IMG/VR virus record: IMGVR_UViG_3300030101_002651
Span: 1-34,395 of that record
DNA length: 34,395 nucleotides
DNA from: a virus
Direction: 5' to 3' (one strand)
In this document: positions 1 to 34,395 of the stretch, piece after piece
How positions within the stretch are numbered: position 1 is the first letter of the stretch
Layout of the letters: each line of letters opens with the position of its first letter
The notes under the pieces: generated by a model
The model's input: only the letters and a program-made list of their open reading frames with translations
What the model was told of the DNA's origin: nothing
Database searches by the model: none
Made by a program: the position numbers and the translations under genes

Positions 1-561
1 AAACCGGAGCGACAGGCTTTCGGCATTGTCATCATCTAGTGCGCTGCCGCCTGTATCTGCGGGGAATGTAACAGACACTCTGTTCCAGTCTGTCGTCACA
101 GAAAACTGTGCGCCAATCTGACGACTGTTGTCACTGTCGAAGATACCCACCACATATGTGGCTGTTGCATTTCCCTTCACATAAAAAGACACGGTGATTG
201 GCTGTGCATTGCTGGTCCCCTTTGCGAACCTCTGACAGTCTTGTCCCTCTAGCCTTTGTTCAATAAAAAACCTTTCACTGGCCGCAATAGATGTGTCTGC
301 CGTGGTGCAATCCAGCTTCAAAGAATTTGGGATGCCGCTTGGTCCATCAGACGCCTGTGTAACAGTAAACCTGCCAGCAGAATTGCCGTTTGTATTTAGG
401 TGAAAGCGGTCAACAAGAAACAAGTCAGATGCACCCTGACCAGTGCTGCTGGTTCCCCTCTGGCTAACAGCCATTGAACCGTTCACCAGCACATTCTTGC
501 CAGTGATACCACCGGCATCTGCCGAACCGGCCAAGTCTGCAAATTCTCTTGCTCTGCTCAT
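1..561 (-). CDS. Tail protein with carbohydrate-binding-like domain, N-terminal part (runs off window)
   Basis: An open frame of 187 codons starts at ATG 561 and continues past base 1 without a stop. A strong ribosome site (GAGGAGG, about 6 nt upstream) sits between it and the tail fibre stop at 574. The protein begins MSRAREFADLAGSADAGG and contains LVNGSMAVSQRG, DRFHLN and LKLDCTTADTSIA, a pattern I know from tail proteins of marine and lambda-like phages with a jelly-roll, sugar-binding-like domain. The matching C-terminal part, with EHRSFADELERCKRYF, lies in the right phase at 34028-34395. I infer that both are one gene broken by the linear cut. Likely role: accessory tail or receptor-binding protein. 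Confidence 0.75.
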   Translation of the reverse strand, partial: MSRAREFADLAGSADAGGITGKNVLVNGSMAVSQRGTSSTGQGASDLFLVDRFHLNTNGNSAGRFTVTQASDGPSGIPNSLKLDCTTADTSIAASERFFIEQRLEGQDCQRFAKGTSNAQPITVSFYVKGNATATYVVGIFDSDNSRQIGAQFSVTTDWNRVSVTFPADTGGSALDDDNAESLSLRF

Positions 562-573
562 GATCCGGCCTCC

Positions 574-3378
574 TCAACAAGCCATAAGTACACACGGCAC
601 AAGGTAGCTGCCGTCGTCATAGTTGTGTGAAACTGTGGTGCTGGTAACTTTTGCAATCGTCTTGCTGCGAACAATGTCATCGCCCTGCGGCTTGGCAGTG
701 CCGTCACCTGCCGACATCAGCAAGTCGCCCCGTGCTACTGTTGTGCCTTGTGCAATGCGGATGACCATATCGCCGGTCATTGCGACATTCATGTCATTAA
801 AATCGTCGCTTTCATCCCAGTTAACAAATACTCCAGCGACGTTTACATCGCCTTCAACTGACGATACGGCCATACAGTTAAGTTGCTCGTTGTCTTCATC
901 ATACGCATCAACAGCCGGTGTCTTCTCATCACCCACCTTTTTGCCTTCAGGTATTTCATCGCCATCCTCATAGAGTGTGGCTGCTTGCGCCTCGTGATGC
1001 CACTTCGCCATCTGGTCTAGGTTAGTCATCACTGTGCCTTTGACTAAGCCGTCAATTTTATTGCCGTCTGTAGCTTGTGACCAGCGAGAAAGGTGGCCAC
1101 CGTTATAAGACACGGTGGTGCCGGACACACTAATGTTTCCTTCAGAAGAGTTTGCTTGTCTGAATTGTATAAGTTGACCGTCGCTAGATTGACGATTCAG
1201 ATATATTATAGATTCTGCACTGTTGGTGCTTGTATGGGAAACCTTGAGGTAATGATGATTTGTATTAGCCTCTACAAAAGCGGAGCCTTGTGTACTTAGG
1301 CCGTCTGAAACCGTCCCCTGAGAGGCAATCAATAAACTGCCCGTGCTATTGATACGCATACGTTCTACGTCGTTGACGTAAAATTGCATGTTGTGACCAG
1401 CGTCAGAAGTTGTTCCAGCATCTAACCGCAAGTGGGTGGTATAACCTGTGATGCTGTTTTGTGCGTTTCCACTTGCATCTTCATGCGTTATAAGCGTTGC
1501 CGTACCATCACTAGACCGGCCTTTGACACCAATTCCTGCTGCGCCGCTGGACGCTTGAACATGCAGCGGACGGGATGGCGTCATGCCGATACCGAGATTG
1601 CCGCTGCCGTCGATGGTCATGCGGGTTGCTGAGGCTGTGCCCACTGTCAGTTTCTGTGTGCTTTGATTGTAATTTAAGAATCCGTCAAATTCCCCACTGC
1701 CAGATGTAGCATCAGAAAAATACAAACTTCCTGACGACGACGCGCCACTGCGGATTGTAATCCCAGCATTATCTGTATCAGCAACAGTAAGAGTGTCGGC
1801 AAAGTCAGCAAATCCTTCTGTATCTGTGTTGATCAGCACACGGTTATTGCTGCTGTCCACTTTAAGCGTGTTGGTGTCAAAAGACACATCGCCAGTGATG
1901 CCGCCGCTGAACCCAACCGCACCAGCAAATGTGCCGCCGTTGGTCTTGCTTACCATGTCAGCCGTGGTGAATGACTTGAACGCATAGATGTTCACAAGGT
2001 CATTCGCAGCAGCGCCAGTCGCCAGCACAACAGATGTGCCGTTGGTAGCTGTAAAATCTGACGGGTCGAGGACAATACCGTTCATCACGACTTGCAGATT
2101 GTCTGCCGTGTAAGACAGCGTGGCACTGTTGTCGTCAGAGCCAGAGAATGTAGTCTGCCCTGATGTCGCTGTGTACTCGTACAGGATCAGGCTGACATTG
2201 CCAGCAGATGTGGCGGCGATCCAGTTGGCTCCATCATACACCCGCATCTCGTTGGCGGTGCTATTAAAATATAATGCGCCAGAAACTAGGGGGTTTCCGT
2301 CATTGTCCTGTGCTGGATTGCTGGTCTTGCTGCCGAGGTAGGTGTCATCAAAGTTATCAAATGCTGTGGCCGCAGATGCAGCACTAGCTGCCGCCGCAGT
2401 TTGACTTGCCGCCGCAGCCGTGGCAGATGATGCCGCCGCTGTCGCAGAAGCCGCACTATTTGTCTCAGAAGTCGAGGCATTGCTGGCAGAAGTCGCCGCT
2501 TCGGCAGCTTTTGTGGTCGATGTCGCCGCAGATGTCGAGGCAGAAGATGCACTTGATGCCGCCGCCGCCTGACTAGCCGCCGCCTCTGATGCCTTAGTCG
2601 TGGCAGTTGAGGCATTTGCAGCCGCGCCCTGGATGGCGGTGATGTTGGTCGCGTTGGTGTTTACAGAGGAGATGTTGGACGCAACTGTGCCGATGTCAGA
2701 AGCGTCACCAGCCACAGCCGTAACATTGCTGCTGATCCCCGCCACCGAGGCCACATTGCTGGAGATGCCGGCTACTGTGGTTACATTTGATGAGATGCCA
2801 GCCACAGTCTGAATGGCATCTGTTGCATCGGTGCCATCCTCGATGTCAGCCAGGGTGGCGATGTCGCTGGCGATAGACCCCAGGGTCGTGACATCCGTTG
2901 AGTTAGGTCCAGCCTCTGGCGCACCAGTTGTCGAGTTGAACTGGAGATACTTGCCCTTGCGGTTATCCACGGACGGGATCGTGTAGTCCAGGTTGGTCGG
3001 GTCGGAGAAGTTGCCTTTGAGTGAGCGGTCAACCTTCTCATCAATCTGCTGATCAAAGATGGTCAGTGCGTCTAGCTGCTCATTGAGACTTGAGGCCTTG
3101 AGGTCGCCGGCCGTCACAAAGTCTGTAGTCCGCTCAATGTCCCTGGCACCAATGATGGTGATGCTTTGCGAAGATGTGGCGGCAACCCCCAGGGTCACAC
3201 TGCCGGTGCCGTTGCTGTTAATCGTGACTGTATAGTCCGCTGTCTTTGTCAGTAGCGTCGTGTCCTTGAAGACCTGGATATCGTCATCATCCAGTATCTC
3301 AAAGGTAAAAGCATAAGGGCCCGTGCCGGCACTGCCGGACAGTACAACTCTGCGCTTCACTGCATTGATATTCGTCAT
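574..3378 (-). CDS. Tail fibre protein, T7 gp17-type N-terminus
   Basis: This 934-residue protein is the probable receptor-binding fibre. Residues 1 to about 150 resemble the T7 tail-fibre anchoring domain (GTGPYAFTFEILDDDDIQVF, then a Leu/Asp helix near 98-115). Residues 191-250 are six decapeptide repeats of the type TVAGISSNVT. Residues 251-338 are almost only Ala, Ser and Thr, probably a coiled shaft. The C-terminal two thirds carry beta-rich fibre repeats (LGIGMTPSRPLHVQ, MRINSTGSLLI) and a final domain ending GSYLVPCVLMAC. That end may be a self-cleaving chaperone of the peptidase G2 type, but this is tentative. The N-terminal anchor would bind the tail tube proteins encoded upstream; the rest would bind the host surface. 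Confidence 0.88.
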   Translation of the reverse strand: MTNINAVKRRVVLSGSAGTGPYAFTFEILDDDDIQVFKDTTLLTKTADYTVTINSNGTGSVTLGVAATSSQSITIIGARDIERTTDFVTAGDLKASSLNEQLDALTIFDQQIDEKVDRSLKGNFSDPTNLDYTIPSVDNRKGKYLQFNSTTGAPEAGPNSTDVTTLGSIASDIATLADIEDGTDATDAIQTVAGISSNVTTVAGISSNVASVAGISSNVTAVAGDASDIGTVASNISSVNTNATNITAIQGAAANASTATTKASEAAASQAAAASSASSASTSAATSTTKAAEAATSASNASTSETNSAASATAAASSATAAAASQTAAAASAASAATAFDNFDDTYLGSKTSNPAQDNDGNPLVSGALYFNSTANEMRVYDGANWIAATSAGNVSLILYEYTATSGQTTFSGSDDNSATLSYTADNLQVVMNGIVLDPSDFTATNGTSVVLATGAAANDLVNIYAFKSFTTADMVSKTNGGTFAGAVGFSGGITGDVSFDTNTLKVDSSNNRVLINTDTEGFADFADTLTVADTDNAGITIRSGASSSGSLYFSDATSGSGEFDGFLNYNQSTQKLTVGTASATRMTIDGSGNLGIGMTPSRPLHVQASSGAAGIGVKGRSSDGTATLITHEDASGNAQNSITGYTTHLRLDAGTTSDAGHNMQFYVNDVERMRINSTGSLLIASQGTVSDGLSTQGSAFVEANTNHHYLKVSHTSTNSAESIIYLNRQSSDGQLIQFRQANSSEGNISVSGTTVSYNGGHLSRWSQATDGNKIDGLVKGTVMTNLDQMAKWHHEAQAATLYEDGDEIPEGKKVGDEKTPAVDAYDEDNEQLNCMAVSSVEGDVNVAGVFVNWDESDDFNDMNVAMTGDMVIRIAQGTTVARGDLLMSAGDGTAKPQGDDIVRSKTIAKVTSTTVSHNYDDGSYLVPCVLMAC
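2629..2808 (-). repeat. Six decapeptide repeats in tail fibre
   Basis: Codons 191-250 of the fibre give six consecutive ten-residue units: TVAGISSNVT, TVAGISSNVA, SVAGISSNVT, AVAGDASDIG, TVASNISSVN, TNATNITAIQ. The first three are nearly identical and the last three have drifted. Tandem duplication of a 30-bp unit would explain this. They link the anchoring domain to the Ala/Ser-rich shaft. Confidence 0.8.
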
Positions 3379-3439
3379 TTCAATACCTCACGGTCCTGTT
3401 GGCTGTTGTAACATGAAGACGCAAAAAAATCCATGTAAC
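3379..3439. other. Intergenic spacer with TTGGCTGTTGTAAC motif
   Basis: This 61-bp gap lies between the fibre gene and the preceding internal virion protein gene. It holds TTGGCTGTTGTAAC at 3399-3412 (plus strand), one copy of a motif that recurs in other gaps of this genome. It also holds an A7 run at 3423-3429, which reads T7 after the upstream gene on the minus strand but has no convincing stem before it. GAGG lies upstream of the fibre ATG. I see no convincing sigma-70 promoter. Confidence 0.45.
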
Positions 3440-5911
3440 CTACCTACCCGTAACGCCCAGGATGTTAGGGGCTCTGTCGGGTTGTGCTTGACCTGGACGC
3501 CACCAATACTCCTGGTCGTACTCTCTCATCCGGCGTTTCTCTATGCGTCTAAAGCGCCGGTAAGCATCTGGGTCTGACATGAGGCGCAACTGATCCAGGA
3601 TGGTCCTCTCTATTGCTAGGCGCAGATACCAGGTCGAGGCACCGGGCATGTTCCTGCCGAAGAAGTCCACCGCCTCTTTGCCGGCGTTGGTGTCTTTCCC
3701 CTGGACCAGTTCCATCACGTTACCGATAGTCAGTTTTCGTAGATCGTTAAGGAAACCAACCCTGGGGCCAGCAATCGTCTCCGACAGTCCTCCGCCAAAG
3801 CGGTTGACGCTAGAGAACAGGAAGTCGCCAAAGATGCCGATGCCGCCACCAGTCAGGAGGGCGTTGCCCCAAAACTCAGGCGTGTCCATTGCGAGAGGGT
3901 CACGGCCTTTGGATATCTCACGCACCTGGATAGACAGAGCGGCCATCGCTGTGGATGTAATCAGGAGGTCAGCAGCAATCCCGGCCTTACGCCTGGCACC
4001 CTTCTGATACACCGCGGCCTTGATGTTGTTCATGTAGAAAGTGACAGGGAAACTCTTGAACATGGCAAACGACCTGGCAATCTCACCAACCAGGGTGCCG
4101 GCCTTTGTGCCACCGACCAGAGCGGTCCTGCCTCTTACTGACGCAACAGGTACAGCCAGGTTGGTCATGCCCTGGACCATCTCCAGCATCTTGAACGCCA
4201 GTTCGCGGTCAGTCTCCATCATCTCATCAGGGCGCAGAAACTTAGCCCCTTTGAAGTCGTACTGCTCAAAGCCGGCCATCTTGGACCAGTCATCGGCAGA
4301 GATGCCGTATCTATCCAGGGTCTGGCGGAAAGCGGTGTTGAGTTGTGCATAGGGCGTCTTGGCGTTGTCCGCGATGAAGCCCATGAACTCCATGCCGAAA
4401 GCCCAACGGCCGGCCTGGGTGAATGGCGACAGCAGGGAGATGTTCATAGCCACGTTGGATATGGCCTCAGTCACATTCGGGCCCAGGACATCGTTGGCGT
4501 AGCGTGACTGACCATAAGCCACAGACGACCAGTTCTCTGCCACCAGGCCCATCCTGATAGCTTGCTGCTTGGTCATCTTGCCGGCGGTCATCATGGCAAA
4601 AGACTTTTGCATTGAGGAGCGGAGGAGGGGCATACCAGCCATCCGCTTGGCAATCCTGGTGAAGTTCGGGTCCGTAGCGATGGCCAGGATCGAAGTCGAG
4701 CCCAGATAGGCAGAGGTCAGAAGATTGCCCAGGCCGGCAAAAGACCTGGCCACTGTGCCATTCACTGGCGCATGAGACTTGCCGGTGATGTAGTCATACA
4801 TCTCATCGAACTTGTTATGACGGCCCACTAGCTTGGCTGACTGCTTGTCATTGCCCTTTGCGGCGTCAATCTCTTTGGCTTGCTTTTGCGTCTGTGTCTT
4901 GAGGAACTTGACCGTCGATGTCGGGTTCGGGCCCAGGATTTCGAGCAGAGCCACATCCCTGGCCATACCGTCAATGTGGTTCATCATGATGGAGAAGGTG
5001 TCACCACCGCCAAAGCTGTCCTGGTACTTGAGCCAGTTGTCTGCGCTGTTGAACACCAGGAAACGATGATCCTGGCGGCGACGGGCTAGAGACTTGCCCT
5101 GGCCACCGACAGAACTCTCCTTGACCTTGGCAAAGCCCTCAGTGGCGATGGTCTCCCATATCTCATCCAGGGCATCCTCAAAGTCCACATCGTTCATCGG
5201 CTTGCCGGTCTTGAAGCTGACCATCTTCTCCTGGTCCAGGAGCGGCCTGATAAACTTCTTCCACTCAACCCTGCCGGCCTTTCGTATAGCCGCGTTGTCA
5301 TGGACCTGGGGCATCCCCCAATCACTGCGCTTGGGGATATCACCGCCGGCCTTGTTGAAAGAGACCCGCAGGAATTCCGATGCCTTCTCCCAAGCCTGGG
5401 CCAGTTCTCGTGCCGCCTGGTCGCCCGTGTTTTCTTTGAATATCTCGCGGACCATGTTTTGCGATGTTGCTTTGGACTTGCGTGTTGTGCGGCCCAGGAC
5501 CTGGGTCTTCTTTAACTGAGCAATCACATTGTCCATGAGGGCATGAGCCATACCCCGGACAGCGGCCTGACGGGCTGACACATTGGAGTAGGGGCTCCGG
5601 CCGGTGCCATCACGCTCCAGGAGAGAGATCATGGCCTCGCCAGGATCGTTGCCTTTGAACTCGCCCAGGTTGTTGAGGACGCGGCGTTGAGTGGCCCGTT
5701 GCAGGATCATGCGGCGCTTCTTCTGCTTCGCCTCATACTCCAGGACATCGAAGGTATCACGACCAGCCTGGGCGTCAGCTTCGGCCGGGCCCATCTGCCT
5801 GGCCCGGTTCTCTGCCTTAAACTCACTAAACATCTGCCTGGCACGACTTGCCTGGGGGCCGGTCAGGGTGCCCTCTTTCTCAGCGTTTGCGATACAATCC
5901 AACAGGCTCAT
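3440..5911 (-). CDS. Large internal/ejected virion protein (823 aa)
   Basis: The gene lies directly before the tail fibre gene and after two other long internal proteins, the place where T7-like phages carry their largest core protein (gp16). I see no transglycosylase motif, so the role as an ejected channel or core protein rests on position and size. The N-terminal third is charged and helical (KQKKRRMILQRATQRRV). A stretch with NLLTSAYLGSTSILAIATDP near residue 400 is hydrophobic and could insert into a membrane. I chose ATG 5911 over GTG 5920 because GAGAGGG sits 8 nt before it and ATGA overlaps the stop of the upstream gene, a sign of coupled translation. Confidence 0.75.
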   Translation of the reverse strand: MSLLDCIANAEKEGTLTGPQASRARQMFSEFKAENRARQMGPAEADAQAGRDTFDVLEYEAKQKKRRMILQRATQRRVLNNLGEFKGNDPGEAMISLLERDGTGRSPYSNVSARQAAVRGMAHALMDNVIAQLKKTQVLGRTTRKSKATSQNMVREIFKENTGDQAARELAQAWEKASEFLRVSFNKAGGDIPKRSDWGMPQVHDNAAIRKAGRVEWKKFIRPLLDQEKMVSFKTGKPMNDVDFEDALDEIWETIATEGFAKVKESSVGGQGKSLARRRQDHRFLVFNSADNWLKYQDSFGGGDTFSIMMNHIDGMARDVALLEILGPNPTSTVKFLKTQTQKQAKEIDAAKGNDKQSAKLVGRHNKFDEMYDYITGKSHAPVNGTVARSFAGLGNLLTSAYLGSTSILAIATDPNFTRIAKRMAGMPLLRSSMQKSFAMMTAGKMTKQQAIRMGLVAENWSSVAYGQSRYANDVLGPNVTEAISNVAMNISLLSPFTQAGRWAFGMEFMGFIADNAKTPYAQLNTAFRQTLDRYGISADDWSKMAGFEQYDFKGAKFLRPDEMMETDRELAFKMLEMVQGMTNLAVPVASVRGRTALVGGTKAGTLVGEIARSFAMFKSFPVTFYMNNIKAAVYQKGARRKAGIAADLLITSTAMAALSIQVREISKGRDPLAMDTPEFWGNALLTGGGIGIFGDFLFSSVNRFGGGLSETIAGPRVGFLNDLRKLTIGNVMELVQGKDTNAGKEAVDFFGRNMPGASTWYLRLAIERTILDQLRLMSDPDAYRRFRRIEKRRMREYDQEYWWRPGQAQPDRAPNILGVTGR

Positions 5912-8046
5912 ACTACGCACCCTCTCAGTCGATCCAGCATCCGCTCATCTTGAGCCAGTTCGGCTTTGATTTGTCGGCCGGTCATCTCAACAGGCACGAC
6001 CTCATCACCGGCCACCATGTCGATGGTCAGGGTCTCGTCGTCAGGCATGTTGTCGAAGTCTGTGTCCCTGGCCACTTGCTCAATGGTGTTGGGCACCTCC
6101 GCTTCCTGGAAGGTGGTTTCCTGGGGTAAGGGCCGCGTGTCAGGGGGGTCTAGGGGCTCGTCTGGTAAGAGACCCCTGTCGAGGTTAGCTGTCGCCTCAT
6201 CGGCGCGATTTAGGTGGTCGAAGAGCCTTTCGACTTGCCGAGCAACCTCTTCATCCGGGCTTGCCCCTCCGGGCTGTCCGCGTAGTCCGCTATCCTCTGG
6301 TCCGCTTGCTCGAAGTTGTAGGTCGACCCCTTCAAGGAGTTGTCCGGTGTCTTCGATGACGGGCTTGGGTTGGCCCCTTTGCCCGTTGTTGTCGATGTGC
6401 GTGTAGCCATCTGCAAGTCCTTCCTTCTTGAGTATATTATAGGTATTCATCGGCCCATCGCCAACCTCCTTAATATACTCCAGGGGTATGTAGCGGCCCG
6501 TATTGAGGAACCGCATAAACATTCTGTTACGGGCATTGATGTAGCTGACATCCATGCCAACCAGGTCAACCTTGTAACCGTTGGCCTTCAGCTTTTTGAT
6601 AATACGCTGGATAGTAGCTGGCTTACCGCCAACCTTTGGGATGACCATGTTGATGCCTTCATCCAGGGCCTTGGCCATGACGACCTCTGCCAGGAAGCCG
6701 CTTTCCTCATGAACGGCTGTAGCACCGGCACCATCGTTGAACTCAGGCAGCAGCTTCTTGGCCTCATCCGGGTCAATAATTGCCGCGCCATATCTCCTGG
6801 CGATTGGGTTGGCGATACTAGACTTGCCGGCAGCAGGGGGGCCAAGAATGATGATGGCCTTCTTATCAAACTGCGAAGGAGCGTCAGGGACGGGCATCTT
6901 GTCGTCTACAAAGCCAAGCACCCTGGCGTCGTCGTAAAGCCGCTGTATGGCGCTCTCGTAGCCAGTAAAGGTATCTCCAGTCCTGGGGTCATTGAAGGTC
7001 CGCTCTGTGTCCCATTTGATCGACCCGTAGTCTGGTGCGTTGACTGTCTCAGGTATCGCTTTCAGTGCTGCATCTGCCTGGCGGATCGCCTCGTTGTTCA
7101 TTAGCACCGCGTCATCGACATTGTTGTTGAGGTCTTCGACTAGCTTGATCTGAGCCGGAGTTGCCTCATCTGGCGCGGTGAAGGTCTCCGGGATGTCAGT
7201 CGTTAGCGCATCAAAGTCGTCCAGGGCGTCGATGGCCAGATCAGCCTCACGGGCAGGGATGGCATTGCCGCGGAATAGTTCCAGGCCCTTACGCACCTGG
7301 TCAGTGGTCATAGCCACACCCTTACCAGCGCCCATTAGGACAGGGGGCAGACCAGCACCAATGACGCCACCGATACCGATGTTGATGAGCATTTGCTCAT
7401 AGGAATAGTCCAGGCCCAGGGACTGATACCACTCCCGCACCCCAGGCTGGAGGATCGCCTCAGTGCCGGCACCAATCAGGCCCTCTGCCAACATAGCGCC
7501 ACCTAGCTTTCTGTGCCGCATAAAGGCCATCGGCCCCATCATAACCATCTGGTCCAGGAAGGCCTGGTCTGTGAAAACACCACCACCCTGGCCAATGAAG
7601 CCGCCTACCTTGCCCATAGTCGTCTCACGGCTTCTGGCTTCTTCTCCTGCCTCAATCGCAGCCAGGGCTTGCTCTTTGATCCTGGCGTCCAGGGTTGAGC
7701 GGGACAGGTCAGAAAACTCAGGATAGAGTTCGCGGTTCTCATCCAAGTGCGTAAACAGCTTTTCTAAGGACTGCGCTCTCGACCTGTCACTGTGCCCCAT
7801 CGAATCGGACGCACCAAAGTATCTGCCAGGATTAGAGAAGGTCAGGCCCTGGCGCTCACTGATCGCGTCAATCAGGGGCTGCAACTCTTCGCTCATGAGA
7901 TCAGTGTAGGTGTCGATATTGGAGCCGCGGACCTGGGCCTCATACGCCGCGCCCATAGCATCGAAGAAGCCCAACTCCTCTCCACCAAATCCAAAGGGCG
8001 TATCTCCGACGCCAGTGTTGTAATACTGGTCGAAGAAGATGCTCAT
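5908..8046 (-). CDS. Internal virion protein with embedded zeta-toxin-like kinase domain
   Basis: This 712-residue protein is in the cluster of three long virion proteins that overlap each other by 4 bp. Residues 1-260 are structural-looking, with Gly-rich hydrophobic helices (about 145-160, 180-200 and 220-245) that could cross a membrane. Residues 395-555 look like a zeta/PezT-type P-loop kinase: Walker A GPPAAGKSS at 402-410, IDPDEAKKLLPEF at 424-436, HEES at 446-449, and an Arg-rich lid NARNRMFMRFLNTGRYIP. All residues expected for activity in that family seem present. The C-terminal 150 residues are acidic and low in complexity. Zeta toxins phosphorylate UDP-N-acetylglucosamine. I infer that this kinase may be carried in the particle and ejected into the host. 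The family call for the rest of the protein is unknown. Confidence 0.78.
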   Translation of the reverse strand: MSIFFDQYYNTGVGDTPFGFGGEELGFFDAMGAAYEAQVRGSNIDTYTDLMSEELQPLIDAISERQGLTFSNPGRYFGASDSMGHSDRSRAQSLEKLFTHLDENRELYPEFSDLSRSTLDARIKEQALAAIEAGEEARSRETTMGKVGGFIGQGGGVFTDQAFLDQMVMMGPMAFMRHRKLGGAMLAEGLIGAGTEAILQPGVREWYQSLGLDYSYEQMLINIGIGGVIGAGLPPVLMGAGKGVAMTTDQVRKGLELFRGNAIPAREADLAIDALDDFDALTTDIPETFTAPDEATPAQIKLVEDLNNNVDDAVLMNNEAIRQADAALKAIPETVNAPDYGSIKWDTERTFNDPRTGDTFTGYESAIQRLYDDARVLGFVDDKMPVPDAPSQFDKKAIIILGPPAAGKSSIANPIARRYGAAIIDPDEAKKLLPEFNDGAGATAVHEESGFLAEVVMAKALDEGINMVIPKVGGKPATIQRIIKKLKANGYKVDLVGMDVSYINARNRMFMRFLNTGRYIPLEYIKEVGDGPMNTYNILKKEGLADGYTHIDNNGQRGQPKPVIEDTGQLLEGVDLQLRASGPEDSGLRGQPGGASPDEEVARQVERLFDHLNRADEATANLDRGLLPDEPLDPPDTRPLPQETTFQEAEVPNTIEQVARDTDFDNMPDDETLTIDMVAGDEVVPVEMTGRQIKAELAQDERMLDRLRGCVV

Positions 8047-10649
8047 GGTTGGGCTCTCTTCAGATCAATCAGATAAGGCTGACCATTCGGCGCGAACAGG
8101 ACTTCGCCCTTGTAGGCCATCTTGTAGAGGCCATCGCCAACAGAGATCAGGTTGGCCCTTTGCACGACGGACAGAGGCACAGCTTGCTGGTTCAGCACAC
8201 CAACCGGCAACTCATCGTAGGGCCTCATCTGACCGTCAGGGCCCTGGGTGACAGCTATAGCAGTGAGGTCATTCACGCTTTCCATATTGTCGAATATTTC
8301 ATCGACGCCATCGTCTGCCTTGATGCTCGACGGGATGATGATGTTGCGGCCGTTGTAGGTCACAATCCCGCCACGTTCTTCACCGTTGATGACTTGGCGT
8401 CCAGCAGCTAGTTGCAGGGCCTCATTGTAGAGGTCCCGATCAAAGACGCCCCCGGCGCTGCCACCCTTGCCCAGGTAGATGAGGTCAGCCACAGACTTAA
8501 GCCGGTCAATCGCCCTGTCCATCGGTGGACTACCGGACAAGCCGTCAAACAGGGTGACGCGCTGGTCACGCATGTCTGTCATCTCGCCCAGGGCGCGATC
8601 CTCTTTGCCGGCCTTTATGCCCCGCCCACGCATCGCAGCTTGAATTGTCGCTTCATCCGCACCGAGAACCATCATGCCGCCGATGTGAGCCAGTTCCGGG
8701 GCGTCTTTGCTAATCTGCCCCAGGACCACCAGTGCATCCTGGCCAAAAGCAGTGGACAGTTTGTTGAGCGTTACCGTCTGTAGTTCGACAGGCATCTCCT
8801 CCAAGGCCGTAGCCAGGGCAGTGGCCTCAGACTTTGTGAGGATTGTCTTCGGTGTGCCGTAATGCGCCGAGACTTTGTTAGCGTCTTTGACCCGTGCCTC
8901 AACCGCTGTTGCGATATCGGTTGCCTGGCTGTCAGGGCTCAACACCGTTTCCACCAGGTCAACGCCGAGGGCCACGACGCCAGAGCCATTCCCCCAGGAC
9001 AGTGGGTCATCCTTGAGCCCTGTCTCCATAGCCGTGAGCCGTTGCTCCATCAGCGCCAGGAACTCACTTTCATCGGCAGAGTAACCGCCATCGCGTTGGC
9101 GCAGAGTATTGATCTTGTCCTCTAGCGTCATGGTGCTGTCGTTGGCGATATCGTTGAACAACTCTGACATAGCAGTCAGCCTGGCCACATCGCTCCGCAG
9201 CGCAGCCACCATATCTTTGGGCGCACCTTCAGCCTCTAGCTTGTTGATGCCGTCATTGATCGCAGCGACATCCTCATCCCGGATCGGGTCAAACCTCTTG
9301 ACCACTTTCTCCAGCGCATCAACGCTTCTGCCAATGCTTGTAGCCGTCGCCTTCAAAGCCGCGTTATCGGATCTTTCGTCAGATGCCATAGCTGCCAGGC
9401 GAGACTTGACGATCTTGAGCCGCAAGACATCCTCTGGTGTGCCAGCCTCTTCAGCACCCATGCGGTTAGTGATGGTGTCACGCTCCTGCCGCAGTTCTTC
9501 CAGGTTAAATCCCTGGATGCCGCGGAAGTATTCGATGTGGCTCTCTGCTGTAGCCAGGCGCTCTTTGACCTCTGCCAGCCTGGCCTTGTCTGCGCCGGCA
9601 TCTTCCAGGGCGTCAATCCTGGCCCTCATCTTGTCGATGACCGCAGTCGAGGGGATGCCCCCGGCCGACACAACAGTAGAGACCTCATAGTTCAAGTCAG
9701 CCTTGAGATTAGCAATCTCAGAGTTAAGTGCAGAGATGTCAGAGTTGGCAGCAGTGCGGAAGTTCCGCACCAGGGTCTGAGCGTTGTCGTCAGAGATGCC
9801 ACGGGCCAGGCCACCATCCTTGCCAATGTCAGCCTCAAGTCGGTCAGCGTACTCCAGTCTCTCCTCTGGTGTCTCAAGCCTGTCAAAGCCACCGCGCACT
9901 CTAGCAATCTGGGCTTTGCGATTAGCGCGGATCATGGCATCCGCGACTTCTTCTTCATTGTACCCCTGGGCCCGGAGCATAGCGCCTATGGCCTCAACGC
10001 CCTGGTCGATATCTTTGTTGATGACCGCATCAGACATGCCCGACCTGGCCAGATTCTCCAGGCTTTCGGTCATAGTCTCCAGGTTCAACGCACCCTGGGC
10101 CCGGTTCTCCTGCTTCTTCTTCTTGATGTGATCCTCAGAATAGTTGAGGAACTGAGCGTTGCGGTAGCTGTCCAGAGTGAGGCTGACTTCCTGGGCCGCG
10201 GCCGGGTCCATCATGCCCAGAGCATCGGAGAAGCCGAGCGTCACCATATCCAGTCGCTCTGCCAACTGCGTGGGGTCTTCACCAGCCTCAATCGCTTCCA
10301 GGTACTGCTTGCCCATCTCGCGCTTGGCTTCGACTTCGATCTCTGCACTCAATCCTTTGACCGCGGCATTGTAAGCAGCAGCCTCGCCAGCATTGAAGCT
10401 GGCAGGGTCTTGGTCCTGGAGTTGGGTCAGTGTCCTGGTCGGATCAGACGCGCCGAGCATTGAGCCCTGGAGAGTGTTCCGTCGCTCCACCTCTTTGAAG
10501 GCAAAGCTAGAGATACGGTCCATCGCCCTGGCCATTGCCTCAGATGTACGCGCAGCCTCACGACCAGCAGCCATGTCGATGCGGGGCACATCTCCTGTAC
10601 CAACTGTTTGGATGGGGGCAGAGGCCAGTCTTTCAAACAGTTCTGACAT
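8043..10649 (-). CDS. Large internal virion protein, coiled-coil rich (T7 gp15 position)
   Basis: This 868-residue protein is dominated by charged helices with heptad-like Leu/Ala spacing from about 40 to 520 (for example LEDAGADKARLAEVKERLAT). A more mixed C-terminal domain follows, ending PNGQPYLIDLKRAQP. There is no signal peptide or clear enzyme motif. It starts TGATG-overlapped with the gp14-like gene and ends ATGA-overlapped with the zeta-domain gene, so the three are one translational unit. Order and size match the T7 internal core set gp14-gp15-gp16, whose proteins are ejected and form a conduit through the cell envelope. The assignment is by position and architecture. Confidence 0.72.
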   Translation of the reverse strand: MSELFERLASAPIQTVGTGDVPRIDMAAGREAARTSEAMARAMDRISSFAFKEVERRNTLQGSMLGASDPTRTLTQLQDQDPASFNAGEAAAYNAAVKGLSAEIEVEAKREMGKQYLEAIEAGEDPTQLAERLDMVTLGFSDALGMMDPAAAQEVSLTLDSYRNAQFLNYSEDHIKKKKQENRAQGALNLETMTESLENLARSGMSDAVINKDIDQGVEAIGAMLRAQGYNEEEVADAMIRANRKAQIARVRGGFDRLETPEERLEYADRLEADIGKDGGLARGISDDNAQTLVRNFRTAANSDISALNSEIANLKADLNYEVSTVVSAGGIPSTAVIDKMRARIDALEDAGADKARLAEVKERLATAESHIEYFRGIQGFNLEELRQERDTITNRMGAEEAGTPEDVLRLKIVKSRLAAMASDERSDNAALKATATSIGRSVDALEKVVKRFDPIRDEDVAAINDGINKLEAEGAPKDMVAALRSDVARLTAMSELFNDIANDSTMTLEDKINTLRQRDGGYSADESEFLALMEQRLTAMETGLKDDPLSWGNGSGVVALGVDLVETVLSPDSQATDIATAVEARVKDANKVSAHYGTPKTILTKSEATALATALEEMPVELQTVTLNKLSTAFGQDALVVLGQISKDAPELAHIGGMMVLGADEATIQAAMRGRGIKAGKEDRALGEMTDMRDQRVTLFDGLSGSPPMDRAIDRLKSVADLIYLGKGGSAGGVFDRDLYNEALQLAAGRQVINGEERGGIVTYNGRNIIIPSSIKADDGVDEIFDNMESVNDLTAIAVTQGPDGQMRPYDELPVGVLNQQAVPLSVVQRANLISVGDGLYKMAYKGEVLFAPNGQPYLIDLKRAQP

Positions 10650-11200
10650 CAGCGTAGCTCATACATTGTATAGCTAGAGTTTCCGACAGATGGCGCTGGC
10701 TTGGGGTTTGTGAAACTAAACGCGCCAGTCTGATCTGCCATGTAAGCCGCCTCGCCAATACTGGCGACAGCATTGATGTAGCCCTGACGACGGGCCATGT
10801 TGCCAGCAGCCACATACTGAGCGGACTGGATCGCACCACCAGCCTCAATGATTTGTCCCTGGAGTTGCATCAACTCCTGGTTCTCTTTGCTTGTGAAAAA
10901 GTCTGTTACGCCTTTGCCCAGGTTGTAGATGGCAAGGTTGGCCACTGATCCAGAGAAGGGGTCGATAGAACCGGCCGCAGCCCGTGCGTTAATTGTTGAC
11001 AGGTTCTGAGCGATCTTCTTGAGGACCTGGATGCCCTGACGCTTGTGATTCAGCGTCTCAGACCTGGTACGCAACATGCCGGCCCTGGCTTGCATCTCTG
11101 CTTGCTTGGCTTGCATGTTGTACATTTGCTGTTGGGCTTTCGCCATCTGCATCTGCTGGATGGCACCAAAGACTTTAGACCCTATCGCTATAGCTTCCAT
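10649..11200 (-). CDS. Internal virion protein, T7 gp14-like
   Basis: This 183-residue protein has an N-terminal hydrophobic helix (IGSKVFGAIQQMQMAKAQQQ) and a long Gln/Ala/Met-rich helix (QAKQAEMQARAGMLRTRSE). A Gly/Ala segment follows with SGSVANLAIYNLGKGV, and then repeated helices with QYVAAGNMARRQGYINAV. This composition and length are typical of gp14-type core proteins of T7-like phages, which insert into the host outer membrane after ejection. It lies between tail tube B and the gp15-position protein, as expected. Confidence 0.75.
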   Translation of the reverse strand: MEAIAIGSKVFGAIQQMQMAKAQQQMYNMQAKQAEMQARAGMLRTRSETLNHKRQGIQVLKKIAQNLSTINARAAAGSIDPFSGSVANLAIYNLGKGVTDFFTSKENQELMQLQGQIIEAGGAIQSAQYVAAGNMARRQGYINAVASIGEAAYMADQTGAFSFTNPKPAPSVGNSSYTMYELR

Positions 11201-11201
11201 A

Positions 11202-13175
11202 TCACTGCCCCACGCTTACTTTGTAGTCGAGAGCCAGGACCGTCATATCAAGCGGCACGGTCTGCTTGAGTGTGATGGCTCCCTCTTTGTCAAAGCCCAG
11301 GAGTGGGCCGATGGTCTTAATGCCGGTGAAGGGCTGAACGCTAGTGTCCAGGTTGCTCTCTCCAAACTGACGGAAGGCCACCAACTCATCGTTGATGGTC
11401 AGCGCCTTTGTCTCAAAGAGTTCGGCGTTCACCTCCAGGATGCGCTTCTTGAAGCCACGCAAAGAGCCAGACTGTATCTGCGGCTCAACCGGCATGGTCT
11501 TGACCTCAACCGTGTAATCCAGACCGACCTGATAGTTGCTGGTGCTTGCCCTGGCAAAAGTCGCCGTGTTGCTGCTCACAGTCACATCTGGCTGCACAAC
11601 GCCGTCAGTGATGACCTTGACGGTCTCAGTGTCCAGGTGAGCGACACTGACAGAACTGGTGGCACCAGAGGCTGCAACCGCGCTGTCCAGGTTGAGGGTG
11701 CTGTCAAAATACTCGACAAAGTATTGTGCCGCGCTGTTCACTGTCCGCTTGGTGATAACGTAAATCTCATCGACATCCACCCCGACAGCCTGGAACTCAC
11801 CATTGGTTGTGAACTTGGCCGGCGCAGTGACCTCCTGAGACCGCAGCAGTGAGAACACGATCATTGACCCATCTGTACCGTTGACGATCATCAGCCGGTC
11901 ACTCTCATCTGTTGAGGTGGCGCGTCTGATCGCCATGTCAGTTGGGGCCTTGAACAGGTGGCCCGACAGCATGGAGACATTGCTGGTGTTGTAGGCAAGT
12001 TCTGTATCGGTGAAGGCTAGTTCGTTGAGAGACTTGCCCTTGCGCTGAATGAACAGGGTGCCACTGTCCACGCCGACAATCGGCACATCAGCCTTCGACC
12101 CGTTCCTGGTAGCAATCTTCACGATGAAGTTGGACGGGGTGATCGGCTCCAGGTTTGCCTGGGGAACATAGAACTCACCACCCGTTGTGAAGAGTTGGAG
12201 GTCGCGGCCGGAGAAGATGTCAGTGATAGAGTTCAGCGTCGATGTCGAAAGCGTTGCCTCAAGAGCCGCATCGTCCAGGCCTTCACCCTTGTCGAAGTTG
12301 AAGAAGTCATTGGCCCGTGATGCCCATACTGTCGAGGGCAGGGACTTGGACCCCGCCATCCAGAGCCGGCCTTCATGGAAGGTGATGGCCTTGGGCCAGC
12401 CCCTGGTGTTAGACCAGGCAAGTTCATGGCCAACCTCCAACTCCCAATCGTTAGCGGAGATGGCGTCAGTCGAGAAGAAGGGCACCTCTGCCACGCCGCG
12501 GACTTTTGTGGCGCTGACAAACTCCACAATCCGAAGCCGACCAAAGTTGCTCAAAATGTTGATGTACTGATGCTCATGCGAGGCTGAGAAGACCGAGGCT
12601 GTCGCCGTGATCTCGACATTTCCAGATGCGGCAGATGGCGTGATGTCTGCCGCAGGATTACTGGTGGTGATCGAAAATGGATAGTAGGGCCGCTCGACAA
12701 ACGAAACAGTCGATTTCGTCCAGGACGAATTGTTAGCACCGCGGACTAGCTTCAGTGGCTCCAGGTCCTCATGCGTGAAGATGATGGTGTCGGCCGACTG
12801 TGCAAAGCGTAGATTCGGCAGCATGGCCGCGGTGATCTCAGAGATCGCCAAGAAGTTGTTGCCAGTGCCGTTGATGTTTGTAACCAGGGCCCCACTGCGG
12901 AAGACATACAGCTTGCCGGCAGTTAGTGCGAACATATAGCTGTCGTCTGTGTTGAACTCAAACGGGATAAGCCTCACGCCATTGGCAGCGCCACTATCCA
13001 GGGTGGCAGCGTAGCGCAACCCCTCACGCCGCCTGATACCGCCCTGGGGCTGGATCACAACATTGGTGGCAGTCTGTAGGGCAGAGTAATACTGCTTGAG
13101 GTCGATCCTGGCCCGGAGGAGGGGGTCGATCTCACCTACTGAGAAATTTGTCTGTATCTGGACAATCCGGCTCAT
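11202..13175 (-). CDS. Tail tubular protein B (nozzle), T7 gp12-like
   Basis: This 657-residue beta-rich protein starts MSRIVQIQTNFSVGEIDPLL and carries YYSALQTATNVVIQPQGGIRRREGLRYA (shown here across residues about 29-56), the family signature of podovirus tail nozzle proteins. The middle has the usual segments SLPSTVWASRANDFFNFDKG and FIQRKGKSLNELAF. It forms the distal tail tube and closes the channel before infection. It overlaps tail tube A by ATGA and is followed by the core protein genes. Length fits the BPP-1/T7-like branch. Confidence 0.88.
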   Translation of the reverse strand: MSRIVQIQTNFSVGEIDPLLRARIDLKQYYSALQTATNVVIQPQGGIRRREGLRYAATLDSGAANGVRLIPFEFNTDDSYMFALTAGKLYVFRSGALVTNINGTGNNFLAISEITAAMLPNLRFAQSADTIIFTHEDLEPLKLVRGANNSSWTKSTVSFVERPYYPFSITTSNPAADITPSAASGNVEITATASVFSASHEHQYINILSNFGRLRIVEFVSATKVRGVAEVPFFSTDAISANDWELEVGHELAWSNTRGWPKAITFHEGRLWMAGSKSLPSTVWASRANDFFNFDKGEGLDDAALEATLSTSTLNSITDIFSGRDLQLFTTGGEFYVPQANLEPITPSNFIVKIATRNGSKADVPIVGVDSGTLFIQRKGKSLNELAFTDTELAYNTSNVSMLSGHLFKAPTDMAIRRATSTDESDRLMIVNGTDGSMIVFSLLRSQEVTAPAKFTTNGEFQAVGVDVDEIYVITKRTVNSAAQYFVEYFDSTLNLDSAVAASGATSSVSVAHLDTETVKVITDGVVQPDVTVSSNTATFARASTSNYQVGLDYTVEVKTMPVEPQIQSGSLRGFKKRILEVNAELFETKALTINDELVAFRQFGESNLDTSVQPFTGIKTIGPLLGFDKEGAITLKQTVPLDMTVLALDYKVSVGQ

Positions 13176-13789
13176 CCACGAACCGAAATCAGACTGTAGT
13201 CCTCAATCGCCTCTGTTTGTCTGTTCTGGCTGTCGATAGACGTTGCCACGCGGAAGAAGCCCCCGCGCATATTCTCAGAGGGTGTCCCGACAGCCTGGGT
13301 CTTGAAATAGTCCGCTTTGGTTATCTGGTCCGTCACGGTCTCCGCGATGTTCCAGGCCATCATGTATTTCAACAGTTGGATGAAGTAAGTCGGCAACTCA
13401 GCTTCTGGCGTAGGATACTGGTAATCGACATATATCTCTTCCTCAGAAGAGAGCAGCTTGTCGCCCATGACTTCCCAGCCATATTGGATCGGTCTCGCGC
13501 CGGATGTGCCAGAAGTAAACACTGCGCGAACATTGTTGAGCCTGTCGCCTGGTAGCTGATACTCATACTTGAACTCGTTGACAGGAGTGGTCGTTGTCCT
13601 GGCGAGTTGCGTCTTCTTGAATGAGAAGGTCCAGGGGTGCATCCCGATGGTGCTGTCCCGGATGTCATCATAGAGGCGGTCACAAATCTGTGCCGCGTCA
13701 GTTCCTTCAGAAAAAGAGGAGAGAGGCTTCGCGCCCAGCATTATCAATGCGTCTGAACATATTGATAGTTTGGTGTCGCCAGAAGCCAT
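13172..13789 (-). CDS. Tail tubular protein A (gatekeeper), T7 gp11-like
   Basis: This 205-residue protein starts MASGDTKLSICSDALIMLGA and continues AAQICDRLYDDIRDSTIGMHPWTF, the standard pattern of the podovirus gp11-like adaptor that joins portal and nozzle. FEYxYQLPGD-like (EYQLPGDRLNNVR) and YFIQLLKYMMAWNIAETVT further down also fit. The ribosome site is AGGAGAGAGGCT before ATG. It sits between the decoration-like gene and tail tube B, with a 4-bp overlap to the latter. Confidence 0.9.
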   Translation of the reverse strand: MASGDTKLSICSDALIMLGAKPLSSFSEGTDAAQICDRLYDDIRDSTIGMHPWTFSFKKTQLARTTTTPVNEFKYEYQLPGDRLNNVRAVFTSGTSGARPIQYGWEVMGDKLLSSEEEIYVDYQYPTPEAELPTYFIQLLKYMMAWNIAETVTDQITKADYFKTQAVGTPSENMRGGFFRVATSIDSQNRQTEAIEDYSLISVRG

Positions 13790-13811
13790 AGCCTCTCTCC
13801 TGTAAGTTAGA

Positions 13812-13837
13812 GCCGGCCTCGCCTGATAGAGACCGGC
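13812..13837. other. Inverted repeat between decoration-like gene and tail tube A
   Basis: Arms GCCGGCCTC (13812-13820) and GAGACCGGC (13829-13837) pair with one mismatch around an 8-nt loop. There is no T tract on either side, so this is not a clear intrinsic terminator. It may slow transcription or shape mRNA ends in the 59-bp gap downstream of the coat and decoration genes, where T7-like phages often lower expression. Confidence 0.5.
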
Positions 13838-13848
13838 CCCGGAGGAAC

Positions 13849-14133
13849 TTAGTCGCTGTCAGTGACAACCCCGATGACCGTGCCATCGGAGACATCGACA
13901 ACACCGGAAGCGTTGGACACGACGATGTGCATGGTCACAGTGCGGGTGCCGCCTGTTGCTCCATGAACAATGATCATGTCGCCAACCTTCAGAGTGTTGG
14001 ACAGATCGTTGAAGTAGCCCGACGCATCTACTGCGGTATGTGCATCAGTGGTCGTATACACATACAGAGCAGGGCGGGAGCCGGCGAGTGATTGGCCACC
14101 AAGTGCGCCAAATCCATCTTTCGAGTAAGCCAT
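13849..14133 (-). CDS. Small virion protein after coat gene, decoration-like
   Basis: This 94-residue protein starts MAYSKDGFGALGGQSLAGSR. It is rich in Gly, Ser, Thr and Val with beta-type alternation (ALYVYTTTDAHTAVDASGYF, then DMIIVHGATGGTRTVTMHIV). Small beta proteins of this look often follow the major coat gene of marine phages and may decorate or stabilise the head. I do not recognise a named family. The gene begins 15 bp after the coat stop and has the ribosome site AAGGAG. Confidence 0.65.
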   Translation of the reverse strand: MAYSKDGFGALGGQSLAGSRPALYVYTTTDAHTAVDASGYFNDLSNTLKVGDMIIVHGATGGTRTVTMHIVVSNASGVVDVSDGTVIGVVTDSD

Positions 14134-14148
14134 CAGTCAGTCTCCTTC

Positions 14149-14997
14149 CTAGCTCTCACGACATGTGATTTTCGTGATGCCAACAGGGTCGATGGCTACA
14201 GCGCCAGCCGAGAACATCGAAGCAACCAGGAAGCTGGTTTTTTCCGGGATGTAATCGACGCGGCTTTGCGCGTTCATGTTGATACCAAGACCCATAGCGT
14301 CACGATGGAACGCATAGACGATGCGGTCAGATGAACCGTCGATAGCCAGTCCGCCTTCATCCCTGTCGCCAACCTGGACAAACCGGAAGCCGAGGAAGGT
14401 GTTACCACCTGTCATGTCTCCAGTTACCAAGGCTTTGACAGTGTTGAAATCGGAACTGGTGACTTCGGTTTCAGCCAGCAAACCATCCATGTTATTGGCA
14501 TGGGCAACGATGACACGGCCTTCAGCAGGGACGTTTGCCGCGTCCATTGCCTTCTTAGCGGCACGAAGTTTCGCCACGTTGAGGTTTGTGTTGGAACCAC
14601 CGACTGAGTTGGCAACAGTCTGTGTGCCAGAACTTGCCACCAGCGCATCAATAACCACCTGGTCCATCCGACGACCAATAGCGCCAGCAACAACCTGGAC
14701 CAGTTCTGCACGGTCCTGGAAGTTCACTTTTGCCTGGTTGAAGATGTCCGAGTATTCAGCAGCGATGTAGTCTTCCATCGTCGCTGTTACCTGGGAGTAG
14801 GTTACCGACATAGGGGTCACATCGGTTTGGGGCACACGGATGCTTGCCGTGCCTTTCCCGATCTTCGGGAATTTTACGGTTGAGCCCTCGACAGTGCGTT
14901 CACGGGTGAGACCAGCCAGGGCACGTTGACCCTGGTATGCTTGCTTCACCTCACTGTCGAAGAGGGTCACAAACGCATTGCTGATAGATACAGCCAT
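14149..14997 (-). CDS. Major capsid protein
   Basis: This 282-residue HK97-fold-like coat protein starts MAVSISNAFVTLFDSEVKQA. It contains the usual segments SVTYSQVTATMEDYIAAEYSD and GRRMDQVVIDALVASSGTQT and the C-terminal FLVASMFSAGAVAIDPVGIT. I chose ATG 14997 because AAGGAG lies 7 nt upstream; an in-frame ATG at 15015 has no such site. It follows the scaffold gene after 187 bp, the longest gap in the structural block. That gap holds a terminator-like hairpin, so the coat gene probably has its own expression control. Confidence 0.9.
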   Translation of the reverse strand: MAVSISNAFVTLFDSEVKQAYQGQRALAGLTRERTVEGSTVKFPKIGKGTASIRVPQTDVTPMSVTYSQVTATMEDYIAAEYSDIFNQAKVNFQDRAELVQVVAGAIGRRMDQVVIDALVASSGTQTVANSVGGSNTNLNVAKLRAAKKAMDAANVPAEGRVIVAHANNMDGLLAETEVTSSDFNTVKALVTGDMTGGNTFLGFRFVQVGDRDEGGLAIDGSSDRIVYAFHRDAMGLGINMNAQSRVDYIPEKTSFLVASMFSAGAVAIDPVGITKITCRES

Positions 14998-15184
14998 TTG
15001 CTTGCTCCTTCGCAAATCAAAGATAGAGGTTTACATCGCAACGGTTGTCCTGGCCGGGCCGTGTATAGCGAGAACTGGCCGCAAAAAACGGTTGTCAGTT
15101 GGGCAAACTATAACCTCACGGGGTTACGCTTACAACTGACAACCGTATGGTTTGCCTATTGGAGAGAAGCCCAGGGCTTCCTTT
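14998..15184. promoter_or_regulatory. Leader region of the coat gene with repeated GACAACCGT
   Basis: This 187-bp gap between scaffold and coat carries three related elements. ACGGTTGTC stands at 15041-15049 and again at 15088-15096, and its reverse complement at 15138-15146. The last two form a hairpin (see the terminator entry). TTTGCCTATTGGAG at 15151-15164 resembles the dispersed intergenic motif. TATACA on the minus strand just after the T run could be a -10 element, but I find no good -35. The coat ribosome site AAGGAG is at its end. Confidence 0.5.
15083..15146 (-). terminator. Nested-hairpin intrinsic terminator after scaffold gene
   Basis: ACGGTTGTCAGTTG (15088-15101) and CAACTGACAACCGT (15133-15146) are a perfect 14-bp inverted repeat. 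The 31-nt loop holds a second stem, TAACC (15111-15115) with GGTTA (15122-15126). On the minus strand the stem is followed directly by six T (15088-15083), the form of a Rho-independent terminator. It lies after the scaffold stop and before the coat gene. Confidence 0.8.
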
Positions 15185-16012
15185 TTATGCCACGTTCTCC
15201 ATGAATTGTTGCTCAACCCACTGCGTATAGGCCATGTCTTTGCCATAACGCGGGTCAGCCACAAGCTGCTGGAGTTCGTTGATAGACTTCTGAGCCCCTT
15301 CCTGGATTTCGATGGCGGGGATCGGAGCCTCATTGTATGACTGCCTGATCTTGTTCATGGCAGTGATGAAGCTGGCGTCTGTCGAAGCGTTGGCCATAGC
15401 GTTAATCTCAGCATCGTTGAGAACATTGCTTTGAGCAAACTTCATCAGCCACTGCTCTGTTTCAGCGATGATCTTGTCAGCCCGTGGCCCCAGCTTTGCC
15501 TTCTGCTCTGCAATGGTCTCCTGGGTCTGCGCTTCCATCTCGCCAGCAGATGCCAGGTAGACTTCAGCAATCTCATTGAAAGCGTCCTGGCTAATGCCGT
15601 GCTTCTTGGCTATTTCGAGATAGCCTGTAAGCATGGGGTCGTCGCTTTCGATGCCGGCGTCAGTCATGATGTCCATAGCGTATTCGCCATCTTTCGGGGC
15701 CTTGTGTAGGCCCTGGGACATCTTTGTGCGGAGTTCCTTGTAGTCACGTTTGACTGTGGCCAGTTCTTCAAATGCCTTCTCGACATCGGGCCCGTCAGTC
15801 TCAGACCAGAGTTCCGGCGGAATCCACTCAGGTCGATCACCCCAATCAATGGGCTCTTCATCTGCCTCATCTGTCTCCAGGTGGGGCATAGCCTCTGGCT
15901 CTGTCACCTGTTCTTCTTGTGGGGCGTTAAGGTTGAGGAGGGTTTGCTGCTCCTGGTTATCGCTCTGCGGCTCTTCCGAGTTATCGCTCACGGCCAGTTC
16001 ATCTTGGTTCAT
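15185..16012 (-). CDS. Scaffolding protein
   Basis: This 275-residue acidic protein starts MNQDELAVSDNSEEPQSDNQ and lies between the Bbp19/portal genes and the coat gene, the normal place for the capsid scaffold of T7-like phages. The first 65 residues are disordered and very acidic and end in WGDRPEWIPPELWSE. Long helices follow, and the C-terminus ends KDMAYTQWVEQQFMENVA. Scaffold proteins are usually recognised by this acidic helical make-up and by position rather than by motif. It overlaps the upstream gene by ATGA. Confidence 0.82.
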   Translation of the reverse strand: MNQDELAVSDNSEEPQSDNQEQQTLLNLNAPQEEQVTEPEAMPHLETDEADEEPIDWGDRPEWIPPELWSETDGPDVEKAFEELATVKRDYKELRTKMSQGLHKAPKDGEYAMDIMTDAGIESDDPMLTGYLEIAKKHGISQDAFNEIAEVYLASAGEMEAQTQETIAEQKAKLGPRADKIIAETEQWLMKFAQSNVLNDAEINAMANASTDASFITAMNKIRQSYNEAPIPAIEIQEGAQKSINELQQLVADPRYGKDMAYTQWVEQQFMENVA

Positions 16013-16257
16013 AAGTTACGACCTCTTGTGATGCGCCTCTCAATCTCCCGGACAATGCTGTTCTGTCCCTCTCGCGCAAAGCCATGAGACGCATCTTCGC
16101 CTGGGTACCAGGTAGGCTGCTCAATCGTGGTCTTGCGGAGATGTTCAAGAACGCTCTGCCCTTCCTTTGTGGAGAAGCAACGCACAAAGGCACGATCCAG
16201 GTCATCACGATCCGATACACCTGGCGTCAGGATTTGGAATACATCTTGTTCGCTCAT
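16009..16257 (-). CDS. Bbp19-like small phage protein
   Basis: This 82-residue protein matches the pattern I remember for the Bbp19 family of BPP-1-like podoviruses: FVRCFSTKEGQSVLEHLRKT, then TWYPGEDASHGFAREGQNSI. The family always sits by the portal and scaffold genes, as here, and its function is not known to me. It overlaps both neighbours by 4 bp, so portal, Bbp19 and scaffold are translated as a coupled set. Confidence 0.8.
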   Translation of the reverse strand: MSEQDVFQILTPGVSDRDDLDRAFVRCFSTKEGQSVLEHLRKTTIEQPTWYPGEDASHGFAREGQNSIVREIERRITRGRNL

Positions 16258-17795
16258 TGCTGTGGTCCTTGCATCTGTGCCATCGCACTCTGCATTTCTT
16301 TGATAATAGCCTCACGCGCCTCTTGGCTATTGATGATGCTGCGCGGCACGGCCATCTTCTCAACAATGTAGTCGAGCATCGCATCCTGGTTGATTGCTAC
16401 CTGGCCCATCGGGCCGGCTGTCTGAGCAATCTGTGCAAACTCCAGGACATTCCGCAGATCATCCATGTTTTGCGCCTGTGCCAAGGGAGAAACAGGCACA
16501 ACGCGAACTACCTTGCCATCAGCCTTCAGAGGCATATCAACCAGGTCTTTCTCGTTCATCACATAGAGTATGCGGTTGACCATCGGCATCATACATTCTG
16601 TGATGAGGCGTCCGTAGGCAGCGCCCAGGTTCTGGGACAACTCCTTCATACGTTCCACGATCTCAGTGGCTGACCTGGCTGACTGCGTGTCGAGGGGCAG
16701 GGTGTCATCCAGGAGCATCTTCTTGATGCCCATCACCAGGTCGTTGATCACTAGCTGACCCACATTGAAGTCAGCGGCAGACCGCAGTGGCTGGAGACTT
16801 GCGCCATTGGGGCCACCGTTCCTGGCGACAGGGATTATCGCACCAGGAGCGATGGCTATGTTTTGTGGGTTGAGGACGCCATCATCGGCCGCGGTGTATA
16901 CACCAGCCACAGCGATAGAGGCGTTCTTCAACACCAGTTCCTTGACCTTGTTGAGGGTCTTGATGTCGGGTAGGGCTGAGACCAACGGGCCGCGCCCGTA
17001 GACTTCGCCGGCAACCTTCATATACCTGGCGACAATCCAGGGGCTAACATCCATTGTGCGATACACCAGGTCACTCGCACCGGCCGCTTTCTTGTCCTTT
17101 GCATAGACCAGGTGATAGCAGTAGGTCTGCATCTGCTCTGACCAGACTGTGGCCTCAAGGAGTTCAATCTCCTCATCACCCTGGTCAACGGCCTTTCGCG
17201 CCAGGTCCTCTGGCAGTTTGGCGTCAGGCCACTGTCTCTGTATCACATCAACCCTGACCCGCATCCGGCGGTAGACATTATCGACAACGCCGTAGGGCCC
17301 TTCTTCCAGGCTCACCAGGTACTGTGGGACAGCGGTGAAGCGGACAGGCGCATCGTCATCGCCAGGCTGGATCAGCATGACGGCCGTGCCGACACATAGA
17401 TCAAGCAGGAATTCCGACATTGCCAGGTCGAAGTTGGTCTGCCGAATCACATCGAACATGCGGTCAGTGTATAAATCCAGGGCCTGGCCGATTTCTTCCT
17501 GGCGGTCCTCTGGCACCTCATTGCCATTCTGGAGCCGGCACCAGTTGCGATATGGCGGGAAGAGGGCGGACTGGATGCGGTTGGCAAACCTCTGTGTCGA
17601 GTTGATGGCCGTCGCATCGAAGACCCTGGCCATCTTGTCCTGGCCTGGCGACTTGCCGTCATAAAAGCCGGAGTAGAGATTGCGTTGCGGCAGGGCGAAC
17701 TCGTAACACTCCTCATAGATGGACCGCCACTGGTTCTTCCTGGCGTCCGCCTTCTCAGCGCGTTTCATAATCTCATGCGGTGTGAACTGTGCCAT
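16254..17795 (-). CDS. Portal protein (podovirus head-tail connector)
   Basis: This 513-residue protein starts MAQFTPHEIMKRAEKADARK and has the family pattern EECYEFALPQRN, then VFDATAINSTQRFANRIQSA, LFPPYRNW and LDLCVGTAVMLIQ. A long helical C-terminus with Gln-rich end (EMQSAMAQMQGPQQ) also fits. It forms the dodecameric DNA channel at the head vertex, the docking site of the terminase. TAATG overlap links it to a 50-residue gene just upstream, and GAAGGA in that gene serves as ribosome site. Confidence 0.92.
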   Translation of the reverse strand: MAQFTPHEIMKRAEKADARKNQWRSIYEECYEFALPQRNLYSGFYDGKSPGQDKMARVFDATAINSTQRFANRIQSALFPPYRNWCRLQNGNEVPEDRQEEIGQALDLYTDRMFDVIRQTNFDLAMSEFLLDLCVGTAVMLIQPGDDDAPVRFTAVPQYLVSLEEGPYGVVDNVYRRMRVRVDVIQRQWPDAKLPEDLARKAVDQGDEEIELLEATVWSEQMQTYCYHLVYAKDKKAAGASDLVYRTMDVSPWIVARYMKVAGEVYGRGPLVSALPDIKTLNKVKELVLKNASIAVAGVYTAADDGVLNPQNIAIAPGAIIPVARNGGPNGASLQPLRSAADFNVGQLVINDLVMGIKKMLLDDTLPLDTQSARSATEIVERMKELSQNLGAAYGRLITECMMPMVNRILYVMNEKDLVDMPLKADGKVVRVVPVSPLAQAQNMDDLRNVLEFAQIAQTAGPMGQVAINQDAMLDYIVEKMAVPRSIINSQEAREAIIKEMQSAMAQMQGPQQ

Positions 17796-17947
17796 TAGGT
17801 GCCCACTTCCTTCTGTGCTTTTGAGTGGGCGCTTTTGAAGCTGCTGCCTAATCTCATGCTTTCGCGCATCATCTTCATATGTTTTTTGGAATGATGTTGT
17901 GAGTGGTTCAGCAATAGCCTTTTTTGATTTTTGGTTAACTTTTTCAT
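17795..17947 (-). CDS. Small basic His/Lys-rich protein (50 aa) before portal
   Basis: I read this gene directly on the minus strand: ATG 17947 to TAA 17795, with TGATG overlap at its start and TAATG overlap with the portal at its end. The product starts MKKLTKNQKRLLLNHSQHHS and goes on KKHMKMMRESMRLGSSFKSA; it is very basic and rich in His and Met. Similar short proteins (LTxxQ..H..HH..KHM..MR..M..G.SF..AH) occur in other marine phages as far as I recall. Function unknown. It is more AT-rich than its neighbours. The exact fit between two genes is the best evidence that it is real. Confidence 0.75.
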   Translation of the reverse strand: MKKLTKNQKRLLLNHSQHHSKKHMKMMRESMRLGSSFKSAHSKAQKEVGT

Positions 17948-18234
17948 CACGCTTTTGCCTTCAGTCTTTTAGAGATTGCCGCGGACTTCTTCCTGGCATC
18001 GGCCTTGGATGACGCGCCCCAGGCCCGGAGGGAGAGGAGTAGCCTGGTAGGTCGCCCCTTGCTGTCGCGCTCCGGCCCGGAGTTGCCGGCCATACGCGCC
18101 AGGAAAGAAGCGCGGCGTGGGTTGTCACCAGACTTGACCGGGGGCTTTAGGTTCGCCCCTTCCTTCCGCTTGAAGTGGGCCCGACCCGCAGCGTTCAATC
18201 CGCCCTTCGGGTTCTGGTGTCGCTTCAGTGTCAC
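17947..18234 (-). CDS. Small basic protein, DUF6321-like
   Basis: This 95-residue basic protein contains NPKGGLNAAGRAHFKRKEGA, NLKPPVK, RRASFLARMAGNSGP, KGRPTRLLLSLRAWG, the pattern I recall for DUF6321 phage proteins. The role is not known. It is one of a row of four short basic genes between the GNAT-like gene and the portal, all with overlapping starts and stops. It overlaps the previous gene by 4 bp. Confidence 0.68.
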   Translation of the reverse strand: MTLKRHQNPKGGLNAAGRAHFKRKEGANLKPPVKSGDNPRRASFLARMAGNSGPERDSKGRPTRLLLSLRAWGASSKADARKKSAAISKRLKAKA

Positions 18235-18446
18235 TTCTTCTTACCCTTCAGCAGATCGGCGTCAGCCTTCCGCGCACCGCCACGGCCGGTGACGAAAGAT
18301 CGAACCCTGCCCATCGCCCAAGCGTTAGCTGAGACTTTTGGTCTGCTACCACTGGAATAGTAGGCCCCCAACCCACGTCTATAGACTTGCATCAGCTTGG
18401 AATGGCTAAAGCGACTTGCCCCTGGGATACCGGAAAAACTAGGCAC
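18231..18446 (-). CDS. Small basic phage protein (71 aa)
   Basis: The product has KLMQVYRRGLGAYYSSGSRP and NAWAMGRVRSFVTGRGGARK, then ADADLLKGKKK. Proteins with this Y..G..A...GSRP...WA.GRV.SF motif are common beside portal or terminase genes of environmental phages, but I cannot name the family with certainty. It is basic, soluble and of unknown function. It overlaps both neighbours. Confidence 0.65.
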   Translation of the reverse strand: MPSFSGIPGASRFSHSKLMQVYRRGLGAYYSSGSRPKVSANAWAMGRVRSFVTGRGGARKADADLLKGKKK

Positions 18447-18621
18447 GGCTTCTCTCCTTTGAGATGCGGTCCATCATGGCGGGGGTCAGTTTCCCTGCCT
18501 TGTAGAGCCGGCGCGTGTTCAATATCTCTCTGCGCCTGGCGTCAGGGTTTTTGGCCCCGGCGATATACTTCTTAGGGACGCCAGACTTCTTGTCTTTCGG
18601 GACGCGCTTGAACTTACGCAT
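18439..18621 (-). CDS. Small basic phage protein (60 aa), possibly DUF5824-like
   Basis: The sequence starts MRKFKRVPKDKKSGVPKKYI, then AGAKNPDARRREILNTRRLY, KAGKLTPAMMDRISKERSRA. PKKYIAGAKNP..R..EI..T..LY..G resembles DUF5824-type short phage proteins; this is a weak match from memory. It is strongly basic, and nucleic acid contact is possible. It starts at a TAATG overlap with the upstream gene and overlaps the next gene by 8 bp. Confidence 0.62.
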   Translation of the reverse strand: MRKFKRVPKDKKSGVPKKYIAGAKNPDARRREILNTRRLYKAGKLTPAMMDRISKERSRA

Positions 18622-18890
18622 TACGCGCCCAACTGCGTGTTGGCACCCTTATCGGTAATGCCCTTGGCCGCATTGGCACGGGCAGGAGATAGCAGCAGAC
18701 GGTATGCACTGCGACCCCGACGCCTTGCCCTAGCAGAAGCAGCAGCGGTCCTGGATGCAGCAGCCTCTTGCTGATCAAGCCGCGCTTCCTGCTTGTCCAG
18801 AAGTTCAGTTTGCCTGTCCATCGCCTCTGTCTGCTTTTTCATCGCCGCAGACGTATCCGGCATCTTTGGCTTAGAGAAAATCGCGCCCAT
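18621..18890 (-). CDS. Small coiled-coil protein near portal (89 aa)
   Basis: It starts MGAIFSKPKMPDTSAAMKKQ. A Gln/Glu/Ala coiled coil (EAMDRQTELLDKQEARLDQQ) follows, and a basic patch ARARRRGRSAYRLLLSPARA leads to the end TQLGA. The N-terminal MGxxFSKPKxP and RGR..LLLSP pattern is typical of small virion-associated proteins encoded beside podovirus portals. Function unknown. It shares one base with both neighbouring genes. Confidence 0.6.
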   Translation of the reverse strand: MGAIFSKPKMPDTSAAMKKQTEAMDRQTELLDKQEARLDQQEAAASRTAAASARARRRGRSAYRLLLSPARANAAKGITDKGANTQLGA

Positions 18891-19366
18891 CAGTAGAACC
18901 TCGCAAAAACATCATAGTCGTCACCCTCTGGCCCATAACGGGTGAGGGTGGCTTCTCTCTCAAAGTAAAGAGCCTGGGCAAACCTGACAGCTTGAAGGTG
19001 TGATGAACGGACCATGAATTGCAGTCTTCGTAGTCCCATAGCAGGACCAACGTGACTGATGATGCCTCTACCACCCCTTACTAATGCAACTGCTCTAGTA
19101 CCAATGCGACTGCTTGGCACCATCCAGCCCTCTGCCAGGCCTGGCCAGATGGGGTAGATGCCAAAGCAAAGCACGGGTCTGTTGTCATCGAACACGGTAA
19201 ATGCTGGCGTTCCCTCTGCCTGGTGACGCAGATACTCACCAAAGTCCGGGATCGCAGCCGCCAGGTCCTTGGACTTTTCGCCCAGGGGCATCAGCTTCAG
19301 ATGACCATAGTGAAACTTCACAGTCCGATATCCACACCAGGCCTCAACCTGGTCAGGCGTCACCAT
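18890..19366 (-). CDS. GNAT-like protein (T7 gp13-type)
   Basis: This 158-residue protein has the layout of a GNAT fold: FTVFDDNRPVLCFGIYPIWP (strands 2-4), AVALVRGGRGIISHVGPAMG near the acetyl-CoA loop, and FAQALYFEREATLTRYGPEG at the end. Phages often carry such a degenerate acetyltransferase between terminase and portal; T7 gp13 belongs to this type and helps morphogenesis. The usual Q/RxxGxG/A acetyl-CoA motif is not clear here, so enzymatic activity is doubtful. It overlaps the terminase end by 7 bp. Confidence 0.62.
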   Translation of the reverse strand: MVTPDQVEAWCGYRTVKFHYGHLKLMPLGEKSKDLAAAIPDFGEYLRHQAEGTPAFTVFDDNRPVLCFGIYPIWPGLAEGWMVPSSRIGTRAVALVRGGRGIISHVGPAMGLRRLQFMVRSSHLQAVRFAQALYFEREATLTRYGPEGDDYDVFARFY

Positions 19367-20910
19367 ACCGAGAACTCAGTCTTGGCCACGGCTTGCTGGA
19401 ACACCCCGCGGCTAGGGCCCCTGGTCATCCGCCGATGCTCACCAGCCCCAAGCAGCAGATAGCCAAACGCATCGCCAACGTGGCTGCTGTCATTCTTATT
19501 GGGCATGTCCCGGAACCTGTCAGTCCCGCCACTGATCCCAACCCTCTTGAAGTGATAGCCACCCGCCAGGGCCTTCCTCAAGCGGCTGCAACGGGCATTG
19601 ACCCGCAGACCAGGCTTACCGTCCACAAGCCGCAACATAGGCGCTGCACCAGCCTCACGCCGCACCTGGAAGTCATTTGACGCCGTAGGCTGGGCCGTCA
19701 GTCCAATCGTCCGCAAATGATCAAAAGCCGTGACCTCAAATATCTCATCACGCTTCATGCCGGCCGGATCGCCCCAGACCTTCACCTCAGACTTCGGATA
19801 CTTCATGTTCAACTCATAGAGCAGCATCTGGCCAAACCGCTCCAGGCCCATATCCTCAGTCACAATCTCATCCAGGATGTGCCACTTGCCAGACATAAAC
19901 CGCTGGCCAATCACCGCCGCAGGGGTCAAGCCAAAGTCCAAACCAACATGGATCGGCAGCGACAGATCAACGCCCAGGTCATCATCGACCATGATCGTGT
20001 CCTCATACTCATGCCAGACCGGCTTGCCCTCTTTGACATACACATACTTGCCGCCGACATAGCACTCAATCCAGTCCAACTCCTTGTCGCCAATCTGCTG
20101 CTCATAATAACCCTGCGGCAAATTCTTGATGTTCTCAGCCCTGGCATTGTTCACCCACCACCGGCCGGCACCCGGCATCGCATCAACATCCGTACTGACA
20201 CTCTCAATCATGCCAGGCGGCTGCTTGTAGAAGTTCCACTTGTACTTGCCCTTGACCCTCTCCTTCTCAGACAAGCGATGCCACCAGTGGTCCGAATCCA
20301 TCGGATTGGTGTCAGCCCATATCCCGCGCCAGGGACAACCACCATGGCCCCTGGTAGGATAACGCCCGACACGATGAGTAAGCCCCTGGACGATACTGAG
20401 CGGCAGTTCCCTGGCCTCGTTCACCCAGGCCCCTGATAATTCTAGAGAAAGCAATTTCCGTATATCTTTAGGCTGATCCAACGCCAGGAAGATCACCTCA
20501 CAATCAATCCCCGCAGCATCTCCCCTGGCCGGCAACTTGATATGATGCGTCAAAGGTGGGCTCCAACGCATTGGCCCAAATGTATGTTCCGGGAAAAGTT
20601 CAAGCCAGGTCTTGATCGTCGTCGTCCGCAACTCAGGATAACTGTTCCTGACCACAACAAAGCGGCTGTACCTGACCCCATCCTTCGGCGAGACCGGCTG
20701 CTTCACCGCCCGGAGCATCACCTCCGCGGCACAAGCATACGACTTGCCAGAGCCAACAGGCCCCATCAAACCCCGAAAGAAAGCATCATCACTCAGGAAC
20801 TTCCACACCGTAGGGCTGGTGCTGAAATCCAAATCCAAGCCACCAAAGGCACCATCAGCATCAACACGACGCCGGCTAGACCTATCACTCGCCGCTCTTG
20901 TCCTCGCCAT
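19360..20910 (-). CDS. terL: Terminase large subunit
   Basis: This 516-residue ATPase-nuclease packages DNA through the portal. Walker A GPVGSGKS lies at residues 50-57 and the Walker B region GAWVNEAREL at 160-169, with acidic residues E165 and E168. The nuclease domain starts at HVGLDFGLTPAA (D325), and a late acidic site lies in DSSHVGDAFGYLLLG near the C-terminus. Order of domains and length are normal. I chose ATG 20910 with GAGGAG just upstream; an in-frame ATG at 20922 is possible but lacks a site. It overlaps the small subunit gene by 26 bp. Confidence 0.9.
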   Translation of the reverse strand: MARTRAASDRSSRRRVDADGAFGGLDLDFSTSPTVWKFLSDDAFFRGLMGPVGSGKSYACAAEVMLRAVKQPVSPKDGVRYSRFVVVRNSYPELRTTTIKTWLELFPEHTFGPMRWSPPLTHHIKLPARGDAAGIDCEVIFLALDQPKDIRKLLSLELSGAWVNEARELPLSIVQGLTHRVGRYPTRGHGGCPWRGIWADTNPMDSDHWWHRLSEKERVKGKYKWNFYKQPPGMIESVSTDVDAMPGAGRWWVNNARAENIKNLPQGYYEQQIGDKELDWIECYVGGKYVYVKEGKPVWHEYEDTIMVDDDLGVDLSLPIHVGLDFGLTPAAVIGQRFMSGKWHILDEIVTEDMGLERFGQMLLYELNMKYPKSEVKVWGDPAGMKRDEIFEVTAFDHLRTIGLTAQPTASNDFQVRREAGAAPMLRLVDGKPGLRVNARCSRLRKALAGGYHFKRVGISGGTDRFRDMPNKNDSSHVGDAFGYLLLGAGEHRRMTRGPSRGVFQQAVAKTEFSVW

Positions 20911-21301
20911 CCTTCTCCTCATAGTCGGTCACAACCGGACCCGTCATGTTGATCCCAATCACAGATGGCCGGTCACTCTTCTCAAGACCCGGTGTCAACA
21001 AACCATGATGCTGACTTAACATCCGCAACGCCGACACCTTGTCGTGCATCTCAACCTCAATCGCATTGCCCATCCTGGTCGGCGTGACTTTCACCTTCTT
21101 GATCGCCCTCCTGGTACTCAAAGGCACATCCTTCGCATCCTTCAACGTCACCCGACCCTGCTCATCCCAAGACATGACCTCAGTGATGTCCGATGTCGCC
21201 AGCGTGGCCAACTCCTGCTTCACGCCCTCACGCTCATCACCATCGCCATACACCAGCGCCTTACGCATCTGGCGCACCGTCATCTTCTTCTCATCGCTCA
21301 T
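20885..21301 (-). CDS. Putative terminase small subunit
   Basis: This 138-residue protein directly precedes and overlaps the large terminase gene. An N-terminal helical part (MSDEKKMTVRQMRKALVYGD) is followed by DITEVMSWDEQGRVTLKDAK, then AIKKVKVTPTRMGNAIEVEM and HDKVSALRMLSQHHGLL. The last part is the pattern seen after the DNA-binding domain in small terminases of the Terminase_2 type. It should recognise the packaging start site. ATG 21301 was chosen because the conserved-looking part starts there. The acidic C-terminal tail (YEEKDGEDKSGE) could touch the large subunit. Confidence 0.72.
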   Translation of the reverse strand: MSDEKKMTVRQMRKALVYGDGDEREGVKQELATLATSDITEVMSWDEQGRVTLKDAKDVPLSTRRAIKKVKVTPTRMGNAIEVEMHDKVSALRMLSQHHGLLTPGLEKSDRPSVIGINMTGPVVTDYEEKDGEDKSGE

Positions 21302-21443
21302 GCTTCGTCCCCATCCAGGCAAACGGTTTCTTGTACGGCCGGTCCTGACGCGATGGCGCAGAAGCAGATACATGCCAGGCCTTCTCGCGGATGCGCCTCA
21401 ACTCCTGCTTGAACCACTCAAGCCTTTGCTTTCTCGTAAGCAT
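21291..21443 (-). CDS. Small hypothetical protein (50 aa) between DUF6378-like gene and small terminase
   Basis: An ORF from ATG 21443 gives MLTRKQRLEWFKQELRRIRE, then KAWHVSASAPSRQDRPYKKP, FAWMGTKHER. It fills the 116-bp space between two genes and overlaps each slightly (26 bp upstream, 11 bp downstream). The basic helix plus aromatic, Pro-rich tail looks protein-like. I see no strong ribosome site, but overlap with the upstream stop would allow coupling. Function unknown. Confidence 0.5.
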   Translation of the reverse strand: MLTRKQRLEWFKQELRRIREKAWHVSASAPSRQDRPYKKPFAWMGTKHER

Positions 21444-21726
21444 CCAGGACTTCCTTCTCAATGTCGGCAATCCCGCGGCCAATGCCGCCATAACCAATGA
21501 CATCCGCCCAACTGTCGTCATGCGTCGGCTCATTCATCAAACGCGATAGCTTCACCGCCACCATGCACATCACCACCTGGTTCGGAGATATGTCCTGGCC
21601 CAACAGCACAGACCATAACTGCGCGATGTGCGTATGATTGGAGTAGGGCGTCCCATAGTTCGCGCCACGCTCCTCAAGGATGTCGGCCACGCTCTCTATG
21701 GCCTGGCTGTAACGGTCATCGGTCAT
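21418..21726 (-). CDS. DUF6378-like protein
   Basis: This 102-residue protein contains ILEERGANYGTPYSNHTHIA, QLWSVLLGQDISPNQVVMCM, VAVKLSRLMNEPTHDDSWAD, VIGYGGIGRG. The pattern R...YG....N...IA.LW...LG..I....V..CM...KLSRL......DSW.D..GY is that of DUF6378 proteins, common in phages and of unknown function; a nucleotide-binding or MazG-like role has been guessed. ATG 21726 has GGAG 9 nt upstream. A longer reading to 21906 would cover structured noncoding DNA and is less likely. Confidence 0.75.
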   Translation of the reverse strand: MTDDRYSQAIESVADILEERGANYGTPYSNHTHIAQLWSVLLGQDISPNQVVMCMVAVKLSRLMNEPTHDDSWADVIGYGGIGRGIADIEKEVLDAYEKAKA

Positions 21727-21883
21727 TGGCAAAATCTCCAAAATTTTGAGCGAGGCCCCCCACAGTACACGCGGAGGGTGGGGGCCAAGGGGTGCTTTCC
21801 CAATGATATCAATGCGTTGCGCTGCAATGCAGGGGCCCTTGTCAATAGCGATACGAGCGTTTGGCTGTTGTAAATCCAGGACA
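21727..21883. promoter_or_regulatory. Structured 157-bp intergenic region before the packaging genes
   Basis: The gap holds TTTGGCTGTTGTAAAT (21860-21875, plus strand), a TTGACA on the minus strand (21845-21840) without a good -10, a near-palindrome TGCGTTGC-GCT-GCAATGCA (21813-21831), and a GC-rich inverted repeat GGCCCCCCAC/GTGGGGGCC (21754-21763 and 21778-21786, one bulged C). I cannot tell whether it is a promoter, an origin or a packaging site. Its place directly before the terminase genes fits any of these. Confidence 0.45.
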
Positions 21884-22546
21884 TCATAGTGCCGCCCATT
21901 TGGCAACCTGTTCCAGCGTGAGCGGTGGCGTACGGCCAGCCTTGAGGTTATGCCTAGTCATCTCAACGGTTGCAGCCCGGACGGCCTCTGCATCCACGCC
22001 GCGGTCTGCCAGGCTCCTGGCGAAGTCCTCGCTCTGACCAGCCATCCTCCGCTGGCCAGATGCCATCTCGACGCCCTGGACAAACGCTTGCGCCAATATC
22101 CGAAAGTCCGAACTCTCACCCCCGGACCCCCTTCTCTTATGCTGAACCTCCTGCTCTTCAGCCGGCTCCTCTGCCACCTTTGGCCGTGGCGCAAAGAACT
22201 GCTCTTTTGATGGCAGCGGTGTTTGCGGTCCTTCAAACAGCACCTGGTATCGGTTGGTCTTCCACTTCGACTTGGCCTTGAAAGGATAGGCGCGGGGTTG
22301 CAGCTTTCGTATGTAGCCAGTCTCCAGCAGCCTCTTGAGATGTACGCTGACAGTCTTGGTGCTTCGGGAGATATGCCTGGACAGAGTGAGCCTGGACGGC
22401 CAGCAGATGCCATAAGCATTGGTATGCAGACAGAGGGCTCCGAGCGTTCTGAGCGTCGTCCAGTGCATCTTATCGTCCTGGATGGCTCTAGCTGGGATCA
22501 CGCTATACTTGCGGATGTCGGGCTTATCAGAAGGGGATTGGGTCAT
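21884..22546 (-). CDS. Winged-helix DNA-binding protein, replication- or regulation-linked
   Basis: This 220-residue protein starts MTQSPSDKPDIRKYSVIPAR. Residues about 25-80 look like a winged helix: MHWTTLRTLGALCLHTNAYG, then TLSRHISRSTKTVSVHLKRL as helix-turn-helix, and LLETGYIRKLQPR as wing. A charged linker rich in Pro and Glu leads to a helical C-terminal domain (FVQGVEMASGQRRMAGQSED). Phage replication initiators and some regulators share this layout. Its place after the primase-helicase gene favours replication. ATG 22546 lies inside the end of the upstream gene, and earlier in-frame starts would overlap it much more. Confidence 0.65.
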   Translation of the reverse strand: MTQSPSDKPDIRKYSVIPARAIQDDKMHWTTLRTLGALCLHTNAYGICWPSRLTLSRHISRSTKTVSVHLKRLLETGYIRKLQPRAYPFKAKSKWKTNRYQVLFEGPQTPLPSKEQFFAPRPKVAEEPAEEQEVQHKRRGSGGESSDFRILAQAFVQGVEMASGQRRMAGQSEDFARSLADRGVDAEAVRAATVEMTRHNLKAGRTPPLTLEQVAKWAAL

Positions 22547-23120
22547 TTGGCGTCTTATCCTTTGGCTCAATGTCAGTGACCTTTGCACCAGCGAAGTGTT
22601 GTTTGATCTCCAGGACGGTCCCTGGCACGAAGGCAAGCAACTCCTCTGCCGCCAGGTAGACGACACCTTCGGGCTGCTCTTTGGGCATCTCTTCGACAGA
22701 CCTGACCAGGCGGACGGTCCATTGCTTATGCCGCATCTCCCAGAAGTCAGTTGGGTCTAGTGTCCTGGCTCCGATCCTGGTCGCCTCTTCATCAAGAGCA
22801 ATCCAGGCACGTTTCATCTGCGCCCCTAGTTTCTGGATACGCTCATCATCATTCGCAGCGATTGCGGTGTTAAATCTGTCTCGTGCAGTCAGGAACTTTT
22901 TGCCCAGTGTCTCATCAACCAGACGCTCCAACCTATCGACCCCCCACTTCAATTCCATCTCTCTCGCCACCAGGTCATGAGCCTCGACCATCAGCCTCGC
23001 ATCATCGGACAACCGGACAGTGGGACAGGACTCTAGAGAGTGTCCTGTCCGTCCCGTCTGTCGGACATTTGTCCCAAAGATGTCCCGCTGTCCGTAACCC
23101 TTTGTTTTCATTCTGGACAT
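22527..23120 (-). CDS. Hypothetical protein in replication cluster (197 aa)
   Basis: I do not recognise a family. The reliable part starts near residue 44 (MVEAHDLVAREMELKWGVDR) and is helical and charged, followed by a small beta-type end (GVVYLAAEELLAFVPGTVLE) and an acidic, Pro-rich tail. The first 43 residues coincide with a cluster of TGTCC/GGACA pentamers, so the true start could be ATG 22991, leaving those repeats noncoding. ATG 23120 has only a weak ribosome site. It lies between the primase-helicase and the winged-helix gene and overlaps the latter by 20 bp. Confidence 0.6.
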   Translation of the reverse strand: MSRMKTKGYGQRDIFGTNVRQTGRTGHSLESCPTVRLSDDARLMVEAHDLVAREMELKWGVDRLERLVDETLGKKFLTARDRFNTAIAANDDERIQKLGAQMKRAWIALDEEATRIGARTLDPTDFWEMRHKQWTVRLVRSVEEMPKEQPEGVVYLAAEELLAFVPGTVLEIKQHFAGAKVTDIEPKDKTPNDPIPF

Positions 23121-23140
23121 TCTGTCCGTCCCAACTGTCC
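23007..23140. repeat. Cluster of TGTCC/GGACA pentamers (iteron-like)
   Basis: I count twelve copies in 134 bp: GGACA at 23007, 23015, 23023, 23063, 23115 and TGTCC at 23041, 23046, 23070, 23081, 23089, 23123, 23136. Most extend to TGTCCC or TGTCCG (or complement). Random sequence would hold less than one. The cluster lies at the join of the primase-helicase gene and the next gene, a plausible place for an origin or an operator. Confidence 0.65.
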
Positions 23141-23142
23141 CA

Positions 23143-24984
23143 TCATGTTTTCACCCTCCAGACCAGATTTTGCCATTTTGCGGCGATATTTCGCTGAATA
23201 AGAGCCTCTGCTGCCCTGCTAAAAGCCTTCCTTTCGGCGTCTGGATTGCCTGTAGAAATGCTCTTTGCCAGGGCGATATTTCGCCATTGCGCCTCATCGA
23301 CCACCTGGACGCCGGCAGGATAGTTCTCACCGCCGGGCGATGGCTTGCCATGTTGGATGAGTGCCTCGGTTAGGGCGTCCAGGACAGCCCTCTGAGCCGG
23401 CCTGAGGCCCTTTGTATTGCCGCCTGTAGGTTGATCCGTCCTGGTCAGCACCAGGCTTGTATCGCTCTCCAGGGCCAGGGCATCGGTTGATAGTTCGACG
23501 CTGGAGGTATTCATCCAGATCGGGTCCATCATCTCTGCGTCCTTTTGCTTCTCCACAGTGAGGCTGACGGCCTCTCCCATACGCTCCACCCTCATGGACA
23601 GGTCTACAGCGCCGAGCGTGGCTGATGAGCCTCTGTGGCCTCTGCTGCTGTCCTTTCCAGAGTGGTGGATAAACATGACGCAACAGCCGAAGGCATCTCT
23701 GACCTCATCCATAGCCTTGATGGTGCGGCCCATATCCTGGCTGCTGTTCTCATCGCCCTGCATTGATCTGGCGAGAGTGTCGAAGATAACCAGGGAGACG
23801 GGGCCCTGGGCTGTTGCCTGGATTGTGGTGTGAAGGTCCTGGGTGTTGATCTCATCCATCAGATCGACGGCAGTCGGAATCACGATGAAGGGTGCGGCCT
23901 GGTCCTTGCCATTATGCTTATGCCAGGCGGCAATCCTCTTCTTGAGGCCACCAACGCCTTCGCCTGCCACATATACGACCTGGCCACCCAGGACGGGCTG
24001 GTCCTGCCAGGCAGTCTTGTGGGCGATACTGAGAGCCATATCCAGGGCAATGAATGTCTTACCGCAGCCTGGCTCTCCATACATCATGGCCAGGGACTTG
24101 TCTGGCACCAGGCCTTCGACCAGCCACTCGACTGGCGGCAGTTGTGCAATGTCACTGAGCGAGAGTGTTGGCAGTGGTGTGACGCGCTCTCTAATCTCTT
24201 CTGCGGCTCTGATCAGTTGGCCCAGGGCCTGTCTGTCACCGCCGGCATCTAGCCAGTCTGTGACATCGCCTTTGTCCTTGTCTGACAACTTGACGACTTT
24301 GATCCGCTTGGCCTTGCCCTGGAGTTGGCCCAGGAGAGTGCGGACATGGGCATCGCCGGCCTTGTCATTGTGGGGCAGGATGATGACATCACGGCCCTCA
24401 AACCATTTGTTGAGGCTGTCGGCCCACTTGCCGGCCCCACCAGAATTACAGGTTGTGACGAAGCCCAGGGCGGCAAGATTGTCCGCGTCCTTCTCACCCT
24501 CACAGATGAAGATGGGCTTGTCTGGATTGTTGATGATGTCGGGCAAGTGATAGGGCAGGGGTTCGGCATCCCCAAGGCCCCATACCGTTTTGCCATTAAC
24601 AATGCGCCGCTGCCGGAAGGTCTTTGGCTCATAACGGCACACTTCATATGTTACCTCACCATGCTCATCGACATACGGGTAGGTCGCCACCAGGGAAGTC
24701 CTGATGGTGTCATGACCGTTGGCTTGGCCATTGGGTCGCTCGACTTCGATGCCGATGCTCTCCAGGAACTCAGGCACATTGGCCAGTGGATTGTCGCGTT
24801 TGATCAGGCTGGATACGCCGCCGCCGGTCTCTGTTTCGTGGCAAAACCAGGTGCCCTTCTCCAGGTCTACGCTCATGGAGCCGTGGCTACCCCAGCGCAA
24901 TTCCCTCTTGTTGGATAGCTTTGCGTTTGGCTCACCCAAAAGAGCCTTGGCCACTATCTCTATGTGTTGTGCTAATTCTGACAT
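23143..24984 (-). CDS. TOPRIM primase / RepA-like helicase
   Basis: This 613-residue replication protein has an N-terminal primase-like part (GTWFCHETETGGG at 44-56). A TOPRIM domain follows at about 157-211, with ICEGEKDAD at 160-168 and HNDKAG at 205-210. A RecA-fold helicase domain (AAA_25 type) follows, with Walker A GEPGCGKT at 303-310, Walker B LVIFDT at 398-403, and HHSGKDSSRGHRGSS from about 440. It should unwind DNA and perhaps prime synthesis. No polymerase gene is near. ATG 24984 has GGGGTGATT before it; longer readings lack a site and cross a hairpin. Confidence 0.85.
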   Translation of the reverse strand: MSELAQHIEIVAKALLGEPNAKLSNKRELRWGSHGSMSVDLEKGTWFCHETETGGGVSSLIKRDNPLANVPEFLESIGIEVERPNGQANGHDTIRTSLVATYPYVDEHGEVTYEVCRYEPKTFRQRRIVNGKTVWGLGDAEPLPYHLPDIINNPDKPIFICEGEKDADNLAALGFVTTCNSGGAGKWADSLNKWFEGRDVIILPHNDKAGDAHVRTLLGQLQGKAKRIKVVKLSDKDKGDVTDWLDAGGDRQALGQLIRAAEEIRERVTPLPTLSLSDIAQLPPVEWLVEGLVPDKSLAMMYGEPGCGKTFIALDMALSIAHKTAWQDQPVLGGQVVYVAGEGVGGLKKRIAAWHKHNGKDQAAPFIVIPTAVDLMDEINTQDLHTTIQATAQGPVSLVIFDTLARSMQGDENSSQDMGRTIKAMDEVRDAFGCCVMFIHHSGKDSSRGHRGSSATLGAVDLSMRVERMGEAVSLTVEKQKDAEMMDPIWMNTSSVELSTDALALESDTSLVLTRTDQPTGGNTKGLRPAQRAVLDALTEALIQHGKPSPGGENYPAGVQVVDEAQWRNIALAKSISTGNPDAERKAFSRAAEALIQRNIAAKWQNLVWRVKT

Positions 24985-25001
24985 AATCACCCCAAAAGAA
25001 T

Positions 25002-25029
25002 GGGGCGGAGAGCGTGAACCCCCCGCCCC
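25002..25029 (-). terminator. GC-rich hairpin before primase-helicase gene
   Basis: GGGGCGG (25002-25008) pairs with CCGCCCC (25023-25029). On the minus strand ATTCTTTT follows, a weak T tract. It lies in the 53-bp gap after the SSB-like gene and could be an attenuating terminator that lowers expression of the helicase. Confidence 0.55.
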
Positions 25030-25037
25030 GTACCGGC

Positions 25038-25562
25038 TCAAAACAAGATTTCGTCATCGTCCTCTTGTTTGGCTTCTTCTTGCTTCGGGGCAGGGGGTGT
25101 CTCTGCCTCTGGCTTATCCATCCACTTCACCAGTTCAAAGTTGGGTATGCGGGTAGCGCCTTTGCCACTGGTGTCAGCGGTTGAGCCGGCATATTTAAGA
25201 GCAGCAGCTTTGCCCTGGTTGTCGGACATCTGTGCGTGGATTGTCTTCCAGATAGCGCCCAGGCCGCGATTAACGCCGGCACCATTGGATGACCACTCGC
25301 GCCAGCCGATGTCCTTGATGTACACCATGACGCTGAAACCGCGCTTGTACTCACCATCAGGCTTGGGCCCTCTGACGCCCAGGGTTTCATCCCAGACCCA
25401 CTCCGGGGCCACGCCCTCCTGGATCAGGCCCCAGCCCGTCTTGAGGCTGTCAGGGTCCATAGTGATGCCCTTGAGGTCGATCTCATTGTCATCGACATAC
25501 CAGGCATTAACAGATGGTTTGAAGCGGATGTACTCAGCAGAGCCGCCGTCTAGATCAAGCAT
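25038..25562 (-). CDS. Putative single-stranded-DNA-binding protein
   Basis: This 174-residue protein has a beta-rich body (AEYIRFKPSVNAWYVDDNEI, RGFSVMVYIKDIGWREWSSN) and a Pro/Glu/Lys linker that ends in EDDDEILF. An acidic C-terminal tip closed by Phe is the hallmark of SSB proteins, where it recruits partners. The body is not a clear OB fold to me, so the call rests on the tail and on its place between the helicase and a junction nuclease. It could instead be an annealing protein that serves the YqaJ nuclease. It overlaps the upstream gene by 8 bp. Confidence 0.58.
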   Translation of the reverse strand: MLDLDGGSAEYIRFKPSVNAWYVDDNEIDLKGITMDPDSLKTGWGLIQEGVAPEWVWDETLGVRGPKPDGEYKRGFSVMVYIKDIGWREWSSNGAGVNRGLGAIWKTIHAQMSDNQGKAAALKYAGSTADTSGKGATRIPNFELVKWMDKPEAETPPAPKQEEAKQEDDDEILF

Positions 25563-25902
25563 TGTCTCTTTCTCCTTGCTCGTTTAGCCACCCCATGTCA
25601 GTTGCAAACCTGACCATCAGGCTTTCCGGGATGACGTACAGTCGATGCTTTCGATCCGCTCTTACGATCAGAAGGTCCGCATCATCTTGAGAGAGCCATT
25701 TGTATAACTCTCTGAAGCCGTCCTTTCGGCGCTTGCACTCGACCAGGAGCCCGTTGAGGTTCAGGTCGCCAGCAAGGTCAGCCGAATAATGTTTGTATGC
25801 CCCTGACCCAAGGACGCGCCGGCACTCAACGCCAAGGTCGCTCCAGAAGTCCTGGGCCTCTTTCTCCAACTCATAGCCACGTTGCTTATTGCGCCGGCTC
25901 AT
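25555..25902 (-). CDS. Holliday-junction-resolvase-like nuclease
   Basis: This 115-residue protein has the PD-(D/E)XK layout: RGYELEKEAQDFW with E11, VLGSGAYKHYSADLAGDL with D42, and LLVECKRRK with E55 and K57. The S.....AD....ECK pattern fits small Hjc/Hjr-like resolvases, which cut branched DNA made during replication and recombination before packaging. It starts ATGA-overlapped with the ribbon-helix-helix gene. VRR-NUC-type enzymes are an alternative. Confidence 0.72.
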   Translation of the reverse strand: MSRRNKQRGYELEKEAQDFWSDLGVECRRVLGSGAYKHYSADLAGDLNLNGLLVECKRRKDGFRELYKWLSQDDADLLIVRADRKHRLYVIPESLMVRFATDMGWLNEQGERDNA

Positions 25903-26087
25903 CTCACTGCCTTCGCAATCTGGTCTAGTGTTTGGCTATTAGAAGCCGCCTGGACACGTTTTGCCAAATTTTCTCTCAAGATTTCTTCAACCAGGCTCGA
26001 CACAGAGCGGCGCTGGCTTTTTGCCAGTGTTTTCAACTCTGTGGCTACATCCTGGGAGAGGTAAAGAGAGTATTGTTTGACCTCCAT
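25899..26087 (-). CDS. Ribbon-helix-helix regulator (CopG/Arc type)
   Basis: This 62-residue protein starts MEVKQYSLYLSQDVATELKT. A short strand (VKQYSLYL) is followed by two helices (DVATELKTLAKSQRRS, then SSLVEEILRENLAKRV), the standard ribbon-helix-helix fold. Such dimers usually bind palindromes at their own promoter, and a nested palindrome lies 32-60 bp upstream of this gene (26119-26157). It is the first gene of the leftward replication cluster and divergent from the rightward early genes, so it may be the switch between the two. The ribosome site is AAAGGAG. Confidence 0.75.
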   Translation of the reverse strand: MEVKQYSLYLSQDVATELKTLAKSQRRSVSSLVEEILRENLAKRVQAASNSQTLDQIAKAVR

Positions 26088-26203
26088 TTCGGCTCCTTTG
26101 GAAAAATAATTGTAAAAAAGTACCGTTTGGCTATTGCAATAACACTAAAGCGGTACTAGGTTAAAGGTGAAAGTGAAGTGAACAGAGAGAGGAGAGACCC
26201 CTG
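26088..26203. promoter_or_regulatory. Divergent control region with nested palindromic operator
   Basis: AGTACCGTTT (26119-26128) and AAAGCGGTACT (26147-26157) are an inverted repeat with one extra base, around the palindrome ATTGCAAT (26133-26140). On the plus strand TTGCAA (26134-26139), a 17-bp spacer and TAGGTT (26157-26162) form a possible promoter for the early genes. On the minus strand TTGCAA with TACAAT, 19 bp apart, could drive the ribbon-helix-helix gene. The operator would cover both. Confidence 0.6.
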
Positions 26204-26473
26204 ATGCCTGACACATTTCGCATCCCCAAGCGTTACTACGACGATCATGTCGATTGTGACTGCGAGGCTCCGGCAATCATCAAAACCACCAAGCAGCACT
26301 ACTGGATTCGGGCAGAAGAGACGCCTGAGATGGCTGAGTTCCGAAGCCGTGCGGCTTTTTACGCCGAGCCCCACATCGACCCGGACAGCCCTTACTTGTG
26401 GGGCTTAGTTGTTAGCGCCCGGGCGACCATCAAAGTGATCGGAGAAACAACAGAGGAGACTGCCAATGACTAA
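26204..26473 (+). CDS. First early gene, hypothetical (89 aa)
   Basis: The protein starts MPDTFRIPKRYYDDHVDCDC. The YYDDHVDCDCEAPAIIKTTK pattern resembles a short conserved phage and bacterial family with DDH.DR.L..P that has no known role to me. It is mixed acidic and soluble. GGAG lies 9 nt before ATG. It is the first gene after the divergent control region, the usual place for proteins that act early on the host. It overlaps the next gene by 8 bp. Confidence 0.65.
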   Translation: MPDTFRIPKRYYDDHVDCDCEAPAIIKTTKQHYWIRAEETPEMAEFRSRAAFYAEPHIDPDSPYLWGLVVSARATIKVIGETTEETAND

Positions 26474-27026
26474 ATGGAACAGAGAAGCCGACACCCAGGG
26501 CGCGATGAAGATCGCAGACAAGCACAGTACCGCGGTGGCCTATGTCTGGGCTGGCGATGTGCCGGTGGTCAAAACCTACTGCGCCAAGCGGCAGAAGCAC
26601 GACGGGTGGTATCGGTTCCCCAAGGGGGCCAAGGCCGCAGAGCGGTATATCGCTGACTACTTCGCCGGGGTCCAGGCCCATGAGCAAGCCAAAGCCGACT
26701 ACAAGGCGCGGCAAGAGGCAGAGGCTGACCAGGTTGAGGTCGGCGGCATCTACAACACAAGCTGGGGTTATGACCAGACCAACGTGGACTTCTACCAGGT
26801 GGTCGGGCGGACGGCCAAGACTGTCCAGTACATCGGCCTGGGCAAGAGCATCTATGACACTGACTGCCCCGCGGCTGACACTTGTGTCCCGGACACCACC
26901 ATCAAGGGCGAGAAGGTCTACACCGCCAAGATCAACGGCAACGGCTGGCGGATCGGGACCTTTCGGTTCGCCCGTCCCTGGGACGGCAAGCCGCAACATC
27001 AGACAGCAACAGGCTGGGGCCACTAG
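26466..27026 (+). CDS. Early hypothetical protein (186 aa), conserved-looking
   Basis: It has two parts. The first half is [20 protein letters not shown] with a helical stretch rich in Ala, Lys and Gln. The second is [20 protein letters not shown] followed by [20 protein letters not shown], a beta domain. The WGYDQTN.DFYQVV.RTAKTV pattern recurs in many phages and plasmids as a protein of unknown function. It is the second gene of the early block. Confidence 0.68.
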
Positions 27027-27036
27027 AGGAGAGATG

Positions 27037-27240
27037 ATGAACATCAGAAACGGAAACGGTTATCTGCCAGGCAGCTACTTCGACGCCGAGGTCAAGCGCC
27101 TGGTAAAGCAGCCCACCTGGGCCCTCAAGAACATGATTAAGGCCCTCAAGATGCACCACTGGCTCAACACCAATGAGGAGCGGGTGCGGCTTGAGGCAGC
27201 GAAGGTAGCGTTGAAACAGAAGCGGGGCGCTAAATGCTGA
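27037..27240 (+). CDS. Early small hypothetical protein (67 aa)
   Basis: The protein starts [20 protein letters not shown] and is basic and helical ([20 protein letters not shown]). I chose the second of two adjacent ATGs (27034, 27037) because AGAGGAG is then 5-6 nt away. A much longer reading from 26542 in this frame would lie almost wholly inside the previous gene and is rejected. Function unknown. It overlaps the next gene by 7 bp. Confidence 0.6.
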
Positions 27241-27524
27241 GTATCGGACAAGAACTCTACTACACCGGGGGGCGTAACTTCACGCCCCGTTGGGCTGTCA
27301 TCGAATGTCTGGTCGACCAGGACAAGTTCGGGGCGCGGTTAAGCAGTGGTGGCACGGCCCTGATCACTGAGGCTGATGTCCACACCGAATGGGCCGGGCC
27401 AGGGATGCTCAAGCCATGCGGCAAGGATGTCCTCTGGATCACCCTGGGGGCCTTCAAACAATACCGTCTGAAACAATGGGGATACTACAAAGATGATGAC
27501 ACGAGAACAGCAACAGGCGCGTGA
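27234..27524 (+). CDS. Early hypothetical protein (96 aa)
   Basis: The N-terminal [20 protein letters not shown] and [20 protein letters not shown] suggest a small beta barrel (SH3-like), followed by [20 protein letters not shown]. No family recognised. It overlaps neighbours by 7 and 32 bp, which fits a densely packed early operon. Confidence 0.58.
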
Positions 27525-27765
27525 CGCCTGGCTTGCCAGGGACGAAGCCGAGGCACAGAAGAGCCTGGGCGAGATCAACGGGATCGAAGCCTACGCCAAG
27601 GCGACAGACGACCAGAAAGCCATCATCGCCTTTGGCATGACGCCCATCGAATTGTTCCCGGTCAACTGTGCATACGGGGGCAGGGCGACACACCCACAGT
27701 GGCGGACAGGCTTCGCCATAGGGCTGATGACTGCGGCGCGTATGAATGGGGGGATGAGGGTCTGA
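27493..27765 (+). CDS. Early hypothetical protein (90 aa)
   Basis: The product starts [20 protein letters not shown] and is helical. The later part, IELFPVNCAYGGRATHPQWR, then TGFAIGLMTAARMNGGMRV, looks conserved but I cannot name it. The second ATG (27496) may be the true start. It is the last gene before the 69-bp gap with a strong promoter. Confidence 0.55.
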   Translation: MMTREQQQARDAWLARDEAEAQKSLGEINGIEAYAKATDDQKAIIAFGMTPIELFPVNCAYGGRATHPQWRTGFAIGLMTAARMNGGMRV

Positions 27766-27786
27766 GGCCTTCGCCCCCTTTAGCTA

Positions 27787-27815
27787 TTGTAACCAGGGTG
27801 AATACCCATTATATG
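27787..27815 (+). promoter_or_regulatory. Sigma-70-like promoter inside the early block
   Basis: TTGTAA (27787-27792), a 17-bp spacer and TATATG (27810-27815) form a good promoter. The spacer holds GGGTGAATACCC, a short palindrome that may be an operator. The -35 overlaps the dispersed motif TTTAGCTATTGTAAC (27779-27793). It lies 20 bp before the start codon of a small gene and should drive the recombinase operon. Confidence 0.65.
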
Positions 27816-27834
27816 TAGAGTGAAAGGAGAGAGC

Positions 27835-27984
27835 ATGAAGACAGCAATACAGTTCCTGGCCTTTATGATCACGACCTACCAGACCGCTACCTATGAGCAG
27901 TGGCTGGCAGCGTTTGAGGCTTTGCCCCTGGCAGAGCAGGCCAAGGTCAAGACAGCAATCAAAGAGATGAAGGAGATTGCCTGA
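27835..27984 (+). CDS. Small helical protein (49 aa) at head of recombinase operon
   Basis: I read this gene directly: ATG 27835 with AAGGAG 5 nt upstream, TGA ending at 27984, and TGATG overlap with the next gene. The product starts MKTAIQFLAFMITTYQTATY and goes on EQWLAAFEALPLAEQAKVKT, AIKEMKEIA. The first 20 residues are hydrophobic, then it is amphipathic. Function unknown. The promoter at 27787 and the tight overlaps support it. Confidence 0.7.
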   Translation: MKTAIQFLAFMITTYQTATYEQWLAAFEALPLAEQAKVKTAIKEMKEIA

Positions 27985-28166
27985 TGAAGAGAACCATCAA
28001 CCTGTTTGTCAGTGAGGACATCACAGAAGCCGCCAAGGCTGCACACAAAGCCGCCAGGGCCATGAGCAACGATGGCGCCGACTGGAAGGATGTCGAGGCC
28101 ATGTACTGGCACGCGACCAAGCTGTTTGAGATGGCCAGGGAATATGACGTTGAGGAGATTGCCTGA
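27984..28166 (+). CDS. Small hypothetical protein (60 aa)
   Basis: The product MKRTINLFVSEDITEAAKAA continues HKAARAMSNDGADWKDVEAM. It is helical and mildly acidic, with no recognised family. The start and stop overlap the neighbouring genes by one base (TGATG on both sides), so it is translated with the 49-aa gene before it and the 70-aa gene after it. Confidence 0.6.
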   Translation: MKRTINLFVSEDITEAAKAAHKAARAMSNDGADWKDVEAMYWHATKLFEMAREYDVEEIA

Positions 28167-28378
28167 TGAAAATCACCAGACTGAAGAAGGGCTATGTGAT
28201 CCGCGTGACCGACACTGAGTTCAGCGTCCTGGATATCACAATGCAGGAAGGCAGAGGCTCTGGCATGTGGGTCGACGAAGATAACGGCCATATGAAGCCA
28301 GCCGAGCAGCGGATCATCACCGAGGTCAACACAAACAAGCGCGACTGGATGGTCGTCACAGAAGACAGGAGAGGGTGA
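28166..28378 (+). CDS. Small hypothetical protein (70 aa)
   Basis: The product starts MKITRLKKGYVIRVTDTEFS and has four likely beta strands (GYVIRV, FSVLDI, GMWVDE, DWMVVT). It may be a small beta barrel. No family recognised. It ends TGATG-overlapped with the serine recombinase gene. Confidence 0.6.
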   Translation: MKITRLKKGYVIRVTDTEFSVLDITMQEGRGSGMWVDEDNGHMKPAEQRIITEVNTNKRDWMVVTEDRRG

Positions 28379-29070
28379 TGGCACCCCATAGCGGCAAATT
28401 CATCGCCTATCTCAGGGTCTCGACCCAACGCCAGGGCCAGTCGGGCCTTGGCATAGAGGCGCAGCGCGAGATCATCAACAACCATCTCAATGGTGGTGAG
28501 TGGGATGTGATCGCTGAATACACTGAGACAGAGAGTGGCAAGCGGTCTGACCGCCATCGCCGCCAACTCAAAGCCGCTCTCCAACAATGTAAAGCAGAGA
28601 ACGCCACGCTGATCATAGCCAGGGTTGACCGTCTGACCCGTAACCTGGCGTTCCTGACCGCGCTCTTGGAATCGGGTGTCCAGGTCATCGCTTGTGACAT
28701 CCCTCAGATGCACTCACCAGCCGCCACCAAGTTCGTCCTGCAACTCATGGCCAATATCGCAGAGTATGAGGGCGAACTGATCTCAGAGCGTACCAAGAAG
28801 GCTCTCGCGGCCAAGAAGGCGAGGGGCCACAAGCTAGGCACCCCAACCCCAGAGAAGGGCGCAAAGGCCGGCGGTGCGGCCACAAAGGCCAGCATTGACG
28901 AATGGACCGAGGAGTTACGACCCATCGTCCAGGAACTCCGCACATATGGATGCGACACCCTGGAGAAGATGGGCAAGGGATTAGAGGCCAGGGGGGCTAG
29001 GACCTTCCGCGGCAACACAACCTGGGCACTGAGCAGTGTCCGCAACCTGGTAAAGAGGATTGAGGGATGA
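28378..29070 (+). CDS. Serine recombinase (resolvase/invertase family)
   Basis: This 230-residue protein has the catalytic N-terminal domain of serine recombinases: FIAYLRVSTQRQGQSGLGIE with R13 and nucleophile S15, and DRLTRN at 84-89 with the active-site Asp and Arg residues. The long helix FVLQLMANIAEYEGELISER continues to KKARGHKLGTPTP, and a short C-terminal helix-turn-helix (TLEKMGKGLEARGARTFRGN) follows. It is too short for a large phage integrase and resembles small resolvases found in many bacteria and phages. It could integrate the phage, resolve multimers or invert DNA. ATG 28378 has AGGAGAGGG before it. It is ATGA-coupled to a winged-helix regulator. Confidence 0.85.
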   Translation: MAPHSGKFIAYLRVSTQRQGQSGLGIEAQREIINNHLNGGEWDVIAEYTETESGKRSDRHRRQLKAALQQCKAENATLIIARVDRLTRNLAFLTALLESGVQVIACDIPQMHSPAATKFVLQLMANIAEYEGELISERTKKALAAKKARGHKLGTPTPEKGAKAGGAATKASIDEWTEELRPIVQELRTYGCDTLEKMGKGLEARGARTFRGNTTWALSSVRNLVKRIEG

Positions 29071-29549
29071 AACCAGAACAGATTACCCAGGACAATGACT
29101 GGGCTATGGCCCCGCCTGCTGACATTTTTGAACGTCTGCTTACTGACTACAAACTGGCTGTTGCCGAGATTGAACTGGCACACCGACTAGCTCGTAATGA
29201 AACCGGGCATGGCCGAATGTCTGATTATTTTACCAGTACCAATAACCGATTGGGCTTTTACTACCTCATGCTGAAATGCAGCTATGTAAAGCAACCTTAC
29301 ACCGTCACCCAAATCGCTGAAGCACTCATAATCAGCCGGCAGAGTGCGACGACACTGGTACAGGAATGCCTGGCCGAGGGTTGGATAGAACAATGCGAAT
29401 GTCCAAAAAAACATTATCAGGCTTCAAAAATTTTAATTGATGCCGACAGTCACTATGCCCTGCGGCGGCTGGAGAGACTTAAAAAAATCGGCTACCAAAA
29501 GGCCGCGCAGCCACTCCAAGAATACATGAAACTGTGTCAAACCGTTTGA
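29067..29549 (+). CDS. MarR-like winged-helix regulator coupled to recombinase
   Basis: This 160-residue protein has a helical N-terminus and a winged helix around YTVTQIAEALIISRQSATTL with wing VQECLAEGWIEQCECPKKHY. This is MarR-like or close to it. Coupling by ATGA to the recombinase suggests it controls integration, excision or lysogeny. The gene is more AT-rich than the recombinase. A perfect 17-bp palindrome (29535-29551) overlaps its stop codon and could be its own or another regulator's operator. Confidence 0.68.
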   Translation: MKPEQITQDNDWAMAPPADIFERLLTDYKLAVAEIELAHRLARNETGHGRMSDYFTSTNNRLGFYYLMLKCSYVKQPYTVTQIAEALIISRQSATTLVQECLAEGWIEQCECPKKHYQASKILIDADSHYALRRLERLKKIGYQKAAQPLQEYMKLCQTV

Positions 29550-29551
29550 CA
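29535..29551. promoter_or_regulatory. Perfect palindrome overlapping a TTGACA box
   Basis: TGTCAAA-CCG-TTTGACA is a perfect 7-bp inverted repeat with a 3-bp centre. Its right half, TTGACA (29546-29551), is a consensus -35; the -10 17-19 bp on (AGAAAT or AAATAT) is weak. It lies at the end of the MarR-like gene and before the next gene, so it is probably an operator over a promoter. Confidence 0.55.
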
Positions 29552-29598
29552 TTGATTTTCTGGTTCTCAGAAATATTTTGGAAAGTGAGGTGAACAAT

Positions 29599-29997
29599 AT
29601 GGGAAAGAATAGAGAACCGAGCGTTGGTAAGATGAGTGAGTTTGATAAAGCCAAGCAAGAGGCGCGTGAGATATACGGCCTTTACAAGGGCAGTGCCACT
29701 GCCAGGGCAAAGCGATTTGCCAATGAGGAACACCGCTCAAAGTTGCTTGGGGGCAAGTCTGCTTGCCGCATCACCATCCCGTCTCTCAAAGCAGAGCATC
29801 TTGATAGCGCGGTCTATCATTTGAGCAACCTGGTTGAGCAGTTGAAAGACGCACAACAGTCCGAGACAAACACCATCGGCAAGATGTATCTGCTCCGCTC
29901 CTATGCCTACCAATGTCACCGGAACCTCAAGGTCGATGCAGACAGGGGCTACTCTGATCCGCGCCGTCCTTATGAGGATTTTCGAGGGGCACGGTAA
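29599..29997 (+). CDS. Hypothetical protein (132 aa)
   Basis: The protein starts MGKNREPSVGKMSEFDKAKQ. It is basic and helical (EAREIYGLYKGSATARAKRF), with the end YAYQCHRNLKVDADRGYSDP. No family recognised. I chose ATG 29599 with GAGG about 8 nt upstream; a TTG at 29578 is possible. A promoter with a TTGACA box in a palindrome lies upstream. Confidence 0.58.
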   Translation: MGKNREPSVGKMSEFDKAKQEAREIYGLYKGSATARAKRFANEEHRSKLLGGKSACRITIPSLKAEHLDSAVYHLSNLVEQLKDAQQSETNTIGKMYLLRSYAYQCHRNLKVDADRGYSDPRRPYEDFRGAR

Positions 29998-30068
29998 TCA
30001 CCACATATTGTGGGTCAAGCAACTCTACCGTTTGGCTCTTGGTTACACTATTATGTTGGAGAACAAAC
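29998..30068 (+). promoter_or_regulatory. Gap with TACCGTTTGGCTCTTGG motif and -10-like TATTAT
   Basis: TACCGTTTGGCT (30026-30037) repeats exactly the left half of the divergent operator at 26121-26132. TATTAT at 30049-30054 could be a -10, but the -35 at the right distance (TACCGT) is poor. GGAG lies before the next ATG. A regulated promoter bound by the same protein as the divergent region is likely. Confidence 0.5.
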
Positions 30069-30347
30069 ATGGAAAGACAGGTGGATACAATGGGCAAACC
30101 TGAAGATATGTCGCATAATGTATATAGTGACAAGCGAGTTGCTAACCGCAACATCTTGAATCATATAATCAATTCAACTTACCACAGTAACTTAACTGAC
30201 CTAACTGAGAAGCGTTACACGATCAAGCAGATTTTCACCTTCCTGGGCGAACTGTTTGCGGCGTTTCTGCTCTTCGGCGGCGCTATCTATCTGATCTCTA
30301 TCTCAGATGCCCTTGACCAGCATATGCTGGAATTTCTGGGGCGTTAA
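30069..30347 (+). CDS. Small membrane protein (92 aa)
   Basis: The protein starts MERQVDTMGKPEDMSHNVYS. Residues about 60-85, IFTFLGELFAAFLLFGGAIY, form one transmembrane helix near the C-terminus. The soluble front part is polar. No family recognised; early phage membrane proteins often exclude other phages or alter host transport, but nothing here proves that. GGAG lies 8 nt before ATG 30069. The exonuclease gene follows after one base. Confidence 0.58.
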   Translation: MERQVDTMGKPEDMSHNVYSDKRVANRNILNHIINSTYHSNLTDLTEKRYTIKQIFTFLGELFAAFLLFGGAIYLISISDALDQHMLEFLGR

Positions 30348-30348
30348 G

Positions 30349-31323
30349 ATGGTCGGTAAAATTACAAGCGATGCCAAGCTGACTGGCCACACTGCTCCGG
30401 TGCTGATGGGTGAGAGCCCGTATATGTACCCAAACGATCTCATTGCAAAAATTCTTAACGCGCAGGGCAGGGGAAACTATCAGACAGATACGTTCTCCGG
30501 CAACGAAGCCACAGAGTTGGGCAACGATCTGGAGCCCTTCATCATCGGCAAGTGTGCCCAGCGTTTGGGCTTTGACAAGTACAACGATGAGATCACCAAG
30601 GTCTATGCCTATGAGGATTTGTTTGAGGTCAGCCTGGACGCCATCATCTTCAACGACAGCAAGACGATCCATGCCAGTGACAGCATCAAGCTGATGAATG
30701 GCCAGGAGAGTATGACGCTAAAGGGGAATGGGGTGGTAGAGAGCAAACTTACCTCTGCGCCATACACAGATGTCCCGCCCCCATACCGCGGCCCCAGGCA
30801 GTTGGACATGCAGATGATGTGCTATGGCGCGAAGTGGGGCGTGATAGCCACGCTTTACCAGGGCACCCGCCTGGTCCTCTATGTCTATGAGGCAAACCAG
30901 GATCGCTTCGATGAACTGATTGACGCCGGCCGTGACTTCTACAGACGCCTGGACGGGCCTGAGTGGTATCCCGCTGTTGATGGTGTCGATGCAGCCAAGG
31001 TTCATAGCCAGGCTGATGACAGTCTGCCACCGATGGACCTGGAGCCAATCGCAGACCTGGCGATGACCTACTATGACGCCAGGAGAGCAGCGAAGGCAGC
31101 AGAGGCCCTGGCCAAGTCCATTGAGCCAAAGCTGATGGATGCCCTGGGCAACCATGAGAGTGGCATCTTGAATGATGAGTTGGGCAACCCGCTCTTTGAG
31201 TTGAAGTGGCCCACCAGGTCATTCAAGGCGCAGCCAGAGAAGGTGACGCCGGCCAAGCCGGCACGGGTTGAGCGTCAGAAGTCGCTGACAATCCCGGCCA
31301 AGTGGTTAGGAGACATGGCATGA
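30349..31323 (+). CDS. YqaJ / lambda-exonuclease-type recombination nuclease
   Basis: This 324-residue protein starts MVGKITSDAKLTGHTAPVLM. GESPYMYPNDLIAKIL and ELGNDLEPFIIGKCAQRLGF (E62) match the start of YqaJ-type nucleases. SLDAIIFND (D97) and VVESKLTSAPY (E131, K133) give the D...ExK metal site, and RGPRQLDMQMMCYGAKWGVI is the Gln helix. It chews 5' strands at DNA ends to allow annealing. An annealing partner (RecT, Bet, Erf) is not obvious in the window; the SSB-like gene may replace it. The helical C-terminal part has Ala/Lys/Glu repeats. Confidence 0.83.
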   Translation: MVGKITSDAKLTGHTAPVLMGESPYMYPNDLIAKILNAQGRGNYQTDTFSGNEATELGNDLEPFIIGKCAQRLGFDKYNDEITKVYAYEDLFEVSLDAIIFNDSKTIHASDSIKLMNGQESMTLKGNGVVESKLTSAPYTDVPPPYRGPRQLDMQMMCYGAKWGVIATLYQGTRLVLYVYEANQDRFDELIDAGRDFYRRLDGPEWYPAVDGVDAAKVHSQADDSLPPMDLEPIADLAMTYYDARRAAKAAEALAKSIEPKLMDALGNHESGILNDELGNPLFELKWPTRSFKAQPEKVTPAKPARVERQKSLTIPAKWLGDMA

Positions 31324-31601
31324 GTTTGACCCCGCGGCAAAAAGATGTCCTGGACTTTATCGTCTCTTACCAGAAGGAGCATGGCTATACGCCGACATAT
31401 GGTGAGATCGCTGTCGGGATCGGGAACTCTGCCAAGTCACTGCATGGAGTGCATCGCCTGGTCCAGCGGCTGAAGGAGAGGGGATATGTCACCTCGACCC
31501 ACGGGTCAGAGAGGTCGATCCAGGTTCTCAGGACTTCGCCAGTTGATGCGCCTGTTCTCGCGTCTCATCATTCCGGCGGGTCCAACCAGCCCCAAACGTA
31601 G
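31320..31601 (+). CDS. LexA-like DNA-binding domain protein without peptidase
   Basis: This 93-residue protein starts MSLTPRQKDVLDFIVSYQKE. HGYTPTYGEIAVGIG and SLHGVHRLVQRLKERGYVTS follow the LexA N-terminal winged helix closely. The S24 peptidase domain that lets LexA cut itself is absent, so it may hold an operator without responding to RecA, or compete with host LexA. ATG overlaps the exonuclease stop (ATGA). The last 24 residues overlap the endolysin gene on the other strand by 74 bp and are low-complexity. Confidence 0.75.
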   Translation: MSLTPRQKDVLDFIVSYQKEHGYTPTYGEIAVGIGNSAKSLHGVHRLVQRLKERGYVTSTHGSERSIQVLRTSPVDAPVLASHHSGGSNQPQT

Positions 31602-32061
31602 GGAAGGTCTTGAGCCTTTCGTAGAACGCCTGGCGTTTGAAATACATATCATCAACCAAGCTGGCCGCGTCATGTTCTTTGATTGCGGCCAGTGTCATTG
31701 GGCCTATACCGCCATCGACCTTGACCCCGATAATCTTCTGGATCATTCGCGCACTACGGCCAACCCCGCCGTTCACTGCTAGGTCAAACAGGCTCCAGTC
31801 GAGACCCGAAGGTAGGTCATCTCCGCGGACTCTATTCCAGTATTCCTGGCGATAGATCGTCTCGACATGAGCGTCCGGGATGTTACGCATCACATCCTCA
31901 GTGATCTCAGCGTCCACATCCATCGCCTCAGAGAGCCACTGCCCATAGACCCGTGCCGTGATGCCCTTGTTCGTCATGCCGCCTGGATCGTCAGGGTGAT
32001 TTACAAACCCGCCCTCATGAGCCAGGAGCCACTCCAGGCATTGGCCAAAGTTCTGTTTCAT
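31528..32061 (-). CDS. Endolysin, GH108 N-acetylmuramidase
   Basis: This 177-residue lysozyme starts MKQNFGQCLEWLLAHEGGFV. HEGGFVNHPDDPGG holds the GH108 catalytic motif with E16, and GITARVYGQWL follows. The C-terminal part DGGIGPMTLAAIKEHDA fits the PG_binding_3 domain usually attached. It cleaves peptidoglycan for lysis; there is no signal peptide, so it needs the holin. ATG 32061 overlaps the holin stop (ATGA). Its 3' end overlaps the LexA-like gene convergently. Confidence 0.9.
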   Translation of the reverse strand: MKQNFGQCLEWLLAHEGGFVNHPDDPGGMTNKGITARVYGQWLSEAMDVDAEITEDVMRNIPDAHVETIYRQEYWNRVRGDDLPSGLDWSLFDLAVNGGVGRSARMIQKIIGVKVDGGIGPMTLAAIKEHDAASLVDDMYFKRQAFYERLKTFPTFGAGWTRRNDETREQAHQLAKS

Positions 32062-32441
32062 TTTGGCACCTTGGTATCTGTGTTGTTCTTCTTGTCGTAT
32101 GACCTCATGCCGGCAATGCCTAACATGCCAAACAACAGGGGCATCATCACCGACATATCTGCCTGGGGGATAGTGACGCCAAAGCCAGCAGCGATTGGGC
32201 TGACTAAATAGTTGATGCCGAGAGACCAGCCGCAGATGTGCCCGATGAGCGGACGCCACGACGATTGGAACCAGTTGCCCTTCGCATCCTCTTTGGCAAC
32301 CTCAATCTGAGCCAAGGACAACTCCTGGGCATGGCGCTCTGCCATTGTCGCCAGGTCATGAGCCAGCTTTGCCTTTTGATCTTTGTCCTCAATGAATTTG
32401 TCAAGCAGCCCACTGACAGGGCCAATTAATGCCTGGATCAT
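32058..32441 (-). CDS. Holin, GTA 3TM type
   Basis: This 127-residue protein has a helical front (AHDLATMAERHAQELSLAQI), EDAKGNWFQSSWRPLIGHIC, and hydrophobic segments WSLGINYLVSPIAAGF and MSVMMPLLFGMLGIAGMRSY. The W.Q..WRP motif before the membrane part is that of GTA_holin_3TM, common in alphaproteobacterial phages and gene transfer agents. It forms membrane holes so the endolysin next to it can pass. It overlaps both neighbours by 4 bp. Confidence 0.85.
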   Translation of the reverse strand: MIQALIGPVSGLLDKFIEDKDQKAKLAHDLATMAERHAQELSLAQIEVAKEDAKGNWFQSSWRPLIGHICGWSLGINYLVSPIAAGFGVTIPQADMSVMMPLLFGMLGIAGMRSYDKKNNTDTKVPK

Positions 32442-32659
32442 TCGTAAATCTCCACAGTCTTAGGATCGACCTGGCGCGGCACACAGTAGGCAGTTGCCTT
32501 GTCCCTGGGGTCGATTGACCCATAGGTTCCGTATCTGTGGCTCACAGACTTGGCAAAGTAGTTGCACCGCTCTATCGACCAGAACATCATATTGCCGCTC
32601 TCTAGTTTGCGTTCCGGGCCCGTGCCCAGGTAAACAAGCAAGAGAAAGACATCGACCAT
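32438..32659 (-). CDS. Small protein in lysis cluster (73 aa)
   Basis: The product starts MVDVFLLLVYLGTGPERKLE, with a hydrophobic start of about 11 residues that could be an anchor or a signal. It continues IERCNYFAKSVSHRYGTYGS and has two Cys residues. The outer part may lie in the periplasm; a spanin-like job is possible but unproved. TGATG overlap at its start and ATGA overlap at its end tie it to the holin. Confidence 0.58.
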   Translation of the reverse strand: MVDVFLLLVYLGTGPERKLESGNMMFWSIERCNYFAKSVSHRYGTYGSIDPRDKATAYCVPRQVDPKTVEIYE

Positions 32660-32802
32660 CAGGCCCGTTTCTTCATGGCCTTTTTCTTAGCCGCCATGAT
32701 GATGTCACCGCGTGTGACCTTGTTCTTGTCGCCATACATAGACGCTAGTTTCTTCTTAGGACGGCCTACCTTTGAGCCGTAAGTTCCTTTTCCCATTGGC
32801 AT
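32659..32802 (-). CDS. Small basic protein (47 aa) in lysis cluster
   Basis: I read this gene directly: ATG 32802 with AAGGAG 7 nt upstream, TGA at 32659-32661, TGATG overlap on both sides. The product starts MPMGKGTYGSKVGRPKKKLA and goes on SMYGDKNKVTRGDIIMAAKK. GKGTYGSKVGRPKK is a pattern I recall from short marine phage proteins. It is very basic; function unknown. Confidence 0.7.
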   Translation of the reverse strand: MPMGKGTYGSKVGRPKKKLASMYGDKNKVTRGDIIMAAKKKAMKKRA

Positions 32803-33014
32803 CACTTGTCTCCTTTTGCTTCTTTGCCGAGATACAATCCGTAGACGCCCGTCATGACGCCCATTATGACACTACAAAACGCGCTCTGAGCGGTGGTGGG
32901 GTCTTCTAAGTTCATGAACCATTCAGCGCAACGCCAGGACATGGCTACTGATGCAATCATCGTTAGCTTGGCCGTGAGGTTTACTTTTAGGTAACGCTGG
33001 AACCAGTCGGTCAT
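32802..33014 (-). CDS. Small membrane protein (70 aa)
   Basis: The product starts MTDWFQRYLKVNLTAKLTMI. Two hydrophobic helices follow: TMIASVAMSWRCAEWF and FCSVIMGVMTGVYGLYLGKE. It may be a second holin-like or antiholin-like protein, given its place before the lysis genes. ATG 33014 overlaps the upstream stop (ATGA); a longer reading lies inside the upstream gene. Confidence 0.6.
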   Translation of the reverse strand: MTDWFQRYLKVNLTAKLTMIASVAMSWRCAEWFMNLEDPTTAQSAFCSVIMGVMTGVYGLYLGKEAKGDK

Positions 33015-33472
33015 GACAAACCTTTCAGATATTGGACGAATAGATACAACACTGCGGCCCCCACAATCAGAATGGCTGGGATGACAGTCCACATGATGAT
33101 GGCGTCACGAACTTTGGCCCGTCGCTCCAGCTCGTCCTTTTGCAGTTGCCGCTGCCGAGCTATCTCCGCTTGGAGCCGCTCCCACTGTCCGGGCTTGCCG
33201 AAATACTGAAAAATCTGGTGCATCTCTGCCCGCATTTTTGTCAGTTCTTCTTTGCGGAAAAACTCATCTATACCGGCCTGCTCTGCGCCAGTTAGCTTGG
33301 AGAATATGCTGTTCTTTTTTCTTGTGGCTCCAAAATTTAATTCAGCTTCAGCCTTGGCGTAGCGCGAAATCGGGCCCGAAAGACTAGACAGGTCCTTGCC
33401 GGCCTTGACGGCGCTGGAAATGGCGCTACTGGCCGCAGAAATTGCCCCAAATGCACTGATAGGGTCGATCAT
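33011..33472 (-). CDS. Membrane-anchored coiled-coil protein (153 aa)
   Basis: The protein starts MIDPISAFGAISAASSAISS. DLSSLSGPISRYAKAEAELN, FFRKEELTKMRAEMHQIFQY and FGKPGQWERLQAEIARQRQL follow, then the C-terminal helix MWTVIPAILIVGAAVLYLFV. The DP..A...........G..LS.....FG.....F..KLTG...................PG.WE.L pattern is common in marine phages, function unknown. It may be a tail- or lysis-associated membrane protein. Confidence 0.62.
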   Translation of the reverse strand: MIDPISAFGAISAASSAISSAVKAGKDLSSLSGPISRYAKAEAELNFGATRKKNSIFSKLTGAEQAGIDEFFRKEELTKMRAEMHQIFQYFGKPGQWERLQAEIARQRQLQKDELERRAKVRDAIIMWTVIPAILIVGAAVLYLFVQYLKGLS

Positions 33473-33473
33473 T

Positions 33474-33644
33474 TCAGCCCCTCATTAACACGGTCAGAAG
33501 CAGCACAATAGTCGTGCCGGCAGACCCAACAAGCACAGCCTCAAGCCGTTTGACACGACTGAGCAGTTCGATGAAACGCTCCTGACTTAACGCTGTCAGC
33601 GTGTCCAGTTCAGCCTTGACCGATTGTGCCGTTGGCTTGCTCAT
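33474..33644 (-). CDS. Small tail-anchored membrane protein (56 aa)
   Basis: I read this gene directly: ATG 33644 overlapping the upstream stop (ATGA), TGA at 33474-33476, one base before the next ATG. The product starts MSKPTAQSVKAELDTLTALS, then a helix QERFIELLSRVKRLEAVLVG and the C-terminal membrane segment SAGTTIVLLLTVLMRG. Function unknown; it may pair with the next membrane protein. Confidence 0.65.
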   Translation of the reverse strand: MSKPTAQSVKAELDTLTALSQERFIELLSRVKRLEAVLVGSAGTTIVLLLTVLMRG

Positions 33645-33769
33645 TTTTTGGTTTTACTTCCCTTGGGTCGGCCTCGCTTCTTAGGGGCAGGGGCCTTTTC
33701 AACAATCTTGGGCTCTTGTTTGCCGGCAAATTTTTTGAGGTGCGGGTTAAGGTCATAAACGTGGGGCAT
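33641..33769 (-). CDS. Small basic protein (42 aa) with AT-hook-like motif
   Basis: I read this gene directly: ATG 33769 with AGGAGAG 6 nt upstream, ending at 33641 with ATGA overlap. The product starts MPHVYDLNPHLKKFAGKQEP and ends with KKRGRPKGSKTKK. RGRP inside Lys/Arg is the core of an AT-hook, which binds the minor groove of AT-rich DNA. It could affect host DNA or phage gene control. First gene after a good promoter. Confidence 0.66.
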   Translation of the reverse strand: MPHVYDLNPHLKKFAGKQEPKIVEKAPAPKKRGRPKGSKTKK

Positions 33770-33803
33770 CAAAACTCTCCTCAGTCTATCTAATAGCCAA
33801 GTC

Positions 33804-33833
33804 ATTCTATTGGCCTTTGTAAATTAGTGCCAA
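33804..33833 (-). promoter_or_regulatory. Sigma-70-like promoter of the lysis cluster
   Basis: On the minus strand TTGGCA (33833-33828), an 18-bp spacer and TAGAAT (33809-33804) form a good promoter, 35 bp before the ATG of the AT-hook-like gene. The dispersed motif TTGGCCTTTGTAAAT (33810-33824, plus strand) fills most of the spacer. It should drive the genes down to the endolysin. Confidence 0.6.
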
Positions 33834-33839
33834 AAAAAA

Positions 33840-34022
33840 TCACTCAGCGTCCGCGATGGTCAACTCACCGGCTGCGACCTGTTTTATTATTTCGTCGTAG
33901 TGGCGGTTGCCGGTTGCGCCGTTCTTCACAGTATACGTCTTGCCATCAATGACGAATTTGATGTGAGTGTTGCCTGTTTTCCAACTATCTGGATTGTAAT
34001 ACTGTGCGCTAGTAATGTTCAT
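33840..34022 (-). CDS. Small hypothetical protein after tail gene (60 aa)
   Basis: The product starts MNITSAQYYNPDSWKTGNTH and continues IKFVIDGKTYTVKNGATGNR, HYDEIIKQVAAGELTIADAE. It is a small beta-type protein followed by a helix. Such short genes often follow fibre or tail genes in marine phages and may be chaperones or virion parts; unproved. It starts 5 bp after the tail gene stop. Eight T follow its stop on the minus strand, but the stem before them is weak. Confidence 0.55.
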   Translation of the reverse strand: MNITSAQYYNPDSWKTGNTHIKFVIDGKTYTVKNGATGNRHYDEIIKQVAAGELTIADAE

Positions 34023-34027
34023 CCTGT

Positions 34028-34395
34028 CTACAACTCCGCATCAAATGTTGCTGCACCACCTTGAGAACTAGTATGGTCGATGGCATACGTTGTGCCACTG
34101 GTAAGGCCACTAAAATTAGAAAATCTAACTCTGCCTCCTCCATAAGTGCCGTCTGTTACACCAGAGTCTGTATCTGCACAACTTGCAGAAGACTGATTGT
34201 GGTCTGCTGATGTTATGTTGGTTATTTGAATGACTGTACCGTTGTTGCTAACAGTCGGATTGGCTCTCATGGGTGGATTGAATGTGACAGAGCAGTCAAA
34301 GGCAGAAGTGCTAGACGCTTTACCATACCCTGAACCGATTTGTTGAAAATAACGCTTGCACCGTTCTAACTCATCTGCAAACGACCGATGCTCAA
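34028..34395 (-). CDS. Tail protein, C-terminal part (continues from 1-561)
   Basis: The frame is open from the right edge to the stop at 34028. It gives EHRSFADELERCKRYFQQIG, the conserved FEHRS..DEL..C.RYF motif at the start of the C-terminal domain of many tail proteins with a sugar-binding-like fold. A Ser/Thr/Gly-rich beta part ends GAATFDAEL. Codon phase at 34395 leaves two bases of a broken codon. With the complete codon at base 1, the missing piece must have a length of 3n+1. I infer one gene with 1-561. Confidence 0.72.
   Translation of the reverse strand, partial: EHRSFADELERCKRYFQQIGSGYGKASSTSAFDCSVTFNPPMRANPTVSNNGTVIQITNITSADHNQSSASCADTDSGVTDGTYGGGRVRFSNFSGLTSGTTYAIDHTSSQGGAATFDAEL

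What the first reader, a model, noticed from the sequence alone, without database searches (positions are those of the whole stretch)
6382..6864. Zeta-toxin-like kinase domain inside an internal virion protein
Residues 395-555 of the 712-residue protein at 5908-8046 carry GPPAAGKSS, IDPDEAKKLLPEF, HEES and an Arg-rich lid with GR.IP, the order of motifs in zeta/PezT kinases. These toxins phosphorylate UDP-N-acetylglucosamine and block wall synthesis. Here the domain is flanked by structural-looking sequence, in the gene set that encodes ejected core proteins of T7-like phages. I infer that the kinase could be packed in the particle and delivered at infection, like the polyvalent proteins described for other phages. 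No antitoxin-like partner is obvious.
Basis: partly seen in the sequence, partly recalled or inferred. Interest (0 to 1): 0.8.

Follow-up and report, generated by a model that had tools for sequence, protein, structure and literature searches.

The report
Swappable enzyme payload in phage core
A short-tailed marine phage carries a toxin-family kinase inside a protein that sits among its DNA-injection genes, and close relatives carry a different toxin-family enzyme, or none, at exactly that place, so the protein looks like a carrier of exchangeable weapons delivered with the viral DNA.

Summary
In detail: minus-strand protein 5908-8046 has a zeta-family P-loop kinase (Pfam E 1.9e-21; predicted fold matches zeta toxin, Z 16.2) between two unrelated scaffold parts, in the third 'core protein' position of a podophage. 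Comparing 45 non-redundant orthologues (window included) shows more. The two ends are conserved; the middle is a cassette: a zeta kinase in 20, a RelA/SpoT-type synthetase closest to the type VI toxin Tas1 in 20, neither in 5, never both. On a tree of the neighbouring gene the cassette changed at least 13 times. Three close pairs show clean exchange: window/L003 and L018/L086 (zeta for RelA/SpoT), L083/L087 (702-nt in-frame presence/absence). Best reading: an ejected core protein that delivers a growth-arresting nucleotide phosphotransferase at genome entry. Shown: homology, catalytic residues, purifying selection, exchange. Inferred: presence in virions, delivery, effect. The claim that it phosphorylates UDP-GlcNAc is not supported: residues that bind that sugar in zeta are not kept (Thr118 is Val, Arg120 lost). 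Zeta and RelA/SpoT domains in phage 'polyvalent' and MuF proteins are known (Iyer 2017), so this is a new variant of a known kind.

The parts
5908..8046 (-). 712-aa modular protein: scaffold N-part, zeta-kinase cassette, scaffold C-part
7190..8046 (-). Conserved N-terminal scaffold (residues 1 to about 286), mostly helical, with a hydrophobic Gly/Ala-rich stretch at 219-238
   Evidence: 89% identical to L003 and 60-63% to L001/L002; hydropathy; also in SI2
6220..7189 (-). Exchangeable cassette (residues about 287-609); similarity to L003 DNA is lost here
6340..7059 (-). Zeta-type kinase fold as predicted (residues 330-569)
   Evidence: pLDDT about 88; zeta Z 16.2, PezT 15.0, AvrRxo1 14.3
6382..6879 (-). 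Pfam Zeta_toxin match (residues 390-555)
   Evidence: E 1.9e-21
6817..6843 (-). Walker A GPPAAGKSS; K408 = zeta K46
   Evidence: Lys invariant in 19 of 19; mapped
6763..6777 (-). IDPDE; D427 = zeta catalytic base D67
   Evidence: invariant in 19 of 19; mapped
6700..6711 (-). HEES motif (H446, E448, S449)
   Evidence: H, second E and S invariant in 19 of 19
6628..6639 (-). PKVG loop, in place of zeta EGTGR (E116-R120); P470 and G473 invariant
6493..6525 (-). Arg lid R508, R512, R518
   Evidence: invariant in 19 of 19
5911..6219 (-). Conserved C-terminal scaffold tail ending in MLDRLRGCVV
   Evidence: 95-100% DNA identity to L003; related tail in the complete orthologues
8043..10649 (-). Upstream large protein in gp15-like position (868 aa)
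   Evidence: phrog_992 head protein E 4e-8
10649..11200 (-). gp14-like small internal protein (weak)
   Evidence: phrog_418 internal virion protein E 1.7e-4; Pfam T7_gp14 E 0.028, below cut-off
3440..5920 (-). Downstream phrog_684 virion structural protein, used as anchor for orthologous loci
   Evidence: E 7e-168

Best explanation
The gene encodes the third, ejected core protein of a podophage. Its conserved N- and C-terminal parts are the carrier that packs into the head and goes through the envelope with the DNA. The middle is an exchangeable enzyme payload: here a zeta-type P-loop kinase, in sister phages a Tas1-like RelA/SpoT synthetase, in a few none. On arrival in the cytoplasm the payload transfers phosphate (zeta) or pyrophosphate (RelA/SpoT type) from ATP to a small nucleotide-type metabolite, which slows or reprograms host growth while the genome is entering. 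Shown: homology, fold, catalytic residues, selection, exchange. Inferred: packaging, delivery, substrate, effect.
For: Zeta fold and family. Walker Lys, catalytic Asp and three lid Arg invariant in 19 divergent members. dN/dS in pairs with dS below 0.55 is 0.03-0.27 for zeta and 0.03-0.30 for the RelA/SpoT domain. Same slot: 20 zeta, 20 RelA/SpoT-type, 5 neither, 0 both among 45 non-redundant orthologues. RelA/SpoT cassette: Tas1 E 6.4e-23 by profile, Foldseek E 1.4e-7, Z 15.1 over 162 residues at 2.5 A, with D..R, D, G, E, K invariant. At least 13 payload changes on the neighbour-gene tree, 8 between zeta and RelA/SpoT when empty ones are ignored. Clean exchange in three close pairs. Gene order of the ejection block and many orthologues with the DdrB/ParB-like domain typical of injected polyvalent proteins. 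T7 gp16 C-part is placed in the host cytoplasm (PMC8954989).
Against: No proteomics: virion presence is not shown. No sequence similarity to T7 gp16 or phiV10p19. The N-terminal model is poor (pLDDT 30-40 at 158-251). Five orthologues lack a payload, so it is not essential to the carrier. All payload-bearing orthologues are metagenome contigs.
Confidence: 0.6

Rival explanations
1. It is a true zeta toxin: it phosphorylates UDP-N-acetylglucosamine at the 3'-OH and stops wall synthesis, helping entry or killing rivals.
For: Pfam and fold place it in the family whose tested members do this. Iyer 2017 proposed it for zeta domains in MuF and conjugative polyvalent proteins.
Against: By the profile alignment Thr118, whose change to Val in PezT gave a nontoxic variant, is Val in 17 of 19 members here; Arg120 is Gly, Ser, His or Asp in all; Thr128 is lost; Glu100 varies. 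AvrRxo1, a close structural match, uses NAD instead.
Confidence: 0.15
2. Payloads are anti-defence enzymes: they modify NAD or a nucleotide second messenger and so disarm NAD- or nucleotide-based abortive defences during entry.
For: Structural kin AvrRxo1 makes 3'-NADP; the two alternative payloads both act on nucleotides; fast exchange fits an arms race; polyvalent proteins were proposed to counter host defences.
Against: No substrate data; the MuF Apk2 relatives of the alternative payload are growth-arresting toxins that make (p)ppApp.
Confidence: 0.2
3. The kinase is not delivered; it works in the producing cell late in infection (nucleotide metabolism, particle assembly) and is in this gene only by fusion.
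For: Virion presence is not shown; the gene lies among late structural genes.
Against: The payload lies inside a protein of the ejection block in the orthologues; free replacement by an unrelated enzyme, or none, argues against an assembly role.
Confidence: 0.13
4. A toxin-antitoxin or prophage-maintenance module.
For: The family is best known from TA systems; a marine viral zeta homologue was read in this way.
Against: No antitoxin gene fits: the downstream virion gene overlaps or follows within 14 nt in the loci read, the upstream gene overlaps as well; the kinase is part of a structural-block protein.
Confidence: 0.03
5. A dead, purely structural domain.
For: Zeta substrate contacts are lost.
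Against: Catalytic Lys, Asp and lid Arg are invariant over 19 members at 43-77% identity; low dN/dS in close pairs.
Confidence: 0.05

Closest known systems
Polyvalent proteins of phages and conjugative elements (Iyer et al. 2017, PMC5512222)
   Same: Multi-domain proteins encoded next to virion genes and predicted to be injected; zeta-like kinase, RelA/SpoT and DdrB-like ParB domains are all on their list.
   Different: There zeta is described in conjugative elements and in MuF fusions, RelA/SpoT in spirochaete and epsilonproteobacterial (pro)phages and MuF proteins; here one carrier in the ejection block of podophages alternates between the two.
MuF polymorphic toxins, Apk2 (Paulet et al. 2025, PMC12226406)
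   Same: Phage head-associated carrier plus variable toxin domain, including a (p)ppApp synthetase.
   Different: MuF carriers come from temperate phages, and the S. pneumoniae gene is followed by immunity genes; here the payload is internal, with a shared C-terminal tail, and no immunity gene is adjacent.
Epsilon/zeta and PezAT kinases (1gvn, 3q8x, 2p5t)
   Same: Fold, Walker A, catalytic Asp, lid Arg.
   Different: UDP-GlcNAc contacts not kept; no antitoxin; embedded in a 712-aa protein.
AvrRxo1, zeta-like NAD kinase (named only; structures 4z8q to 4z8v)
   Same: Fold match over 212-217 residues, Z about 14.
   Different: A secreted effector of a plant pathogen; no sequence-level link shown.
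Tas1, type VI (p)ppApp synthetase (6ox6)
   Same: Closest solved relative of the alternative payload.
   Different: Delivered by a type VI system with an immunity protein, not by a phage.
T7 ejection proteins gp14/gp15/gp16
   Same: Gene order; third core protein of variable size.
   Different: No detectable sequence similarity of the scaffold to gp16.

Membership tests
Zeta_toxin kinase family (PF06414) | Profile score above the curated cut-off | tested here: met
   76.9 bits against 22.3
Zeta_toxin kinase family (PF06414) | Zeta fold | tested here: met
   Z 16.2 over 199 residues, 2.8 A
Zeta_toxin kinase family (PF06414) | Walker A Lys, catalytic Asp67, lid Arg | tested here: met
   invariant in 19 of 19
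UDP-GlcNAc kinases of the zeta/PezT type | Thr118, Arg120, Thr128, Glu100 that contact UDP-GlcNAc | tested here: not met
   V/I/T at 118, no Arg at 120, Thr128 lost, Glu100 variable; rests on a sequence alignment in a loop
UDP-GlcNAc kinases of the zeta/PezT type | Makes UNAG-3-phosphate | not testable with these tools
   needs an assay
Epsilon-zeta / PezAT toxin-antitoxin | Adjacent antitoxin gene | tested here: not met
   flanking virion genes overlap or abut
Phage polyvalent proteins | Several unrelated domains in one protein next to late virion genes | tested here: met
   scaffold plus zeta in the window; scaffold plus ParB plus zeta or RelA/SpoT in relatives
Phage polyvalent proteins | Injected with the DNA | not testable with these tools
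   needs virion proteomics or an ejection assay
T7 gp16 (third ejection protein) | Position after gp14- and gp15-like genes | tested here: inconclusive
   order fits, but the gp14 and gp15 matches are weak
T7 gp16 (third ejection protein) | Sequence homology | tested here: not met
   profile against T7 gp16 probability 0.1%
MuF polymorphic toxins | N-terminal MuF domain | tested here: not met
   no MuF hit in Pfam or PHROGs
RelA/SpoT synthetases (alternative payload in relatives) | Fold and invariant synthetase residues | tested here: met
   Tas1 Z 15.1, E 6.4e-23; invariant D..R, D, G, E, K; only 2 of 18 members hit Pfam RelA_SpoT, weakly

The most novel reading that the evidence does not exclude
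Podophages of this group use one ejection protein as a universal launcher for interchangeable nucleotide-phosphotransferase warheads; the zeta warhead has changed substrate (for example NAD or a nucleotide signal rather than UDP-GlcNAc) and strikes host metabolism or defence before any phage gene is expressed.
Probability: 0.35. Interest if true: 0.82.

Novelty: new variant of a known kind. Interest (0 to 1): 0.68.

Why it matters
It offers a natural experiment: near-identical phages that differ in one payload at one slot, including an empty slot. That makes the idea of effector proteins delivered by short-tailed phages directly testable, and links it to weapons of bacterial competition (Tas1, Apk2). 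It may also bear on the under-recruiting 'islands' that contain internal virion protein genes in marine phages (PMC3909814, PMC6487183), and warns against reading viral zeta genes as toxin-antitoxin evidence of lysogeny (as in PMC5332604).

Tried and rejected
T7 gp16, T7 gp15, phiV10p18/p19 and HTVC010P proteins as homologues of the scaffold: no signal by profile comparison. Only SI2 DVVG_00008 matched (N-part E 1.8e-11, ParB, C-part). Tblastn of the gp15-like neighbour in phage records: nothing. Pfam for the alternative payload of L003: nothing; it took the PDB sequence search and a profile to name it. Searching viral contigs with the RelA/SpoT alignment failed, as no stretch was conserved enough. 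Genome contigs gave only two weak relatives, in alphaproteobacterial records. Assembly chimera as the cause of the L003 swap: rejected, because two other close pairs and 19 further RelA/SpoT orthologues show the same arrangement. Paper searches for zeta or toxin domains in internal virion or ejection proteins gave no description of this arrangement; the library lacks most subscription journals.

Full report
Observation. The window is a 34,395-base IMG/VR virus record. The 712-aa ORF 5908-8046 is on the minus strand. Pfam Zeta_toxin matches residues 390-555 with E 1.9e-21, far above the cut-off. AlphaFold2 on 17 orthologues gives the region 290-570 a pLDDT near 88, while the N-part is poorly modelled. 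Foldseek ranks zeta toxin 3q8x/1gvn and PezT first, and VIA-align gives Z 16.2 and 15.0 over residues 337/338-569.

Context. On the minus strand run terminase, portal, a gene in scaffold position, capsid, tail-tube A and B, a weak gp14-like gene, an 868-aa protein with weak head-protein similarity, this protein, a phrog_684 virion protein and a tail fibre. This is the order of a podophage ejection block. The scaffold parts have no detectable similarity to T7 gp16, so the label 'internal virion protein' rests on position. It is a lead, not proof.

Orthologues. Two scans with the protein and its N-part found close relatives L001, L002, L003, L013. A scan anchored on the downstream phrog_684 gene gave 80 loci. 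In nearly all that reach far enough, the ORF that overlaps or abuts the anchor starts with a related N-part and ends with a related tail, but complete copies are 399 to 1257 aa long. After removal of near-duplicates, and leaving out L082 (not the same ORF), 45 proteins including the window remain.

Payload. Twenty carry the zeta kinase. Twenty carry instead a domain that Pfam misses in L003 but that matches the type VI toxin Tas1: phmmer E 1.6e-5 for one member, profile E 6.4e-23, Foldseek first hit, Z 15.1. D..R, D, G, E and K are invariant over 18 members, as expected of RelA/SpoT synthetases. Three of the twenty (L056, L073, L075) are deviant and score only about 1e-5 to 1e-6 against my own profile. 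Five have neither payload. None has both. Thirty-two of the 45 also have a ParB/DdrB-like ADGHQR domain upstream of the payload position. The profiles were made from members of the same set, so their E-values show consistency, not independent discovery; the Pfam, PDB and fold results are the independent part.

Exchange. The tree of the downstream gene, which is independent of the payload, needs 13 changes of payload state, 8 between zeta and RelA/SpoT when empty ones are ignored (quick tree, some long branches). Three close pairs show the event. Window and L003 are identical over 361 aligned residues of the neighbour protein; their DNA is 91% identical for 7.1 kb upstream, about 84% in the N-part, unrelated between window residues about 287 and 609, and 95% identical after it. 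L018 and L086 are 87% identical up to residue about 324 and alike again (75%) from about 624; one has zeta, the other RelA/SpoT. L083 and L087 are 89% and 93% identical on the two sides of a 702-nt in-frame segment with the RelA/SpoT domain that only L087 has; the repeat GATGATA lies at both ends of the segment and once in L083.

Is it active? Walker Lys (K408), the catalytic base (D427, zeta D67) and the lid Arg (R508, R512, R518) are invariant over 19 members. Pairs with dS below 0.55 give dN/dS of 0.03-0.27 (zeta) and 0.03-0.30 (RelA/SpoT). So the enzymes are kept as enzymes.

On what? In zeta, UDP-GlcNAc is held by Asp67, Thr118, Arg120, Thr128 and Glu100, and the Thr118-equivalent change to Val in PezT is nontoxic (PMC3062530). 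AvrRxo1, a zeta-fold enzyme that makes 3'-NADP (PMC5491322), matches almost as well (Z about 14), so a nucleotide cofactor is a fair alternative.

Mechanism. I take the scaffold as the carrier of the third ejection protein, with the payload facing the host cytoplasm after ejection, as proposed for T7 gp16-C (PMC8954989). Both payload kinds transfer phosphate groups from ATP to nucleotide-type molecules (established for zeta and Apk2), so either could slow host metabolism or upset nucleotide-based defence at entry. Packaging, delivery and effect are inferred. There is no adjacent immunity or antitoxin gene, in contrast to S. pneumoniae Apk2 (PMC12226406) and PezAT.

Known or new. Iyer et al. 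2017 (PMC5512222) described zeta-like kinases fused to MuF proteins and RelA/SpoT and DdrB-ParB domains in polyvalent proteins, and argued that they are injected. Internal virion protein genes were seen in under-recruiting islands of marine phages (PMC3909814, PMC6487183, PMC10504331), without an explanation of this kind; the four HTVC010P proteins tested did not match this scaffold. What I did not find described is one orthologous carrier in podophage ejection blocks that alternates between zeta kinase, Tas1-like synthetase and nothing. Hence: new variant of a known kind.

Limits. All payload-bearing orthologues are metagenome contigs; L003 contains ambiguous bases, but those in the gene lie outside the payload domain. 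The set was chosen by similarity of the neighbour gene and capped at 80, so the 20:20:5 split is not a frequency in nature. The substrate argument depends on the alignment of one loop.

Noticed in passing
window 8043-10649 (about the last 570 nt of the gene): The C-terminal part of the gp15-like neighbour is also strongly diverged between the window and L003 although the rest upstream is about 91% identical; it may be a second variable segment.
   Followed up: partly
L027 (aa about 700-890), L047 (aa about 740-830), L057, L058: Some orthologues have further extra segments next to the RelA/SpoT domain, including what looks like a second ParB-like stretch in L047; not identified.
   Followed up: no
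L056, L073, L075 (aa about 750-950): A deviant RelA/SpoT-like payload in which the EIQIW motif reads VEWYLP; may be a different or inactive subtype.
   Followed up: partly
window 28375-29070 (+): Serine recombinase of the resolvase/invertase kind (PF00239, E 1.2e-28); may be an integrase or a DNA invertase, so the life style is open.
   Followed up: no
window 30307-31323 (+): RecE-like exonuclease (phrog_434, E 1.1e-27).
   Followed up: no
Cyanophage PSS2, NC_013021 18809-19513; haloviruses HVTV-1, HCTV-5; Bacteroides phages DAC16 and kin: Other phage proteins with zeta domains 27-31% identical to this one, several annotated as head proteins or zeta toxin; PSS2 shares the similarity over residues 347-566.
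   Followed up: no
L085 (4811-6010): A 399-aa orthologue with neither payload nor ParB-like domain: the bare carrier.
   Followed up: partly
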